Positions 1 through 64,000 of a DNA stretch of 64,000 nucleotides are shown piece after piece. The first letter of the stretch is position 1; each line of letters opens with the position of its first letter. Below the pieces are notes generated by a model that made no database searches, was not told the DNA's origin, and was given only the letters and a program-made list of their open reading frames with translations. The DNA is from Comamonadaceae bacterium (GTDB lineage: Bacteria > Pseudomonadota > Gammaproteobacteria > Burkholderiales > Burkholderiaceae_C): positions 1 through 64,000 of the forward strand of contig CANGME010000013.1 in NCBI GenBank assembly GCA_947455145.1, given 5' to 3'. A program made the translations under genes and the position numbers.

Positions 1-1157
1 CCGATGCCTCCGAGGGATGAGACCGAGAACGTGCCGCCTTGCATGTCGGCCGGGGCCAACTTGCCGTCACGCGCTTTTTTGGAGAGCTCGGCCATCTCGG
101 CAGAAATCTCCAGCAGCCCTTTTTTGTCTGCGTTCTTGAGTACGGGTACCACCAAACCATTGGGCGTATCGGCGGCAAAGCCAATATTCCAATAGTTCTT
201 CAAGACCAGTTGTTCGCCGTCGAGGCTGGCGTTGAACTCGGGGAATTTCTTGAGCGCTGCCACAGCCGCTTTGATGACAAAAGCCAGCATCGTGATTTTG
301 ACGCCCGACTTTTCGTTCTCCTTGTTGATCTTCACACGCAGGGCCTCCAGCTCAGTGATGTCAGCATCTTCATAGCTGGTGACGTGCGGGATCATGACCC
401 AGTTGCGGTGCAAGTTTGCGCCGCTGATCTTCTTGATGCGCGAGCGGTCTTTGTACTCCACCGGGCCAAACTTGGCGAAGTCCACCTTGGGCCAGGGCAA
501 GAGGTTCAAGCCCGCGCCATCGCCACCGCCGCCCGCAGGGGCCTTGGCCGCCTGAGCCTTGGTCTGGGCACTGCCCGCCATGACGGCTTTGGTGAAGTCT
601 TGCACGTCGTCTTGGGTGATGCGGCCTTTGGGGCCATTGCCTTTGACTTCGTCCAGCGGCACGCCGAGTTCACGGGCAAACTTGCGCACGGAGGGCGATG
701 CATGGGGCAGCTCGCCTGTGGGGGCGATGGTGGGGTTGTGGGCTTGCACCGTTCGGGCTGAGCTGGTCGAAGCCTGCCCTTCGACAAGCTCAGGGCGAAC
801 GGAGGCTGGCGCAGGGGCAACCACTGGTGCAGGCACATTGACCGCTACAGAAGCAGGAGCTGCCTGTGCAGGTACTGCGGGGGCTGCAGACGCATTGGCT
901 GCTGAACTTGCGCTCGAATCCGCCGCCTCCAGCACCAACACCACCGAGCCCTGCTTGACTTTGTCGCCCATCTTGATGCGCAGCTCTTTGACCACACCCG
1001 CTGCGGACGATGGAATCTCCATTGACGCCTTGTCCGACTCCACCGTGATCAGGCTTTGTTCGGCCTTCACTGTATCGCCGGGTTTGACCATCAACTCGAT
1101 CACGGTTACTTCATCAAAGTCACCAATGTCCGGGACTTGTACTTCTATCAATGCCAT
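1..1157 (-). CDS. aceF: Pyruvate dehydrogenase E2, dihydrolipoyllysine acetyltransferase (partial, 3' end outside window)
   Basis: E2 core of the pyruvate dehydrogenase complex; moves the acetyl group from E1 to CoA on a lipoyl arm in the cytoplasm. Only the first 385 or so codons are present. Reading from ATG 1157, residues 1-76 form one lipoyl domain with the lipoylation site K43 in ESDKASM. An Ala/Pro linker follows, then an E1/E3-binding domain near residues 150-190 (SPSVRKFARELG, GPKGRITQDDV) and the start of the acyltransferase domain (VVPVLKNADKK). The catalytic C-terminus lies off the left edge. The linker contains an in-frame palindromic repeat (751-800). It lies 20 bp downstream of aceE, with GGAG ahead of the ATG, so the two are almost certainly co-transcribed. 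Identification is secure. Confidence 0.95.
   Translation of the reverse strand, partial: MALIEVQVPDIGDFDEVTVIELMVKPGDTVKAEQSLITVESDKASMEIPSSAAGVVKELRIKMGDKVKQGSVVLVLEAADSSASSAANASAAPAVPAQAAPASVAVNVPAPVVAPAPASVRPELVEGQASTSSARTVQAHNPTIAPTGELPHASPSVRKFARELGVPLDEVKGNGPKGRITQDDVQDFTKAVMAGSAQTKAQAAKAPAGGGGDGAGLNLLPWPKVDFAKFGPVEYKDRSRIKKISGANLHRNWVMIPHVTSYEDADITELEALRVKINKENEKSGVKITMLAFVIKAAVAALKKFPEFNASLDGEQLVLKNYWNIGFAADTPNGLVVPVLKNADKKGLLEISAEMAELSKKARDGKLAPADMQGGTFSVSSLGGI
751..800. repeat. Palindromic REP-like repeat inserted in frame in aceF
   Basis: A 50-bp imperfect palindrome whose arms match GTTCGCCCTGAGCTTGTCG and its complement. The same element, 56 bp long, occurs inside mfd at 61369-61424. 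In aceF it encodes roughly residues 120-136 (VRPELVEG...STSSART) in the flexible linker between the lipoyl and binding domains, so the reading frame stays open. Confidence 0.85.
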
Positions 1158-1177
1158 GTTGTGTCTCCGAAAAAGGG

Positions 1178-3895
1178 TTATGCGTACAGCGGGTTGATCT
1201 TTTCGGTTTTGATACCGTACTTCTTGATCGCTTCGGCCACTTTGGCCACCGGCACCGTACCGTCATCGGCCAGTGCGCGCAGGGCAGCGACCACGATGTA
1301 ATGGCGGTTCACCTCAAAGTGCTCACGCAGTTTGGAGCGGAAGTCGCTGCGGCCAAAGCCGTCGGTGCCCAGCACTTTGTAGGTGCGGCCCTTGGGAATG
1401 AAGGGGCGAATCTGCTCGGCATAGGCCTTCATGTAGTCAGTCGATGCCACCACGGGGCCGCCATGTTTTTCAAGCTGCTGGGTGACGAAAGGCACGCGCG
1501 GTGTTTCCATCGGGTGCAGCAGGTTGTAGCGCTCCACGTTCTGGCCATCACGGGTCAACTCGTTAAAGCTTGGGCAGCTCCACACATTGGCGGCAATGCC
1601 CCAGTCGTCTTCCAGCAGTTGCTTGGCAAACTGCGATTCGCGCAGGATGGTGCCGGAGCCCAGCAGGTTGACGCGCGGCGTCTTCTTGGAGCCCTCTTCC
1701 AGCAAGTACATGCCTTTGATGATTTCCGCCTCGGTGCCGGGCTTGAGGCCGGGCATGGGGTAGTTTTCATTGAGCAGGGAGATGTAATAAAACACGTTCT
1801 CCTGGCGCTCCACCATGCGCTTCATGCCGTCTTGCATGATCACGGCCACTTCGTGCGCGAAGGTGGGGTCGTAGCTCACGCAATTGGGAATGGTGCCGGC
1901 CAGGATGTGGCTGTGGCCGTCTTCGTGCTGCAAGCCTTCGCCGTTCAGCGTGGTGCGCCCTGAGGTGCCGCCCAACAAGAAGCCGCGCGCCTGCATGTCA
2001 CCCGCCGCCCAGGCCAAATCGCCAATGCGCTGAAAGCCGAACATGGAGTAGTACACATAGAACGGCACCATGATGCGGTTGCTGGTGGAGTAGCTGGTGG
2101 CCGCAGCAATCCAGCTGCTCATGCCACCGGCTTCGTTAATGCCCTCTTGCAGGATCTGGCCCTTCACGTCTTCTTTGTAGTACATGACCTGGTCTTTATC
2201 GACCGGGGTGTACTGCTGGCCTGCCGGGTTGTAGATACCCACTTGGCGGAACAGGCCTTCCATACCAAAGGTGCGGGCTTCGTCAACCAAAATCGGCACG
2301 ACGCGCGGGCCAATGGCTTGGTCGCGCAGCAACTGGGTCAAGAAGCGCACATAGGCTTGCGTGGTGCTGATCTCGCGGCCTTCAACCGTCGGGTCGGTAA
2401 TAGTCTTGAAGGTCTCCAACGCAGGCACGGTGAAGTTCTCGTCCGCCTTGGTGCGGCGGTGAGGCAGGTAGCCGCCCAGCGCTTTGCGGCGCTCGTGCAG
2501 GTACTTCATCTCAGGCGTGTCGTCGGCCGGTTTATAGAAGGGCAGATCGGCGATTTGGCTGTCGGGAATTGGGATGTTGAAGCGGTCGCGGAAAGCCTTG
2601 ATGTCCTCATCGCCGAGCTTCTTGGTCTGGTGCACGGTGTTCTTGCCCTCACCAATCTTGCCCATGCCAAAACCTTTGACGGTTTTGATGAGCAACACAG
2701 TCGGCTGCCCTTTGTGTTTAACCGCTCTGTCATAAGCAGCATAGACCTTTTGCGGGTCATGGCCGCCGCGCAGCAGGCCCCAGATTTCGGCGTCGCTCAT
2801 GTGCGCCACCATCTCCAGCGTGCGCGGGTCACGGCCAAAGAAATGCTTGCGCACGTAAGCGCCGTCATTGGCTTTGAAGGCTTGGTAGTCGCCGTCCAGC
2901 GTGTCCATCATCAGCTTCTTCAAAGCGCCGTCTTTGTCACGCGCCAAGAGCGGATCCCAGTTGCTGCCCCAGATCAGCTTGATGACGTTCCAGCCTGCGC
3001 CACGGAACTCGCCTTCCAGCTCTTGAATGATCTTGCCGTTGCCGCGCACCGGGCCGTCCAGACGTTGCAAGTTGCAGTTGATGACGAAGATCAGGTTGTC
3101 CAGGTTCTCGCGTGCGGCCAGTCCGATGGCGCCAAGCGACTCCACCTCGTCCATCTCGCCGTCACCGCAGAACACCCAGACCTTGCGGTTCTCGGTATTG
3201 GCAATGCCACGGGCATGCAGGTACTTTAAGAAACGGGCCTGATAAATCGCCATCAATGGGCCGAGACCCATGGAGACGGTAGGAAATTGCCAAAACTCAG
3301 GCATCAGTTTGGGGTGCGGGTAGCTGGACAGGCCATTGCCGTCCACCTCTTGACGGAAGTTGAGCAACTGCTCTTCGGTCAAGCGGCCTTCGAGGTAAGC
3401 GCGGGCATAGACACCGGGGGACACATGGCCCTGAATGTAGATGCAATCGCCACCATGCTCTTTGCCTGGCTCATTGCATTCGGCATGCCAAAACTGGTTA
3501 AAACCAGCGCCAAACATATTGGCCAGTGAGGCGAATGAACCAATGTGGCCGCCCAAGTCGCCGCCGTCTGCCGGGTTATGGCGATTGGCTTTGACCACCA
3601 TGGCCATGGCGTTCCAGCGCATGTAGGCACGCAGACGCTCTTCAATTTCAACATTGCCGGGATTGCGTGCTTCCTGCTCAGGCTCGATCGTGTTGATGTA
3701 GCCGGTTGTCGCAGAAAAAGGCATGTCAATGCTGTTTTCACGCGCATGCTCTAGCAATTGCTCCAATAGAAAGTGCGCACGTTCAGGGCCTTCCTTTTGA
3801 ATGACCGCCAATAAAGCGTCCATCCACTCACGGGTTTCTTGGCTGTCTGCGTCGCTCGCAGTTGTGCCCGCTAGCGGGTTCTGATCTACTGACAT
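1178..3895 (-). CDS. aceE: Pyruvate dehydrogenase E1 component, homodimeric type
   Basis: ThDP-dependent decarboxylase that starts the pyruvate dehydrogenase reaction and reductively acetylates the E2 lipoyl group. The 905-residue length fits the homodimeric AceE family (887 in E. coli). The ThDP/Mg site is seen as CGDGEMDEVES near residue 243, with a downstream NLDNLIFVINCNLQRLDG stretch. An upstream in-frame start at 3946 exists, but ATG 3895 is preferred because GAGGAG lies just upstream and the protein then begins MSVDQNPLAG. It is the first gene of aceE-aceF and is divergent from the histidine kinase, with 159 bp between them that should hold both promoters. The neighbouring two-component system might control it, but the sequence does not prove this. 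Confidence 0.97.
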   Translation of the reverse strand: MSVDQNPLAGTTASDADSQETREWMDALLAVIQKEGPERAHFLLEQLLEHARENSIDMPFSATTGYINTIEPEQEARNPGNVEIEERLRAYMRWNAMAMVVKANRHNPADGGDLGGHIGSFASLANMFGAGFNQFWHAECNEPGKEHGGDCIYIQGHVSPGVYARAYLEGRLTEEQLLNFRQEVDGNGLSSYPHPKLMPEFWQFPTVSMGLGPLMAIYQARFLKYLHARGIANTENRKVWVFCGDGEMDEVESLGAIGLAARENLDNLIFVINCNLQRLDGPVRGNGKIIQELEGEFRGAGWNVIKLIWGSNWDPLLARDKDGALKKLMMDTLDGDYQAFKANDGAYVRKHFFGRDPRTLEMVAHMSDAEIWGLLRGGHDPQKVYAAYDRAVKHKGQPTVLLIKTVKGFGMGKIGEGKNTVHQTKKLGDEDIKAFRDRFNIPIPDSQIADLPFYKPADDTPEMKYLHERRKALGGYLPHRRTKADENFTVPALETFKTITDPTVEGREISTTQAYVRFLTQLLRDQAIGPRVVPILVDEARTFGMEGLFRQVGIYNPAGQQYTPVDKDQVMYYKEDVKGQILQEGINEAGGMSSWIAAATSYSTSNRIMVPFYVYYSMFGFQRIGDLAWAAGDMQARGFLLGGTSGRTTLNGEGLQHEDGHSHILAGTIPNCVSYDPTFAHEVAVIMQDGMKRMVERQENVFYYISLLNENYPMPGLKPGTEAEIIKGMYLLEEGSKKTPRVNLLGSGTILRESQFAKQLLEDDWGIAANVWSCPSFNELTRDGQNVERYNLLHPMETPRVPFVTQQLEKHGGPVVASTDYMKAYAEQIRPFIPKGRTYKVLGTDGFGRSDFRSKLREHFEVNRHYIVVAALRALADDGTVPVAKVAEAIKKYGIKTEKINPLYA

Positions 3896-4054
3896 CGGTG
3901 TCTCCTCGTCGGTTTGTTGAAATTTGAACTGGCGAGAGTGTCTCACATTTCTTTCGAAATTTCAAATCATGCTTTTCTATTTCACAATGCAAAATACAGA
4001 GCATTACTTCAAGCGACACACACCGCCATGCATCTCACTTTAAACTAGCTGCAT

Positions 4055-6613
4055 ATGCTTTTCCCTGGTTCTATATCGTTTTCATCCCTGCGAAATTTGA
4101 AGGGAATTAAGCGCCTAGGCTTCTGGTGGTACCGACAAACGCCGGTGCGCCAAGATCGCTTTGCAATGATGGCACCGCTAATCGCCGTGTTTCTATTTCT
4201 TTCCGCCATCATTGCCGCGTTTGGCTATCTGCGGCTGGAGGAAATGGAACGTGAACAAGAGGCCGTTAGGCACGACATTGAGTACACCCAGCAACGCTTA
4301 CGTCTGCGCCTTATCGAACGACAAGAGCAACTCGTGCGTATGGCGCAAGAAATAGCGAACGGCGATACATCAAACAATCAGTTCCTCAGTCAGGCGCAAG
4401 ACATGATTGCGCAAAATGCTGAGCTTCAAGGCCTAAGCTGGATCGACGAACGCAAACGCACAAGAGCCAGTGCGGGCTACCCGCTGCAAGGCAGCAATGC
4501 AGCAAACATCCCCAGCAAAAACACGGCCAACTCTCTTGTGCCGAGCGAATCAGAGAATGCCTTCGCCTTATCTCGGGAGTTGCTTCAACCTATCTACGTC
4601 CAGCGCAACGCTTTGGTGGACAACCAAGCGTTGCTGCAACTTCATATTCCCATCATTGTTCGTTCTCACTTTATGGGTGTGGTGTTAGCTGAATTCTCTA
4701 TTGAGAACCTCTACCGCTATGGGGTTCCGCCGGAAATTTCCGCACGATATGCCGTATCAATGTTGGACGCCAAAGGTGTGGTGCTGGCAGGTAGCAGCAT
4801 CAAAAAACGCAATCCTGCTGCGCAAATTCTGCCCTGGGCAAGACAAGCGATTGAGTACGAAGTGCCGGTCTCCCCCGTAGGCAACGGGCTGCTCGTCCGC
4901 GCACAAGGTTACAGCACGTCGTTAGGCGTCATTGGCAGCGGCCTCTTCTGGTTGGTGGGTGCATTGAGCGTGATGACAGCCTGGATGCTTATTGGCAATT
5001 GGCGTCACACCCGCAAGCGCTTGCAAGCACAACAGGCGCTGATCACAGAGACCAACTTCCGTCGGGCCATGGAAAACTCCATGCCAACCGGCATGCGTAC
5101 ATTGGATCTGCATGGCCGCATTACCTACGTCAACCCCGCCTTTTGTCAGATGACAGGATGGAGCGAGGACGAGCTCGTCGGCCAAACCGCACCATTTCCC
5201 TACTGGCCGGAAGAAGATCACGCCCTGCTCTCCTCACGGCTTTCGGATCAACTCAATGACCTAACCACCCGTGGCGGCTTTCAAATTCGCATCAAACGCA
5301 AAGACAACTCCCGTTTTGATGCCCGCCTCTACGTCTCCCCCCTGATTGACACGTATGGTGATCAAAAGGGCTGGATGACCTCCATCACCGACATCACCGA
5401 GCCGAATCGGATTCGCGATCAGCTGTCTGCTTCCTATGAGCGTTTCACCACCGTGCTTGAAGCGCTGGATGCCTCCGTATCTGTCGCCCCCATCGGCACG
5501 GATGAACTGTTGTTTGCGAATAAAAAATACAGGCTCTGGTTCAATGACAAGCCCAACACACTGCTTAGCCAAGCGGCCAAATTAGGCAAAGCGCCCGGGC
5601 AACCAGTAGGCACCGAGCTGGACAGCGTTGACGATCTTGCGGGGCTACCCGCAGAAGAAATTGCTGACAGCGAGACAGAAAGCAGTGAGGTGTTTGTGCC
5701 TGAGCTCGACAAGTGGCTAGAGGTGCGCAGCCGTTACCTGACCTGGGTCGATGGTCGTCTAGCGCAAATGGTGATTGCTACAGACATCACCCAACGCCGT
5801 TTGGCCCAGGAGCAAGCCGCCGCCCAAGCCGAGCGCGCGCAAACAGCCAGCCGCTTGATCACCATGGGCGAGATGGCCTCCAGCGTGGCGCATGAGTTAA
5901 ACCAGCCGCTGACCGCCATCAGCAACTACTGCAACGGCATGGTCTCGCGCATCAAGTCGCAGCAGATTTCGGAAGAAGACCTGCTCGGTGCACTGGAGAA
6001 AACCGGCAAGCAAGCCCAACGCGCCGGCCTCATCATTCAGCGCATTCGCGCCTTTGTGAAGCGCAGCGAGCCCAACCGCACACTCTCAGACATCGCAAGC
6101 ATGGTGGAAGAAGCGGTGGAGCTGGCCAGCATCGAATTTCGTCGCTCCAATGTGCGCCTCACGCGCCATATAGAGCCGTCACTGCCACTTCTACTGGTCG
6201 ACCCCATCCTGATTGAACAAGTCCTCATCAACCTTTTAAAAAATGGGGCTGAATCCATAGCGCAGGCCAACAGACCTCCAGACAATCGGCGTATTGAATT
6301 GCTTGTGGAGCCCAAGATAGAAGAAGGCAAGCATGTCGTCGAATTTTCCATCTGCGACACCGGCAAGGGCATTTCACCCGAAGTGATGAAGCGGCTTTAT
6401 GAATCCTTCTACACCACCAAGGCCGAAGGGCTGGGCATTGGCCTGAGCCTGTGCCGCTCAATTGTTGAATCTCATCAGGGTCGAATGAAAACCGAGAACA
6501 TCTACAATGGCGGCGAAGTCACAGGGTGTTGCTTCACCTTCTGGATTCCCATGAATGGTGCTCACAACGACACCTCCATCCCCTCTCGGCAAATCAACAC
6601 GGTTTCAGGATAA
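4055..6613 (+). CDS. Membrane PAS sensor histidine kinase (FixL/DctS type)
   Basis: Membrane sensor kinase of 852 residues. A first transmembrane segment spans about residues 39-60 and a second about 288-315, enclosing a periplasmic sensor region of about 225 residues. Two PAS domains follow (about 338-455, with TYVNPAFCQMTGW and a PAC-like ITDIT end, and about 461-590). The phosphoacceptor is H613 in SSVAHELNQPLTAI, the FixL/DctS H-box signature. The HATPase domain shows N (LLKNGAES), G1 (DTGKGI) and G2 (GLGIGLSL) boxes. The response regulator gene starts 4 bp after the stop, so the two form one operon. The similar DctS family senses C4-dicarboxylates, and the position next to aceEF suggests an organic acid signal. 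The ligand itself is unknown. Confidence 0.9.
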   Translation: MLFPGSISFSSLRNLKGIKRLGFWWYRQTPVRQDRFAMMAPLIAVFLFLSAIIAAFGYLRLEEMEREQEAVRHDIEYTQQRLRLRLIERQEQLVRMAQEIANGDTSNNQFLSQAQDMIAQNAELQGLSWIDERKRTRASAGYPLQGSNAANIPSKNTANSLVPSESENAFALSRELLQPIYVQRNALVDNQALLQLHIPIIVRSHFMGVVLAEFSIENLYRYGVPPEISARYAVSMLDAKGVVLAGSSIKKRNPAAQILPWARQAIEYEVPVSPVGNGLLVRAQGYSTSLGVIGSGLFWLVGALSVMTAWMLIGNWRHTRKRLQAQQALITETNFRRAMENSMPTGMRTLDLHGRITYVNPAFCQMTGWSEDELVGQTAPFPYWPEEDHALLSSRLSDQLNDLTTRGGFQIRIKRKDNSRFDARLYVSPLIDTYGDQKGWMTSITDITEPNRIRDQLSASYERFTTVLEALDASVSVAPIGTDELLFANKKYRLWFNDKPNTLLSQAAKLGKAPGQPVGTELDSVDDLAGLPAEEIADSETESSEVFVPELDKWLEVRSRYLTWVDGRLAQMVIATDITQRRLAQEQAAAQAERAQTASRLITMGEMASSVAHELNQPLTAISNYCNGMVSRIKSQQISEEDLLGALEKTGKQAQRAGLIIQRIRAFVKRSEPNRTLSDIASMVEEAVELASIEFRRSNVRLTRHIEPSLPLLLVDPILIEQVLINLLKNGAESIAQANRPPDNRRIELLVEPKIEEGKHVVEFSICDTGKGISPEVMKRLYESFYTTKAEGLGIGLSLCRSIVESHQGRMKTENIYNGGEVTGCCFTFWIPMNGAHNDTSIPSRQINTVSG

Positions 6614-6616
6614 GAC

Positions 6617-7243
6617 ATGAATTTGATTCCCAAAAAAGGCACGGTTTATGTGGTGGACGACGACGAGGCCGTACGCGATTCGCTTCAGTGGCTGCTCGAA
6701 GGCAAAAGCTACTACGTTCGCTGTTTCGACTCAGCCGAGTCGTTTCTAAGCCGCTACGACCCGCGTGATGTGGCCTGCCTGATCGCCGACATTCGCATGG
6801 GCGGCATGACTGGCTTAGCCTTGCAAGACCGCTTGGTAGAGAACCACTCTCCCCTGCCCATCGTCTTCATCACTGGCCACGGCGACGTGCCTATGGCGGT
6901 GGAGACCATGAAAAAAGGCGCAATGGACTTCATCCAAAAACCCTTTAAAGAAGAGCAACTGGTGGGCTTGGTGGAGCGCATGCTCGATCTGGCTCGCGAG
7001 ACCTTCAAAGATCACGAGCAAGCCGCCAGCCGTGGCGCGTTACTCGCCAAACTCACAGTGCGCGAATCGCAGGTGCTGGACCGCATCGTAGCCGGACGCT
7101 TGAATAAGCAAATCGCCGATGACCTGGGCATCAGCATCAAAACGGTGGAGGCGCACCGCGCCAATATCATGGAAAAGCTCAACACCAGCACCGTAGCCGA
7201 CTTGCTGAAAATTGCCCTACAGCAAACGCCAGCCAGAGTTTGA
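6617..7243 (+). CDS. FixJ/DctR-type response regulator
   Basis: Cytoplasmic response regulator of 208 residues, partner of the upstream histidine kinase. The receiver domain covers residues 8-125, with the acidic pocket VVDDDEA, phosphoacceptor D58 in LIADIRMGG, a conserved T in ITGHGD and K in QKPF. A LuxR-type helix-turn-helix follows (LTVRESQVLDRIVAGRLNKQ ... GISIKTVEAHRANIM). This is the FixJ/TodT/DctR arrangement. The gene follows the kinase with 3 bp between stop and start. Targets are not visible; aceEF and dicarboxylate uptake genes are reasonable guesses from family and position. Confidence 0.92.
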   Translation: MNLIPKKGTVYVVDDDEAVRDSLQWLLEGKSYYVRCFDSAESFLSRYDPRDVACLIADIRMGGMTGLALQDRLVENHSPLPIVFITGHGDVPMAVETMKKGAMDFIQKPFKEEQLVGLVERMLDLARETFKDHEQAASRGALLAKLTVRESQVLDRIVAGRLNKQIADDLGISIKTVEAHRANIMEKLNTSTVADLLKIALQQTPARV

Positions 7244-7330
7244 TGCCATTCGTTTTACGCTATTAATTCAATAGCTGGCCACGCCAGTGCCATCGCGAAA
7301 AACTGGTAGTTTTCTTTATCATTTATATCC

Positions 7331-8209
7331 ATGACGACCTCTACCACCGGCCAATTGATGGATGGCATCGCCCTGTCCAAGCACCTGCGTCTCGAAATCT
7401 CTCGCCGCGCCGCCGCCCTGACTGCCCACAACATCACGCCCGGCCTAGCCGTCATCTTGGTGGGCGACAACCAAGCCTCTCAGGTTTATGTGCGCAACAA
7501 AGTCAAAGCCTGCGCCGATACCGGCCTGCATTCGGTGCTGGAAAAATACCCCGATAGCATGGGCGAAACCGAGCTGCTGGCCCGCATCGAGGCGCTGAAC
7601 CACGACGCCAGCATCCACGGCATCTTGGTGCAGTTGCCGCTACCTGCGCACATCGACGCGCACAAGGTGCTGGAGGCGATCTCGCCCGCCAAAGACGTGG
7701 ACGGTTTTCACGTGGCCAACGCCGGTGCGCTCATGGTCGGCCAACCCGGCTTTTGGCCCTGCACGCCTTACGGCTGCATGAAGCTGCTGGAGTCGATCAA
7801 TTACGAGCTCAAAGGCAAACACGCGGTGGTCATTGGCCGCTCCAACATCGTGGGCAAGCCGGTGGCGTTGATGCTGCTACAAAAAAATGCGACCGTCACG
7901 GTTTGCCACAGCGCCACCGCGAACCTGAAGGCCATGACGCTGCAAGCTGACGTGGTCGTGGTCGCCGTGGGCAAACGCAACGTGCTGACGGCTGACATGG
8001 TCAAGCCCGGCGCGGTGGTGATTGACGTGGGCATGAACCGCAACCTTGAGGGCAAACTCTGCGGCGACGTGGACTTTGCGGGCGTGCGCGAGGTGGCTGG
8101 CTTCATCACCCCCGTACCCGGCGGCGTGGGCCCCATGACCATCACCATGCTGCTGGTCAACACCCTGGAGGCCGCTGAACGTCTGGCCCATGCAAAGGCT
8201 GCATCATGA
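7331..8209 (+). CDS. folD: Methylenetetrahydrofolate dehydrogenase / methenyltetrahydrofolate cyclohydrolase
   Basis: Bifunctional one-carbon enzyme that interconverts 5,10-methylene-THF and 10-formyl-THF with NADP in the cytoplasm. The 292-residue protein has every family signature: YVRNKVKAC with the catalytic Lys, [24 protein letters not shown], the dinucleotide-binding GRSNIVGKP and the C-terminal [11 protein letters not shown]. Length is typical. The last four bases (ATGA) overlap the start of prlC, so the two genes are translationally coupled. An 87-bp gap separates it from the response regulator, enough for its own promoter. Confidence 0.97.
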
Positions 8210-10248
8210 GCACCTCGAATCCCCTGCTCGACTTCTCCGATCTGCCCCTGTTTGACCAGATAACTCCCGCCCATGTGGCCCCTGCCATCGACACCCTGCT
8301 GGCTGCAGCCAACACGGCGCTGGAGACCGTGACCGCCGCCAGCTTCCCCGCCGAGTGGACAGCCATCGCCAAGGTGCTGGACGTATCCACCGAACAACTT
8401 GGCCATGCCTGGGGCGCGGTGAGCCACCTCAACAGCGTGGCCGACACACCCGAGCTGCGCGCCGCCTACAACGAAGCCCTGCCCCGCGTCACCGAGTTTT
8501 GGACGCGCCTGGGCGCAGACGAGCGCCTGTACGCCAAGTACAAAGCGATTGACCCTAGCGCGCTCAACGCCGAGCAACGCCAAGCCCACAAAAACGCCAT
8601 GCGCGACTTTGTGCTGGGCGGTGCTGATCTACAAGGCGCAGCCAAAGCGCGCTTTGCAGACATCCAAGAGCAACAAGCCAGCCTGAGCCAAAAGTTCAGC
8701 GAAAACGCGCTCGATGCCACCGACGCCTACGCCTACTACGCGAGCGAGGCCGAGCTGGATGGCGTGCCCGACGACGTCAAGCAAGCCACCCTCGCCGCTG
8801 CCAAAGCAGAGGGCAAAGACGGCTACAAGCTCACCCTCAAAATGCCCTGCTACCTGCCCGTGATGCAGTCCGCCACCAGCAGCGCCTTGCGCCACACGCT
8901 CTACCGCGCTTATGTGACGCGCGGCTCCGACCAGGCAGAGGGCGATGCAGTGAAGTTTGACAACAGTGCGCTGATTGGCCAAATCCTCGCCCTGCGCCAG
9001 GAAGAAGCGAAACTGCTAGGCTATGTGAACTTTGGTGAAGTCTCGGTCGTGCCCAAGATGGCCGAGTCGCCTCAAGAGGTGGTGAGCTTCCTGCGTGACC
9101 TGGCCCGTAAGGCGCGCCCCTACGCACAGCAAGACGTGGCCGATCTGCGGGACTTTGCGACTAAGCAACTCGCCCTTAAAGACCCGCAAGCCTGGGACTG
9201 GCCCTTCATCAGCGAGCGCCTCAAAGAAGCCCGCTACGCTTTCAGTGAGCAAGAGGTCAAGCAGTACTTCACCGCACCGCGCGTGCTGGCGGGCTTGTTC
9301 AAAATTGTTGAGACGTTGTTTGAAGTCTCCATCCGTCGTGACACCGCCCCCGTGTGGCACCCGGCGGTGGAGTTCTACCGCATCGAACGCGCGGGTCAAC
9401 TCATAGGCCAGTTCTACCTGGACCAACCCGCCCGCACCGGCAAGCGTGGCGGCGCCTGGATGGACGGCGTGCGCTCGCGCTGGTTGCGCCCGGATACTGG
9501 CCGCTTGCAAACACCGGTGGCGCACTTGGTGTGCAACTTTGCCGAAGGCGTCAACGGCCAACCCGCCTTGCTGATGCACGACGACGTCATCACCCTCTTC
9601 CACGAGTTCGGCCACGGCCTGCACCACATGCTCACCCAAGTGGAAGAGCACGCCGTCTCGGGCATCAGCGGCGTGGAGTGGGACGCGGTGGAACTACCAA
9701 GCCAGTTCATGGAAAACTTTTGCTGGGACTGGAGCGTGTTGGAGCCCATGACGGCCCATGTGCAAACCGGCAAGCCCTTGCCGCGCGCCTTGTTCGACAA
9801 AATGCTGGCCGCCAAAAACTTCCAAAGCGGCATGCAGACCCTGCGCCAGATCGAGTTCTCGCTCTTCGACATGCTGCTGCACACCGAGCACGCGCCGGGT
9901 GCAGACATCATGCCCCTGCTGGATTTGGTTCGGGCCGAAGTGGCCGTGCTTCAGCCCCCGGCCTGGAGCCGCACCGCGCACACCTTCAGCCACATTTTTT
10001 CCGGCGGCTACTCGGCGGGCTACTACAGCTACAAATGGGCTGAGGTGCTGAGCGCCGACGCCTATGCCGCTTTTGAAGAAACAGTGGGTAACGACGGCTT
10101 GCCTAATGTGCAGACAGGCAGACAATACCGACAGGCTATATTGGAAGCGGGCGGCAGCCGCCCGGCCATTGAATCATTCAAGGCCTTCCGGGGACGAGAA
10201 CCGACTCTGGACGCTTTGCTCAGACACCAAGGCATGGCACCAGTTTAA
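8206..10248 (+). CDS. prlC: Oligopeptidase A, M3 family zinc metallopeptidase
   Basis: Cytosolic zinc endopeptidase that degrades oligopeptides and cleaved signal peptides. At 680 residues it equals the E. coli OpdA/PrlC length. The zinc site is HEFGHGLHH at H466, with the third ligand expected in [16 protein letters not shown] about 25-30 residues further on. The C-terminal [18 protein letters not shown] stretch is a substrate-binding hallmark of M3 peptidases. The start overlaps the folD stop by four bases. No signal peptide is present. Confidence 0.95.
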
Positions 10249-10268
10249 GACACGAAAGACGAGACAAC

Positions 10269-10916
10269 ATGAAAGCATCTGTCTGGATTTCATCCGCAGC
10301 ACTGTCAGTGTTAGGGATATTCACTCTCTATACGTTGGCGACATCGGCTGTGCATGCCCAAACCGTCTTTCGCATTGTTGGGGCCGACGGACGCGTCACC
10401 TTTTCTGACAAACCACCAGCGCCCTCAGATAATGCCACGAAGCTAGATGCATCAGGCCGTACCAGCGCAGTTGATGGGACTGATTTGCCATACGAATTGC
10501 GTGCTGTAGTCAGCCGGTATCCGGTTACGCTTTACAGCGGGGATGGCTGCGAGCCCTGCAACAATGGTCGAGCCATGCTGACGAGCCGCGGTATACCCTT
10601 CACCGAACTGACAGTCACTACGCAGCAAGACGGGGAAGCTCTGCAAAAAATAAGCGGTGGATTCACCATCCCATTTTTGACCATCGGAGGTCAACGACTC
10701 AAAGGTTTTCAGCCAAATGAATGGACTCAATTTTTGGATGCAGCAGGCTATCCGGCAACATCAATGCTATCGGCGAACTACCGCAATCTGCAGCCTTCGC
10801 CATTAACTCCTGTGAACAAACCAACACGCGCCAAGGCACCGGAATCTATGCAGCCAGCACAGCTGCCGATAGAGCCAGTCAACGGGCCTGAAAACCCGGC
10901 TGGCATTCGGTTTTAA
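10269..10916 (+). CDS. Exported DUF4124/glutaredoxin-like protein
   Basis: A 215-residue protein with an N-terminal signal or anchor segment (about residues 6-31, ending ...VHAQT). A short DUF4124-like stretch follows (VFRIVGADGRVTFSDKPP), then a glutaredoxin/thioredoxin-like fold at about residues 80-160 with a CEPC active site (GDGCEPCNNGRAML) and the cis-Pro region FTIPFLTIGG. The proline-rich tail is low complexity. It probably acts as a periplasmic thiol-disulfide protein, but its partner is unknown. It starts 20 bp after prlC and may be its co-transcribed distal gene. Confidence 0.75.
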   Translation: MKASVWISSAALSVLGIFTLYTLATSAVHAQTVFRIVGADGRVTFSDKPPAPSDNATKLDASGRTSAVDGTDLPYELRAVVSRYPVTLYSGDGCEPCNNGRAMLTSRGIPFTELTVTTQQDGEALQKISGGFTIPFLTIGGQRLKGFQPNEWTQFLDAAGYPATSMLSANYRNLQPSPLTPVNKPTRAKAPESMQPAQLPIEPVNGPENPAGIRF

Positions 10917-11026
10917 ACCACTAAGCACTCTCAAACAAACTATTCAACGATAGTTAGTCCGTTCACTTTTTTCAAACTTGAAGAAAAAATCCTTGCGATT
11001 CTCAAGAGCCATATTTCCATCACATT

Positions 11027-11240
11027 GAACGGGTCGAAAAACAATGGGCTGGCCAAGGGCAAGCTGTTGTGGCCGCAATTGGCACTTCTGCCTTAGCTAA
11101 AGGCGTGAAAAAAAGCCATCACCGAGCGAAGCGACTTGGTGAGTGAACAAGTGATTACCGCTCCCAAAAAGCACAAATGCGCTTTGATCGTGATGGCCTC
11201 ACACGGGCACAGAAGCATCAAGCGCCTGTTGCTGGTGCTT
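11027..11240 (+). pseudogene. Decayed universal stress protein (UspA) fragment
   Basis: Translation from 11027 gives ERVEKQWAGQGQAVVAAIG in one frame. After a run of seven A residues at about 11107-11113, the next frame gives KAITERSDLVSEQVI, then KKHKCALIVMASHGHRSIKR and LLL. Together these are recognisably the C-terminal half of a UspA protein, broken by a one-base frameshift. The N-terminal half is absent, and the end is lost in a GGTGCT repeat just before the caiB-like gene. The fragment fills most of the otherwise gene-free 10917-11250 interval. The first 110 bases of that interval hold nothing I recognise. Confidence 0.75.
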
Positions 11241-11250
11241 GGTGCTGGTG

Positions 11251-12480
11251 CTAGGCCGACATCGCGCCAGAGGCGCGCAGCTTCTCGCGGGCTGGCGCGT
11301 CCATGCCCAAGACCTGTTCCAGAATTTCCTCTGCGTGTTGACCCAACACGGGTGGCGCTAACTTGTGCTCAATCGGTGTGCCGGAGAACTTCATCGGGCT
11401 ACCCATCAGCGGCACTTGACCCGCCAACGGGTGGGGTAGCTGAATCTGCATGCCACGCGACTGCACCTGCGGGTTGGCAAAGGCTTGCGCAACGGTATTG
11501 ATGGGGCCGCACGGCACGCCCGCCGTCTCTAGTGCATTCACCCAGTCTTCAGTACTTCGCTGTTTGAAGATGTCTTCTAGGACAGGCACCAAGGTGGCGC
11601 GGTGCTTTACGCGGTTGGCATTTTTGGTGAATCTCTCGTCTTGCGGCAAATCTTCGCGATGGGCTGCCGCACAAAACTTGGCAAACAAATTGTCATTGCC
11701 ACAGGCCAAAATCACCGATCCGTCAGAGGTGGGGAACACCTGGTAGGGCACGATAGATGGGTGCGTGTTGCCCAGGCGCTGGGGCGACTCACCGGTTGAC
11801 AGGTAAGTCATGCCCTGGTTGGCCAGCAAAGCAATGCAGGAGTCCAACAAGGCCACATCCACGTGCTGACCCAAGCCCGTCACGGCACGGTTCGCCAGTG
11901 CCGCGTTGATGCCAATGGTGGCGTACATGCCGGTGAAGATGTCGATCACTGGCACACCTACGCGCATGGGCCCGCCGCCGGGTTCACCGTCAGGGATACC
12001 GGTCACACTCATCAGCCCGGCCATGCCCTGGGCCATGAAGTCATAGCCAGGTTTTTCACGGAAAGGGCCGGTCTGCCCAAAACCTGTGACCGAGCAGTAA
12101 ATCAAGCCGGGGTTGATTTTGGACAAGTCTTTGTAGCCCAGGCCATAGCGATCCAGGTCGCCCACCTTGTAGTTCTCAATCAGCACATCGCACTTGGCCG
12201 CCAGCTCGCGCACTAAGGCCTGCCCCTCAGGGTGGGTCAGATTGACGGTAATGGATTTTTTACCACGATTGGCCGCCATGAAGTAGGCGGCTTCGCTGGT
12301 CTCCTTGCCTTGCTCGTCTTTCATCCAAGGCGGGCCGTAGGCACGAGAGTCGTCGCCTGTTTTAGGGCGCTCCACCTTGATGACTTCTGCCCCCAAGTCG
12401 GCCATGTTTTGCCCAGCCCAGGGGCCGGCCAAAACACGAGAGAGATCGAGAACACGAATGTGTGAAAGTGGTCCTGCCAT
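11251..12480 (-). CDS. CaiB/BaiF (class III) CoA-transferase
   Basis: Class III CoA-transferase of 409 residues that would move CoA between carboxylic acids. Family hallmarks are the N-terminal VLDLSRVLAGPWAGQNMADL and AEVIKVERP, then NRGKKSITVNL, and YDFMAQGMAGLMSVTG, whose Asp aligns with the catalytic aspartate. ATG 12480 is preferred to an in-frame TTG six bases upstream that overlaps the preceding gene. It follows the Bug receptor at 12483 with 2 bp between stop and start, so they are one operon. CaiB enzymes next to Bug receptors usually activate the imported acid. The substrate is unknown. Confidence 0.9.
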   Translation of the reverse strand: MAGPLSHIRVLDLSRVLAGPWAGQNMADLGAEVIKVERPKTGDDSRAYGPPWMKDEQGKETSEAAYFMAANRGKKSITVNLTHPEGQALVRELAAKCDVLIENYKVGDLDRYGLGYKDLSKINPGLIYCSVTGFGQTGPFREKPGYDFMAQGMAGLMSVTGIPDGEPGGGPMRVGVPVIDIFTGMYATIGINAALANRAVTGLGQHVDVALLDSCIALLANQGMTYLSTGESPQRLGNTHPSIVPYQVFPTSDGSVILACGNDNLFAKFCAAAHREDLPQDERFTKNANRVKHRATLVPVLEDIFKQRSTEDWVNALETAGVPCGPINTVAQAFANPQVQSRGMQIQLPHPLAGQVPLMGSPMKFSGTPIEHKLAPPVLGQHAEEILEQVLGMDAPAREKLRASGAMSA

Positions 12481-12482
12481 GA

Positions 12483-13478
12483 TCAATCCAACTTCGCGCC
12501 CGAGAGTTTCACCACGTTAGCCCAGCGCTTGATTTCCGCGTTGATGAACTGCCCAAATTGCGCCGGGGTGAAACTGCTGAATTCAGCGCCCTGATTGGCC
12601 CAGACCGCCTTGGCTTCGTCCGACAAACCGGCTTTTCGAATTTCTTCAACCGCGCGCGCCTGCACATCAGCGGGCGTGCCCTTCGGCGCCCAAATTCCGT
12701 ACCAGCTGGTGACGGTGTAATCTGGCAAGCCCAACTCCCCTGCACACGGCACATCGGGGAAAGCGGGGTTGCGCTTCAAACCCGACACCATCAAGGCCTT
12801 GATGCGGCCGCCTTTGATGTGGGTAGCCGACGAACCCAGGCCATCAAACATCATGTCCACATTGCCCGAGATCAGGTCTTGCAAGGCTGGACCTGCGCCA
12901 CGGTATGGGATGTGGGTGATGAAGGTCTTGGTCTGCTGCTTGAAGAGCTCGCCTGCCAAATGGTGCGAAGTGCCACTGCCAGCTGAGCCGTAGTTCATGC
13001 TGCCGGGACTCTTGCGCAACTGTGCCAAAAAGGCTTTGAAGTCACCAGGGACTCGTTTGGGGTTCACCACCAAGACCTGAGGCACGTTGGCCACCAGCGC
13101 CAGGGGGATGAAGTCTTTCTCCAATTCGTAGTCCAGCTTGGGGTACATGGACGGCGCAATCGCGTGGTGAACTGCGCCCATGAACAACGTGTAGCCATCG
13201 GGTTGCGCCTTGGCAGCAATGCCCGCCCCCAAATTACCCCCTGCTCCGCCCCGGTTGTCGATAATCAACTGACGGCCCGTGTTCTTGGCAAATTGGGCTG
13301 CTAAGGGTCGAGCAAAAGCGTCGGTGCCGCCACCGGCTGGGAAAGGCACGATCAAAGTCACAGGTTTACTGGGCCAAGTAGATTGCGCATGCCCAAAAAA
13401 AGGCAATGCGACTGCACTGGCAGCGGCAGTCCGCAAAATATCGCGGCGAGTGTGTGAGTTGAAATTGTCAGCAGTCAT
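12483..13478 (-). CDS. Bug/TctC-family periplasmic solute receptor (1 of 5)
   Basis: Extracytoplasmic substrate-binding protein of the tripartite tricarboxylate transporter family, 331 residues. The N-terminus looks like a Tat signal (TRRDILRTAAASAVALPFFG, cleavage near HAQS). Mature-protein hallmarks are WPSKPVTLIVPFPAGGGTD, IIDNRGGAGG and PYRGAGPALQDLISGNVD. No TctA or TctB membrane subunit occurs in the window, so it is an orphan Bug receptor. It is coupled to the CaiB gene, which suggests a carboxylate ligand that is later thioesterified. Confidence 0.9.
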   Translation of the reverse strand: MTADNFNSHTRRDILRTAAASAVALPFFGHAQSTWPSKPVTLIVPFPAGGGTDAFARPLAAQFAKNTGRQLIIDNRGGAGGNLGAGIAAKAQPDGYTLFMGAVHHAIAPSMYPKLDYELEKDFIPLALVANVPQVLVVNPKRVPGDFKAFLAQLRKSPGSMNYGSAGSGTSHHLAGELFKQQTKTFITHIPYRGAGPALQDLISGNVDMMFDGLGSSATHIKGGRIKALMVSGLKRNPAFPDVPCAGELGLPDYTVTSWYGIWAPKGTPADVQARAVEEIRKAGLSDEAKAVWANQGAEFSSFTPAQFGQFINAEIKRWANVVKLSGAKLD

Positions 13479-13559
13479 ATGATCTCCAAAGTTATTCGTT
13501 GTGATGGTATTTTATGGGTTCAATTCAATCGATAGATACGAGGTACTACTGACAATTCT

Positions 13560-14672
13560 TTATTGAATCCGCTTGAAACGTTGCACCCGTTTACCGGTAT
13601 CTACCTCAGAGGTATAGACGCTACCCTCCGTGTCCAGCGCAATGTTGTGCACCCAATGGAAGTCCCCAGCCTGACGCCCTGGGCGGCCAAACGAGCCCAG
13701 GCGTTCACCGGTTGCGCGCAGCAGGATGTGCACCTCGTTGTTCGTGCCATCGGCCACCAGCAGATAGCGCTGATCGGCGTCTTCGGTGGGGATCAAGTCC
13801 CAAGCCGAGCCTGAGCCTTTGGTGTTAGGTTCCAGCACAAACTGGCGAACGAACTCGCCGTTTTTGCGAAACACCTGGATGCGGTTGTTCATGCGGTCAC
13901 ACACGTATAGCAGGTTGTCGCGGGTCTGGCGCACGCAGTGCACCGGGTTGGCAAATTGCGGGGACTCGGTGTTGAAGTCGGCGATCTTGGTGTCGTCTGG
14001 CTTCTTGCCATACGCACCCCAGTGTCGCTTGTAGGCCCCGGTCGTGGCATCAAACACCACCACGCGCCGGTTCTGGTAGCCATCGGCCACAAACAATTCG
14101 TTCGCTAAGGCATCCACCTCCATGTGCGCGGGGCGGCCTAACTGGTCTGGCGCGTTGCTGCCCAGGCTGGCACCGGGCTTGCCTATTTGCAGCAAGAACT
14201 TGCCCTCGGAGGTGAACTTGAGCAGCATGTGGTCGGTATTGGCATTGCCACCCACCCACACGTTGCCGCTCGGGTCGCGGTAAATACCGTGCTCGTTCTT
14301 GGGCCAGTCATAGCCCTGCCCCACCCCACCCCATGCGGTGAGCAGATTGCCCGCCGCATCAAACTTGAGCACGGGCGGTGCAGCGCTACAGCACTTGGAG
14401 CGCTTGGGTGTGAGGGTTGAACCGCGCTCATCGTCGGTCAGCGTCAAAGGACGATGGATGACCCAGATGTTGTTGTCCTTGTCGGTGGCGATACCGGCCA
14501 CTTGGCCCAATATCCAGTTATTGGGCAGCGTCTTAGGCCAATACGGATCGACCATGTAGCGCGGGCCTGCACCGGGCGCGCCTTCAACCCGCTGGGCCAG
14601 CGCGGCTGTGCTCACGCTCAGCGCCAACATCAACCCCAAAATTTGGATGAAATATCGTCTGACTTTCAGCAT
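13560..14672 (-). CDS. Secreted NHL-repeat beta-propeller protein
   Basis: A 370-residue protein with a signal peptide (about residues 1-26, ending ALAQ) and repeated NHL-type blades, for example GIATDKDNNIWVI, HGIYRDPSGNVWVGGNAN, VDALANELFVADGYQNRRV, DNLLYVCDRMNNRIQVF and NIALDTEGSVYTSEV. Proteins of this type bind ligands or carry lactonase or lyase activity. No catalytic set can be assigned here. It lies 81 bp upstream of the Bug gene and 44 bp downstream of a lipoprotein methyltransferase, in the same minus-strand series. A periplasmic role in handling the Bug ligand is inference only. Confidence 0.75.
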   Translation of the reverse strand: MLKVRRYFIQILGLMLALSVSTAALAQRVEGAPGAGPRYMVDPYWPKTLPNNWILGQVAGIATDKDNNIWVIHRPLTLTDDERGSTLTPKRSKCCSAAPPVLKFDAAGNLLTAWGGVGQGYDWPKNEHGIYRDPSGNVWVGGNANTDHMLLKFTSEGKFLLQIGKPGASLGSNAPDQLGRPAHMEVDALANELFVADGYQNRRVVVFDATTGAYKRHWGAYGKKPDDTKIADFNTESPQFANPVHCVRQTRDNLLYVCDRMNNRIQVFRKNGEFVRQFVLEPNTKGSGSAWDLIPTEDADQRYLLVADGTNNEVHILLRATGERLGSFGRPGRQAGDFHWVHNIALDTEGSVYTSEVDTGKRVQRFKRIQ

Positions 14673-14716
14673 GTTTGTATCCTGGTTTTTATGCTTTTAA
14701 AGGTGAAAGGCAAGCT

Positions 14717-15469
14717 TTAAGGTTTGACAAACTTCACCACAAACTCATCTTTAGGCATGGGTGGGTTGGGCGTGTTTTTGTCGCGTGGGTCAGCCGGATT
14801 ACGCAAAAAATTGCCTTGCGCAACAAATTTCAAACCCGCAGCCTCTACTTCCTTAACCAGAAACGCTTCTTCAATGCGGTGCAGCGTACCCGCCTCTGAA
14901 ATGCCCGTGCCGGGTCGGCCTGAGTGGTCAGCAATCACGTAGATGCCGCCGGGCTTAAGCGCAGCAAATACAGCTTTGTTCATACGAGCCCGGTCTACAC
15001 CCATGAGGCCCAGGTCGTGGTAGTTAAACATCAAGGTCACCACGTCTATCCCACCCGCTGCCAACGCCGAGGGTGCCGGGTCTTCAAAGGGCTGGACCAC
15101 CGCCACGATGTGAGAGACAGCAGGATTTTTTGCGCGCGCTGCCAATAATTGAGCTGATGTGGGCCGAGGTGGGTTGCTGGGAGGCCGCACCGTGCTTTGT
15201 CCATAGACGCGTCCATTGGGCCCGACCGCGCGGGCCAGCAATTCGCTGGTGTAGCCGCCGCCCGCGCTCAAGTCCAGTGCCACCATGCCAGGTTTGATGT
15301 CAATAAAAGCCAGCATTTGCTCGGGTTTGCGCCGAATGTCGTTGGTTTTGTCAGCGGCGGAGCGATCTGGGCTGGCGACGATTTGTGCAATCCGATCTTG
15401 GCTCAAGGATGCGCAGCCGCTGAGCGTGGCGACGGCTGAGATGAGCAGGGCTAAAGAGATTTTTTTCAT
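14717..15469 (-). CDS. Lipoprotein-signal class I SAM methyltransferase-like protein
   Basis: From ATG 15469 the product has 250 residues and begins with a lipoprotein signal: MKK, a hydrophobic run and the lipobox LSGC with C19. After it comes a class I methyltransferase fold with motif I VALDLSAGGGYTSELLAR, an acidic IDVVTLMFNYHDLG stretch and a late ALKPGGIYVIADH motif. This resembles the predicted exported methyltransferases of COG4798. An upstream in-frame start at 15550 would place REP-derived residues in front of the signal and is rejected. An envelope-anchored SAM fold is unusual because SAM is cytoplasmic. Confidence 0.75.
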   Translation of the reverse strand: MKKISLALLISAVATLSGCASLSQDRIAQIVASPDRSAADKTNDIRRKPEQMLAFIDIKPGMVALDLSAGGGYTSELLARAVGPNGRVYGQSTVRPPSNPPRPTSAQLLAARAKNPAVSHIVAVVQPFEDPAPSALAAGGIDVVTLMFNYHDLGLMGVDRARMNKAVFAALKPGGIYVIADHSGRPGTGISEAGTLHRIEEAFLVKEVEAAGLKFVAQGNFLRNPADPRDKNTPNPPMPKDEFVVKFVKP

Positions 15470-15500
15470 GATGACTTTCTTTTTCAAAACGGGAGGGGGA

Positions 15501-15530
15501 CTGGATTGCCGCCTTCGCGGGAATGACAAT
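15501..15530. repeat. Short palindromic repeat (PRRRES-type REP)
   Basis: The sequence GATTGCCGCCTTCGCGGGAA, with GTCATTCCCGCG on the other strand, matches the widespread proteobacterial palindrome that translates as FPRRRES. The stem is ATTGCCGC/GCGGGAAT with one mismatch. It sits in the 77-bp gap between the ThDP enzyme and the methyltransferase gene and could fold in the transcript. Confidence 0.6.
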
Positions 15531-15546
15531 TCATTGACTGACTTAC

Positions 15547-17238
15547 TCATGACTTTCGCAATGCCTTCTCACGCAAAGCCGCCAACGTGGTGCGCGGGGT
15601 GATGGCTTGGGGGTCAATCCGCAACTCCAACAAGGCCGCGCCGCCGCAGTTGACGGCATTTTCAAAGGCTGCCGCAAAGTCCTGCGTGCATTCCACCAAG
15701 GCACTGTGCAGACCATACGCCTTTGCGAGCGCCACGAAATCAGGGTTTTCCAGATCTGTGGCAAACACTTTGCCAGGGAAGTTCATCTCTTGGTGCATGC
15801 GAATGCTGCCGTACATGCCGTTGTTAACGACGATGAAGACGATGGGCAACTTGTATTGGCGGACGGTGGCCAGCTCTTGGCCGCTCATCAAAAAGCAGCC
15901 ATCACCGGCAAAGCAGACCACGGTGCGCTGTGGGTACACCACTTGCGCGGCGATGGCTGCTGGCACGCCGTAGCCCATGGCCCCGCTGATGGGGGCCAAC
16001 TGAGTTTGTGTTTGACGCCAAGCGTAAAAGCGATGCACCCACGAGGTGTAGTTGCCTGCCCCATTGGTGATGATGCTGTCGGCGGGCAGGCGCTGGCGCA
16101 ACCAAGTCACGACCTCGGCCATGTTGAGCGCACCGGGCATGGGCGTGGGGGCTAGCGTTTGCAGGTAGTCGTCATGTCCAGCTATCACCGCCTGTGCCCA
16201 CGGCTTTGATTCCTGTGCTTGCAGTTGCGCCAAAGCATGGGCAAAGGCAGGCATGTCCGCATGAATGGCCAGATCCGCTTGGTAAACGCGGCCCAACTCG
16301 TCTGCGCCGCTGTGCATGTGGACGAGGGTTTGCACAGGCCGGGGCGCTTGCAGCAACTGGTATTCAGACGTGGTGGTCTCACCCAGGCGCGTGCCAAAGG
16401 CCAGAATCAAATCGGCCTCACGCACCCGCTGCGCTAGCTGCTCTGCCACACCGATACCCAAGCTGCCTGCATACTGGGGGTGCAGGTTGTCAAACAGGTC
16501 TTGCCGCCTGAAACTGGTGCAGACCGGCAACTCAAAACGCTCGATGAATTGGCGCATCGCGTCGCAGGAGGCGGGACTCCAGCCACTGCCGCCCAAGATC
16601 ATCAGCGGGCGGGCCGCGCGGCTCAGCATCTCTTGCAATCTGGTGAGTTGTGCCGCTGATGCCAGTGCAGGCACACGTGGCTGAGGCTCCACATCAGAGA
16701 CTATCGCCTGCTCATACAAGATGTCTTCAGGCATAGCGATGACCACCGGGCCGGGGCGCCCTGAGGTGGCGATGTGAAAGGCCTCGCGCATCACAGCGGG
16801 GATGTCCTGCACGCGCTCAATCTGCGTGGCCCATTTGGCGATGGGGCCGAACACGCGGGCCACGTCAATCTCTTGCCAAGCTTCACGCCCCAGGTACTGG
16901 GAATTGACCTGCCCCACCAGCAAGATCATAGGCGTGGAATCTTGCGCGGCGGTGTGCACGCCAATGCTGGCCTGCGTCGCACCGGGTCCGCGCGTCACCA
17001 GGCAGATGCCAGGTTTGCCCGTCAACTTGCCGTAGGCCTCGCTCATGTGCGAGGCCGGGGACTCATGGCGGCAAACGATCAGGCGAACCGACTCGCGCGC
17101 ATCGTGCAAGGCATCGAGAATGGGCAAGAAGCTCTCGCCGGGCACGGTGAAGGCGGTGTCCACGCCGTGCTGCAAGAGTGCATCAACGACGATTTGCCCG
17201 CCGGTGCGGGGCGTTTGAACTTGCGGTGCGTTGTTCAT
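15547..17238 (-). CDS. Thiamine-diphosphate-dependent enzyme (acetolactate synthase-like)
   Basis: A 563-residue protein with the three-domain layout of the acetolactate synthase/benzoylformate decarboxylase family. The N-terminal domain has the activating Glu in CRHESPASHMSEAYG and TRGPGATQASIG. A central domain covers about residues 190-330. The C-terminal ThDP/Mg motif is GDGCFLMSGQELATV, closed by VVNN. ATG 17238 (MNNAPQ) is preferred to an upstream start at 17289 that overlaps the preceding gene. The operon position between a Bug receptor and a methyltransferase suggests decarboxylation or carboligation of a 2-oxoacid made in the same pathway. A true acetolactate synthase is unlikely without a small subunit nearby. 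Confidence 0.85.
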   Translation of the reverse strand: MNNAPQVQTPRTGGQIVVDALLQHGVDTAFTVPGESFLPILDALHDARESVRLIVCRHESPASHMSEAYGKLTGKPGICLVTRGPGATQASIGVHTAAQDSTPMILLVGQVNSQYLGREAWQEIDVARVFGPIAKWATQIERVQDIPAVMREAFHIATSGRPGPVVIAMPEDILYEQAIVSDVEPQPRVPALASAAQLTRLQEMLSRAARPLMILGGSGWSPASCDAMRQFIERFELPVCTSFRRQDLFDNLHPQYAGSLGIGVAEQLAQRVREADLILAFGTRLGETTTSEYQLLQAPRPVQTLVHMHSGADELGRVYQADLAIHADMPAFAHALAQLQAQESKPWAQAVIAGHDDYLQTLAPTPMPGALNMAEVVTWLRQRLPADSIITNGAGNYTSWVHRFYAWRQTQTQLAPISGAMGYGVPAAIAAQVVYPQRTVVCFAGDGCFLMSGQELATVRQYKLPIVFIVVNNGMYGSIRMHQEMNFPGKVFATDLENPDFVALAKAYGLHSALVECTQDFAAAFENAVNCGGAALLELRIDPQAITPRTTLAALREKALRKS

Positions 17239-17260
17239 GGGCAATTTGTTTGCGCCCGCT

Positions 17261-18235
17261 TCAATCAGCGGTCGCACCCGAGGTCTCAATCACTCGTTTC
17301 CACTGAGCCCGTTCGCGCACAGAGGCCGCCACCATGTCTTGCGGTGTGCCCGGCAGGGCCTCAAAACTCACCTCGCGCAGCTTGGCCACAAAGTCTGGAT
17401 TTTTCAGAATCGCCGTCAGCTCCCGGTTCATGCGTGCCACCACCTCAGGTGAGGTTTTGGCTTGCGCGACCAGACCAAACCAGGCGCTGGTCGTCATGGC
17501 GGGAAAGCCGCTTTCCGCCACCGTAGGCACATCGGGCAACTGAAACCAGCGCTTGGCCGAGGTCACCGCCAGCGGGCGCAACTTGTCTGCGCGAATCTGC
17601 GGCAATAACTGCGTCAGGTTGTCGGTGGTGAACTGCACATCGCCCGCCAACAGCGCGGCCATGGCGGGGCTGTTGCCCCGGTAGGGAATGTGCAAAAACT
17701 CGATACCTGCTGTGGTTTTGAACAACTCATTGAGCAAATGGCCCGCGCTGCCCACGCTGGAGCTGGAATAGGCCAAGGGCTTGGCGCTGGCCTTGCCCTG
17801 CTCTGCCAAGGCCTTGAGAGACGTCACGGCTGAGCTGCTGGGTACGACAATCACGTTAGGGGTCTGGCCGATCAGCCCGACTTGCAGCAGATCGGTATCG
17901 GGGTCGTAACCCAGTTTTTTGTAGAGGTATTGGTTGATGGCCATCATGGGCAGCGAGGCCACCATGAAGGCGTGGTCGTCGGCGGGCAACTTCACAAAAT
18001 AGCTCGCCGCCACGCCACCACTGGCTCCGCCTTTGTTCTCAATCACCACGGCTTGGCCCAGAGTCTCGGAGAGCTTTTGCCCCAGCAATCGGGTCAGGAT
18101 GTCTGTCGAACCGCCGGGTGGGTAAGGCACAAGCAGTTTGATAGGGCGGCTAGGCCATGCCGCTTGCGTTTGTGCATGAACCTGAACAGACGTCAGCGCC
18201 AAGGCGCAGATCAACAAAGTGAGGCATTTTTTCAT
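17261..18235 (-). CDS. Bug/TctC-family periplasmic solute receptor (2 of 5)
   Basis: A 324-residue receptor with a Sec signal peptide (MKKCLTLLICALAL..., cleavage near VHAQ). Bug hallmarks are WPSRPIKLLVPYPPGGSTD, VIENKGGASGG, IPYRGNSPAMAALLAGDVQ and LPDVPTVAESGFP. The computed frame extends 54 codons upstream, but those residues overlap the dioxygenase gene in another frame and are not a signal peptide, so ATG 18235 is chosen. It lies between the ThDP enzyme and the TauD-like dioxygenase and is probably co-transcribed with both. It is an orphan, with no TctAB partner. Confidence 0.9.
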   Translation of the reverse strand: MKKCLTLLICALALTSVQVHAQTQAAWPSRPIKLLVPYPPGGSTDILTRLLGQKLSETLGQAVVIENKGGASGGVAASYFVKLPADDHAFMVASLPMMAINQYLYKKLGYDPDTDLLQVGLIGQTPNVIVVPSSSAVTSLKALAEQGKASAKPLAYSSSSVGSAGHLLNELFKTTAGIEFLHIPYRGNSPAMAALLAGDVQFTTDNLTQLLPQIRADKLRPLAVTSAKRWFQLPDVPTVAESGFPAMTTSAWFGLVAQAKTSPEVVARMNRELTAILKNPDFVAKLREVSFEALPGTPQDMVAASVRERAQWKRVIETSGATAD

Positions 18236-18252
18236 GGGATGTTTCCAGACTT

Positions 18253-19110
18253 TCAGGTGGACGCGAACGCAGAGGTGAGTGCATCGCCCTTGAGCATCAC
18301 GCGGTAAAGGTAGCGAAACTCTTCGGGGTCGTAGTCGGCGTTGGCCTGGTGCATTACGCTGCGGTTGTCCCAGATCACAAAGTCGCCCACGCGCCATTGA
18401 TGGCGGTACTCGTAGCAGGGCTGGGTGGCGTGCAGGTACAGCGCGTCGATCAGCGCAAAGCCTTCGTCCTCAAGCATGCCCACCACCCCCTCCATGCGCC
18501 CGGTGTTGAGGTACAGCGCAGGCACGCCGCTCACAGGGTGGCGAATCACCAGCGGTTGCGCGGTGTGGGGAATGGCTGCCATCTGCTCGGCGCTGAGCTT
18601 GGCAAAACTGCGCGGGCTGCGGCTGCTCTCATGCACATGCAGGGAGCGCAGGGAAGCGATTTTTTCTTTCAGCGCCAGCGGTAAATCCGCGTAGGCACGG
18701 CGCACATCCACAAACTGCGTGTCACCGCCGTGCGAAGGAATTTGCACCGCGACGAGCGCTGTGGACTTGGGCGGGGTCACTTCGTTGGAGTGGTCGGTGT
18801 GGTAGTTCTCGCCCCGTACTTGCAGCTTGCCGTTTTTGCGCGGTAAATCCAGGGTGGAATTCGCACCCACTAGTGGGTAGTCAGGCAAGGCGAATTTTTT
18901 GATTTGCTGCGGCATCAACTCACCAAACACTTCGGCGGCTTGCATGAACTGCGGTGGCGTTAAGGGTTGATCGCGAAACACCAGCACCGCGTGCTGGGCG
19001 AACAGCGCATTAAGCTGCTGGCGGGTCGCGGCATCCAGGGGCTGACTCAGGTCAAGGCCAGAAACTTCCGCGCCGAGCACGGCGTTGATAGGTTGAACGA
19101 GCAGCGTCAT
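18253..19110 (-). CDS. TauD/TfdA-family Fe(II)/2-oxoglutarate dioxygenase
   Basis: A 285-residue non-haem iron oxygenase that hydroxylates a substrate while converting 2-oxoglutarate to succinate. The iron-binding HxD is in ENYHTDHSNE and the distal His in SVMHQANADY. The 2-oxoglutarate-binding Arg lies in the closing FRYLYRVML segment. The start overlaps the upstream Bug gene by ATGA, showing translational coupling. Known substrates of the family include taurine, alkyl sulfates and phenoxyacetates; none can be chosen here. The sox genes in the window make a sulfonate or sulfate ester worth considering, but that is speculation. Confidence 0.88.
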   Translation of the reverse strand: MTLLVQPINAVLGAEVSGLDLSQPLDAATRQQLNALFAQHAVLVFRDQPLTPPQFMQAAEVFGELMPQQIKKFALPDYPLVGANSTLDLPRKNGKLQVRGENYHTDHSNEVTPPKSTALVAVQIPSHGGDTQFVDVRRAYADLPLALKEKIASLRSLHVHESSRSPRSFAKLSAEQMAAIPHTAQPLVIRHPVSGVPALYLNTGRMEGVVGMLEDEGFALIDALYLHATQPCYEYRHQWRVGDFVIWDNRSVMHQANADYDPEEFRYLYRVMLKGDALTSAFAST

Positions 19111-20087
19111 TCTGCTTTGATGCCGGTTTCTTTGGCCAATCGCGCCCACTTGGCGGTCTCGCTCACCAAGAACTTTTCAAACTCGGGTCGCGTCATGGGC
19201 ATGGCTTCTGCGCCCTCGTTGGTGAAGCGTTTTTTCATATCCGCATCGGCCAGTACGGCGTTGGCTTCACGGTGCAGCAGCTCGACGAAGGCGCTGGGCG
19301 TGCCGGTGGGGGCCAGAAGCGCCCACCAGTTGCTGGCGTCCACATCAATGCCCTCTTCCTTCAAGGTTGGCACAGTCGGCACCATGGCAGCGCGGCTTGG
19401 GCCTGCGATGGCCAAGAGCTTGATGCGGCCAGATTTGAGAAAGGGTTGGATTTGAATCAAGCTGCCCAGCGACACCTGAATGTGGCCCGCCGCCAGATCG
19501 GTCAGCGCGGGGCTGCCGCCTTTGTAGTGCACCACCGTCAAGTCCGCGCCACTGCGGGTCTTGAACAGCTCAATGGCGAAGTGCTGAAAACTGCCCACAC
19601 CCGCCGTGCCAATGTTGACGCGGCCTGGGTTCTTTTTGGAATAGTCCACCAGCTCTTTGACGGTGTTCACAGGCAGGCTGGTGGGCACGGCAAGCACGCT
19701 CGGCCCCATGCCCAGCATGGCCACTGGGGTGAAGGATTTGACCGGGTCGTAGCTAAGTTTCATGATGGAGGGGTTCATCGCAAAGGTGGACGAAATCAAC
19801 AGCAGCGTGCTGCCATCGGCCTCGGCCCGCGCCGCCATTTCAGAGCCCACGCTGCCACCGCCACCGGCCCGGTTCTCCACAATCACATTGCGCTTGAGCC
19901 GCACCGACAACTGCTGCGCCATGGTGCGGCCCACGATGTCGTTGCTGCCACCGGGTGCGAAGGGGACGATGATGCGGATGGGTTTGCTGTCTTGTGCTTG
20001 GACATTGCCCAGGGTGAAGGCCAATAGCATCGCGCCAATCAGCACCTTGGTGAATGACGGCCTTGAGTAATCGGTTATTGTGTTCAT
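19107..20087 (-). CDS. Bug/TctC-family periplasmic solute receptor (3 of 5)
   Basis: A 326-residue receptor with a signal peptide ending near GNVQAQDS. Bug hallmarks are [34 protein letters not shown] and VHYKGGSPALTDLAAGHIQ. It is the first gene of the run Bug-TauD-Bug-ThDP on the minus strand and overlaps the dioxygenase start by 4 bp. Directly upstream is a gene-free stretch of 375 bp dominated by a structured repeat (20153-20405), where the promoter of this operon should also lie. Confidence 0.9.
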   Translation of the reverse strand: MNTITDYSRPSFTKVLIGAMLLAFTLGNVQAQDSKPIRIIVPFAPGGSNDIVGRTMAQQLSVRLKRNVIVENRAGGGGSVGSEMAARAEADGSTLLLISSTFAMNPSIMKLSYDPVKSFTPVAMLGMGPSVLAVPTSLPVNTVKELVDYSKKNPGRVNIGTAGVGSFQHFAIELFKTRSGADLTVVHYKGGSPALTDLAAGHIQVSLGSLIQIQPFLKSGRIKLLAIAGPSRAAMVPTVPTLKEEGIDVDASNWWALLAPTGTPSAFVELLHREANAVLADADMKKRFTNEGAEAMPMTRPEFEKFLVSETAKWARLAKETGIKAE

Positions 20088-20152
20088 TCTTTTAGTCCTT
20101 GGCTTAATTAATCGTTCTGAAATTCACGACACCAATAGCCAGACTGCTGGCT

Positions 20153-20405
20153 TGTGTACGCCTCGGCGCACTTGGGGTAAGTAGCTCCGCGAATGTCCTC
20201 CGCCCTACGGGCTCCCCCTTGATTTCGCTACGCCACTCACCCCAAGCGCTTGGGCATCGAGCATGGTGGGTATGCGTCGGTGGCTCACTCGTCCGGCTCG
20301 CAGGATCGGGCCGGTGGCGCGCTCTGCGCAGCGAAATCAAGGAGGAGCCCGAAGGGCGGGGGACATTCGCGGAGCAGAGTGCGGCGGCGGCCCGATCCCG
20401 CGAAG
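20153..20405. repeat. Structured intergenic repeat, copy A
   Basis: About 250 bp that recur at 24599-24850 in the same orientation, strongly similar by eye. The core is a 45-bp inverted repeat, 20185-20229 against 20330-20374, with three mismatches, enclosing 100 bp. Two more dyads overlap it: CTTGGGGT near 20171 with ACCCCAAG near 20238, and GGATCGGGCC (20303-20312) with GGCCCGATCC (20389-20398). It fills most of 20088-20462, and no credible gene lies in that interval. No terminal target duplication was found. It could be a MITE, a REP-class cluster or a structured RNA. Confidence 0.85.
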
Positions 20406-20462
20406 CAGCCGGCAGACACGGCATGAACGAGAAGTAGCAAGTCATGATTGAAGAAACACAGG

Positions 20463-21404
20463 TCAAACAACGCGATGCGCAACCGGCAACCCGTTGATCG
20501 CATCAATCACCTGCTGTGCCACTTGCAACGAACTGCGCTCCTGCGTTTCAAACGTGCCACCCGCAGCGTGCGGTGTACCAACGAAGTTAGGCAGCGACAG
20601 CAACGGGTGATCCGCGGGCGGAGGCTCGACCTCAAACACATCCAGACCCGCGCCAAAAAGGTGGCCTGCTTTCAGGGAAAGGTACAGCGCCTGCTCATCC
20701 ACCAAACCGCCGCGTGAGACGTTGACCAACACCGCGTCTGGCTTCATCAGGGCCAGCTCAGGCGCGCTCACCATGTAGCGGCTCTCGGGCGTCAAGGGCA
20801 GGTGCAACGTGAGCAAGTCCACCTGGGGCAGCATGTCGGCCAAGTTGTTTACGCGGGTGTGCGGCAGATCGGCCCAGGCGTCAGCCGGGGCGTGCGGGTC
20901 GTAGGCCAAAATTTTTGCATCAAAGGCACCTAGCCACTTGCGCGCCACACGCGTGCCGATGTTGCCCATGCCGACAATGCCCACCGTCTTGCCCTGCATC
21001 TGAATCGCCAAGTTTTTAGGCCGCACGATCTCCTCACCCGCGCGCAGCATGCGGTCAAAGCGGGTCACGCGGCGGGTGACTGAGAGCGCCAGCGCAAACG
21101 CCATCTCGGCCACCGCTTCGCTGTTCACGCCCGGCGTGCGACTGATGGGGATGCCGTATTGCTGGGCGGCGGCGAGGTCAATCGTGTCGTAACCCACGCC
21201 CTGCTTACAGATCACTTTTACACCTCTAGCGCGCGCCAGTTGCTCAGCAGTGATGGGCGTCATGCGCGTCATCACGCCGTCGGCTTCTTCGGGCCAGTTC
21301 TTCGTGGCCGGGTCGGGCCAGCACACCACCTGCGCGTGCTGGCGAGCCAGGGCGATACCGGCTTCGTGGAAGGCGTCGAGGATGTAGATTTTTTTGATCG
21401 TCAT
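20463..21404 (-). CDS. D-isomer-specific 2-hydroxyacid dehydrogenase
   Basis: An NAD(P)-dependent enzyme of 313 residues that reduces a 2-oxoacid or oxidises a D-2-hydroxyacid. The Rossmann motif is GIVGMGNIGTRVAR. The catalytic Arg lies in NVSRGGLVDEQAL, the Glu in GLDVFEVEPPP and the His in GTPHAAGGT. ATG 21404 is used; a GTG immediately upstream is also possible. It is the last gene of the five-gene minus-strand cassette. The closest functional types are hydroxypyruvate/glyoxylate reductase and phosphoglycerate dehydrogenase-like enzymes. The serine pathway enzyme itself is unlikely because no ACT domain is present. Confidence 0.9.
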   Translation of the reverse strand: MTIKKIYILDAFHEAGIALARQHAQVVCWPDPATKNWPEEADGVMTRMTPITAEQLARARGVKVICKQGVGYDTIDLAAAQQYGIPISRTPGVNSEAVAEMAFALALSVTRRVTRFDRMLRAGEEIVRPKNLAIQMQGKTVGIVGMGNIGTRVARKWLGAFDAKILAYDPHAPADAWADLPHTRVNNLADMLPQVDLLTLHLPLTPESRYMVSAPELALMKPDAVLVNVSRGGLVDEQALYLSLKAGHLFGAGLDVFEVEPPPADHPLLSLPNFVGTPHAAGGTFETQERSSLQVAQQVIDAINGLPVAHRVV

Positions 21405-21485
21405 CACAGCTTCTCTATTGTTGCTTTCTCAATCACCTCGCACTACCCGACTACCCGGCGCACAAGTCGCACCGTGCGCCTCACC

Positions 21486-22274
21486 TCAAGCGTCGTAGCG
21501 CGGGTAGCCTGAGTTTTTGCCTTCGGCCTCTAGCAGGCGAATCATGGCGGGCCACTCCAGCACGCCGTAGGGGCGGCGTGTGCCGGGCTGGTACAGATGA
21601 GCGGTGTGCTCTAACACGGCTGCTGTGGGCAGCGTGATCTCTGCGCCTGCGGCCATAGCGTCCACCTGAGCGCGGCACGACATCTCTAGCTGGTACATGG
21701 TGTTGAGGGCCTGCGGCACCGTGGCCCCGCAGGTGAGCAAGCCGTGGTTGCGCAAAATCATCGCGTCATGCGGGCCCAGGTCGCGCACCAGGGCGACGCG
21801 CTCGGCCAGGTCAATGGAGGGGCCTTCAAAGTCGTGGTAACCGATGTGGCCATGAAATCGGATGGAGGTCTGCGTCATCGGCATCAGGCCACACTTCATG
21901 CTGGCCACGGCTTGGCCGGCGCGGGTGTGGGTGTGCATCACGCAGTTCACATCGGCACGCGCCTCGTGAATCGCACCGTGAATCACGTAGCCGGAGCGGT
22001 TGATGCCGTAGTCGGTGTCGGGCTTGGCCAGTATGTTGCCCGCCAGATCAATCTTCACCAAACTCGACGCCGTGATTTCCTTGTACAGCAGACCATACAG
22101 GTTGATGAGCAGGTGCTCGGTGCCGGGGATTTTGGAGGTGATGTGGTTGTAGATCAGATCGGTCATGCCGAGCTGATCGACCAGCCGGTAGCAAGCGGCC
22201 AGCTCGACGCGGGCTTGCCATTCCTCTGAGCTGACTTGGCCGCGCAGGCTCGGGAAATCAGTGCTGTAGTTCAT
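21486..22274 (-). CDS. Class II aldolase/adducin-family protein
   Basis: A 262-residue member of the zinc-dependent class II aldolase/adducin (AraD/FucA-like) family. The metal-binding His pair is in VMHTHTRAGQAV, and a later His in LRNHGLLTCG. The N-terminal TDLIYNHITSKIPG is also typical. Members cleave phosphorylated sugars, decarboxylate hydroxyacids or act as epimerases. Its place beside a D-2-hydroxyacid dehydrogenase and a crotonase suggests retro-aldol or decarboxylation chemistry on a non-phosphorylated intermediate. It starts 40 bp after the coxG-like gene ends. Confidence 0.88.
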   Translation of the reverse strand: MNYSTDFPSLRGQVSSEEWQARVELAACYRLVDQLGMTDLIYNHITSKIPGTEHLLINLYGLLYKEITASSLVKIDLAGNILAKPDTDYGINRSGYVIHGAIHEARADVNCVMHTHTRAGQAVASMKCGLMPMTQTSIRFHGHIGYHDFEGPSIDLAERVALVRDLGPHDAMILRNHGLLTCGATVPQALNTMYQLEMSCRAQVDAMAAGAEITLPTAAVLEHTAHLYQPGTRRPYGVLEWPAMIRLLEAEGKNSGYPRYDA

Positions 22275-22314
22275 GGCAAGCGTCCTGGTTGATGTGCTCG
22301 ATGCGAGAGTTGAA

Positions 22315-22974
22315 TTACCGAATCAGCAACGCACCGGCCAGCGTGGTCGCGCATCCCACAAAAGCCGCGACGATTAGCCACCAACCAGGTACAAGGGTTG
22401 CCGCACTGGGTGAAGGCGTTGAGGTCGTGGGAGCCACTGCATTCGCAGGTGCCTTCACGGCGTGTGGTGTCGCGTCTTGTGTAGTCAGCGCTGTTGATGT
22501 GGGCGCTGGGCTCGCAGCCGCTGCCACTTCATCGGCTGGGGCGAGCTGTTTACGAAAGGCTTTGAAAAAATCATCTGACATTTTCTTTGCAACGCTGTCG
22601 ATCAGCCGCGAGCCCACCTGCGCCAGCTTGCCACCGATTTGCGCCTTGGCGGCGTAGTTCAGCTCAGTACCTTCAGCCACTGTTTTCAAATTGACTGTGG
22701 CCGAACCTTTGGCGAAACCGACCGCCCCGCCCTGCCCTTCAAACACCATGACGCAAGACTCGGGCGCATTGATCTCGCTCATGCGCAGCACGCCGTTGAA
22801 GCGCGCGCGCAGCGGGCCGATGGCGGTGACGACGACGACCTTGAACTCCTCAGGCGTGGTGGCCTCGACCGACTCGCAACCGGGCAGGCACTTCTTGAGC
22901 ACCTCAGGGTTGTTCAGGGCAGCCCACACGACGTCGCGGGATGCGGGGATGGTTTGTGTTCCGGTGATTTCCAT
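22315..22974 (-). CDS. CoxG-type SRPBCC protein with C-terminal membrane anchor
   Basis: A 219-residue protein. Residues 1-145 form the CoxG-like SRPBCC domain (GTQTIPASRDVVWAALNNPE, KKCLPGCESVE and GSRLIDSVAKKM). An Ala/Pro/Thr linker leads to one C-terminal transmembrane helix (about 197-218). In carboxydotrophs CoxG anchors or matures the molybdenum dehydrogenase at the membrane. Here it probably serves the large, small and medium subunits encoded at 24.9-28.7 kb, although the hydrolase, the crotonase and repeat B lie between. Confidence 0.88.
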   Translation of the reverse strand: MEITGTQTIPASRDVVWAALNNPEVLKKCLPGCESVEATTPEEFKVVVVTAIGPLRARFNGVLRMSEINAPESCVMVFEGQGGAVGFAKGSATVNLKTVAEGTELNYAAKAQIGGKLAQVGSRLIDSVAKKMSDDFFKAFRKQLAPADEVAAAASPAPTSTALTTQDATPHAVKAPANAVAPTTSTPSPSAATLVPGWWLIVAAFVGCATTLAGALLIR

Positions 22975-22992
22975 GGTGAACCTTAGTTGAAA

Positions 22993-23721
22993 TCAGTGTT
23001 TTTTCTTCATCGCAGCCGAGGTATTGACCATCGAGTGCAGGGTTCGAGCATAGTCGTGAGCACCTTGCTCGTCCATGCGCGGGGCGACGCGCATGTACTC
23101 CTTGAGACCCAGGATGGCGGGGCGGGGGCGGCTGAGCAGGACTTGGCAGAAGCGCTCGACTTCGGCGTTGAACTTGCTGCTTTCTACGACTTGGCAGACC
23201 AAGCCGTAGGTCAAAGCGCGCTCGCCACTGATGAATTCTGCGGTGTAGGCCATCCACATGATGGCGTTGCGGTTCATGCGGTCATACACGGCGGACATGA
23301 CCATGGTGGGCATGACGTTGTGCTCGATCTCGGGGATGTTGAAAGTGGCGGTGTCGCTGGCAAAAGACACGTCGCAAATGGCCGCCACAGCCGTGCCGTA
23401 GCCCATGACGCGGCCTTCAAAAGCGCCAATCACCGGCACTTGGCAGGCGCGTATGGATTTGTAGCTGCCGAAGATGGAGTCGTACTCGGCGCGGCGGGCA
23501 TAGGCCTCGGGCGATGGGGGGGCTTCGGCGTCACGCACGCGGCCCGTGCAAAAGTCGGGGCCAGCGCTGCGCAACAGCACAGCGTCTGAGGTTTCATGCG
23601 CGGTGGACAGCACAGTGGTCAGGGCCGCAGCCATGCTGTCCGACACGCCGTTGTCGGGCTGGCGGTTGAAGGTGACGCGCAGCAGGCGACCGTCTTGTTG
23701 GATGATGAGATGGGGGTGCAT
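22993..23721 (-). CDS. Enoyl-CoA hydratase/isomerase (crotonase) family protein
   Basis: A 242-residue crotonase-fold protein. The oxyanion-hole region is VIGAFEGRVMGYGTAVAAIC, and FNIPEIEHNVMPT carries an acidic residue at the position of a crotonase catalytic Glu. It is somewhat shorter than typical hydratases (about 260). The family also includes hydrolases and isomerases, such as the 2-oxoglutaroyl-CoA hydrolase of furoate pathways. It ends 18 bp before coxG and starts 30 bp after the alpha/beta hydrolase stop. Its role would be hydration or hydrolysis of a CoA ester made by the CaiB transferase; that link is inference. Confidence 0.85.
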   Translation of the reverse strand: MHPHLIIQQDGRLLRVTFNRQPDNGVSDSMAAALTTVLSTAHETSDAVLLRSAGPDFCTGRVRDAEAPPSPEAYARRAEYDSIFGSYKSIRACQVPVIGAFEGRVMGYGTAVAAICDVSFASDTATFNIPEIEHNVMPTMVMSAVYDRMNRNAIMWMAYTAEFISGERALTYGLVCQVVESSKFNAEVERFCQVLLSRPRPAILGLKEYMRVAPRMDEQGAHDYARTLHSMVNTSAAMKKKH

Positions 23722-23751
23722 TTTTTAGGTCTCCGTAGATGTACTGATAGT

Positions 23752-24555
23752 TTATGCAAAGTGCCGCAGCATGGCGGCGTTAAAGGCTTGCGGATTGTCG
23801 ATGTTAGGCAAATGGCCCGAGCCGGGTATGACTTCGAGGGCCGCTCCGGGGATGAGGGCTTGAATGTCTTTCATCGCTTGCGGCAGCGGGCCGTCATTGG
23901 CCCCTACGATCAGCGTGGTGCGCGTGCTGATACCTGACAACTGAGCCACGTAGTCCATGCCCTGAATAGCGCGGGCACTGCCAATAAAACCATCGACCGA
24001 GGTCTTAGAGGCCGTGTCACGGAAGCGATCAGCGACGGCAGGATTGGCATCCAAAAACGCCTTACCAAACCAGCGCTCAATCGTGGGCTGGGCCAGCGCG
24101 GCACAGCCTTCTTTCAAAGCGATAGCGATGCGCTCGTCCCACGGGGCGGCAACCGCAGGGGGCGCGTCAGCACGCGCGTCACAGATGCACAGGCTCAACA
24201 AGCGATTTGCATGGGCAATGCCCAGACCCAAGCCGCTCATGCCGCCGAGCGACAGGCCGATGTAGTGGGCACGCTCGATCTTCAAGGCGTCGAGGGCGGC
24301 GACCGTGTCGGCCACCAAGTCGCCCATGGTGTAGGGGGCCTTGCCAGACTGCGAGTTGCCGTGGCCGCGCGTGTCGGCTCGAATGGTTCTAAAACCATGG
24401 GCAGCCAGCAGCGCGGCTTGTTCGTCCCACATCATGCTGGAGGACAGGATGGAGTGGGTCATGAAGACGGCGGGGGCATCTGTTGCACCCTGGACTGTGA
24501 GCGCGATGTCACCGGCGGGGCCGGGGATGCGGAGGTGTTGGGTATTCGTTGTCAT
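23752..24555 (-). CDS. Alpha/beta hydrolase, 3-oxoadipate enol-lactonase-like
   Basis: A 267-residue alpha/beta hydrolase. The nucleophile elbow is YIGLSLGGMSG (Ser), the acid is expected in IVGANDGPLP (Asp), and the His is in GSGHLPNIDNPQ. An oxyanion segment, MTHSILSSSMMWDEQ, lies near the N-terminus. It resembles PcaD-type enol-lactonases, which suggests opening a lactone or hydrolysing an ester in the pathway. No other protocatechuate gene is nearby, so PcaD itself is unlikely. It is the first gene of the five-gene cassette, and its start faces repeat B. Confidence 0.85.
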   Translation of the reverse strand: MTTNTQHLRIPGPAGDIALTVQGATDAPAVFMTHSILSSSMMWDEQAALLAAHGFRTIRADTRGHGNSQSGKAPYTMGDLVADTVAALDALKIERAHYIGLSLGGMSGLGLGIAHANRLLSLCICDARADAPPAVAAPWDERIAIALKEGCAALAQPTIERWFGKAFLDANPAVADRFRDTASKTSVDGFIGSARAIQGMDYVAQLSGISTRTTLIVGANDGPLPQAMKDIQALIPGAALEVIPGSGHLPNIDNPQAFNAAMLRHFA

Positions 24556-24598
24556 GGGTTATGTTGTGAGCCTATTGGGGCAATGGGGTGCATTGAGT

Positions 24599-24850
24599 TT
24601 TGTACGTCTTGGCACTTGGGGTAAACAGCTCCGCGACTGTCCCCCGCCCTTCGGGCTCCTCCTTGATGTCGCTACGCCGTTCACCCCAAGCGCCAAGGCA
24701 GCGAGCATCTGGGCGGTCAACGGTTGAGTACCGGCCAAGCTCGCAGGATCAGGTCGTTGGCGCGCTCTGCGCAGCGAAATTAAGGAGGAGGCCAAAGGCC
24801 GGGGGACATTCACGGAGCAGAGTGCGCCGTCGGCCTGATTCCGCGATAAC
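24599..24850. repeat. Structured intergenic repeat, copy B
   Basis: Second copy of the element at 20153-20405, in the same orientation. The 45-bp arms are 24629-24673 and 24773-24817, separated by 99 bp. A 19-base stem, 24608-24626 with 24679-24697, has two mismatches. The third dyad (near 24744-24753 and 24831-24840) keeps its pairing although the bases differ from copy A. The rest of the gene-free stretch 24556-24933 shows no gene and should hold the promoter of the cassette downstream. Confidence 0.85.
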
Positions 24851-24933
24851 ACAGCGCGAGATGACTTAAGAAGCGAGGAAGCAGCCATAAACAATTAGAT
24901 ATCGCGAGGAAACATAAGCGGAATCGTCAATGA

Positions 24934-27351
24934 TCAGTTAGCCAAACGCAACGCATTCCAAATAGCCTGCGGCGTCATGGGCAAACCATCAATACGAGCA
25001 CCGCGCATCGCCAAAGCGTCGTTCACCGCGCTCGCGATGGCCGCTGGGCTACCGAGGTAACCGGCCTCGCCCGAGCCCTTCTGACCAAATTCGGTCAAGG
25101 GCGATGGCGTGCAGTGGTCAACGATGGTGATGGCGGGCACTTCTTGTGAGCTGGGGATTAAATAGTCCATGAACGTGCCGCTGAGTAACTGGCCTTCATC
25201 GGAATACTCAAATTTTTCCATCAAGGCCGCACCTAAGCCATGGGCGATGCCGCCATAGGTCATGCCGTGCACCACGTCTGGGCTGATCATCACGCCGCAG
25301 TCGTGGCCGCAGACGTAGCGGTGAATGGTGACTTTGCCGGTGTCTGGGTCGATGCTGGCCAGCACCACATGGGCCTCAAACGAGTGGCAAGGGTACATCT
25401 GCACGCGGCCGTCCAAGGTGGGCATTTGGCCACCGGTGGGCACTTCCCAGACAAATTTTTCTTGCAGGCCGGGCTCCATATCGGCGGGGAGTTTGTGGAA
25501 CTTGCGGTGGGCGATTTCGACCAGGGCGTCCCAGCTCATGCTGCGCGCGGGCTCTGCCTTGACGATGACGTTGCCGCCGTCATAGTCCAGCTCGGCTGGC
25601 GACACACCCAGGTTGTGCGCGGCAATCAGCAGCAACTTGGCCCGCAGCTTCTTGGCCGCACCCGCCGCCGCGCCGCCCAGCATGATGGCCATGCGGCTGC
25701 CGACCGGGCTGTTGGACGGCAAGGCATTGAGCGAATCGGCGTGCAGCACGCGAATGCTGTCGGGCTGGCGGTGCAACACCTCGCCGACCACGGTGGAAAC
25801 CAAAGTTTCATGCGACTGGCCGGAGCTGGACGTGGCCATCAAGGCCGTGACCGTGCCGCCCAGGTCGATGCGCACCAGGCAAGATTCCATCCAAGTGGTG
25901 GTCTCGTTCTTGGGGTTGAACAGCGGCTCGAACGACGAGTTGCCGCCCGAGGGCTCTAGGCAGGTGGAGATGCCGATGCCTGCCAGCAGGCCCTTGGCAC
26001 GCAGGGCATCGCGCTCTTGCATGATGGCTGCCAAGGGCGCTGCGTTCAAGGCCTTGTCCAGCACGGTGGCGTAGTCACCGGAGTCATACGAGGTGCCGCT
26101 GGGGATGAGGTAGGGGAACTCGTCTTTGCCAATCAGGTTGCGCTTGCGCAAGTCCACGCGGTCCAGCTTCAAGAAACGCGCCACCTTGTCGATGCCGGTT
26201 TCAATCGCGTAGTTGGTGGGGGCTTGGCCAAAGCCGCGCACCGCCTCTTGCGGGGTCTTGTGGGTCATCACCGCCATGGCGTCGTATTCCACGCTCTGAA
26301 TGCGGTACGGCCCGACGATGGCGCCCACGGGCTTGCCCAGTTGCAGTGGCGAGCGACCGGCGTAAGCGCCGATGTCGTCCAGCGCACGCATGCGCATGGT
26401 GCGGATGATGCCGTCGGCGTTGAAGCCCAGGGTCACGTCAAAAATGCGGTCGGGCCCCTGCATGTCGCCACCGCGCATGTTCTCCAGGCGGTCTTCAATC
26501 AGGCGCACTGGGCGGCCCAGCTTCTTAGCCAAGTAGCCCACGAGAATGGTGTGCTTGAGGCCGCGTTTGACACCGTAGCTGCCGCCCACGTCCACGTCAA
26601 AGTGCACGCGCACCGCGTTGTTGGGCAGGCGCAGAGCCTTGGCCAATTGGTCGGGGTACTTGGGCATCTGGATGGAGGCCCACACATCCATCACCTCAGT
26701 CGCGTCATTCCACGAGCACGCCACACCAAAGGTTTCAATCGGCACGGTGGCGTTGCGCGACCAGCGCACGCGGTAGCTCAAAGAGTGATCGCACTGGGCA
26801 AACTGCTGATCGGGTGTCTCGCCATTGGCGGCGGGCCAAACGAATTTGCGGTGGAAGATGATGTTAGTGCCGAAGTGCGGGTGTACCAGCGGTGCGTCGG
26901 CTTGGGTGGCGGCTTCGGGCTCTATCGTGTGCGGCAGGGTCTCGTAGTCCACCTGAACCAGCTCAGCCGCGTCTTCGGCCAGGGCACGCGTCTCGGCCAC
27001 GACCGCCACCACCCATTCGCCGCAGTAGCGAACCACGCCGCGCGCCAGGGGAAAACGCGTGACTTGCGGCGCATCCACGCCGGGCAGCATGGGCTCGGTA
27101 GCGGCGCAGAGTTCGTCGCCAGTCAATACCGCGTGCACACCGGGCAAGGCCAAAGCGGCGGCGGCATCAATTGACACAATTTTGGCGCTGGCGTGCGGGC
27201 TGGCGACCACGGCGATGTGCAGCATGCCGGGCAGTTGAATGTCAGCCGCGTAACGGCCCTTGCCAACGACGAAGCGCTTGTGCTCTACCGCGCGGCGGTG
27301 CTTGCCAACGAAGCGGAAACCTTCTGAAGGTTTGACGATGGACTCAGACAT
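24934..27351 (-). CDS. Xanthine dehydrogenase-family molybdenum hydroxylase, large subunit
   Basis: An 805-residue catalytic subunit that binds the molybdopterin cofactor and hydroxylates or dehydrogenates an organic substrate using water. The N-terminal aldehyde oxidase a/b hammerhead covers about residues 20-135 (GKGRYAADIQLPGMLHIAVV). Mo-binding segments include DVDVGGSYGVKRGLK and EAVRGFGQAP. The catalytic Glu is in GQKGSGEAGYLGSP near the C-terminus. The AYxCSFR and AYRGAGR active-site motifs of CO dehydrogenases are absent, so it is not a CODH. It overlaps the iron-sulfur subunit gene by 8 bp. The substrate is probably an aromatic, heteroaromatic or acyl-CoA compound. Confidence 0.92.
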   Translation of the reverse strand: MSESIVKPSEGFRFVGKHRRAVEHKRFVVGKGRYAADIQLPGMLHIAVVASPHASAKIVSIDAAAALALPGVHAVLTGDELCAATEPMLPGVDAPQVTRFPLARGVVRYCGEWVVAVVAETRALAEDAAELVQVDYETLPHTIEPEAATQADAPLVHPHFGTNIIFHRKFVWPAANGETPDQQFAQCDHSLSYRVRWSRNATVPIETFGVACSWNDATEVMDVWASIQMPKYPDQLAKALRLPNNAVRVHFDVDVGGSYGVKRGLKHTILVGYLAKKLGRPVRLIEDRLENMRGGDMQGPDRIFDVTLGFNADGIIRTMRMRALDDIGAYAGRSPLQLGKPVGAIVGPYRIQSVEYDAMAVMTHKTPQEAVRGFGQAPTNYAIETGIDKVARFLKLDRVDLRKRNLIGKDEFPYLIPSGTSYDSGDYATVLDKALNAAPLAAIMQERDALRAKGLLAGIGISTCLEPSGGNSSFEPLFNPKNETTTWMESCLVRIDLGGTVTALMATSSSGQSHETLVSTVVGEVLHRQPDSIRVLHADSLNALPSNSPVGSRMAIMLGGAAAGAAKKLRAKLLLIAAHNLGVSPAELDYDGGNVIVKAEPARSMSWDALVEIAHRKFHKLPADMEPGLQEKFVWEVPTGGQMPTLDGRVQMYPCHSFEAHVVLASIDPDTGKVTIHRYVCGHDCGVMISPDVVHGMTYGGIAHGLGAALMEKFEYSDEGQLLSGTFMDYLIPSSQEVPAITIVDHCTPSPLTEFGQKGSGEAGYLGSPAAIASAVNDALAMRGARIDGLPMTPQAIWNALRLAN

Positions 27352-27838
27352 GGGCTTGTCCCTCTGGTGCGGTGGCGTGCATCACGGCATCCACAATTTG
27401 CTGGTAGCCGGTGCAGCGGCACAGATTGCCGCTGATGGCCTCGCGCACCTGCGCTTCTGTGGGGTGCGGTGTGACGCTGACCAGCGCGTGACAAGCCACG
27501 AGCATGCCGGGCGTGCAGTAGCCGCATTGCAGGGCGTGTTTTTCGCAAAACGCATCTTGAATTTTGGAGAGCTGCCCGCGCTGCGGGGCCAAGCCTTCGA
27601 CCGTGGTGACCTTCTGGCCATCGGCCTGCACGGCAAACATGCAGCATGAGCGCACCGGGTCGCCTTCGAGCAGCACCGAGCAAGCGCCGCAGACACCGTG
27701 TTCGCAGCCGACGTGCGTGCCCGTCAAGCCCAGCTCTTCACGCAGAAAGTCAACCAAGCTGGTGCGGGGCTCTACCGTGCGTTGTTGCACGACACCGTTG
27801 ACAGTAATTTGGATGGGGAGTTTTTGCGGGCTGTTCAT
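27344..27838 (-). CDS. Molybdenum hydroxylase, [2Fe-2S] small subunit
   Basis: A 164-residue electron-transfer subunit with two [2Fe-2S] clusters. The plant-ferredoxin cluster is GCEHGVCGACSVLLEGDPVR plus a following Cys. The C-terminal cluster uses CGYCTPG and CRCTGY. No Tat signal is present, so the complex is cytoplasmic. It overlaps the FAD subunit gene by ATGA upstream and the large subunit by 8 bp downstream, which fixes a medium-small-large operon order. Confidence 0.95.
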   Translation of the reverse strand: MNSPQKLPIQITVNGVVQQRTVEPRTSLVDFLREELGLTGTHVGCEHGVCGACSVLLEGDPVRSCCMFAVQADGQKVTTVEGLAPQRGQLSKIQDAFCEKHALQCGYCTPGMLVACHALVSVTPHPTEAQVREAISGNLCRCTGYQQIVDAVMHATAPEGQAHV

Positions 27839-28719
27839 GATGTGGCCTGACTGGCTTCTTGCGCAGCTTGCTGCAACACGCGGGCAAGCAACACGCCCGC
27901 CAGATGGCGGCGGTATTCGGCAGTGGCGTGAATGTCGCTGCCGGGGTTGGATTCTTTCGCTGCCGTATGGGCCAGGTCTTGTGCCAGTTCAGACGTCATG
28001 CGTTGCCCGCACAGGGTTTGAGCCAAAGCGGGGAAGACCAGCGGTGCGCCGTCCACCCCACCCAGACCGAAGCTGGCACGGGTGACCACGCCGCTCGCAT
28101 CCACTTGCAACTGGCAAGCGGCAGAGGCCATGGCGAAGTCACCGTGGCGAATGGCGGTTTCTTCAAAGGCAGCGGCGATGCGCGCGCCTTGCCACACGGG
28201 CCAATCGATGGAGAGCAGGCATTCGGTCTCAGACACGGCAGTGAACATGGGGCCGAGGAAGAAGTCTTGCGCGCTGACATGGCGCTCACCCTCAGCCTGG
28301 CTTTGAATGCGCATGGTCGCGCCCAGCACCAGAGCGGTCAGGGGCAACTCGGCAGAAGGATCGGCATGCACCAAGCTGCCCCCCACCGTGCCCCGGTTGC
28401 GCGTTTGCGCATGGCCGACCCAGCGCAGGGCCTTGCGCATCAGGGGCAGACTGGCGTCCAGCGCGGGGGTGTCTTCCAAAGTGCGTTGGCGCACGCCCGC
28501 ACCGGTTGTGACGAACTCGCTTTTGTACGTCAAAGTTTTCAGCTCAGCCAAGCGGTTGATATCCACCAGCAGCGCTGGTCGGGCCAAGCGCATGGCCATC
28601 ATGGGCACAAGGCTTTGCCCGCCTGCGACAAGCTTTGCGTCCATGCCGTGCTGCGCCAAGAGCTCAAGCGCTTGGGCGGTGCTGTCCACACGGACGTAGT
28701 CAAAGGGGGCCGCTTTCAC
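27835..28719 (-). CDS. Molybdenum hydroxylase, FAD-binding medium subunit
   Basis: A 294-residue flavoprotein of the CoxM/CutM family that passes electrons from the iron-sulfur clusters to an acceptor. FAD-binding motifs are LVAGGQSLVPMMAMRLARP and the TRNRGTVGGSLVHADPSAEL stretch, which carries the GG(S/N)xxxxDP signature. The C-terminal domain includes ATAEYRRHLAGVLLARVL. It is the promoter-proximal gene of the Mo enzyme operon, 187 bp from the divergent LysR gene, with a dyad in between. Confidence 0.94.
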   Translation of the reverse strand: MKAAPFDYVRVDSTAQALELLAQHGMDAKLVAGGQSLVPMMAMRLARPALLVDINRLAELKTLTYKSEFVTTGAGVRQRTLEDTPALDASLPLMRKALRWVGHAQTRNRGTVGGSLVHADPSAELPLTALVLGATMRIQSQAEGERHVSAQDFFLGPMFTAVSETECLLSIDWPVWQGARIAAAFEETAIRHGDFAMASAACQLQVDASGVVTRASFGLGGVDGAPLVFPALAQTLCGQRMTSELAQDLAHTAAKESNPGSDIHATAEYRRHLAGVLLARVLQQAAQEASQATS

Positions 28720-28761
28720 CGGGCCTCCTTGGCGTAAGGGCGGGTTTGATTGGGCTGACTA

Positions 28762-28872
28762 TTTCTCACACAAAATCTCACGCAACTCTCCTCAGATTTA
28801 GACTGGTATTATCCCTGATTACATCCTTTGATGGATGCAATAAAATTCACGCGACCTTAAAATTTCTCACAC
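28762..28872. promoter_or_regulatory. Divergent control region with candidate LysR operator
   Basis: Between the FAD subunit gene and the LysR gene lies the dyad TTnCATCC-N6-GGATGnAA (28819-28840), a 16-base match with interrupted arms typical of LysR-type sites. It is flanked by two exact copies of TTTCTCACAC (28762-28771 and 28863-28872). The spacing and the divergent arrangement fit control of both operons by the adjacent regulator. Confidence 0.45.
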
Positions 28873-28906
28873 TCTATCATCGCACCCTCCTCACTCGCCG
28901 CCCGTC

Positions 28907-29836
28907 ATGAGAAAACTCCCCCCCCTGAACGCCGTGCGCGCTTTTGAAGCTGCTGCACGGCTTGTGAGCTTCACCAAGGCGGCGGCTGAACTGTCGGTCA
29001 CCCACGGCGCGGTGAGCAAGCAAGTGGCGATTTTGGAGGCTTGGCTTGGTACGCCCTTGTTCAGCCGCTCCCAGGCGCAGCTAAAGTTAACCGAGGCTGG
29101 CCGTGTATTTTTGACAGCCGTCACCCCCGCACTAGACCGCATTGCGGTGACCGCCATGCAGTTGCTGGAGCAGGCCTCCCCCACCACTTTGCGCATCAGC
29201 GCGCCGCCCACCTTCACCATGCGTTGGCTGATCCCGCGCATCTCCACGTTCCAGCGCAAACGCCCGGATGTAGAGATCAAGTTCTCTACCTCGATAGCAC
29301 CGGTGAATTTTTCTGAGCACAGCTACGACATCGCCATTCGCGGGGCCAACGAGCCGACGGCCGAGGTGAAATCCACCCCCTTCATGACGGAGACCATTGT
29401 GCCCGTCTGCCACCCTGATCTGCTGGAGCGAGGGCGCTTACGCTCCCCCGCCGATCTGGCCCACCACACCTTGATTGGCTATGACACCGAGCCGCTGAGT
29501 TGGGCCACTTGGTTGAGTGATACTGGCGTGCCTGGTTTGCAGAGCGAAGGCTCGCTGCGTTTTGAGCAAATGTATTTCGCCCTGCAAGCTGCGGCCGAAG
29601 GTTTAGGCCTGGTGCTGGTGCCATTGTTTTTAGTGGCCGACGACATCATCGCCGGGCGTTTGTGCACGCCATTTGGCATGCTGGCCGCGCGCCAGCGCCG
29701 TTACTACGCCAACTCAGCTGCCACTGGCGCGGTGAATCCGCTGGTGGAGAGCTTTTGCGAATGGCTCACTCAAGAAGGCCTGGACACCGAGCAATCCATC
29801 AACCTCATGGCGCAGGGCATGGAGACAAAAGCATGA
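28907..29836 (+). CDS. LysR-family transcriptional regulator (GcvA-like)
   Basis: A 309-residue regulator. The N-terminal winged helix-turn-helix is clear (LNAVRAFEAAARLVSFTKAA ... VTHGAVSKQVAILE), followed by a substrate-binding domain (SPTTLRISAPPTFTMRWLIP, YDIAIRGANEP and AAAEGLGLVLVP). The pattern is the GcvA-like subgroup. It is transcribed away from the Mo hydroxylase operon and towards ubiD, so it can plausibly control both. The coinducer would be a pathway substrate or intermediate. Confidence 0.92.
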   Translation: MRKLPPLNAVRAFEAAARLVSFTKAAAELSVTHGAVSKQVAILEAWLGTPLFSRSQAQLKLTEAGRVFLTAVTPALDRIAVTAMQLLEQASPTTLRISAPPTFTMRWLIPRISTFQRKRPDVEIKFSTSIAPVNFSEHSYDIAIRGANEPTAEVKSTPFMTETIVPVCHPDLLERGRLRSPADLAHHTLIGYDTEPLSWATWLSDTGVPGLQSEGSLRFEQMYFALQAAAEGLGLVLVPLFLVADDIIAGRLCTPFGMLAARQRRYYANSAATGAVNPLVESFCEWLTQEGLDTEQSINLMAQGMETKA

Positions 29837-29936
29837 GGATTTCTCATGCATTGTTTGGGTTAAGCTGCGCACGAAATTACCGACTTTTACCCTTGGTTTA
29901 AGTCCTTTTTTGACCCGATTTTTTCACACGTTTCCC

Positions 29937-31607
29937 ATGAGCACAAACACCACTGGCTACCCCGATCTGCACGAGCACCTGGAAACGTTGAAACAACGCG
30001 GCCTGCTGCAAGTCATTGATCGCCCTATCGACAAAGACTCCGAGCTGCACCCCTTGGTGCGCTGGCAATTTGTCGGCGGCATGGCCGAGAGCGAGCGCAA
30101 AGCGTTTTTGTTCACCAACATCGTCAACGCCCAGGGCCGTAAATACGACATTCCGGTGGTGGTGGGCGCGCTGGCGGCCAACCGCGAGATTTACAGCGTG
30201 GGCATGGGCTGCTCGGTGGACGAGATTCAAGCCAAATGGGCGCACGCCATTGCCAACCCCATCGCCCCCAAAATGGTTGAAAACGCCGAGTGCCATGAAG
30301 TGATTCACGAAGGCGCGGATCTGCAAGGCGAAGGCAAGGGTTTGGACATGCTCAGCATCCCCATCTCCACCCCCGGTTTTGACAGCGCCCCCACGCTGAC
30401 TGCCACCAACGTGATCACGGTGGATCCGGTGACCGGCGTGCAGAACATGGGCACCTACCGCTGTGCGCTCAAAGCGCCGGATCGTCTGGTGGTGCGCATG
30501 GCCACACGCGTGGGTGGTGCCGGTGGCTACTTGCACTACCAAGCCTGGAAAAAGGCCGGCCACAAAACCATGCCCTGCGCCATCGTGCTTGGCTGCCCGC
30601 CACTCGTGGCCTTTATGGGGCCTCAAAAATTGCCGATTGGGGTGGATGAATTTGACGTGGCCGGTGGCTTGGCCGGTGCGCCGATTGAAGTCACAATGGC
30701 CCACACCGTCAAGCTGCGTGTGCCCGCACAGGCCGAGATCGTGATCGAAGGCCAGATTGACCTGGAGTTCTTGGAGCCTGAAGCACCGTTTGGTGAATCG
30801 CACGGTCACGTGGCGCTGGAAGAGTTCAACCTGCCCATGACCATCACCGCCATCACGCACCGCTTCAAGCCCGTGATTCCGTCTTACCTAAGCCAAGTCG
30901 CACCCAGTGAGTCCAGCGTGATTAAGCGCGTGGCCTACGAGCCGCTGTTTTTGGCGCACCTGAGAAACGCGCTGGGCATTCGCGGCGTAAAGCGCGTCTC
31001 ATTGCACGAGCCCTTAACCGGTCTCTTGCGCGTGACCGTGATCACCTTTGAAAACGACACCCCCAAAACCGAGATCTGGCGCGCCCTCTATGGTGCGGCC
31101 TTCTTCAAAGGCGACTGCGGCAAGATTTGCGTGGCCGTGAATGAGGACATCGACCCCGACAACGCCGACGCCCTGCTGTGGGCCATGGCCTACCGGATGA
31201 ACCCGGTGGAAGACGTGCGCACGCTGGACCATCGCGGCCAAGGCCACGGCCCCAAGCGCGAGGCCGATGGCGACGAGGACTCCACCCTGTTGATGGACGC
31301 CACCATGAAGTCCGCCATGCCGCCGCTGGCCCTGCCGACCAAAGACTACATGCTGCGCTCCAAAGCGATTTGGGAAGAACTCGGCCTGCCCAAGCTGCGC
31401 CCGCAAGCGCCCTGGTTTGGCTATTCGCTGGGCGATTGGTTGCCCCAGTGGGAAGAAGCGGCCAAGCGCGCCGCCACCGGGCGTTATCTGGAGAACGGCG
31501 TCATCAGCCACGGCCAGCAGCGCAATGACGTGAAGGCCGAGAGCAAGTTCCGCCCCGATCAAGACCCACCCTACACATCGATCCACAAGGCGAAAGATGA
31601 GCACTGA
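29937..31607 (+). CDS. UbiD-family prenyl-FMN-dependent decarboxylase
   Basis: A 556-residue UbiD-fold (de)carboxylase that uses prenylated FMN to remove CO2 from an unsaturated or aromatic acid. Hallmarks are the cofactor-binding NMGTYRCALKAPDRLVVRMA, the EAPFGESHGHV segment with catalytic Glu residues, and PVEDVRTLDHRGQGHGP. ATG 29937 is chosen over an in-frame TTG 27 bases upstream. It overlaps ubiX by 11 bp, so enzyme and cofactor supply are coupled. A duty in ubiquinone synthesis is possible, but the location beside a LysR gene and a Mo hydroxylase operon favours a catabolic or dedicated decarboxylase. Confidence 0.9.
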   Translation: MSTNTTGYPDLHEHLETLKQRGLLQVIDRPIDKDSELHPLVRWQFVGGMAESERKAFLFTNIVNAQGRKYDIPVVVGALAANREIYSVGMGCSVDEIQAKWAHAIANPIAPKMVENAECHEVIHEGADLQGEGKGLDMLSIPISTPGFDSAPTLTATNVITVDPVTGVQNMGTYRCALKAPDRLVVRMATRVGGAGGYLHYQAWKKAGHKTMPCAIVLGCPPLVAFMGPQKLPIGVDEFDVAGGLAGAPIEVTMAHTVKLRVPAQAEIVIEGQIDLEFLEPEAPFGESHGHVALEEFNLPMTITAITHRFKPVIPSYLSQVAPSESSVIKRVAYEPLFLAHLRNALGIRGVKRVSLHEPLTGLLRVTVITFENDTPKTEIWRALYGAAFFKGDCGKICVAVNEDIDPDNADALLWAMAYRMNPVEDVRTLDHRGQGHGPKREADGDEDSTLLMDATMKSAMPPLALPTKDYMLRSKAIWEELGLPKLRPQAPWFGYSLGDWLPQWEEAAKRAATGRYLENGVISHGQQRNDVKAESKFRPDQDPPYTSIHKAKDEH

Positions 31608-32196
31608 AACTGCAGCAACGCCCCGGCGTTTAATTGTCGGCATCAGCGGGGCCTCCGGCATCATTTACGGCGTTCGCATTTTGCAGGCGCTGCAAGGCAC
31701 GGACATTGAGACGCATTTGGTGATGAGTGACTCTGCCCGCATCACGCTCGCGGCTGAAACTGATTTCACGATCAAGCAGGTTGAGGCTTTGGCCGGTGAA
31801 GTGCACAACGCCAAAAACATCGGCGCGTCCATCTCCTCGGGCTCCTTCAAAACAATGGGCATGGTGGTCGCCCCCTGCTCCATTCGATCCCTGTCCGAGA
31901 TCGCTTGGGGCACGACCACCAGCCTGCTCTCACGCGCGGCGGACGTGGTGCTCAAAGAGCGCCGCCGCCTGGTGCTGATGGTGCGTGAGTCGCCCCTGCA
32001 TGCGGGCCACTTGCGCAGCATGACGCAGGCGGTAGAAAACGGCGCCATCATCATGCCGCCCATGCCAGCCTTTTATGCAAAGCCCAAGACGCTGGACGAC
32101 ATGGTGAACCACACCGTAGGTCGCTGCCTGGACTTGTTTGATGTCGAGACTGATTTAGTGAACCGCTGGTCGGGCATGGGAAATTCGCGTGAATAA
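31597..32196 (+). CDS. ubiX: UbiX flavin prenyltransferase
   Basis: A 199-residue enzyme that prenylates FMN to make the cofactor of UbiD. The N-terminal GISGASGIIYGVRIL is the flavin-binding signature. Further family motifs are APCSIRSLSEIAWGTTTSLL, LKERRRLVLMVRESPLH and IMPPMPAFY. It starts 11 bp inside ubiD and ends 8 bp inside the DUF4936 gene. The pairing with ubiD supports the function. Confidence 0.95.
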   Translation: MSTETAATPRRLIVGISGASGIIYGVRILQALQGTDIETHLVMSDSARITLAAETDFTIKQVEALAGEVHNAKNIGASISSGSFKTMGMVVAPCSIRSLSEIAWGTTTSLLSRAADVVLKERRRLVLMVRESPLHAGHLRSMTQAVENGAIIMPPMPAFYAKPKTLDDMVNHTVGRCLDLFDVETDLVNRWSGMGNSRE

Positions 32197-32473
32197 AACC
32201 CTGTTTGTTTACTACAAAATTGAAGCCTCTGAACATGCGAGCTGGGTGCAACGGGTGCGCGACTTTCAACTTCAATTGCAAGCCCAACACCCTTTGCTTG
32301 AGATTGAACTCATGCAACGCCCCGCCAGCGCTGACGGCTTGGAAACCTGGATGGAGATTTACCGCCACCCTGATGGCGTCTCCGAGCTGCTGGCTCAGGC
32401 CATTCAAAGCTTGGCGATTGAGATGGGGCTGCCCAGCAAACGCGCCAGTGAAGTTTTTGTCCCTCTGATTTAA
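32189..32473 (+). CDS. DUF4936-family small protein
   Basis: A 94-residue cytoplasmic protein starting with GTG at 32189 inside the ubiX end. It resembles the betaproteobacterial DUF4936 family (LFVYYKIEASEHASWVQRV and LETWMEIYRHPDGVSELL). Its function is unknown. The fold looks like a small ferredoxin-like alpha/beta protein. The 8-bp overlap with ubiX and 10-bp gap to trhO place it in the ubiD-ubiX-trhO transcript. Confidence 0.75.
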   Translation: MNKTLFVYYKIEASEHASWVQRVRDFQLQLQAQHPLLEIELMQRPASADGLETWMEIYRHPDGVSELLAQAIQSLAIEMGLPSKRASEVFVPLI

Positions 32474-32483
32474 ACTTCGGCCT

Positions 32484-33452
32484 ATGTCGAAGTTCCTCAC
32501 CGCTGCGCTCTACAAATTTGTGGAGTTGCAGGACACCCCCGCCCTCCAACAAGCCTTGCAGACCGTCTGCGATGCCCATCGCATCAAAGGCACGCTGCTA
32601 CTGGCGGCTGAAGGCATCAACGGCACGATTGCCGGGGCCGAGGCCGATGTGCGTGCGGTACTGGCCTATCTGCGCACATACCCACGTTTGAGCGATCTGG
32701 CGCACAAAGAATCTTGGTCTGAGTCGCCACCTTTTTTGCGTATGAAAGTGCGGCTGAAAAAAGAAATCGTCACCCTGGGCGTGCCGGAAGTTAACCCCAC
32801 TCAAATGGCAGGCCAATACGTCAAGCCTGAAGCCTGGAACGCCTTGATCAGCGACCCCAAAGTAGTGGTGGTGGACACCCGCAATGACTACGAAGTGGCG
32901 ATTGGCAGCTTCAAAGGCGCGCTCGACCCCAACGTTAAAACTTTTGCCGACTTACCCCAGTGGGTAGCAGAGCAATCCGCCCCAGGCGGTGCGCTAGACA
33001 CCACGCAGGGCGGGAAACCCAAAGTCGCCATGTTTTGCACTGGCGGCATCCGCTGCGAAAAATCCACCGCCCTGCTGCGCCAACTCGGTTTTGACGAGGT
33101 GTACCACCTAGAGGGTGGCATTCTCAAATACCTGGAGACCGTGCCCCAAGCCAACAGCTTGTGGGAAGGCGAATGCTTTGTGTTTGACGAGCGCGTGTCC
33201 GTCGGCCACGGCCTACAGCCTGGCCCTTTTGAGCTGTGCCGCTCATGCCGCCACCCCGTGGGTGACACTGAACGTCAATCACCGCACTACATCAAAGGCG
33301 TGAGCTGCCCAAACTGCTTTGACCAAAAAACCGAAGCGCAAAAACAAGGCTTTGCAGAACGTCAACGCCAAGTTGAATTGGCTCGCACGCGTGGTCAGGT
33401 GCACGTCGGCGCGCAAATGCCGTCCCAAAGTACCGAAATGAAACCCCTCTAA
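32484..33452 (+). CDS. trhO: tRNA uridine(34) hydroxylase, rhodanese family (YceA/TrhO)
   Basis: A 322-residue protein of the TrhO family, which makes 5-hydroxyuridine at the tRNA wobble position with oxygen. The N-terminal domain includes AAEGINGTIAG. A rhodanese domain (about 120-220) has VVVDTRNDYEVAIG and the loop CTGGIRCEKS with C185. A C-terminal zinc-like Cys region follows (CRSCRHPVG, SCPNCF). Length and domain order are typical. It is probably read from the ubiD operon but is unrelated in function. Confidence 0.92.
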   Translation: MSKFLTAALYKFVELQDTPALQQALQTVCDAHRIKGTLLLAAEGINGTIAGAEADVRAVLAYLRTYPRLSDLAHKESWSESPPFLRMKVRLKKEIVTLGVPEVNPTQMAGQYVKPEAWNALISDPKVVVVDTRNDYEVAIGSFKGALDPNVKTFADLPQWVAEQSAPGGALDTTQGGKPKVAMFCTGGIRCEKSTALLRQLGFDEVYHLEGGILKYLETVPQANSLWEGECFVFDERVSVGHGLQPGPFELCRSCRHPVGDTERQSPHYIKGVSCPNCFDQKTEAQKQGFAERQRQVELARTRGQVHVGAQMPSQSTEMKPL

Positions 33453-33525
33453 AGATTCAGAAAAACTCTTTTTCGGATACCTTACTGCTTAGCTTTTCAT
33501 AAACGTAGCGTCGCCCAATCAAAGC

Positions 33526-34530
33526 TCAGTGTGTTGGGTTTTGCAGAGATTCCCTAGAGACCTTATCCAGCTTCACTCCATAAAGCACAAGTCCTTGACG
33601 ATTCTCACTGCGAACTATCACCCCTTCGAAATCAATCGAAGTTAGATGATCATCACCTATCGTCCCCTCGACGATATCCCCCAGATCAAACGTCTTTCTA
33701 AAACTCGCATTGTCTTCACTTAAGAGAAGTCCAAACTGGTTGTAGTTCAGAGTTTCAAAGGTCGTTCGTTTCTGCCCCAGCTTTCCCGCGCTAACCGGCA
33801 TGCGACCGTTAAAGCGTATGGAAACTCGCTTCAACTCATCGACCAACACCGGCGCAGGTAAGCTCTTAACAGGGTGCTTTAAGATTGAAATAAAATCGTT
33901 TGCACCTACGTCGAACGCAGTTAATGAGCCGCCAAATACGCAGCCCGTATCCACATTGATTCGATTGGAATTCACTTCCGGGTAGTGGCCCGGTGTGTGC
34001 CCATGAACAATGAGTTTCCCCCAATTTTCTGTTGTCGTTAAAAATGGGCCGCGCGTCCAAAGCAAGGTTTCACGATCGAAAATTGGATCAAGCTCGGAAA
34101 GTTTTTTCTTCAGTGGCACGCCGGCATGAACGAAAAAATGATGCTCGGTTTGATAAAAAATTTTGAGCGAGCGCAAGAAGTCAACATGGGTTTGAGGAAT
34201 GTCAAAAGTTCCGCCCGGACCTGCATAATTCGCAAGCGTCATGACGCCGCCGTTCAAAATAAAGAGTCCGGCACCGACACTTTCAGGTCGTTCAAGAAAA
34301 TCAAGAAACATCGCTTCGTGATTTCCCATCAATGCAACGACCTGACAACGCTTGCGCAACTCCAAAATGAGGTCGATCACGCGTCGAGATTCAAATCCGC
34401 GATCGACGTAGTCACCGAGAAAAATCACGAGCGTGCTGTCGTCTATTTTTAGGCTATCAATCAGCGCTTCAAGCTCTGCCGCGCAGCCGTGAACATCGCC
34501 GATTGCATAGATTCGAGAGGGTTGAGTCAT
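33526..34530 (-). CDS. Calcineurin-like metallophosphatase with probable PilZ-like C-terminal domain
   Basis: Residues 1-215 form a PrpA/PPP-type serine/threonine phosphatase or Ap4A hydrolase-like domain: GDVHG (D12, H14), GDYVDRG, GNHEA and HGHTPG. The C-terminal 110 residues carry R235-VSI-R239 and then NYNQFG at 262-267, near the RxxxR...(D/N)xSxxG pattern of c-di-GMP-binding PilZ domains but with Asn in place of Ser. A beta-rich stretch GDIVEGTIGDD...FEGVIVRS...LVLYGVKL fits the PilZ barrel. The gene looks less GC-rich than its neighbours. The phosphatase call is firm; the PilZ call is tentative. Confidence 0.8.
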   Translation of the reverse strand: MTQPSRIYAIGDVHGCAAELEALIDSLKIDDSTLVIFLGDYVDRGFESRRVIDLILELRKRCQVVALMGNHEAMFLDFLERPESVGAGLFILNGGVMTLANYAGPGGTFDIPQTHVDFLRSLKIFYQTEHHFFVHAGVPLKKKLSELDPIFDRETLLWTRGPFLTTTENWGKLIVHGHTPGHYPEVNSNRINVDTGCVFGGSLTAFDVGANDFISILKHPVKSLPAPVLVDELKRVSIRFNGRMPVSAGKLGQKRTTFETLNYNQFGLLLSEDNASFRKTFDLGDIVEGTIGDDHLTSIDFEGVIVRSENRQGLVLYGVKLDKVSRESLQNPTH

Positions 34531-35006
34531 ATCTGAAAAATTCTACTTTGATCGCTTACATCTTGATATTGATGTCTGTATTCTGAGCAGAAAAGCTTGA
34601 CTCGAACGCGCGAATATAGCAATGAACGAATTAGGAAAATGTATTCGGAAACACCGGTGTCGCTCGACCACAAAGACCCTTATCCACTGCAGATTGCGGT
34701 TGTCTTGTTAGTGCAATGCACTGACAAATGTGTCAACTGATGAGGACTTCAACGTCATGCGAGCAAATGTAGCACGGGGTTTGGGGCACGTCGGTGACGG
34801 CGACACCGGCTTTGTCTTGAGCATGATGTTGTCAAAACGCAAGGCGTTCAACTTCTGCCAGATTTTGACCAGGTCACGGTCAGCGCATTGCATCCGGCCG
34901 TTCATCATCTCCAGCGGTTTTATTCACTTTCTCAGGTGCCGTAGCATTGATGACCGGAAAGTAGATGCGTTTTCGCGGGGTCATTCCTGTTGTGCACAAT
35001 GCGCGT
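34531..35006. other. 476-bp stretch without a recognisable gene
   Basis: This lower-GC interval lies between the phosphatase start and the small membrane protein. A 66-codon minus-strand frame (34708-34908) has GGAG just before its start but no family resemblance, and plus-strand frames overlap it without features. I see no repeat, RNA gene or clear terminator. It probably holds the divergent promoters, with possible debris of a lost gene. Confidence 0.5.
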
Positions 35007-35354
35007 ATGAAATTCCTCTTCGATTTTGTGGGTCGTGTCATTCGCAGCATGCTGCGCTTGTTGCTGTTTGTAGCGGCAGGGGTATTCGCCCTGAGTCTGC
35101 TGACAGCCGTGCTTGGGGCTGTGGTGCTCACTGCGTTGTGGTCTTTATTGACTGGCCGCAAGCCCGCAGTGTTCACCACCTTCTCCCACTTTCGCCAGGC
35201 AACCCGACAATTCAAACAGGGGGGCTGGCCCCCAATGGACGCCGACTCTGCAGGCCGCTCAAGTCCCGCTGAGGTGGTCGACGTGCAGGTACGTGAAGTG
35301 CAAGAGCGGCCATTGCGGACCAACTTGCCGCTGGAACAAAAGCCTAAGGTGTAA
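35007..35354 (+). CDS. Small membrane protein of unknown function
   Basis: From ATG 35007 the product has 115 residues. A short amphipathic start (MKFLFDFVGRVIRS) leads into one long or two close hydrophobic segments (about 15-50: MLRLLLFVAAGVFALSLLTA, then VLTALWSLLTGRKP). A hydrophilic tail carries charged and Pro residues. I do not recognise the family. The upstream in-frame start at 34965 adds residues unlike a signal and is not favoured. It is convergent with the SOUL-family gene, 19 bp away. Confidence 0.6.
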   Translation: MKFLFDFVGRVIRSMLRLLLFVAAGVFALSLLTAVLGAVVLTALWSLLTGRKPAVFTTFSHFRQATRQFKQGGWPPMDADSAGRSSPAEVVDVQVREVQERPLRTNLPLEQKPKV

Positions 35355-35373
35355 CCTGTTTACTCAATACGGC

Positions 35374-36060
35374 TCATGGCGTCTGGGCCAGTTGAAGCCA
35401 GATTTCATTGCGACGCAAAAACCAGGGTGTAAATGGCGCGTTGTAACGTGAATATATGGGATCACCCACGCTCACAAGGTTGAAAGAGCGTAAAGCAAGC
35501 TGCAACTTGTTCAAGTGCTCGTTGTAGTTGTTATCCGTCCAAAAACCAGAAAAACGTATCACGGCCACGCGGCTAGGTGCAATGTCGCGCAGCATGACTC
35601 GTGCGTCGAGCGGCTCTGGCGCGCTTGCCATCGTGACCCCCTGTGGAAGAACAAATTGCACCCGAAAACCCCCAGGCGTAGCGGTTTGGGTGACAGGTGC
35701 GGTCATTTCCAGCTTGACTGGCTCGACCGCCTGCGTCACGGGCGCTGTCATTGCAAATTTGCGCTCGCCCTTGTTCTTGCCAAAGATGTAGCCCGCCAGA
35801 ATCGGGAAGGCTTGGTTACCGGCATCTGCTGCAGGCCCGGGTACAACCACCTCAGCGACGGCATAGGTGTCGTACGCGCGGATCTCAATTTCCTCTAGCG
35901 TCTGGACAACCTTGTATGTGGGTTCTTCGGTGGCTTGGCTGGTCATAGGAAATGCGAAGAAGACGAGGCTGCAGAGTAAATCCAAAGCGGTGATGCCTGG
36001 CCGCAGGCATTGGGTGGCTCGCGTGGTGTGCAGTTGAGGGTAATCCGTCTTCATGTTCAA
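35374..36060 (-). CDS. SOUL-family haem-binding protein, exported
   Basis: A 228-residue protein with an N-terminal hydrophobic export segment (about 24-43, ending SQATEEP) and a SOUL domain: YKVVQTLEEIEIRAYDTYAV, FAMTAPVTQ (repeated as LEMTAPVTQ) and FSGFWTDNNYNEHLNKL. Family members bind haem or related tetrapyrroles. The repeated MTAPVTQ is a hallmark. Function in bacteria is poorly known. It appears to be a single-gene unit. Confidence 0.88.
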   Translation of the reverse strand: MNMKTDYPQLHTTRATQCLRPGITALDLLCSLVFFAFPMTSQATEEPTYKVVQTLEEIEIRAYDTYAVAEVVVPGPAADAGNQAFPILAGYIFGKNKGERKFAMTAPVTQAVEPVKLEMTAPVTQTATPGGFRVQFVLPQGVTMASAPEPLDARVMLRDIAPSRVAVIRFSGFWTDNNYNEHLNKLQLALRSFNLVSVGDPIYSRYNAPFTPWFLRRNEIWLQLAQTP

Positions 36061-36199
36061 TGGTCTGGTTGATTACGGGATTGCAGTATGGCCTGTTTCC
36101 AGAAAACGGGAGGTCCGAAATCGAACATGCAGCACCTTTTCACTACAAAACTTTATTCATCCTCCTAGGCCACAAGGCTCGGCATTATTCACACTAATC

Positions 36200-37144
36200 T
36201 TAGACCACACCCACCGCATGCCCACCAAACCCTTGTCTCATTTTGGCCAGCAATTTGCTCGCGTAATCATCAGCCCCTTGACTGGCAAAGCGTGACATCA
36301 GCGCCAGCGTCATCACTGGCGTAGGCACACCCAACTCGATGCTCTCGTTGGCCGTCCAGCGGCCTTCGCCTGAATCGGGGACGTGGGCTTTGATGTTCTC
36401 TAGAGACTGGTCGGCTTGGAGAGTTTGCGCGGTCAAGTCCAACAACCACGAGCGCACCACCGACCCGTGACGCCACAATTCGGTCACGTCGGCCAGGTCG
36501 ATGTCGAAATCTTTCTTCGCTTTAAGGAGCGACAGCCCCTCGGCCAAAGCGGCCATCATGCCGTACTCAATGCCGTTGTGAATCATCTTGGTGAAGTGCC
36601 CAGCACCGGCTGGGCCAGCATGAAGCCAACCTGTGGTTGGGCCCGGGGCCAAGGCTTCCAAGTAAGGCTGCACAGCTTGCAACGCCGCCGTGCTGCCACC
36701 TACCATCAGGCAGTAGCCGTTGGCTAGGCCATGCACACCGCCAGAGACACCTGCGTCCATGAAGTGCAATCCCAAGGCTTCGGCATGTGCAGCGCGACGA
36801 ACGGAATCTTTGTAGTTGCTGTTGGCCCCGTCCACCAAAGTATCCCCTGGGCTGGCCAGACCCTGCAACTGACCCAGCGTGGCTTCGGTGACCTCGCCTG
36901 AGGGCAGCATCACCCACAGCACGCGCGGTACGGCGAGCTGGCTCACCATGTTGGCCAGCGATGTGCAAGCGACTGCGTTCACCTCAGTCGCCAACGCGCT
37001 GGTCACCTCCGCGTCTTGGTCAAACACGGCCACGCGAAGGCCCTGCTTGGCTAGACGGCGCACCATATTTGCGCCCATTTTTCCCAGGCCAATCAGGCCA
37101 AAATTAGGGGTGGACTGGATCTCTGGGGATGAAGTAGAAGTCAT
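36200..37144 (-). CDS. 6-phosphogluconate dehydrogenase-like protein, short (GndA/YqeC) type
   Basis: A 314-residue NAD(P)-dependent beta-hydroxyacid dehydrogenase. The Rossmann motif is FGLIGLGKMGANMVRRLAKQ. The substrate segment FMDAGVSGGVHGLANGYCLM and catalytic Lys in GHFTKMIHNGIEYGMM match the short decarboxylating 6PGDH branch. It is the last of five minus-strand genes, 6 bp after the Bug receptor. With a gluconolactonase-like gene in the same operon, oxidation of a gluconate-type acid is plausible, although no kinase is present. Confidence 0.88.
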   Translation of the reverse strand: MTSTSSPEIQSTPNFGLIGLGKMGANMVRRLAKQGLRVAVFDQDAEVTSALATEVNAVACTSLANMVSQLAVPRVLWVMLPSGEVTEATLGQLQGLASPGDTLVDGANSNYKDSVRRAAHAEALGLHFMDAGVSGGVHGLANGYCLMVGGSTAALQAVQPYLEALAPGPTTGWLHAGPAGAGHFTKMIHNGIEYGMMAALAEGLSLLKAKKDFDIDLADVTELWRHGSVVRSWLLDLTAQTLQADQSLENIKAHVPDSGEGRWTANESIELGVPTPVMTLALMSRFASQGADDYASKLLAKMRQGFGGHAVGVV

Positions 37145-37150
37145 GCGGGG

Positions 37151-38137
37151 TTATTCAGGTTTGAGATTTTTGGCGCGAACAATGTCGCTCCATAGGTTCA
37201 TGTCGTTGTAGACAAAAGCCTTGAAGGCATCGGGCGTGCTGCCAACCAAGTCAATGCCCATGGCACCAATCTTGGTTTGCAATTCTGGGGACTTTAATGC
37301 CTTGCTGATGTCGGCGGAGATTTGCCGCACCACTGCATCTGACGCCGTAGGAGCGGCAAAAACGCCATACCAAAGTGGCATGGCAAAGTCGGGCGATGCC
37401 GCCCCCAAGGCCTCTGCCACGGTGGGCACGTTGGCCAGCGCTGGCGAGCGCTGCGGCGTCGTCACGGCCAGGGCAAGCACTTTGCCCGCCTTAATCTGAG
37501 GCAAGCCGACGGGCAAGCCCGCCAAGTACACCTGCACGCTGCCCGCCATGAGCGCATTCAAAGCCAAAGCGCCGCTGGTAAACGGCACATGCACCATAGA
37601 TATGCCAGCCTTGGCATTGAACAACTCGGCGGCCATGTGGTCGGCATTGCCAATACCTGCTGAGCTGAAGTTAAGCTGATTGGGGTTCTGCTTGGCGTAG
37701 TCGATCAACTCTTTGATGGTTTTGAAGGGCTGAGCGCTGTTGACCAACACCACCAAGGGCATGGAGGTGAGTTGGGTGACCAGCCTCAAATCTTTCTTGA
37801 GGTCGTAGTTGAGCTTGGGGTAGAGCGAGGCGCTGATCGTGATGGCGTTTTGCGCAATCAACAGGGTATGGTCGTCATCGGTATGCGCTACCACGCCCGC
37901 CGCCACATTGCCCGCAGCGCCGACACGGTTGTCCACAATGACGGGCTGCTTCCACTGCTCAGACAGGGCCGGGGCGATGAGTCGCGCCACCAAATCCATG
38001 CTGCTGCCGGGGCCTAAACCTGAAATGATTTTGACCGTCTTGTTGGGCCAGGGCTTGGGCGCCGCAGTTTGGGCGTGGGCGTTCATCGCGCCGAAAAAAA
38101 TGGCAAAACCGAGCCCTAGAAATACACTTCTTTTCAT
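37151..38137 (-). CDS. Bug/TctC-family periplasmic solute receptor (4 of 5)
   Basis: A 328-residue receptor with a Sec signal (MKRSVFLGLGFAIFFGAMNA, cleavage near HAQT). Bug-type features include WPNKTVKIISGLGPGSSMDL, VIVDNRVGAAGNVAAG and VHVPFTSGALALNALMAGS. The first motif is unusual in having SGLGPGSSMD where most members have PFxPGGxxD, so its ligand may differ. ATG 38137 with GGAG upstream is preferred to a TTG at 38149. It lies in an operon with a hydroxyacid dehydrogenase and an SMP-30 protein. Confidence 0.88.
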   Translation of the reverse strand: MKRSVFLGLGFAIFFGAMNAHAQTAAPKPWPNKTVKIISGLGPGSSMDLVARLIAPALSEQWKQPVIVDNRVGAAGNVAAGVVAHTDDDHTLLIAQNAITISASLYPKLNYDLKKDLRLVTQLTSMPLVVLVNSAQPFKTIKELIDYAKQNPNQLNFSSAGIGNADHMAAELFNAKAGISMVHVPFTSGALALNALMAGSVQVYLAGLPVGLPQIKAGKVLALAVTTPQRSPALANVPTVAEALGAASPDFAMPLWYGVFAAPTASDAVVRQISADISKALKSPELQTKIGAMGIDLVGSTPDAFKAFVYNDMNLWSDIVRAKNLKPE

Positions 38138-38159
38138 CTCAAACTCCAATCATTTTTTG

Positions 38160-39233
38160 TCAATCCAGTTGAAACGGGAGTCGGCTTTCTAGGCCTGCTT
38201 CTTTGGCGACTTCCACCAAGCTGGCCAAGGTATCGCGCGGCAGCAACAAGCCTTGTTTTCGGTTCTGCACGTCGGCCAGATTTTCCATCTCGCCAGGGTA
38301 GTAAATTTGGCTGTGGCCCTGGGCCAGGGGCACGTCTTTGAGTGAGGTGATGTAGGCGTCAATGCGCTGCTCAAACTCTGCCAAGGGTTGAAAAGCGTCC
38401 ACGCTGAGTGAAACCACAAAGTGCCCTGCTCCGCTGCGATTAACCGGGTCATACGGGCCGTGAACTTGGTCGAGGAACGAGCTGCCCGAGAGCACGCCCG
38501 ACAAGATGTCCACCATCACGCCCATGACATAGCCTTTGTGCCCCGCCATGGGCAAAATGAAGCCGGCAATGGCGGCTTTGGGGTCGGTGGTGGGGCGCCC
38601 TTGGGCATCTATCGCCCAATCGTTGGGGATAGGCTCGTGGCGCTTTTCGGCTAAATAAATTTTGCCGCGCGCCACGCCTGAATTGGCCATGTCCATCACC
38701 ACCGCGCCGTGCTTGCCACCCGGTACGGCAATCGACCAGGGGTTGGTGCCGATCTTCTTTTTCATGCCACCCCAGGGGGCCATATTGGGGCCTGCGTTGC
38801 TCATCAAAATCGTGATGCAGCCTTGCGCTGCGCCCATGCGGGTGAAGTACATGCAGGTGCCGAAGTGGTTGGAGTTGCGCACCGACACCACGCCCACGCT
38901 GTGCGCTTTGGCCCGCGCAATCGACTCCTCAAGCGCCCGCTTGGCCACGACTTGACCCACAAGATCGCAGCCATCCAGCACAGCAATGGCCTTGGCGTCC
39001 ACCAGCAACTTCATCTCAGCGCTGGGCTTCATCGCGCCAGATCGAAGGCGGGCGTAGTACCACGCCAACCGAAGCAGGCCGTGGGATTGATGGCCCCACA
39101 AATCCGACTGCACCAAGGTGTCGGCCGCCAGAAAAGCATCGGGCTCACTCATGCCGGTGCTGACATAAACCGCCTGCGCAAAATCCACCAAACCTACGGG
39201 GTCGATACGCGCCATCTCCATCGTCGTTGTCAT
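38160..39233 (-). CDS. Malate/L-lactate dehydrogenase-family (LDH2/MDH2) oxidoreductase
   Basis: A 357-residue NAD(P)-dependent dehydrogenase of the family that includes YlbC/AllD ureidoglycolate, YiaK 2,3-diketogulonate and ComC sulfolactate dehydrogenases. Hallmarks are DLWGHQSHGLLRL, SVRNSNHFGTCMYF with the catalytic His, and IGTNPWSIAVPGG. ATG 39233 is preferred to an in-frame TTG upstream. It starts 8 bp after the SMP-30 gene. The substrate is a 2-oxo or 2-hydroxy acid that cannot be named. Confidence 0.9.
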   Translation of the reverse strand: MTTTMEMARIDPVGLVDFAQAVYVSTGMSEPDAFLAADTLVQSDLWGHQSHGLLRLAWYYARLRSGAMKPSAEMKLLVDAKAIAVLDGCDLVGQVVAKRALEESIARAKAHSVGVVSVRNSNHFGTCMYFTRMGAAQGCITILMSNAGPNMAPWGGMKKKIGTNPWSIAVPGGKHGAVVMDMANSGVARGKIYLAEKRHEPIPNDWAIDAQGRPTTDPKAAIAGFILPMAGHKGYVMGVMVDILSGVLSGSSFLDQVHGPYDPVNRSGAGHFVVSLSVDAFQPLAEFEQRIDAYITSLKDVPLAQGHSQIYYPGEMENLADVQNRKQGLLLPRDTLASLVEVAKEAGLESRLPFQLD

Positions 39234-39241
39234 GTTTTTTG

Positions 39242-40186
39242 TCAAAGTTTTGTATGAGAGAACATGGCCATGCCCGGCGTGTCCAGCTGGGCCACGAGGA
39301 TGCTACCGCTCTCCGATTCAGTGATGTAGAGCTCGCGGTTATCCGCACCCCCAAAAGCAATGTTGGTGGTCATGGCACCCGCGCAGGAGTTGATTCTGAG
39401 CAGTGGCTCGCCACGTGGCGAGAACTTCCACACCACGCCCATGCCCGCATGGGCCACAAACAGGTTGCCCGCTTGGTCAACCGCCAAACCATCCGGCCCT
39501 GAGCCGCCCGACATTTGAATGAACACCCCGACCCGCGTCAGCGAGCCATCGGGCAGCACCATGGCGCGCCACACGGCGTTGCTGCGGGTGGTGGCAATGT
39601 ACAAAAAATTCTCGGTCGGGCTGAGCACAATCCCGTTGGGACTGGGCACATTGCTGAGTAAACATTCGATGCTGCCATCCGCGTTGCGCCTGTACACACG
39701 CCCCGATGGATCTTGCATACCCGTCTGGCCCTGGTCTGTGAAATAGAGGTCACCATTTTTAGCAAAGAACAGATCATTCAAGCCCTTGTAGCCCTCGGTT
39801 CGAAACCGCCTGCTGAGCGGCTTGATCTGATGGTTTTGCAGATCAAGTAGGCACAGTCCATTTTTATGATCGGCAATAAAAATTCGTCCATCGCTGTGGA
39901 TTTTGAGACCATTCGGCTCGCCGTCATATTCACAAATCAGCTCTGTATTGCCCTGCGGCGAGATGCGAAAAATCAAGCCAAAGGCGATATCCACCAAATA
40001 CAGATTGCCATCTCGGTCAAACGAGGGGCCCTCTATATAGCTGTCAGTAGAGGCATGGCCCTTGCCCGCTTGTATGCGCTCCAACGAGAGTTTCCCCGCG
40101 CGCCGATGCACAGCAGGAATGGAGGCGAAGATTTCAGCCTTTAAGGTAGGTGGGGCGGCAAAAATAGCACTCTCCTTGTGGGACAC
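39242..40186 (-). CDS. SMP-30/gluconolactonase-family protein
   Basis: A 314-residue six-bladed propeller of the SMP-30/gluconolactonase/LRE family. The metal site residues are suggested by EGPSFDRDGNLYLVD, VPSPNGIVLSPTENFLYIAT and GPDGLAVDQAGNLFVAHAG. No signal peptide is present. It would hydrolyse a sugar or aldonic lactone in the cytoplasm. It is the second gene of the operon, 11 bp after the ModA-like gene. Confidence 0.88.
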   Translation of the reverse strand: MSHKESAIFAAPPTLKAEIFASIPAVHRRAGKLSLERIQAGKGHASTDSYIEGPSFDRDGNLYLVDIAFGLIFRISPQGNTELICEYDGEPNGLKIHSDGRIFIADHKNGLCLLDLQNHQIKPLSRRFRTEGYKGLNDLFFAKNGDLYFTDQGQTGMQDPSGRVYRRNADGSIECLLSNVPSPNGIVLSPTENFLYIATTRSNAVWRAMVLPDGSLTRVGVFIQMSGGSGPDGLAVDQAGNLFVAHAGMGVVWKFSPRGEPLLRINSCAGAMTTNIAFGGADNRELYITESESGSILVAQLDTPGMAMFSHTKL

Positions 40187-40197
40187 ACAGCCTGGGT

Positions 40198-40944
40198 TCA
40201 GCCCGGCTCCATGCCGTTACTCTGGTACACCCGCGCGGCGTCCGGTGTGGTGAGAAAACGAATGAGGGCCTGCGCAGCCTCAGTCTGTTTTGCCCCGGGG
40301 AACAAGCCAGCCGAGAAGACCGTGAACATTTGCAACTCGCCCGGCAGCGGGCCCAGGTATTCGGCACCCGGCACACCCCGCAACTCACTGGTCATTTGCA
40401 CCGCAAGCTCCGCTTCACCCTTGGCAACCAACTCCGCCACATGGCCGCCTGCAGGTGTTTTAGCTTTAGCCTTGACCTCAGCACCAATGCCCATTTTTTC
40501 CGTCACACCAGCAAAGTAAATGCCACTTGCGCCGGTAGCCGTATAGGCAATCGATTTAGCAGCCAGCAAGGTACGCTTGAATGCCTCGGGCGAGCTGATG
40601 TCGGGCTTGACCGCGCCGGTACGTATAGCGACACCGACGCCAGATTTGGCCAAATCGACCCGGCTACCCGCCACCAGCTTGCCCTGCTTGGTCAGGTTGT
40701 CAATCACCGGGCCAGTAAGGACCACCATGTCCCCCGTCTCACCCGCATTAATGCGCCCAAGAATGATGTTGGACGTGTCGTAGCTGATCAGCACCTTGTG
40801 GCCACTGGAACGCTCGAACGCCGGAATCATGTGTTTGAACAGCGTGCTCATGCCCGTGGATGCAATGACTGTAATGTCGTTGGCGTGGACGCTACTGGCT
40901 TGAAGCAGCATGAACGCGGCGGCTGCGAGGAATCGCTTTGTCAT
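40198..40944 (-). CDS. Periplasmic substrate-binding protein, ModA-like
   Basis: A 248-residue protein with a signal peptide (about 1-21, ending SVHAND) and a type II periplasmic-binding fold of the molybdate-binding/extracellular solute-binding family (ITVIASTGMSTLFKHMIPAF, SGHKVLISYDTSN, GDMVVLTGPVIDNL). No ABC permease or ATPase is nearby. Proteins of this subfamily often occur alone with Bug receptors in hydroxyacid operons, so an organic ligand is as likely as molybdate. It is the first gene of the five-gene minus-strand operon. Confidence 0.82.
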   Translation of the reverse strand: MTKRFLAAAAFMLLQASSVHANDITVIASTGMSTLFKHMIPAFERSSGHKVLISYDTSNIILGRINAGETGDMVVLTGPVIDNLTKQGKLVAGSRVDLAKSGVGVAIRTGAVKPDISSPEAFKRTLLAAKSIAYTATGASGIYFAGVTEKMGIGAEVKAKAKTPAGGHVAELVAKGEAELAVQMTSELRGVPGAEYLGPLPGELQMFTVFSAGLFPGAKQTEAAQALIRFLTTPDAARVYQSNGMEPG

Positions 40945-41262
40945 TTGAATTTAACCTCTTTAGATTTGAATTGATTTGTTTGAATAAAACGGGTACGAGG
41001 CGTTAATCTGCTCCCTAAGAACGTCAGTATGTCACGCCTATGATCACGCCTATGACTTGGTTGATAACACCATGCACCTGGTCATTTTGAGGTAGATTGG
41101 TGCCACGATAACGATATTGCTTTCATAGAAATCGACTGGGATTTACTCGCTTTTCATTGGGCTAAAGAATCAGTAGCCACACTATGCTTTGAACAATTCT
41201 CCTTGGCTGACAAAAGGAAAGAGTAAAAATTCTATAAACCAGGCTGAAACGATGGACCATGA
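40945..41262. other. 318-bp divergent intergenic region
   Basis: AT-rich control region between the ModA-like operon (minus) and the HDOD gene (plus). It contains a perfect tandem pair of the 12-mer TCACGCCTATGA (41032-41055). No gene, RNA or terminator is recognised. Promoters for both operons should lie here. Confidence 0.5.
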
Positions 41263-42108
41263 ATGGACTATAAATCGATTAATTACAAAGGAATTCCGGT
41301 CCAAGCCGACATCATCTCCGGGATCATCAAACTGGAGGTAGATGCAGTTCATTGTTTCAGGGATTTGGATCGACTTGTTAGGTCGGATCAAGGGGTGGCG
41401 TCACTGGTACTGATGGTAGTGAACTCTGCCCTGTACGGCCGCAACCAAAAGGTCTCCACGATCCCGCTTGCCATCAGCTTGCTCGGATTTAACGTCGTTC
41501 GCTCACTCGCAATCTTGGCCTTTGCACGATCATTGTTTGCCCAAACGAACGACCCACTGTTCCGCCAGCATATTTGGCAGCATTCCCTGCTAACCGCACT
41601 TGCAAGTCATGACATTTGTCAAGCGCTTGGCAATGAAACAGAAAAAGACGAAGCTTTCATAGCCGGTCTAATGCACGATACCGGAAAAGTTCTGCTTTAT
41701 ACACATACCAAGGAACTCTACCTTCAAGCTTTAGCTGTGTGCCTGAGCGACGGCGGTTCCAGTGTGGAGGCAGAACAGAAAATTTTAGGCACCGATCACT
41801 GCCAAGTTGGCGCGGAGGCCGTCATTCAGTGGCGATTACCAAAGCGCTTCATCGCCTATATGGGCACAGACCGGTCCGTCGACAATCCACAAGGCAACAC
41901 AGACACAGTGGGGCTCAGCTTGGCGGCGGCGAATTTTCTGATCAAGGGCCTAGGTATTGGCTCCCGAATGATCGAGGACGTTGCAGTCAAGAGAGCTGGG
42001 TTGATATCACTTGGATTGAATGAGGCCTTGGTTGACATGCTAGTGATGGAAACGTTCACCAATAGATTGTTCGAAAGCGACATCTACAAACTCTGCATCG
42101 ACTTTTGA
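41263..42108 (+). CDS. HDOD-domain signalling protein
   Basis: A 281-residue protein made almost entirely of one HDOD domain (about 10-215). The start resembles YKGIPVQADIISGIIKLEVD, then LVLMVVNSALYG, ISLLGFNVVRSLAI and the HD pair in IAGLMHDTGKVLLY. HDOD domains act as regulatory modules in bacterial signal transduction. It is followed after 13 bp by a class III cyclase gene, so the two form an operon and may share one signal pathway. By eye the region is poorer in GC than its surroundings. Confidence 0.88.
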   Translation: MDYKSINYKGIPVQADIISGIIKLEVDAVHCFRDLDRLVRSDQGVASLVLMVVNSALYGRNQKVSTIPLAISLLGFNVVRSLAILAFARSLFAQTNDPLFRQHIWQHSLLTALASHDICQALGNETEKDEAFIAGLMHDTGKVLLYTHTKELYLQALAVCLSDGGSSVEAEQKILGTDHCQVGAEAVIQWRLPKRFIAYMGTDRSVDNPQGNTDTVGLSLAAANFLIKGLGIGSRMIEDVAVKRAGLISLGLNEALVDMLVMETFTNRLFESDIYKLCIDF

Positions 42109-42121
42109 CAAACCTTCACCC

Positions 42122-43750
42122 ATGAGTTTTCTTCAGCCTAAGCCTGTCCAACTTCATTCCATCTCGCATGACGTGTGGCAGGGACTCGAGTTGGATTTGG
42201 GACAAACCCTTACGCGACTAAAACTTACTCATTTGTCCGCCCCAACCACGCTTATCTTGCTTGATCTGATTGAAGCAGCCATAAACGCTATGCACGCACA
42301 GGTTTTTCGAAAAATCGTCGAGTCCGACTTTGGCCTCAACCAAGGCCGCGGTGATGATTACCTAGAAATACTCTACAAGACTGAGGTCAACGTACACGGT
42401 TCAGCCAATATTGCCCGCTACTGCAAGAACAACAACTGGTACATATCAGCACGCTTTTCTGACTCCCCCAACACAATCCTCAAGCTGGACTCTCCGGTAA
42501 CATTGGATAGCTCAGTTTTCAAAACCTCAAGACTGATCGATGCATTGGGTTACAGGTTGGACATAGATTCAATTCTTGACGCACAAAATGGACAACAGCT
42601 CACATTAGTAGCAGTGCCCGAAAAACAATCTCTCGCCAGCCCCACGTCTGTGCTCGATGACAAAGCCCAAGCTCTAAGCCTGTCGAACATTTTCGAAAAG
42701 TTGCAGCACGGATTGATTCAATTTTCCGGCCATGGAGAAATCGTGGCAGTTTCACCGTCTCTTCTAGCACTCTTTCGGCTCGATACAACTGCAACGGCGT
42801 TAAATGCCTTGGGGTTTGCGATTCCAAGGAATTTTTATAACGACATCATCTGGGGCGTGGCACTGTCGGACAACAACGGCATTTTTGAAAACTACCGGAT
42901 CCACGTGAAATTTCCAGATTCAGACAATGCCTCCATCTTATTTAACGTCAGTGGTTTTCGCGATGACCGCGAAATCATCCATTCACTGTGGCAAGCTGTT
43001 TCCCTAGACGAAGGCCGAACATTACTATCTGAAGGCTCCATGCTCGACGAAGTACGAATTCACAATATCACCCGTAACTATGTGCCACAACTTGTTGAAG
43101 AAAAAGCGCGTGATGCCTTGCGCCTGGGTAAAAACAAGCTAACCAACGAGATCCGCAGCGTTGCCGTCTTGTTTTGCGACATCGTTGGCTTTACCTCATA
43201 TGTCGAAACGAACGCAAACAGTGAAGCCATCATCGACACATTAAATTCCATTCTTTTGAGAGTGGCTAGTTGCGTCAAGCGCAACAATGGTTCAATCGAT
43301 AAATTTATGGGCGATTGTGTAATGGCGATTTTTGACCGCCCCTCCGATGCCTTGCTGGCTGCTTGCGACATGCAAGCTCATGCCGAAGACATCAATACGT
43401 TGCGACATCACGCTGGTCAGAAAGTTTTACAGCTTCGCATAGGCGTTCACTGGGGTGAGGTGGTCATTGGCAACGTTGGCACGGTAGAACGACTTGATTG
43501 GACTGCCATTGGAGATGTCGTCAACATCGCATCACGGATTGAAAAAGGCTGCCACCCCGGAGCAATTCTGATAAGCGATATCCTGCGCAACGCAGTCGAC
43601 CAATCAGATGATCACTTTTTTGATTTCGGAGACACGTTTCATTTAGAGGTGAAAGGGAAATGGGAAAAACTCAGTGTCTGCCAGGTTACATTGGCCTCTC
43701 ATCGAACGGATGATAGTTGTTCGGAAAATTTGCACGCCTCGGGAAATTAG
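42122..43750 (+). CDS. Class III adenylate cyclase with N-terminal ATPase-like and PAS-like regions
   Basis: A 542-residue cytoplasmic protein. Residues 345-525 form a class III cyclase domain: metal Asp D353 in FCDIVGF and D398 in DKFMGDCVMAIF, with adenine-selecting K394. WTAIGDVVNIASRIEK has Thr at the other specificity position, the class IIIb pattern. Residues 1-160 carry a conserved-looking LKLTHLSAPTTLILLDLIEA region that I cannot name with certainty. Residues 180-320 look PAS-like (FEKLQHGLIQFSGHGEIVAV). No membrane segment is seen. It would make cAMP in response to a cytoplasmic signal, possibly through the HDOD partner. Confidence 0.85.
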   Translation: MSFLQPKPVQLHSISHDVWQGLELDLGQTLTRLKLTHLSAPTTLILLDLIEAAINAMHAQVFRKIVESDFGLNQGRGDDYLEILYKTEVNVHGSANIARYCKNNNWYISARFSDSPNTILKLDSPVTLDSSVFKTSRLIDALGYRLDIDSILDAQNGQQLTLVAVPEKQSLASPTSVLDDKAQALSLSNIFEKLQHGLIQFSGHGEIVAVSPSLLALFRLDTTATALNALGFAIPRNFYNDIIWGVALSDNNGIFENYRIHVKFPDSDNASILFNVSGFRDDREIIHSLWQAVSLDEGRTLLSEGSMLDEVRIHNITRNYVPQLVEEKARDALRLGKNKLTNEIRSVAVLFCDIVGFTSYVETNANSEAIIDTLNSILLRVASCVKRNNGSIDKFMGDCVMAIFDRPSDALLAACDMQAHAEDINTLRHHAGQKVLQLRIGVHWGEVVIGNVGTVERLDWTAIGDVVNIASRIEKGCHPGAILISDILRNAVDQSDDHFFDFGDTFHLEVKGKWEKLSVCQVTLASHRTDDSCSENLHASGN

Positions 43751-43831
43751 GTCAACTTTTGAGCATTGATCAAACGCAACCGAATAGTGAAAAAAAATTC
43801 AACAAAAAAAATAAGGCATAAAAATCCAAGC

Positions 43832-43837
43832 TATAAT
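43832..43837 (+). promoter_or_regulatory. Probable -10 box of the tRNA-Asn gene
   Basis: TATAAT lies 11 bp upstream of the tRNA 5' end, preceded by an A-rich tract (43793-43824) that could act as an UP element. A good -35 is not visible, which is common for strongly UP-driven stable RNA promoters. Confidence 0.55.
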
Positions 43838-43848
43838 TTGAGGCTTGT

Positions 43849-43924
43849 TCCTCGATAGCTCAGTTGGTAGAGCGCCGGACTGTTAATCCGTAGGTCCCTG
43901 GTTCGAGCCCAGGTCGAGGAGCCA
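43849..43924 (+). tRNA. tRNA-Asn (anticodon GTT)
   Basis: A 76-nt cloverleaf. The acceptor stem is TCCTCGA with TCGAGGA, the D arm has AGCTCAGTTGGTAGAGC, the anticodon loop is CTGTTAA with GTT, the T arm is GGTTCGAGCCC, and discriminator G is followed by an encoded CCA. All stems pair. Confidence 0.97.
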
Positions 43925-43937
43925 CCATAAAAGTTGA

Positions 43938-43965
43938 CCCCGCCGTTGCAAAACGGCGGGGTTTT
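43938..43965 (+). terminator. Rho-independent terminator after tRNA-Asn
   Basis: A perfect 10-bp stem CCCCGCCGTT/AACGGCGGGG with loop GCAA, followed by TTTT. It ends only 26 bp before the J-domain gene, so the downstream operon must use a promoter overlapping this region or read through it. Confidence 0.85.
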
Positions 43966-43991
43966 CCCATTCAGGCATACCAAGGTTCTGC

Positions 43992-44267
43992 ATGAAAGAT
44001 CACTACGCGGCCTTAGGTGTCGGCCCTGGGGCAAGCTTGACCGAGATCAAGAAGGCCTACCGCCAGCAAGCCGCCCTGCTCCACCCCGACCGCAACCCCG
44101 CACCGAATGCAGCGGCACGGTTTCAATTGGTGCAAGAGGCCTATGACATCTTGAGCGATGACGCCAAGCGCGAGGCCTATGACAACAACCGCAAACGCAA
44201 TCTGCTTGACAGCCCGATAGACACCGCACGCGAGATCTGGTCTGACTACTTCAAACGCATCGTCTAG
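43992..44267 (+). CDS. Short J-domain (DnaJ-like) protein
   Basis: A 91-residue protein consisting of a J domain (about 1-65) with the HPD motif in ALLHPDRNPAPN. It has helices DHYAALGVGPGASLTEIKKA and VQEAYDILSDDAKREAYDNN and a short tail. There is no Gly/Phe or zinc-finger region, so it is a type III J-protein that would stimulate a DnaK ATPase for a specific client. It is first in a plus-strand run of six closely spaced genes. Its client is probably encoded among the unknown genes that follow. Confidence 0.9.
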   Translation: MKDHYAALGVGPGASLTEIKKAYRQQAALLHPDRNPAPNAAARFQLVQEAYDILSDDAKREAYDNNRKRNLLDSPIDTAREIWSDYFKRIV

Positions 44268-44307
44268 TCCCTCCATCAAGCCCATCCTTTAAAACCCGCC
44301 AAGCCCC

Positions 44308-44883
44308 ATGCAAATATCACCCTTCTTCCACAACCTGCGCTCTGCCTACCGGGCTGAACTTGATGACATGCGTTCGGACTCCGAAGGGCTCAACATCTTG
44401 AACCAGCGGCTTGCAGAGCGCCGCAGCGAGTTGGATTTTTTGGTCAGCATGATCGAGCTCAGCCCCGAGATGGTGGCTGTGGTCTTGCACAAGGCGTTTC
44501 GTTTCAACACCGCGATGGCTATGCAACAACTGTTGAGCCAAGAGCCCGAAGACTTACCCGAGTGGGACGACTTAGCCAAAACGCTTGAAATCTCCCCTTG
44601 GGCAGCGCCAGTCATCAAGACACTGCGCAAGCAGCCCGCTGGCGACTGGTTTTTGTGTGTGGCTGCCGCCCTGGAGTACATGGAGAGCCAGCCCCAGCAC
44701 ACGCATGACAGTCACGCCAGCGACGATGAAGAGGGTGACGAAGACCATGCCTCTGACGACGACAACGCAGACCGCAGCGACAAGCACCTCTCTGCCGACG
44801 ACGCAGACGACGGCGATGGACGCACCCGCGAAGAAGCCGGAGCCGACTGGATGGCCGAGCAAGGCTTTGACCGCAAAGAATGA
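44308..44883 (+). CDS. Unrecognised protein with acidic C-terminal tail
   Basis: A 191-residue cytoplasmic protein I do not recognise. Residues 1-128 look helical and mixed (NILNQRLAERRSELDFLVSM, MVAVVLHKAFRFNTAMAMQQ). Residues 129-176 are strongly acidic, rich in Asp, Glu, Ser and His (SDDEEGDEDHASDDDNADR), and probably disordered. It starts 40 bp after the J-domain gene and ends 4 bp before the next gene, so translation is likely coupled. The acidic tail could bind basic partners, metals or DNA-mimic targets; none is shown. Confidence 0.75.
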   Translation: MQISPFFHNLRSAYRAELDDMRSDSEGLNILNQRLAERRSELDFLVSMIELSPEMVAVVLHKAFRFNTAMAMQQLLSQEPEDLPEWDDLAKTLEISPWAAPVIKTLRKQPAGDWFLCVAAALEYMESQPQHTHDSHASDDEEGDEDHASDDDNADRSDKHLSADDADDGDGRTREEAGADWMAEQGFDRKE

Positions 44884-44887
44884 CGCC

Positions 44888-45637
44888 ATGAACAACCACC
44901 TTGCCCTGATCGCCAAAACCCAAAGCCTGATTGCCGCAGGCGACATCGTGGGGGCCGAGTCCGCCCTCACTGAGCTGGCCGATGCCGAGGGGGACCGCGC
45001 CCTGATGGTGGTGCTGGAGCAACTCGCCCCCAAGGACATTCTGGCCGTGATCCGCGAATACGATCAATCGAAAGAATCGATTGTGAATTTGCTCGTCACC
45101 CCAGCCCAGTTTGCCCAAGCCCTGGTGATCGAGAAGCAATACAAAGACCTCACCCACACGCACCTTCGCGGCATGGTCAACTCCATCATTTTTAGAGACA
45201 GTGCCGACCCGGTTGAGTTTTTAACCGCCGTCTCAGAGCTGGACGGCGGCAGCACCGCCATGGCCAACTACTTCTCTGAGAAGTGGGCTCGCATCGAAGC
45301 CTTCGCCCGCACCGGCACGTTTGATTCGGTCGAAGAAGATGGCGAGATGCTGTCAGAGACAGCACTGCTCGCATCGGCCTACGCCAGCCCGCGCCTAGAG
45401 CTTGATGAGGTAGCCGATGGCGACTGGATGCAACTGGCCTGGCACCTGCGCTACGAATGCCCGGACTTGTTCACCGAGACCGTGCTGGTGATGCGCGCAC
45501 AAGCCCGTGCGCAGGCGCTGGGTCTGGACTCAGAGGACTATCAAGACGACGAAGACACACGCATTGAGACTAGCGAGACCGATCGTGGTCGCGCCACTCC
45601 TGCGGCCCGCGAGGACGACGAAGAGTCGGCCATCTAA
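44888..45637 (+). CDS. Unrecognised helical protein with acidic tail
   Basis: A 249-residue protein I do not recognise. It begins MNNHLALIAKTQSLIAAGDI, with a TPR- or HEAT-like helical look in the first 60 residues (VGAESALTELADAEGDRAL). Later stretches such as WMQLAWHLRYECPDLFTETV are also helical. The last 35 residues are acidic (SEDYQDDEDTRIETSETDR), echoing the tail of the preceding gene. A longer frame from 44585 overlaps the upstream gene and is rejected. The operon position suggests a complex with its neighbours. Confidence 0.75.
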   Translation: MNNHLALIAKTQSLIAAGDIVGAESALTELADAEGDRALMVVLEQLAPKDILAVIREYDQSKESIVNLLVTPAQFAQALVIEKQYKDLTHTHLRGMVNSIIFRDSADPVEFLTAVSELDGGSTAMANYFSEKWARIEAFARTGTFDSVEEDGEMLSETALLASAYASPRLELDEVADGDWMQLAWHLRYECPDLFTETVLVMRAQARAQALGLDSEDYQDDEDTRIETSETDRGRATPAAREDDEESAI

Positions 45638-45663
45638 AGGCGAAGGCCCAAGTCACACGCGCC

Positions 45664-46911
45664 ATGTCAGACACCACCGACTCCGCTCCCCAATCCATCG
45701 CGCTATTTGACGCGCGACCCTTCTTTGAGAAGGCCTTGCAGCACGGCGTTCAGCACGGGATCATCTCCCCGGAAAAACTCATCCTCATGTGCGAGGAAGC
45801 CCCCAAAGGCATGGTGCAAATCGCCCGCTACTTCGGCACTGAGTATTTGCGCCCCGACCTGGAGCGTGCCAAAGACCGCATGGTCAACCTCATCAGCCTG
45901 TACCTGGAAGAATCTTGCGCAGGTGACTTGCACCAAGCCGCCCAAGCCCTGCGCGACAACAGCTTGCTATCTCGCTCCAAGGGCGGCTCCGACATGCTCA
46001 AGGCCTTGATCGCCCTGCCCCAGAGCAGCCACTTTGGCCTGCATGAGCGCGAAGGTTTTCAAGACGAGCACATCCCCTTGCTGGCCAAGTGGGCCCTGCG
46101 CAGCTTGCCTGACTACCACGCTGAACGGGCTGTGCGGGCGCAGACCTCGCAAGTGGTTGAAGCCGCGCTTTGGATGGCCGAGCAGCTCGAACTGGACGCA
46201 AGTGAACTCGAAGCCGCAGGCACAGATGCCGAAGCCGTGATTCGCACCGCGCTGCTCACCCGCCTGGGCAAGCGCAGCACCCTGCCCGACTGGCTGGGTT
46301 TTGAAAAAATGGTGCTCAGCCTGCGCAAAAAATTTCCCGGCACCACCCCGGCTATAGCAGCCAGTCTGTCGCTGACCCTGCCCAAAAACCTGCCTGCCGA
46401 ATGGCACGAGGTGGTGCAGACGGTGCTCGCCTCTGTAGTGGCGGATCTGCCGCGCATCCTGGACACCAGCTTGCCCGTGCGCCGCTTGTTCACCCAGACC
46501 CCCGCTTTCATGGGCCGCTATTTTTGGAGGGAAGACCCACTGGCCGAGTTGGAGCATTTTGAGCGCAGCAACTCAGCGGTGTGGGACAAGGCCACGGGCG
46601 GCCACAGCGACGACAGCTCGCTGCTCACCCTGTTCCTGCGCATTGCAACAGGCGGTAGCCACGCCACGTTGTTGAGCGAAAAATTAGCGTCCAGCTTGGT
46701 GAAGAAAATCCAAAAATCAGGCCTGGATGCCGAACTGCCCAGACAATTTATCTTGCAACACGCCCCAGCACAGCCCCAGAGCGACTACTTGCACCTGTGG
46801 GACAGCTTCATCTCAGACGCCGAACCGGTGCTGCGCAGTGACAAACCCCAAGCCACCGCCGACGCGCTGGCGCTGCTGCGGCGCGAGTGCAATATCGCCA
46901 GCTCAACTTAA
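45664..46911 (+). CDS. Unrecognised helical protein (415 aa)
   Basis: A 415-residue soluble protein, largely alpha-helical by composition (FFEKALQHGVQHGIISPEKL, LERAKDRMVNLISLYLEESC, AALWMAEQLELDASELEAAG). No catalytic motif, signal peptide or membrane segment is seen, and I cannot assign a family. It is 26 bp downstream of the previous gene and 19 bp upstream of the OB-fold gene. It could be a scaffold of repeated helical pairs. Confidence 0.75.
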   Translation: MSDTTDSAPQSIALFDARPFFEKALQHGVQHGIISPEKLILMCEEAPKGMVQIARYFGTEYLRPDLERAKDRMVNLISLYLEESCAGDLHQAAQALRDNSLLSRSKGGSDMLKALIALPQSSHFGLHEREGFQDEHIPLLAKWALRSLPDYHAERAVRAQTSQVVEAALWMAEQLELDASELEAAGTDAEAVIRTALLTRLGKRSTLPDWLGFEKMVLSLRKKFPGTTPAIAASLSLTLPKNLPAEWHEVVQTVLASVVADLPRILDTSLPVRRLFTQTPAFMGRYFWREDPLAELEHFERSNSAVWDKATGGHSDDSSLLTLFLRIATGGSHATLLSEKLASSLVKKIQKSGLDAELPRQFILQHAPAQPQSDYLHLWDSFISDAEPVLRSDKPQATADALALLRRECNIASST

Positions 46912-46930
46912 CCAGCCAGGAGCTAATAAC

Positions 46931-47224
46931 ATGATTGAAGGTCTGATTTCTGGCCACCTGGTCGGCTTGGCGGAATCCCGCCTGGGCAAAAATGACAGCA
47001 GCTTTACCCTAGCCAAGGTCAAGGCAAACACCAGCGAGACAGACCACATCATCGTCAACGTCATCACCTTCAGCACCGAAGCCAGCCACACCTTGATGGC
47101 ACTCAACGATGGAGATGCCTTGGCCTTGTCTGGTTCGCTCACACCCAAAGTTTGGACAGACAAGCAGGGTAATACCCGCCCCGCTTTGGACATGATTGCC
47201 ACGAAAATTCTCACGATTGAGTGA
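46931..47224 (+). CDS. Short OB-fold protein, SSB/PriB-like
   Basis: A 97-residue protein resembling the OB-fold of single-stranded DNA-binding proteins: MIEGLISGHLVGLAESRLGK, then VNVITFSTEASHTLMALNDG, and WTDKQGNTRPALDMIATKIL near the end. There is no acidic C-terminal tip, so it is not a housekeeping SSB but closer to PriB-sized proteins. An overlapping longer frame from 46727 is rejected. It closes the unknown operon and implies a link to nucleic acid. Confidence 0.78.
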   Translation: MIEGLISGHLVGLAESRLGKNDSSFTLAKVKANTSETDHIIVNVITFSTEASHTLMALNDGDALALSGSLTPKVWTDKQGNTRPALDMIATKILTIE

Positions 47225-47319
47225 AAAAATACCAAGCCAAATATAAGACAATAGATGCCGTAGTGAAGACTACATTTACCGACACTTAAAGGTAAATAAC
47301 TCATCTCCAAAGGTAAAAA

Positions 47320-48627
47320 ATGCTGGATGGTCTGAAAAAAGTTGTGAAAAAAGCCTCAAACAAACGTGCCTTAAGCACTTTGATGGAGGATTGCAAGGTT
47401 CTCATGTCTGAGCGAGGCCAAGCCAACAGTGTGGCCATTGCGCACCAACTGATTGAACACTTTGAGAATCTGCCAGAAGACAAACTCATCGAATTCTTCT
47501 TACGCTTGGTTCATGACTTCGCCCCAAACCCAGACGCCGTCCTCAGCGCGGCCCAGGCTTACGCCAAAGACCAATCGGCCATACACCTTAAACAACTCAT
47601 TGAGGTCTCTGAGCCCCCTCGCCAAGAGCTGTTTCGCCGCATCAACCGCACACCAGGCGGTACGGCAGAAATTGTTTCTATGCGCAGAACCTTGTTGCGC
47701 AACGTAAAAACCCACCCCGAACTGGGGGCACTTGAAGACGACTTGCTGCACCTGTTGTCCAGCTGGTTCAACCCTGGTTTTCTGGAGTTGCAAAAGGTCG
47801 ATTGGAATTCGCCCGCCCGTTTGCTTGAAAAGCTCATTGAACATGAAGCCGTGCACGCCATTGACGGTTGGGACGACCTGCGCCGCCGCTTGGCCCCAGA
47901 TCGCCGCTGCTTCGCATTCTTCCACCCCCAGTTGCCTAACGAGCCGCTGATTTTTGTGGAAGTGGCGTTAGTGCCTGAAATGCCCAACTGCATCACGCCG
48001 CTGATCGACAAACAGTCCAAGCCCTTGACGCCTGATCAGTTCAAAGTGGCCACGTTTTATTCCATCAGCAATTGCCAGCCGGGCTTGCGCGGCGTGTCCA
48101 TGGGCAACTTCTTGATCAAACGCGTGGCTGAGGAGTTGCACAAAGAGCTGCCACAAATCAAGACCTATTGCACCCTGTCGCCCATCCCTGGCTTTGCGGC
48201 TTGGCTGCAAGGCACCACAGACTTTCATCATCTCCACGGAAAAAAACGGGGCTTAGGGCGTCGGTTGAGCGAAGCCAAAGAAGAACTGCTCAAGGCAACC
48301 AATGGCGACCTGACCACTCTGGCCAATGCAACACTACAACGCGGCTTATCCAAAGACCTGCAAGCCGCGCTAATGCGGCTGTGCAGCGCCTACCTGGCGC
48401 ATCAGTCCATCATGAGCGGGGCCGACCCCGTGGCACGTTTCCACCTGGACAACGGCGCGCGGCTTGAGCGCATCAACCTGCTGGGTGACCCCTCACGCAA
48501 GGGTCTCAAACAGTCCAGTGGGTTGATGGTCAACTACCTGTATGACCTGGGTCAAGTCGAGGCCAACCATGAAAAATTTGTGCATGGTGAAGTGGTTTAT
48601 GCCAAGGCCGTAGCGTCTTTGCTCTGA
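47320..48627 (+). CDS. Malonyl-CoA decarboxylase
   Basis: A 435-residue enzyme converting malonyl-CoA to acetyl-CoA and CO2. Family motifs are [44 protein letters not shown] and [19 protein letters not shown]. The catalytic Ser and His of the family lie in the second and last of these. The N-terminal helical domain covers residues 1-165. No matB-type synthetase is adjacent, so it probably detoxifies or balances malonyl-CoA. The 3' end overlaps lgt on the other strand by 31 bp. Confidence 0.93.
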
Positions 48628-49424
48628 CGGCTGGCCCAAATCCAAAGTGCCAGTCCGCCCAACACCATGGGCACACACAACCATTGGCCCATGCTCATGT
48701 TCAGGGCCAACAGGCCCAGGTGGCTGTCGGGCTCCCGGAAGTACTCTGCGGTAAAGCGAAACACCCCGTAGCCCGTCAAAAAAGCGGCTGACACCTGCCC
48801 CCGCTTGCGGGGATGGCGCGCGTACAGCCACAGCAGCACAAAAAGCAAAAGGCCTTCCAGCAAGAATTGGTACACCTGTGAAGGGTGACGCGGCAGCGTC
48901 GTACCGCTATTCGCAAAGACCATGCCCCAGGGCAGATCAGGCGAAGCCAATCGACCCCAAAGTTCGCCATTGATAAAGTTGCCCACCCTGCCTGCGGCCA
49001 GCCCCGTGGGCACGCAGGGGGCGATGAAGTCCGTGACTTGCAGCCAATGCCGTTTGCGCGTCTGGGCAAACCACAGCATGGCCACAATCACGCCCAGCAG
49101 GCCGCCGTGAAAACTCATGCCGCCCTGCCACACTGCAAAAATCTCCAGCGGATGACTCAGGTAGTAACCCGGTTTGTAAAACAGGCAGTAGCCCACGCGC
49201 CCGCCCATCACAACACCCATCACACCCATAAACAATATGTCTTCGACATCGCGTCGGCTCCACGCGCCCGGCCCTTTGATAGACGCAAACGGCTGGTGCT
49301 TTAAGCGCTGGATGCCCAGCAGCATGAAGAGGCCAAACGCGGCGAGGTAAGTCAAGCCGTACCAGTGAATGGCCAAGGGGCCAAGTTGCAGGGCGACGGG
49401 GTCAATTTGGGGGTGAATGAGCAT
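48597..49424 (-). CDS. lgt: Prolipoprotein diacylglyceryl transferase
   Basis: A 275-residue inner-membrane enzyme that attaches diacylglycerol to the lipobox Cys of prolipoproteins. It has about seven transmembrane segments and the signature [14 protein letters not shown]. Further conserved positions are in [37 protein letters not shown] and [16 protein letters not shown] 49424 ([12 protein letters not shown]) matches the family start; a longer frame from 49463 is rejected. It overlaps the end of the malonyl-CoA decarboxylase gene in convergent orientation. Confidence 0.96.
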
Positions 49425-49583
49425 GGGGTGAGATTGTGCACGAAGCCTCTTTTCGCGCCACATATCTGCCGCGACACCGTCATAGGGTATTGACTGATGG
49501 GTGAGTGAGCAAGAAAGTTATATAAAGCATTTTTAAGCTCTCATCCACCCTGCTTTCTTACCTTTTTTCTTAAGGACAGCCCC

Positions 49584-50123
49584 ATGATCAAACTCAACGT
49601 CAATGGCAAAGACCACTCTGTGGATGTCGAACCCGAGATGCCCCTGCTGTGGACTCTGCGGGAGGTGCTGGGCATGACGGGCACCAAGTACGGCTGCGGC
49701 ATTGCACAATGCGGAGCTTGCACGGTGCACATCAACGGCACGCCCACACGGTCTTGCTCTATCCCCGCCTCAGCCTTGGTGGGCACACGCATCACCACGA
49801 TTGAGGGCTTGTCCAAAACCAGCTCACACCCCATCCAAAAAGCCTGGGCCGCGGTGGATGTGCCCCAGTGCGGCTACTGCCAGTCAGGGCAAATCATGGC
49901 GGCGGTCGATCTGCTCAAGCGCATCCCCAAGCCGACCGACAAAGACATTGACGACGTCATGACCAACATCTGCCGCTGCGGCACTTACCAGCGCATTCGC
50001 GCGGCCATTCACCTGGCTGCGGGCAACAAGAAGATGGCCGCAGCCAACGGCTACACCGGCGAATTTACTGGCGCATTCGCCAGCGAACATGCTGGCGCAA
50101 GTGCCTACAACCACACTGCTTGA
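49584..50123 (+). CDS. iorA: Isoquinoline 1-oxidoreductase-type [2Fe-2S] subunit (IorA-like)
   Basis: A 179-residue iron-sulfur subunit. The first cluster is [20 protein letters not shown] plus a Cys after it; the second uses CGYCQSGQ and [11 protein letters not shown]. The C-terminal 30 residues are an extra Ala/Gly-rich tail. It has no signal of its own and is expected to be exported with IorB by Tat piggy-backing. The TGA stop lies at 50121-50123, ahead of the iorB start. The substrate need not be isoquinoline: many members oxidise aldehydes or N-heterocycles. Confidence 0.92.
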
Positions 50124-50140
50124 TCGAGGACGCACACATC

Positions 50141-52414
50141 ATGAACTCCCCCCTCATTGACACCACTTCCTCCACAGCCGCCTCCGCAGCCACCCCCACA
50201 GCGCCCACGCTGTCGCGCCGCTCCTTCATCGTCGGCTCAAGCACCATTGCCGCAGGCGGTCTGGCGCTGGGCCTGCCGCTCTACATGCCAGAAGCTAACG
50301 CGCAAGCCGTAGTTGGACCGGCAGACGCCGAAGTCAACGTCTGGGTCGTCATCAAACCCGATGACCGTTGCGTCATCCGCATCGCCCGCTCTGAAATGGG
50401 CCAGGGCACGCGCACCGGCTTAGCCCAGCTGGTGGCCGAAGAGCTGGAATGCGACTGGAAAAAAGTCAGCACCGAGATGCCCACCCCCGGCCAAAGCGTG
50501 GCACGCAAACGCGCCTGGGGCGAAATGTCCACCGGCGGCAGCCGGGGCATTCGCATCTCTCAAGAGTACGTGCGCCAAGGCGGTGCAGCAGCCCGCATGA
50601 TGCTGTTGCAAGCGGCTGCCAACCAGTGGAATGTGCCAGTGGCTGAACTCAAGGTCAGTAAGGGCGTGATCACCCATGCGGCCAGCAAGCGCCAGTTGCG
50701 CTACGGCCAGGTGGCACTTGCTGCGTCCAAGCTCACACCGCCCGATGTCAAAACCATTGTGCTGAAAAACCCCAAAGATTGGGCCATTGCGGGCAAGCCC
50801 ATGGCTCGCCTCGACACCCAGCAAAAGCTCAATGGCAGCTTGGTCTATGGGGCCGATCTTCAATTGCCCGGCATGCTGTGCGCGGCCATCAAAGATTGCC
50901 CCGTGTTTGGCGGAACTTTGGTGAGCTTTAACGGCGACGCCATCAAGGCCATGCGCGGCGTCAAAGGCGTGGTGCGCGTTAACGCCACGGCTGTGGCGGT
51001 GGTGGCCGACACCTGGTGGCGCGCCAAAAACGCACTTGAAAAGCTTCCTATTGTTTGGGACGAAGGTGTCAACGCGCGTGTGAGCAGCGCCAGCATTGCA
51101 GCTCATCTGGCCGAGGGTCTGAACGCGCAGGTGGCCCTGGGTAGCGTGGCCGGACGCAACGAGGGCGATGCCCTGGGCGCGATTGCCAGCGCCGCCACCA
51201 AGGTAGAGGCCACCTACTCCACCCCGTTCCTGGCCCACGCGCCTATGGAGCCCATGAACGCCACCGTCAAATTGACGGCGGGCTCTGACGGCAAAATCGC
51301 CCGCGCCGAGTGCTGGGTGCCCACGCAAAACGGTGAGGCCTCACACGCCGCACTGGCCGAGGCCTCAGGCATCCCCCTGGCGCAGTGCGAAATTTACAAA
51401 CAAGACCTTGGCGGCGGCTTTGGACGAAGAGGTGGCACGCAAGACTATGTGCACCAGGCCACGGCTATTGCCAAACAATTCATGGGCACGCCCATCAAGC
51501 TGCTATGGAGCCGCGAAGAAGACCAAGCCCATGACTTCTACCGCCCCATCTCCCAAGCCAAGATGAGCGCCGGGCTGGATGCGCAAGGCAATTTGGTAGG
51601 TCTGCACATTCGCCTGTCGGGACAGTCCATCAACGCCCTGCTCAACCCCCTGGCCATCAAAGACGGCAAGGACGAACGCCAGGTGCAGGGTTTCTGGAAA
51701 GCACCCGGAGATGCTCAATTTGGCTACACCGTGCCCAACCTCTTGACCGAGTACGTCATGCGCAACACCCACGTCCCCGTGGGGCCTTGGCGCGGCGTCA
51801 ACACCAATCAAAACGCGGTGTACGCCGAGTGTTTTATTGAAGAAGTGGCCAAAGCGGCAGGCAAAGATTCGCTCGCGTTTCGCCGCGCCATGCTGCAAAA
51901 CCACCCCAAGCATTTGGCCGTGCTCAACGCTGCGGCTGAAAAAGGCGACTGGGGCAAGCCGCTGCCTGCGGGCGTGTTCCGAGGCATAGCGCAGTTCATG
52001 GGCTACGGCAGCTATTCTGCGGCCACGGCCGAGGTGTCGGTCAGTGCCAGTGGCGTGGTCAAAGTTCACCGCATGGTGCTGGCCACCAACTGCGGCCACG
52101 CGGTCAACCCCGACCAGATTGCCGCGCAGGTGGAAGGCGGCGTGGCCTACGGCTTGTCGGCCACCTTCTTTGGTGAAAACACGATTGAAAACGGGCGCGT
52201 GAAAGAGCTCAATTTCGACACTTACCGGGTTTTGAAAATCAGAGAAATGCCCAAGGTCGAAACCGTCATCGTGCCCACCTATGACTTCTGGGGCGGTGTA
52301 GGTGAGCCCACCATTTGCGTGGTGGCACCAGCGGTGCTCAACGCTATCTTTGCAGCCACGGGCAAGCCGGTACGCAATCTGCCGCTGAAGAACCAGGGGT
52401 TCAGCTTCGCTTGA
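50141..52414 (+). CDS. iorB: Isoquinoline 1-oxidoreductase-type molybdenum large subunit (IorB-like)
   Basis: A 757-residue Mo-cofactor subunit of the single-chain IorB type. It starts with a Tat signal (LSRRSFIVGSSTIAAGGLAL, cleavage near EANAQA), so the enzyme is periplasmic. Conserved stretches include ARSEMGQGTRTGLAQLVAEE, LGGGFGRRGGTQDYVHQA and GPWRGVNTNQNAVYAE, and the catalytic Glu near the C-terminus in GGVGEPTICVVAP. ATG 50141 is preferred to a TTG at 50120. Electrons would go to a cytochrome c; none is in this operon, although the sox cytochromes lie directly downstream on the other strand. Confidence 0.93.
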   Translation: MNSPLIDTTSSTAASAATPTAPTLSRRSFIVGSSTIAAGGLALGLPLYMPEANAQAVVGPADAEVNVWVVIKPDDRCVIRIARSEMGQGTRTGLAQLVAEELECDWKKVSTEMPTPGQSVARKRAWGEMSTGGSRGIRISQEYVRQGGAAARMMLLQAAANQWNVPVAELKVSKGVITHAASKRQLRYGQVALAASKLTPPDVKTIVLKNPKDWAIAGKPMARLDTQQKLNGSLVYGADLQLPGMLCAAIKDCPVFGGTLVSFNGDAIKAMRGVKGVVRVNATAVAVVADTWWRAKNALEKLPIVWDEGVNARVSSASIAAHLAEGLNAQVALGSVAGRNEGDALGAIASAATKVEATYSTPFLAHAPMEPMNATVKLTAGSDGKIARAECWVPTQNGEASHAALAEASGIPLAQCEIYKQDLGGGFGRRGGTQDYVHQATAIAKQFMGTPIKLLWSREEDQAHDFYRPISQAKMSAGLDAQGNLVGLHIRLSGQSINALLNPLAIKDGKDERQVQGFWKAPGDAQFGYTVPNLLTEYVMRNTHVPVGPWRGVNTNQNAVYAECFIEEVAKAAGKDSLAFRRAMLQNHPKHLAVLNAAAEKGDWGKPLPAGVFRGIAQFMGYGSYSAATAEVSVSASGVVKVHRMVLATNCGHAVNPDQIAAQVEGGVAYGLSATFFGENTIENGRVKELNFDTYRVLKIREMPKVETVIVPTYDFWGGVGEPTICVVAPAVLNAIFAATGKPVRNLPLKNQGFSFA

Positions 52415-52427
52415 GTGGGGTAACGGG

Positions 52428-53198
52428 TTATCGCCGTATCGACGGCCCGTCCATCACCATGCCGTTGGCGCGCACTTTGAGGAAAAGCTCCAAGTCGCGC
52501 AAGTCGGCACTGCCTGCTGGCGGTATGGGCGCTTGCACGCCCGAGTAGCAGGCCCGCAAGCGTCGATCCAGCGAGCCCAGGGTTTGCCAGGCCATGCGGT
52601 AAATGGGGAAACCCGTGGGGTGCGCTTGGCTGATGGTGTCGGCCCGCATTTGCGCGCCTACTTTGCCGTCATGGCAGTGCATGCAAGCCAGGTTTATGCG
52701 CCCCATGCGGGTTTGGTAGAGGCGCTCGCCGCTGGACAGGCGTGCTTGCCACTGCGTGGTGTGTTCGAGTGAAGCACTGCTGCTCGAGGCCACTTGAATG
52801 CGCTCGCCTTTGGCCGCCTGGTGCATGGCGGCGCTGAGGCTGAGGACGCTGTCGCTTTCTAACGCAGAAGACTCAGAGGCCTGTGATGCCGCAGCGCCAC
52901 GCTGCTGGCAACGCACAATTTGATCCTCCAGATTTACCAAACTCTTGCCATCCGCGCTCAAGCGCGGAAAACTCGCCACACTGCGCTTGACGCTGTCCAT
53001 AGCGCCGTGGCAACTGGCGCATTGCGCTTGCCACAGGCCCTGCCCGCGCTCCTGCCACAGGGCCACGGGGTTGCGCTGCGGGTCGTCTTGTAGGGCTTGT
53101 AATTGAGGTGACAGGTACACATGGCCACTGGTTCGGGTGTCGGCCCAAGTGAAAGAACACAGCAAGTAAAGGGCAAGCCAGACCCAGAGCGTTTTCAT
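52428..53198 (-). CDS. soxA: Sulfur-oxidation dihaem cytochrome SoxA
   Basis: A 256-residue periplasmic cytochrome, with a signal peptide of about 19 residues (ending FTWADT). It has two haem c sites, C60-ASCH and C172-MHCH. The SoxA hallmark follows: C217 in LRACYSGVQAP, the Cys that ligates haem and takes part in S-S chemistry, then SADLRDLELFLKVRANG. It links thiosulfate to the SoxY arm together with SoxX. ATG 53198 fits the signal; a longer frame from 53261 overlaps soxZ and is rejected. It is last in soxX-Y-Z-A. Confidence 0.9.
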   Translation of the reverse strand: MKTLWVWLALYLLCSFTWADTRTSGHVYLSPQLQALQDDPQRNPVALWQERGQGLWQAQCASCHGAMDSVKRSVASFPRLSADGKSLVNLEDQIVRCQQRGAAASQASESSALESDSVLSLSAAMHQAAKGERIQVASSSSASLEHTTQWQARLSSGERLYQTRMGRINLACMHCHDGKVGAQMRADTISQAHPTGFPIYRMAWQTLGSLDRRLRACYSGVQAPIPPAGSADLRDLELFLKVRANGMVMDGPSIRR

Positions 53199-53209
53199 AG
53201 CCGTGACGA

Positions 53210-53554
53210 TCAACGCAACTCGCGCTTCAACTCTCCGTGCTGGCCTTTGTCGTCCACCCAACTGACGCTCAAATACCAGCCTTCTGACGACGCCACTTCG
53301 GGCAAAGTCACCGGGAAAGCGAAGTAAGGGTTGGCCGATATGCCAATGCCGGTTCTGGCCTGAAACAGCGTGGTGTCATTCAAACGAACCCGAAGCGTTT
53401 CGATCACATTCTTGGGCACCCTTTGGCCTGACTCCAAGGTTCGAAAACCCGACTCCATCGGGTGACCAATCAATAGAACGGCTTTGAGGGTTGCGCCGTG
53501 CTGCACCGCACCAGTAACGGTGAGGCGAATAGGAAATTTAGCGGGTTCGGTCAT
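53210..53554 (-). CDS. soxZ: Sulfur-oxidation carrier partner SoxZ
   Basis: A 114-residue immunoglobulin-like subunit that pairs with SoxY. Family features are KNVIETLRVRLNDTTLFQAR, GIGISANPYFAFPVTLPEV and SVSWVDDKGQHGELKREL. No signal peptide is present, as normal for SoxZ, which is exported by riding on SoxY. ATG 53554 is preferred to a TTG at 53572. It lies 18 bp after soxY and 11 bp before soxA. Confidence 0.9.
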   Translation of the reverse strand: MTEPAKFPIRLTVTGAVQHGATLKAVLLIGHPMESGFRTLESGQRVPKNVIETLRVRLNDTTLFQARTGIGISANPYFAFPVTLPEVASSEGWYLSVSWVDDKGQHGELKRELR

Positions 53555-53572
53555 GCGTGTACAGATGGTCAA

Positions 53573-53917
53573 TCAACTGGCATCGAAGCAGGCCGATGAG
53601 GTCAACACCGTGGGGGCGTGATGACCCATCAGAGTTCCATCACTCAGCGTGGCCACCAGCCAGATATCTTGGCTGGCCGCCAAGCGCACACGGGTGTCAA
53701 AGCTGTAACGATTAAGCGGTGTACCCAAAGTGATGCTGATGAGCTGCGACACAGGATTTTCAGGCGCATAAAGAGCAAAAGATTGGATCGTCAGACCTGG
53801 CGGGGCTTGCAAGCGAATGCCGACAGGCACTGCATTGCCGGTGTCAGACAAAGGCTCAAGCTCCAACACCGCACCGTCTGGGCGCAGTTTGAGTTGATTG
53901 AGCGTGGCTGTATCCAT
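53573..53917 (-). CDS. soxY: SoxY-like sulfur carrier, leaderless and with altered C-terminus
   Basis: A 114-residue SoxY-type domain (PVGIRLQAPPGLTIQSFALY, then ISITLGTPLNRYSFDTRVRL). It departs from the family in two ways. It has no Tat signal, and an in-frame TAG within 15 bases upstream plus the soxX stop 38 bp away leave no room for one. The substrate-carrying end reads VLTSSACFDAS, with C110, where SoxY normally ends GGCGG. It may be a degenerate SoxY, a cytoplasmic carrier, or a protein exported with another partner. Confidence 0.75.
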   Translation of the reverse strand: MDTATLNQLKLRPDGAVLELEPLSDTGNAVPVGIRLQAPPGLTIQSFALYAPENPVSQLISITLGTPLNRYSFDTRVRLAASQDIWLVATLSDGTLMGHHAPTVLTSSACFDAS

Positions 53918-53955
53918 GGGGTAGCGTACCTAGTCGTTATAAATTCTGAGCCATG

Positions 53956-54336
53956 CTAGCGCAGAGTTTGTAGTGCAGCAAGCGCATCTTCGATTTGACC
54001 GGCACTCAAAATCAAACCGAAAGGCGGCATCAAGGTATCGGGGTTGATGCGCCTTGCATCGACCACCCACTGGCGCAGCTGATCCGCCTGGATTCGGCTG
54101 GCCACGCCGTCCAGCGCGGGGGCAAAGGTGCTTTGGATGCCAGTCTTTCGGCCTTGCGCATCGGGGATGGAGTGGCAGGCCACGCAATTACCCAAACGCT
54201 GGTCAAACAGGATGCGCCAACCTTGCGTAGCAGCTACCCCTTGCGCCTGGGCGGAGAGCATGGTGAAAGCGACAAGAACCGCTGGGGTGATGCGGGTCAA
54301 AAATTCACGGCTAGTGCCAGTTCTGCGCCAATTCAT
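53956..54336 (-). CDS. soxX: Sulfur-oxidation monohaem cytochrome SoxX
   Basis: A 126-residue periplasmic cytochrome c with a signal peptide (about 1-32, ending SAQAQG). The single haem site is C51-VACH. The axial Met is in RRINPDTLMPPFGLI, the SoxX motif. It forms SoxXA with the gene at 52428. As the first gene of the minus-strand sox operon, its promoter lies in 54337-54494, facing the alpha/beta hydrolase gene. soxB and soxCD are not in the window. Confidence 0.88.
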   Translation of the reverse strand: MNWRRTGTSREFLTRITPAVLVAFTMLSAQAQGVAATQGWRILFDQRLGNCVACHSIPDAQGRKTGIQSTFAPALDGVASRIQADQLRQWVVDARRINPDTLMPPFGLILSAGQIEDALAALQTLR

Positions 54337-54494
54337 GCGGAACTATATAGCATCTATTGCACGCCTGCGTAACCCGTGAAAACACAGGTCAAAACAGTGA
54401 CACACAGGCGGTCTCGCTCTCTAAAATTAGGGCGGTGAAAACACCCCAAGCCACGCCGTAGGCGTGAACCTAAAATCAAACAGGAGACAACGTG

Positions 54495-55409
54495 ATGAGT
54501 GACGTGAAATGGACCGGCGGGACTGAACACTGGATTAAAAAAGGCGACATCAATCTCTTCATGTGGGAGAAAAAAGCTTTACCCTCAGTGCCGCATGCGG
54601 GCACGATTTTCTTTGTCCACGGCTCGTCCATGGCCTCGCAACCCACCTTTGATTTGGCTGTTCCGGGTCGCCCCTTTGCCTCTGCCATGGATTGGTTTTG
54701 CGCCCAAGGCTTTGACTGCTGGACCATGGACAACGAGGGCTATGGCCGGTCCGACAAGCACCGCAACATCAACTTCGACATCTCCAACGGTGCGGATGAC
54801 CTGGACGCGGGCAGCGCCCACATTTTGAAAACCACCGGTGCCAAGTCGCTCTTGATGTACGGCATTTCATCCGGTGCGCTGAAGGCTGGCCTCTTCACCG
54901 AGCGCCATCCTGAGCGCGTGGCCAAGCTGGCGCTGGACGCCTTTGTCTGGACAGGTGAAGGCAGCCCTACGCTGGAGCAGCGCAAGAAAAAACTGCCCGA
55001 GTTTTTGGCCATGAACCGCCGCCCGATTGACAGGCCCTTTGTGCGCAGCATTTTTGAGCGCGACCACGGCGACTGCGCCGACGCCGTCACGGTTGAAGCC
55101 TTTGCCGACGCCATTTTGACGCTGGACGACTCCATGCCCACCGGCACTTACGTGGACATGTGCTCCAAGTTGCCGCTGCTGGACCCAACAAAAATCACCG
55201 CGCCCACCCTCATCTTGCGCGGTGAATACGACGGCATCGCTGGCATGGACGACCTGATTAACTACTACAAGCTGTTGCCCAGTCGCACCAAACAGTTCAG
55301 CGTGATGGAGGGCATCTCGCATGCCAGCTTCCAGCAGAAAAACTACATGATGGTCTACCAAATTCTGCACAGCTTTTTCACCATGCCCGATCCAGCCTAC
55401 AGGGGATAA
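54495..55409 (+). CDS. Alpha/beta hydrolase family protein
   Basis: A 304-residue hydrolase-fold protein. The oxyanion segment is FFVHGSSMASQPTFDLAVPG. The nucleophile position lies in LMYGISSGALKAGLF (Ser in GISSG). A candidate Asp is in LRGEYDGIAGMDDL, and the His is in GISHASFQQKNY. GGAG lies 8 bp before ATG 54495. It starts a two-gene unit with a Bug receptor 5 bp downstream, so it may hydrolyse the ester or amide taken up. The substrate is unknown. Confidence 0.85.
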   Translation: MSDVKWTGGTEHWIKKGDINLFMWEKKALPSVPHAGTIFFVHGSSMASQPTFDLAVPGRPFASAMDWFCAQGFDCWTMDNEGYGRSDKHRNINFDISNGADDLDAGSAHILKTTGAKSLLMYGISSGALKAGLFTERHPERVAKLALDAFVWTGEGSPTLEQRKKKLPEFLAMNRRPIDRPFVRSIFERDHGDCADAVTVEAFADAILTLDDSMPTGTYVDMCSKLPLLDPTKITAPTLILRGEYDGIAGMDDLINYYKLLPSRTKQFSVMEGISHASFQQKNYMMVYQILHSFFTMPDPAYRG

Positions 55410-55414
55410 ATGCC

Positions 55415-56395
55415 ATGAAAATCACGATCAAAACTTGGGCCAGTGCCGCCGTGCTGGCGTTGGGAGTGCTGGCGGCACCATCTTCCGCCTTTGCTCAGAC
55501 CTATCCGCACAAGCCGGTCAGGCTGATCGTGCCTTTTGCACCAGGGGGCTTCACCGACGTGGTGGCCCGCATCCTGGGGCAAAAGTTGTCCATCTCGATG
55601 GGGCAGCAGTTTGTGATCGAGAACCGGGCTGGGGCAGGCTCCATCATTGGTTCCGACCTTGTGGCCAAGTCCGCGCCTGACGGCTACACCCTGTTGATGG
55701 TGTCCACCACCCACGTCATTAGCCCGTGGATCTACAAGAGCGTGCCTTACGACCCTTTAAAGAGTTTTCAGCCCATCACCAAACTGGTTGAAGCACCCTA
55801 TGTGCTGCTCGTCAACCCCAAAGTTCCGGCACGTACGGTTCAGGAGTTCATTGCCCTTGCCAAGGCCGCACCTGACACCTTGCACTACGCATCATCGGGC
55901 AACGGCAGCGCCCAACACTTGGTAGGTGGCTTGTTTATCTCCATGACAGGCGCCAAGCTGCGCCATGTCCCCTACAAAGGCAGCTCTGGGGCGGCCACAG
56001 ACTTGGTGGCCGGGGTGGTTGAAAGCAGCTTTGCTGGTGTACCCAACGCCTTGGCCCAAGTGCCCCAGGGCCGCCTGCGGGCGCTGGCTGTGACCACCGC
56101 CAAACGCATCCCCCAACTGCCCGACGTGCCCACCCTGCAAGAGGCTGGCGTGCCGGGTTATGACGCTTCGATCTGGTTGGCCTTGATGGCCCCCGCAGGA
56201 ACACCGCGCGACATTGTGGACAAACTCAACTCGGAGATCACCAAACTCATGGCCTCCGCAGATGTCCGTAAAGCCATGTTTGATGCGGGCGTTGAGGTGT
56301 CAGTATCGAGTCCGGAGGCGATGGCTGAGTTCATGGCGAAAGAAATGGTGCGTTGGGGCGCAGTCGTAAAAGAGACCGGTATCAAGCTGGAATGA
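55415..56395 (+). CDS. Bug/TctC-family periplasmic solute receptor (5 of 5)
   Basis: A 326-residue receptor with a Sec signal (cleavage near SSAFAQTY). Bug hallmarks are [52 protein letters not shown] and [16 protein letters not shown]. It begins 5 bp after the alpha/beta hydrolase stop and is translated with it. No TctAB partner is present. It ends 58 bp before ilvD. Confidence 0.9.
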
Positions 56396-56453
56396 AGCCT
56401 CTTCATTTTTCGCGGAAAATAAGCCCTTTCTGTATTCCCTAACCAAACTCGCC

Positions 56454-58151
56454 ATGGCCAACCCCACAGACCTCAAGATCAACCGCCGCTCTGCCAACAT
56501 CACCGAGGGCAAATCTCGCGCACCCAACCGTTCCATGTACTACGCCATGGGCTACGAAGAGAGCGACTTCAAGAAACCCATGGTCGGTGTAGCCAATGGC
56601 CACAGCACCATCACGCCTTGCAACTCGGGTCTGCAAAAGCTGGCCGATGCAGCCATTGCCGGCATTGAAGAAGCCGGTGGCAACGCACAGGTGTTTGGCA
56701 CACCCACCATCTCCGACGGCATGGCCATGGGCACCGAGGGCATGAAGTACTCGCTGATCTCACGCGAGGTGATCTCTGACTGCGTGGAGACCTGCGTGCA
56801 AGGCCAGTGGATGGACGGCGTGGTGGTGATTGGTGGCTGCGACAAGAACATGCCCGGCGGCCTGATGGGCATGCTGCGCGCCAATGTGCCCGCCATCTAC
56901 GTCTATGGCGGCACAATTTTGCCCGGCCACTACAAGGGCCAAGACCTCAACATCGTCAGCGTGTTCGAAGCCGTGGGTGAAAACGCCGCAGGCAAGATGA
57001 GCGACGAAGACCTGCGTGAGATCGAGATGCGCGCCATCCCCGGCCCCGGTAGCTGCGGCGGCATGTACACGGCCAACACCATGTCATCGTCGTTTGAGGC
57101 GTTGGGCATCTCCCTGCCCTACTCCAGCACCATGGCCAACCCGCATGGCGAGAAGGAAGACTCGGCCAAAGAATCCGCCAAGGTGTTGATCGAGGCGATC
57201 AAAAAAGACATCAAACCGCGCGACTTGGTCACGCGCAAATCCATTGAAAATGCGGTCGCAGTGATCATGGCCACGGGGGGCTCGACCAACGCTGTGCTGC
57301 ATTTCTTGGCGATCGCCCATGCCGCAGAGGTGGAATGGAGCATTGACGATTTCGAACGCATGCGCAAAAAAGTGCCCGTGATTTGCGACCTCAAACCCAG
57401 CGGCAAATACCTGGCCGTTGACCTACACAAAGCCGGTGGCATTCCTCAAGTGATGAAGGTTTTGCTCAAAGCCGGTCTCCTCAACGGCGACTGCTTGACC
57501 ATCACCGGCCAGACCATTGAAGAAGTGCTCAAAGACGTGCCGGACGCTCCGCGCGCCGATCAAGACGTGATCCGCCCCATCGACAAACCGATGTACGCGC
57601 AAGGCCACCTGGCCATCCTCAAAGGCAACCTGTCGCCCGAAGGCGCTGTGGCCAAAATCACCGGCCTGAAAAACCCCGTGATCACCGGCCCCGCCCGCGT
57701 GTTTGACGACGAGCAGTCGGCCCTGACGGCCATTCTGGCGGGCAAGATTGTCGCGGGTGACGTGATGGTGCTGCGCTACCTCGGCCCCAAGGGTGGCCCG
57801 GGCATGCCAGAGATGCTGGCCCCCACGGGTGCGCTGATTGGTGCTGGCCTAGGCGAAAGCGTGGGCTTGATCACCGACGGTCGTTTCTCCGGTGGTACCT
57901 GGGGTATGGTGGTGGGCCACGTGGCCCCTGAGGCCGCTGCGGGCGGCACGATTGCGTTTGTGAATGAGGGCGACAGCATCACCATCGACGCGATTCAACT
58001 CAAGCTGGAGTTGAATGTGGCGGAGAGTGAGATTGCAAAACGCCGCGCCGCGTGGACGGCCCCCGCACCGCGCTACACGCGTGGTGTGCAGGCCAAATTT
58101 GCTTTTAACGCCTCTACCGCCAGCAAGGGCGCGGTGCTAGACAACTTCTAA
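56454..58151 (+). CDS. ilvD: Dihydroxy-acid dehydratase
   Basis: A 565-residue iron-sulfur dehydratase making the 2-oxoacid precursors of valine, leucine and isoleucine. Cluster ligands are C56 (TPCNSGL), C129 ([10 protein letters not shown]) and C201 ([15 protein letters not shown]), the three-Cys pattern of the [2Fe-2S] class, in agreement with the shorter length than E. coli IlvD (616). The C-terminal [19 protein letters not shown] motif is present. A terminator hairpin follows. Confidence 0.96.
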
Positions 58152-58167
58152 AACACTGCGCTCAAAA

Positions 58168-58206
58168 CAACGCCCTTTACCGCTTGCGGTTGGGGCGTTT
58201 TTTTTC
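58168..58206 (+). terminator. Terminator of ilvD
   Basis: The stem AACGCCC/GGGCGTT encloses an inner ACCGC/GCGGT stem and is followed by eight T residues. It overlaps the 3' end of the convergent Trp-rich gene. Confidence 0.75.
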
Positions 58207-58428
58207 GAGTCCGATGGCCTCACGATTTTTGTCGATTCTGGCCTGTCGGCGCTCGTCTTCGCGCTCCATCGCCTTTCGCTTGGTATAGCCTGAGGCGTCT
58301 GCCCAAGCCCACCACACTACCGCCAAAACGAAAGGGAATAGAACCAACCACCAACTCCAACCTGCTACAAATCCAATTTCAAGACTTTTTAGCAGCAAAA
58401 AAACGATACCAACACCCAGAAAATACAT
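58177..58428 (-). CDS. Small Trp-rich membrane protein (TIGR04438 type)
   Basis: An 83-residue protein matching the betaproteobacterial small Trp-rich family. Two hydrophobic segments cover about residues 2-20 (MYFLGVGIVFLLLKSLEIGF) and 24-40 (SWWLVLFPFVLAVVWWAWAD). The ending SGYTKRKAMEREDERRQARI is followed by a basic Lys/Arg-rich tail. ATG 58428 is chosen because AAGGA lies at proper spacing and family members start MYFL. Function is unknown. Confidence 0.85.
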   Translation of the reverse strand: MYFLGVGIVFLLLKSLEIGFVAGWSWWLVLFPFVLAVVWWAWADASGYTKRKAMEREDERRQARIDKNREAIGLEKKRPNRKR

Positions 58429-58526
58429 TCTCATCCTTAAGAAAAACGCCATCGCTTGTCATGCTGTCAACGGCATTCTCTACAATCGCGTTGTGTATTG
58501 AATTTACCTTAACTTGTGAGGATGTG

Positions 58527-58832
58527 ATGAAACGAATTGTGTTTGCTCTGGCCGCGACTTTTTCAGTAGCTGCTCCCGTCCTGGCCGATCAGGCTTTGGC
58601 CACTTCCAAAAATTGCATGGCTTGCCACGCCATTGACAAAAAACTCGTCGGCCCAGCGTTCAAAGATGTCGCGGCCAAATACGCCAGCGACAAATCAGCC
58701 GTTGACAAATTGGCTGCAAAAATCATCAAAGGCGGCTCAGGCGTGTGGGGCCCTATCCCCATGCCGGCCAACGCGCAAGTCAATGAAGCCGAGTCGAAAA
58801 AATTGGCTACTTGGATACTGGCTACCAAATAA
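58527..58832 (+). CDS. Periplasmic class I cytochrome c (c551/c552 type)
   Basis: A 101-residue cytochrome with a signal peptide (about 1-20, ending VLADQ). The haem site is C30-MACH in KNCMACHAIDKKLVGPAFKD, and the axial Met is in GVWGPIPMPANAQ. It is a typical soluble electron carrier to a terminal oxidase or peroxidase. It could also accept electrons from SoxXA or IorAB, but nothing in the sequence shows that. ATG 58527 with GAGGATG upstream is chosen over 58461. Confidence 0.92.
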   Translation: MKRIVFALAATFSVAAPVLADQALATSKNCMACHAIDKKLVGPAFKDVAAKYASDKSAVDKLAAKIIKGGSGVWGPIPMPANAQVNEAESKKLATWILATK

Positions 58833-58883
58833 GCCTAAGGCTTTTACAAAAGTCCGTTGCACTTTTTCAAGCAGCAGTCGGAC

Positions 58884-59363
58884 TTAATTGCGTGTGAGCA
58901 GCAGCACGGCACGTGCTTCGATACTCAAACCTTGACCCACGGGGCCCAGCTTCTCTGCGGTCTTGGCTTTGACGTTCACTCGCGCGCGATCCATCTCCAA
59001 AACTGTCGCAATGCGATCACACATCGCATCGATGTAAGGAGCCATGCGCGGCGCTTGAGCGATCACGGTGCAGTCCAGGTTGCCCACCTGCCAGCCCTGT
59101 GCACGCACACGCCGGGCGGCTTCGGCCAGCAACACGCTGGAATCAGCCCCTTTGAATTGCGCATCGGTATCGGGGAAATGGCGGCCAATGTCGCCTAAGC
59201 CTGCCGCACCCAGCAGCGCATCGGTGATGGCATGCAGCAGCACATCAGCATCCGAATGCCCAAGCAGCCCCAGGTGAAACGGAATGTCCACCCCACCAAT
59301 GATGAGCTTGCGCCCCGCCACCAGGGCATGGACGTCCCAACCCTCGCCGACACGAATGTTCAT
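58884..59363 (-). CDS. ispF: 2-C-methyl-D-erythritol 2,4-cyclodiphosphate synthase
   Basis: A 159-residue MEP-pathway enzyme. The metal ligands are D10 and H12 in [12 protein letters not shown] and the His in [18 protein letters not shown]. The [11 protein letters not shown] and ALLLTRN-like ends are typical. It overlaps ispD by 4 bp and follows it, the standard ispDF order. Confidence 0.96.
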
Positions 59364-60124
59364 GGTTTTCTTTCTAGCAAGGTTGACGCCTGACGTGCGG
59401 CCAGCACAGCACTGGCCAGGGAGAAGTCTTCGGGGTAAGTAACTTTGAAATTTTGCGCACTGCCTTTGATCAAACGGGGTGCCAAGCCCATTGCCTCGAT
59501 GGCGCTGGCCTCATCCGTCACCACAACGCCCGTCTCTTGCGCCTGCGCCAGCGCCTGACACAGCACTCCCAGGCGAAACATCTGCGGCGTTTGGGCCAGC
59601 CATTTGTCAGTCCGATCAAGCGTGGCCACCACTCGCCCTTGTTCTGCCTGTTTTAGGGTGTCGGGCAATGGCAAGGCCAGCAAGCCGCCGACCGCGTCAT
59701 TCATGCAGGCGTCAATCAATTGATCAATTTGCTCAGGTGTAATCAGGCAACGGGCGGCATCGTGCACCAGCACCCAGTCATTCAAATCAGCGCCTTCATC
59801 CAGCAAGCGTTGAAGGCCATTGAACACACTTTCAGCCCTGGTTTCACCACCGCACGAAGCCACTAAAGAAGTCACCTTTTGATGGGTGAAAAAATCATCC
59901 CCCGGCGCCACCACAACCCAAGTCGCCTGTAGACAGGACACGCTCGCAAAGGCAGCCAGCGTATGCAGCACCAACGCCTGTCCAGCCAAAGGCTGGTATT
60001 GCTTGGGGCCGCTTACGCCCGCGCTCAAAGCCCGGCTACCCGTGCCTGCGCAGGGAATCAGCGCCCAAAAACGGGATGCCTGTGAAGGCAGAGCCGATGG
60101 CGCAGGACGTGTTGAATCAGTCAT
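59360..60124 (-). CDS. ispD: 2-C-methyl-D-erythritol 4-phosphate cytidylyltransferase
   Basis: A 254-residue MEP-pathway enzyme with an N-terminal extension of about 20 residues ahead of the nucleotide-binding [14 protein letters not shown] and [10 protein letters not shown]. Further motifs are [17 protein letters not shown] and [13 protein letters not shown]. It is coupled to ispF by an ATGA overlap. Divergent from mfd, with 173 bp between. Confidence 0.95.
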
Positions 60125-60212
60125 GAAGAGGGTTGGATAAGGGCTCTCATTTTACGGAGCCTACGTGTTGATCGAAGTGTCGATCGAAATTCGGTCGAAA
60201 ACTTGCGAAAGT

Positions 60213-60218
60213 TAAAAT
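60213..60218 (+). promoter_or_regulatory. Candidate -10 box for mfd
   Basis: TAAAAT with a weak TTCGGT 17 bp upstream (60190-60195). If used, transcription would start near 60225 and the leader would include the hairpin at 60241-60268. Confidence 0.35.
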
Positions 60219-60240
60219 ACGCCGACTGTTGAACCTCACA

Positions 60241-60268
60241 CCCCCCGCTTCATGCTGCGGGGGGTTTT
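60241..60268 (+). terminator. Terminator-like hairpin in the mfd leader
   Basis: A perfect 8-bp stem CCCCCCGC/GCGGGGGG with an 8-base loop, followed by TTTT. It lies 29 bp upstream of the mfd start and after the ispD promoter side, so it does not end any annotated plus-strand gene. It may act as an attenuator or end a short leader transcript. Confidence 0.65.
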
Positions 60269-60297
60269 CGCATTTGTAGCCCCAGAAACGACCCGCC

Positions 60298-63200
60298 ATG
60301 GACCTGCCTAAACTCCAAATCAGCAAACGCTTCACCCTACCCCGCCCGGTGGGATCGGCCGATGCGATGCTGCTCAGCGCTTTGGGCCAGCGCGAGAAGA
60401 CCTCTGGCAAACTCATGGCCATCGTCACGGCAGACGCTACTGACGCGCAGCGGCTGATGGAAGAATTCGCCTTCTTTGCACCTGACCTGCGCTGCGCCCT
60501 CTTCCCCGACTGGGAGACGCTGCCCTACGACACCTTCTCACCGCACCAAGACCTCATCAGCGAGCGCCTGGCCACCCTGTGGCGACTGCACCAGCACAGC
60601 CAGCTCAAAACGCACAGCGATGAGTCGACTGACGTGGTCATCATCCCGGCCACCACGGCCCTGTACCGGCTGGCCCCCCCCGGCTTTCTGGCGGCCCATA
60701 CTTTTGCATTCAAGGTCAAGCAGCGCCTCAACGAAGCCGAGTTTCGAGCCCAACTAACTCTCGCGGGCTACAACCACGTCACCCAGGTCGTGAGCCCCGG
60801 CGAATACGCCGTGCGCGGTGGCCTGATTGACCTGTTTCCCATGGGATCGCCCGTGCCGCTGCGAGTGGACCTGTTTGACGATGAGATCGACTCGATCCGC
60901 ACTTTCGACCCCGACAGCCAGCGCAGCCTGTATCCGGTGCCCGAAGTGCGATTACTGCCGGGGCGTGAGTTCCCGATGGACGATGACGCCCGCAAGCTGT
61001 TTCGCCGCCGCTGGCGCGAGCTACTGGAGGGCGACCCGACCAAGAGCCGCATCTACAAAGACATTGGCAACGGCGTGGCCACGGCGGGCATTGAGTACTA
61101 CTTGCCGCTGTTTTTTGAAGAAACTGCCACTGTGTTTGACTACCTGGGGTCCGACGCCACCGTGGTCTTGCATGGCGACCTGGAGCCCGCCTTTCAACAT
61201 TTTTGGAATGACACCAAAGAGCGCTACCGCCTGGGCCAAGGCGAGCCTGATCGCCCGGTTCTGCCGCCTGAAACTTTGTTTCTGGGGATTGATCAGTTTT
61301 ATGCCCGCGCCAATGACTATGCCCAGTTGGCGATTCGTCCAACGCCCGATCGCCTTAAGTCCCAACCCGTTCGCCCTGAGCTTGTCGAAGGGCTGCCTGA
61401 GGCTTCGACAAGCTCAGCCCGAACGGAGGTAGATGCATCTCATTACGCCGAATTCGACACTCTGCCCGAGCTCACCGTTGTGCGCGGTGCAGACGACCCC
61501 CTGGCCCGCCTCAAGCAACACATCCGCAACACGCAACACCGCGTACTCTTGCTGGTCGAAAGCGATGGCCGCCGCGAGAGCCTGCTGGACTTCTTACGCG
61601 CCAGCAACGTGTCGCCACCCGCCTTTGAGTCTTTGCTGGAATTCCAAACCAGCAGCGAAAAAATCGGCATCGCCACCGCCGGACTCAGCACGGGTTTTGT
61701 CTGGACGGAAGAAGGCATTGACTTCGTCACCGAGACCGAGCTGTTTGCCGCTGGCCCCACCACGCGGCGACGCAAGAAGCAGGAGCAGGTTAGCGATGTG
61801 GAATCGCTCATCAAAGACCTGAGCGAGCTCAACGTGGGTGACCCGGTGGTGCATTCGGCGCACGGCATTGGCCGCTACCGGGGCTTGATCAACATGGACA
61901 TGGGCGAAAAAAACCCCGACGACACGCCCGCATTGCAAGAGTTTTTGCACCTGGAATACGCCGACCAAGCCACGCTGTACGTGCCGGTGAGCCAGTTGCA
62001 GCAAATCAGCCGCTACACCGGGGTCAGCGCCGATGAAGCGCCGCTGCACCGACTGGGCTCAGGCCAGTGGGAAAAGGCCAAGCGCCGTGCGGCAGAGCAA
62101 ATTCGCGACTCAGCGGCTGAGCTGCTCAACATCTACGCCCGCCGGGCGCTGCGCGAAGGCCATGCCTTTCGCTACTCGGCCAAGGACTACGAGGTGTTTG
62201 CCAACGACTTCGGCTTTGAAGAAACCCCCGACCAGCGCGCCGCCATCCACTGCGTGATTCAGGACATGATCTCGCCGCGCCCCATGGACCGCCTGGTCTG
62301 CGGCGACGTGGGCTTTGGTAAAACCGAAGTAGCCCTGCGCGCCGCCTTTATCGCCATCACGGGTGGCAAGCAAGTGGCCTTGCTGGCCCCCACCACGCTC
62401 TTGGCCGAGCAGCATTACCAGACGCTGGTGGACCGATTTTCCAAATGGCCGGTCAAGGTGGCGGAAGTATCGCGCTTTCGCTCCGGCAAAGAAGTCACAG
62501 CCTCGCTCAAAGGCCTGGCCGACGGCACGGTGGACATCGTGGTGGGCACGCACAAGCTGCTGAGTGAATCCACCAAGTTCAAAAACCTGGGCCTGCTCAT
62601 CATCGACGAAGAGCACCGCTTTGGCGTGCGCCACAAAGAGCAGATGAAAGCCCTGCGCGCCGAGGTGGACGTGCTGACGCTGACCGCCACACCCATCCCC
62701 CGCACGCTGGGCATGGCGCTGGAGGGTCTGCGCGATTTGAGTGTGATTGCCACCGCGCCGCAGCGCCGCCTCGCCATCAAAACCTTTGTGCGCAACGAAG
62801 GTCAGGGCGTGATCCGCGAAGCGGTGCTGCGCGAGTTGAAGCGCGGCGGGCAGGTGTACTTCTTGCACAACGAGGTGGACACGATTGAGAACCGCCGCCA
62901 GCAGCTCGAAGCATTTTTGCCCGAAGCCCGCATTGCCGTGGCGCATGGCCAGATGCCCGAGCGCCAGCTGGAAAGCGTGATGCGCGACTTTGTGGCCCAG
63001 CGCTACAACCTGCTGCTGTGCTCCACCATCATCGAGACCGGCATCGACGTGCCCACCGCCAACACCATCGTGATTGCCCGCGCAGACCGCTTTGGCCTGG
63101 CGCAGTTGCACCAGTTGCGTGGACGCGTAGGCCGCAGCCACCACCAAGCCTATGCCTACCTGATGGTGCCCGACACCGAGAGCCTGACCAAGCAGGCTGC

Positions 63201-63879
63201 GCAGCGCCTGGACGCCATCCAGCAGATGGAAGAACTGGGCAGCGGCTTTTACCTCGCCATGCACGACCTGGAGATTCGCGGTGCGGGCGAAGTGTTGGGC
63301 GAAAACCAGAGCGGCAACATGCTGGAGGTGGGTTTTCAGCTCTACAACGAGATGCTGTCCGAGGCTGTGCGCTGCCTCAAAGAAGGCAAGGAGCCGGACT
63401 TGCTCAGCCCGCTCAACGTCACCACCGACATCAACCTGCACGCCCCGGCGCTGCTGCCCAACGACTACTGTGGCGATGTCCACATGCGCCTGAGCTTTTA
63501 CAAGAAACTGGCCACTGCCAAAAACGCCGATCAGGTGGACGCCCTGCTGGAAGAAATCGTGGACCGCTTCGGCAAGCTCCCACCGCAAGCGCAAACCCTG
63601 ATCGACGTGCACCGCCTGCGCGTCATCGCCAAACCCTACGGCGTCGTCAAGGTCGATGCCGCACCGCACCTGATCACAATCACATTCAAAAAGGACGCTC
63701 CCATTGACGGCATGCGCGTAATTGAGTTGATCCAGAAAAATCGCCACATCAAACTGGCTGGCAATGAGAAGCTGCGCATCGAACGCGAACTGCCAGAATC
63801 GCGCGCCCGAGCACAAATGGTGCGTGATGTCTTGCGAGCCTTAGGTACACCCGTACCATCTAACGCCACAACTGCATAG
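60298..63879 (+). CDS. mfd: Transcription-repair coupling factor
   Basis: An 1193-residue ATP-dependent translocase that removes stalled RNA polymerase and recruits UvrA. The UvrB-like N-terminus covers about residues 1-340 (LFPDWETLPYDTFSPHQDLI). The polymerase-interaction region lies near 505-580 (GDPVVHSAHGIGRYRGL). The RecG-like motor starts at the Walker A GDVGFGKT (residue 669), with DEEH in IIDEEHRFGVRHKEQ and QLRGRVGRS further on. The C-terminal domain is complete. A palindromic repeat adds about 19 residues (358-376) between the N-terminal and central domains without breaking the frame. Confidence 0.97.
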   Translation: MDLPKLQISKRFTLPRPVGSADAMLLSALGQREKTSGKLMAIVTADATDAQRLMEEFAFFAPDLRCALFPDWETLPYDTFSPHQDLISERLATLWRLHQHSQLKTHSDESTDVVIIPATTALYRLAPPGFLAAHTFAFKVKQRLNEAEFRAQLTLAGYNHVTQVVSPGEYAVRGGLIDLFPMGSPVPLRVDLFDDEIDSIRTFDPDSQRSLYPVPEVRLLPGREFPMDDDARKLFRRRWRELLEGDPTKSRIYKDIGNGVATAGIEYYLPLFFEETATVFDYLGSDATVVLHGDLEPAFQHFWNDTKERYRLGQGEPDRPVLPPETLFLGIDQFYARANDYAQLAIRPTPDRLKSQPVRPELVEGLPEASTSSARTEVDASHYAEFDTLPELTVVRGADDPLARLKQHIRNTQHRVLLLVESDGRRESLLDFLRASNVSPPAFESLLEFQTSSEKIGIATAGLSTGFVWTEEGIDFVTETELFAAGPTTRRRKKQEQVSDVESLIKDLSELNVGDPVVHSAHGIGRYRGLINMDMGEKNPDDTPALQEFLHLEYADQATLYVPVSQLQQISRYTGVSADEAPLHRLGSGQWEKAKRRAAEQIRDSAAELLNIYARRALREGHAFRYSAKDYEVFANDFGFEETPDQRAAIHCVIQDMISPRPMDRLVCGDVGFGKTEVALRAAFIAITGGKQVALLAPTTLLAEQHYQTLVDRFSKWPVKVAEVSRFRSGKEVTASLKGLADGTVDIVVGTHKLLSESTKFKNLGLLIIDEEHRFGVRHKEQMKALRAEVDVLTLTATPIPRTLGMALEGLRDLSVIATAPQRRLAIKTFVRNEGQGVIREAVLRELKRGGQVYFLHNEVDTIENRRQQLEAFLPEARIAVAHGQMPERQLESVMRDFVAQRYNLLLCSTIIETGIDVPTANTIVIARADRFGLAQLHQLRGRVGRSHHQAYAYLMVPDTESLTKQAAQRLDAIQQMEELGSGFYLAMHDLEIRGAGEVLGENQSGNMLEVGFQLYNEMLSEAVRCLKEGKEPDLLSPLNVTTDINLHAPALLPNDYCGDVHMRLSFYKKLATAKNADQVDALLEEIVDRFGKLPPQAQTLIDVHRLRVIAKPYGVVKVDAAPHLITITFKKDAPIDGMRVIELIQKNRHIKLAGNEKLRIERELPESRARAQMVRDVLRALGTPVPSNATTA
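61369..61424. repeat. Palindromic REP-like repeat inserted in frame in mfd
   Basis: A 56-bp palindrome with arms GTTCGCCCTGAGCTTGTCGA and CGACAAGCTCAGCCCGAAC, the same element as in aceF (751-800). It encodes VRPELVEGLPEASTSSAR in mfd. Confidence 0.88.
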
Positions 63880-64000
63880 TCTTGTGAAAACTGATCTCGA
63901 ACCACGAATATCAAATGGTCATAGGTTTTTCGCAGATCCATTTCCGTGCAAAGCTGGTACCGGGGGTGAAATTATGGAAAAAATTGCCACATGCGGAAAT
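63880..64000. other. Right edge; possible gene start at 63974
   Basis: The 94 bases after mfd show no feature I recognise. ATG at 63974, with GGGGGTG upstream, opens a frame (MEKIATCGN) that runs off the window. Nine codons are too few to call a gene. Confidence 0.25.

Follow-up and report, generated by a model that had tools for sequence, protein, structure and literature searches.

A tRNA-Asn gene in a 64,000-nucleotide stretch of DNA from a Comamonadaceae bacterium (hereafter the window) is followed by five closely spaced genes on one strand, which raises the question of what these genes encode and whether they belong together. An initial annotation saw in them an unrecognised operon, possibly a defence, replication or stress module sitting at a tRNA insertion site. 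The layout that it described, a five-gene operon behind tRNA-Asn with gaps of 4–40 bp, agrees with the coordinates (gaps of 40, 4, 26 and 19 bases between genes 1 to 5 in turn). The word "unrecognised" has to be dropped, since genes 1–4 appear to be relatives of the known atcJABC genes. The features are as follows:

43849–43924, + strand: tRNA-Asn (GTT), upstream neighbour of the operon (ARAGORN)
43936–43966, + strand: strong hairpin then TTTT, between tRNA-Asn and atcJ (sequence)
43992–44267, + strand: gene 1 (P0001), putative atcJ homologue, 91 residues (Pfam DnaJ, NCBIfam NF050028)
44308–44883, + strand: gene 2 (P0002), putative atcA homologue, 191 residues, acidic tail (NCBIfam NF047888)
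44888–45637, + strand: gene 3 (P0003), putative atcB homologue, 249 residues (relatives match NF047889; structural model)
45664–46911, + strand: gene 4 (P0004), putative atcC homologue, 415 residues, helical (relatives match NF047890; structural model)
46931–47224, + strand: gene 5 (P0005), SSB-like small protein, 97 residues (sub-threshold Pfam SSB match)

The 67-base spacer between tRNA-Asn and atcJ folds with −25.3 kcal/mol, and the hairpin at 43936–43966 is the probable terminator of tRNA-Asn; the pattern scan for terminators, which requires five T, flagged it on the − strand only. A same-genus genome (L012) carries all five genes on a single contig in this order, and in another (L013/L151) the set is spread over two contigs. 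Because this order recurs within the genus and dN/dS is low for all five genes (0.04–0.12, window versus L012), the arrangement is more than chance.

Probable homology of genes 1–4 to atcJABC

The J domain that the initial annotation had seen in gene 1 is clear: P0001 matches Pfam DnaJ with an E value of 4e-24. It also matches NF050028, the NCBIfam model of a cold-adaptation J protein, at 1.4e-14 and over model positions 1–93 of 93, with a score (54.3 bits) below the curated cut-off of 150. P0001 is a short class C J protein with an HPD motif, and its tail carries a PX7W motif (P75 and W83). Weber, in 2023, reportedly described PX7W in a C-terminal extension of AtcJ of about 21 residues. HPD and PX7W are present in AtcJ at all of 90 close loci. 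Judged by eye, PX7W is found at seven of ten more distant loci, the W being replaced by S, A or F at the other three, and at three of the seven loci of a distant branch.

HMM searches and structure predictions had been proposed for the three proteins without an assignment. For gene 2, the search succeeded: P0002 matches the AtcA model NF047888 at 4.9e-7 (29.7 bits, below the curated cut-off of 200), as do seven of nine aligned AtcA members at E values up to 1 (best 5.7e-8), and none of 14 control genomes matches the model. No gene A is recognised at the seven distant-branch loci, and the proposal that the protein in the A position there is an AtcA homologue is unsupported (hhalign probability of 1.8).

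For genes 3 and 4, the two proteins themselves gave no direct match to AtcB or AtcC, and the putative link to these families comes through some of their relatives. P0003 has no family match in Pfam or NCBIfam, including the AtcB model NF047889 (curated cut-off 440 bits). This model is matched by 5 of 16 aligned members at E values up to 1 (best 1.2e-4, the next-best family being at 0.016) and by three of five members taken singly (0.0018, 0.037 and 0.097). In a closer set of nine AtcB proteins, one matches it at 0.0012, barely ahead of an unrelated secretion ATPase model at 0.0021. Similarly, P0004 does not match the AtcC model NF047890 (curated cut-off 370 bits), nor any Pfam family at E values up to 10. 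Among 15 aligned AtcC members, ten match NF047890 at E values up to 1; the best value is 9.4e-8, with the next-best family at 0.023. Four of five members taken singly also match, from 7.7e-6 to 0.0067 and in the N-terminal part only. The predicted structure of P0004 is helical (mean pLDDT 88.4), as the initial annotation had expected for this 415-residue protein.

Neither AtcB nor AtcC has a significant sequence match among solved structures, and Foldseek finds nothing with E below 0.001 for either model; the best fold-alignment Z scores, 7.5 and 4.4, exclude no reading. The top three VIA-align rows for the AtcB model are cytosolic domains of MgtE (Z 7.3–7.5, rmsd 2.9–3.8, 117–125 residues aligned), and the likeness to the helical superhelix of the MgtE N domain, with Z below 8, may be taken as a lead only. 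Against it, Foldseek places an MgtE chain 28th (E 1.1), after unrelated helical proteins, the AtcB sequence profile gives 0.67, and Pfam MgtE_N is matched by 1 of 16 members, at 0.21. As for AtcC, Pfam DUF6178, a term not found in the literature searched, is matched by three of nine scanned distant-branch proteins in the AtcC position (2.1e-6 to 8.6e-5); one such protein exceeds the family cut-off and a fourth comes at 0.025, but P0004 itself is unmatched.

The strongly acidic tails reported for the products of genes 2 and 3 are confirmed over the 90 loci, with a median D+E fraction of 0.36 from residue 128 onward in AtcA and of 0.33 over the last 45 residues in AtcB. The AtcA tail carries a conserved short motif, GF[DE]. 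The AtcB model has a helical core followed by an apparently disordered acidic tail (residues 215–249, pLDDT below 50), and the C terminus reads EE[SQL]A[IL] at 90 of 90 loci (DEESAI in P0003). Because the AtcB tail combines low pLDDT with a conserved end, the tails resemble disordered linkers with a short conserved motif at the end more than the DNA mimics suggested earlier. The conserved motifs of the AtcJ tail, AtcB and AtcA point to possible partner-binding places.

Gene order is the other line of evidence. Among the 441 encoding stretches found, the best 80 were kept as named loci: J-A-B order is seen in all 80, with C next in 78, and the contigs of the other two end after B. The order is the same at nine of nine genome loci (C in eight, the ninth being at a contig end) and at all 90 close loci, among which every absence of C coincides with a contig end. 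Homology to atcJABC is direct for genes 1 and 2; for genes 3 and 4 the link passes through relatives and gene order. None of P0001–P0004 reaches its NCBIfam equivalog cut-off, so they are to be regarded as homologues and not as these equivalogs. In all, genes 1–4 are very likely betaproteobacterial relatives of atcJABC, with the corresponding DnaK-AtcJ-AtcC-AtcB network.

The atcJABC genes of Shewanella oneidensis (SO_1850, SO_1849, SO_1848 and SO_1846) share with this locus the gene order, the tight operon, the AtcA-, AtcB- and AtcC-like partners and a short J protein that has HPD and ends in a tail of about 20 residues. They differ in that here the scores are far under the equivalog cut-offs, AtcC exceeds the NCBIfam model by about 120 residues (415 residues versus 297 model positions), an SSB-like gene is added and the operon lies behind tRNA-Asn. 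The atc operons are said, by Weber in 2023, to vary among beta- and gammaproteobacteria.

Distribution of the gene set and the tRNA-Asn neighbour

A core operon kept at the same place in all Comamonadaceae, the outcome against which the initial annotation had set its accessory reading, is not what is observed. The distribution of the atc set is patchy. Within the family, gene 3 is present in 5 of the 33 genomes that belong to other genera; in the wider order, the set turns up in 21 of 300 genomes, and 7 of the 21 are weak distant-branch matches. The neighbours change: 12 of 87 distinct loci share the commonest neighbour cluster. Neither the AtcA model nor the gene 3 profile matched any genome but the window's own in class-wide draws of 369 genomes; no gammaproteobacterial locus came from them, so the link to Shewanella rests on the NCBIfam models and the published gene order.

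This patchiness, the adjoining tRNA-Asn and an SSB-like gene with plasmid relatives would suit an accessory module of anti-phage or mobile-element type that had integrated at the tRNA, but such a module is highly improbable. None of the five proteins has a match to a PADLOC-DB 2.0.0 model at E values up to 1, which speaks against the defence guess, and the set is very unlikely to be a new defence system. Exact 15–25 base ends of tRNA-Asn occur within the 64 kb in the tRNA itself only, with no exact repeat of the 3' end, and the G+C content of the atc genes (0.58–0.61) is close to that of the window (0.58). A tRNA lies within 3 kb upstream of atc at 14 of 90 loci, or at 12 when the 87 distinct loci are counted; the other 75 distinct loci include two with only about 100 bases upstream. 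The J-A-B order is constant over the 90 loci while neighbours change, and gene 3 has no relative at 1e-5 among 72,556 plasmid records. Nothing found marks a tRNA-bounded island, and the insertion at the tRNA proposed initially is not supported.

Proposed role in cold growth through DnaK

Growth of S. oneidensis at 7 °C is very poor when atcJ, atcB or atcC is mutated; its AtcJ binds AtcC via the last 21 residues (Kd of 7 nM, with whole AtcJ), and AtcC in turn binds AtcB (PMC6715715). AtcA is dispensable for cold growth in this species, and a meeting report states that AtcB contacts RNA polymerase. By homology, these interactions, the contact with RNA polymerase and the cold phenotype may be expected in the Comamonadaceae bacterium, whose genome encodes a DnaK above the family cut-off. 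The J domain of AtcJ would recruit and stimulate DnaK, and the PX7W tail would dock onto AtcC, which would then bind AtcB; through the contact of AtcB with RNA polymerase, DnaK would be directed to a specific client or site on which growth at low temperature depends. The known HscB/IscU pair is comparable in that a class C J protein is dedicated to a partner of the same operon (PMC6715715, discussion), but the atc operon here has neither an Fe–S scaffold nor a dedicated Hsp70 gene.

Cold growth is the likely main job of the Atc set here, and "stress module" becomes the best supported of the three initial guesses. The same complex could instead serve chiefly as a constitutive adaptor between DnaK and RNA polymerase, for another stress or client. 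This is rather unlikely, even if the operon of S. oneidensis is expressed almost equally from 7 to 37 °C, AtcC here has a greater length, AtcB has diverged, and the distribution across the order is patchy: J, B and C, the genes that S. oneidensis needs in the cold, have been retained, along with the AtcC-binding tail motif. The would-be mystery operon closes as a known and mostly ordinary set; it adds a large betaproteobacterial sample (best 80 of 441 stretches) for the study of this chaperone network.

The SSB-like fifth gene

The description of gene 5 as an SSB-like OB-fold protein stands for a small, SSB-like gene and is less secure for the fold: "OB-fold" rests on a Pfam SSB match that is sub-threshold (24.9 bits versus a cut-off of 26, E 2.1e-5), and the score against TIGR00621 is 14.4 bits versus 53.95. 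Canonical SSB has an acidic tip at its C terminus; P0005 lacks one and ends KILTIE. The genome has one match above the cut-off, at another place.

The gene lies behind atcC in three of three genomes of the genus, the window's own included, and none of the other atc loci examined was seen to have it. It is an addition in this genus and not a conserved part of Atc. Relatives occur in four other genomes of the family, none of which has gene 3, and in five plasmid records of Polaromonas and Paraburkholderia (three labelled single-stranded DNA-binding protein, one labelled hypothetical, and one record without annotation); none was found in phages at 1e-5. These observations make it on balance probable that the gene is an unrelated hitchhiker of mobile-element type, outside the function of Atc, which is compatible with the atcJABC reading of genes 1–4.

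Its same-strand position 19 bases behind atcC and its retention in all three genomes of the genus point the other way, and the gene is probably co-transcribed with atc. It is under purifying selection (dN/dS 0.11 and 0.12 versus two same-genus relatives). At 0.53, its G+C content is lower than in the atc genes, yet near that of the next gene (0.55). Recruitment of the protein in this genus as a fifth working part of Atc is improbable; it would give the DnaK-AtcJ-AtcC-AtcB assembly at RNA polymerase an arm binding single-stranded nucleic acid, with R-loops, the transcription bubble or cold-stabilised RNA as example targets.

The atc gene set and its assignment

In the window, a tRNA-Asn gene is followed by five genes on one strand, separated by intergenic gaps of 40, 4, 26 and 19 bases:

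43992-44267, + strand, gene 1, atcJ homologue
44308-44883, + strand, gene 2, atcA homologue
44888-45637, + strand, gene 3, probable atcB homologue
45664-46911, + strand, gene 4, probable atcC homologue
46931-47224, + strand, gene 5, SSB-like gene

The first start of gene 5 in the ORF listing (46727) lies inside gene 4; the start is taken to be 46931, with AGGAG shortly 5' of it, which gives a product of 97 residues. This confirms the same-strand run behind the tRNA described in the initial annotation, which considered the operon unrecognised and guessed at a defence, replication or stress module. Only the stress module is supported. The atc set is already known, and the addition in the genus of the window is one extra gene.

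According to PMC6715715, Shewanella oneidensis requires atcJ, atcB and atcC for growth at 7 °C and can do without atcA; DnaK is stimulated by the J domain, and AtcC binds AtcB. The genome comparison described there covers 80 Shewanella, Moritella and Aeromonas genomes. A meeting report (PMC7871303) states that AtcB contacts RNA polymerase. In view of this published work, the set is not new, and a member in the betaproteobacteria was to be expected.

The product of gene 1 matches Pfam DnaJ and aligns with the whole of NCBIfam NF050028, a cold-adaptation J protein (model positions 1-93 of 93, E 1.4e-14, 54.3 bits, cut-off 150). General DnaJ models outscore NF050028, as happens with all J domains. 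The gene 2 product matches the AtcA model NF047888 (E 4.9e-7, 29.7 bits, cut-off 200), which has no match in 14 control genomes.

Genes 3 and 4 themselves have no direct AtcB or AtcC match, and their relatives were therefore used. In alignment A4 (16 members: gene 3 plus its relatives at 15 of 19 loci that are more diverged), 5 members match the AtcB model NF047889 at E ≤1, the best at 1.2e-4 (next family 0.016). In alignment A5 (15 members: gene 4 plus 14 of its relatives), 10 members match the AtcC model NF047890, the best at 9.4e-8 (next family 0.023). Taken singly, three of five AtcB members (0.0018, 0.037 and 0.097) and four of five AtcC members (7.7e-6 to 0.0067, N-terminal part) match their respective models. 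However, a closer set of nine AtcB proteins yielded a single match (0.0012), with an unrelated model close behind (0.0021).

Conservation and distribution of the atc loci

A scan of genome contigs for the gene 3 family gave 441 encoding stretches. Among the best 80, which were retained, the order J-A-B is found in all 80 and C follows B in 78, the two remaining contigs stopping after B. Nine further genome loci all have J-A-B, eight of them with C. Together with the window, the best 80 of 441 and these nine make 90 loci, of which 87 are distinct (three of the nine lie on contigs equal in length to those of three of the 80 and are taken as repeats). The HPD motif and, in the tail, PX7W are present in AtcJ at all 90. 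The PX7W motif was reportedly described by Weber et al. in 2023. PMC10939069 cites that work (doi 10.1111/1462-2920.16478). At one locus (L101:7980-8503), the AtcC frame stops after 166 residues near the contig end, which is either a broken gene or an edge assembly error.

Within the order, motifs were also read by eye at 17 loci that are more distant. Ten of these keep J-A-B, and C where the contig permits; PX7W is kept in seven of these, and W is replaced by S, A or F in three. The other seven (L139-L145) form a distant branch with J, B and C without a recognised A, where PX7W occurs in three and P is replaced by A in four. Profile comparison ties AtcB and AtcC of this branch to the others (E 1e-9 and 1.3e-9, respectively), and found no tie between its A-position proteins and AtcA. 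A different acidic-tailed protein occupies the AtcA place, some of the AtcC proteins match Pfam DUF6178, and the J gene of L140 is set apart from the rest, on the opposite strand.

The AtcB C-terminus reads EE[SQL]A[IL] at all 90 loci (window 45617-45634) and, by eye, in eight of the nine complete proteins of the ten J-A-B-keeping distant loci; in the distant branch it is DIF[SA] (7/7, by eye). GF[DE] occurs in all 90 AtcA ends listed, a stricter coded pattern matching 70. In the predicted AtcB model (mean pLDDT 73), a helical core is followed by a disordered tail. Kept despite the predicted disorder before it, the AtcB end looks like a partner-binding motif. The top three VIA-align rows for this model are MgtE cytosolic domains, with Z values (7.3-7.5) that are common among helical proteins, and Foldseek places MgtE 28th, behind unrelated proteins; this predicted likeness is a lead only. 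The AtcC model is confident and helical, and fold searches with it gave no clear neighbour.

Of 60 genomes, own included, 10 carry gene 3 (genus 2/2, others of the family 5/33, other families of the order 2/24), as do 21 of 300 drawn from the order, own included, seven being weak distant-branch matches, and the own genome only among 369 drawn from the class. The distribution is therefore patchy. Neighbours, compared at the 87 loci (82 with at least 1 kb upstream, 73 downstream), differ from locus to locus; with crude ORF calling, the commonest neighbour cluster is common to 12. A tRNA-Asn lies at most 110 bases upstream in 9 of the 90 loci, or 7 of the 87 distinct ones (L059, L064, L068, L100 and the three loci of the own genus). 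A tRNA of any kind lies no more than 3 kb upstream in 14 of the 90, a count in which L061 and L079 have about 100 upstream bases only. Upstream of the tRNA-Asn, the window carries a cyclase-like and an HDOD-like gene (41260-43750) and the same-genus locus L029 a LysR-like gene (names by eye); thus, the left flank is not constant within the genus.

The SSB-like gene

The SSB-like gene is present at the atc site in all three genomes of the genus, own included. Neither tblastn at the other close atc loci nor a profile search of the 17 distant loci found it, some contigs stopping shortly after C. Four other genomes of the family, all without gene 3, carry weaker relatives (30-45% identity), and five plasmid records carry others (47-54%). 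In L148 (994-5421), an integrase-like gene, so named by eye, precedes one relative by a few genes, which is in line with a mobile-element origin. The gene is taken as a captured mobile-type gene. Its dN/dS is 0.11 and 0.12 against two relatives, similar to the atc genes (0.04-0.12). Elsewhere, the genome encodes an SSB over the TIGR00621 cut-off and a DnaK.

Transcription of atcJ

Between tRNA-Asn and atcJ (43925-43991), there is a strong hairpin followed by TTTT, probably the tRNA terminator, and atcJ starts only about 25 bases after it. Because this spacing is so short, atc transcription may rely on read-through that begins at the tRNA promoter. A promoter scan found no + strand site, but says little since it also passed over TATAAT at 43832-43837, 5' of the tRNA. 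Hairpins occur at the same spot in L012 and L013, of the window's genus, and in L059, L064, L068 and L100; in the last four, the layout of hairpin and atcJ is similar.
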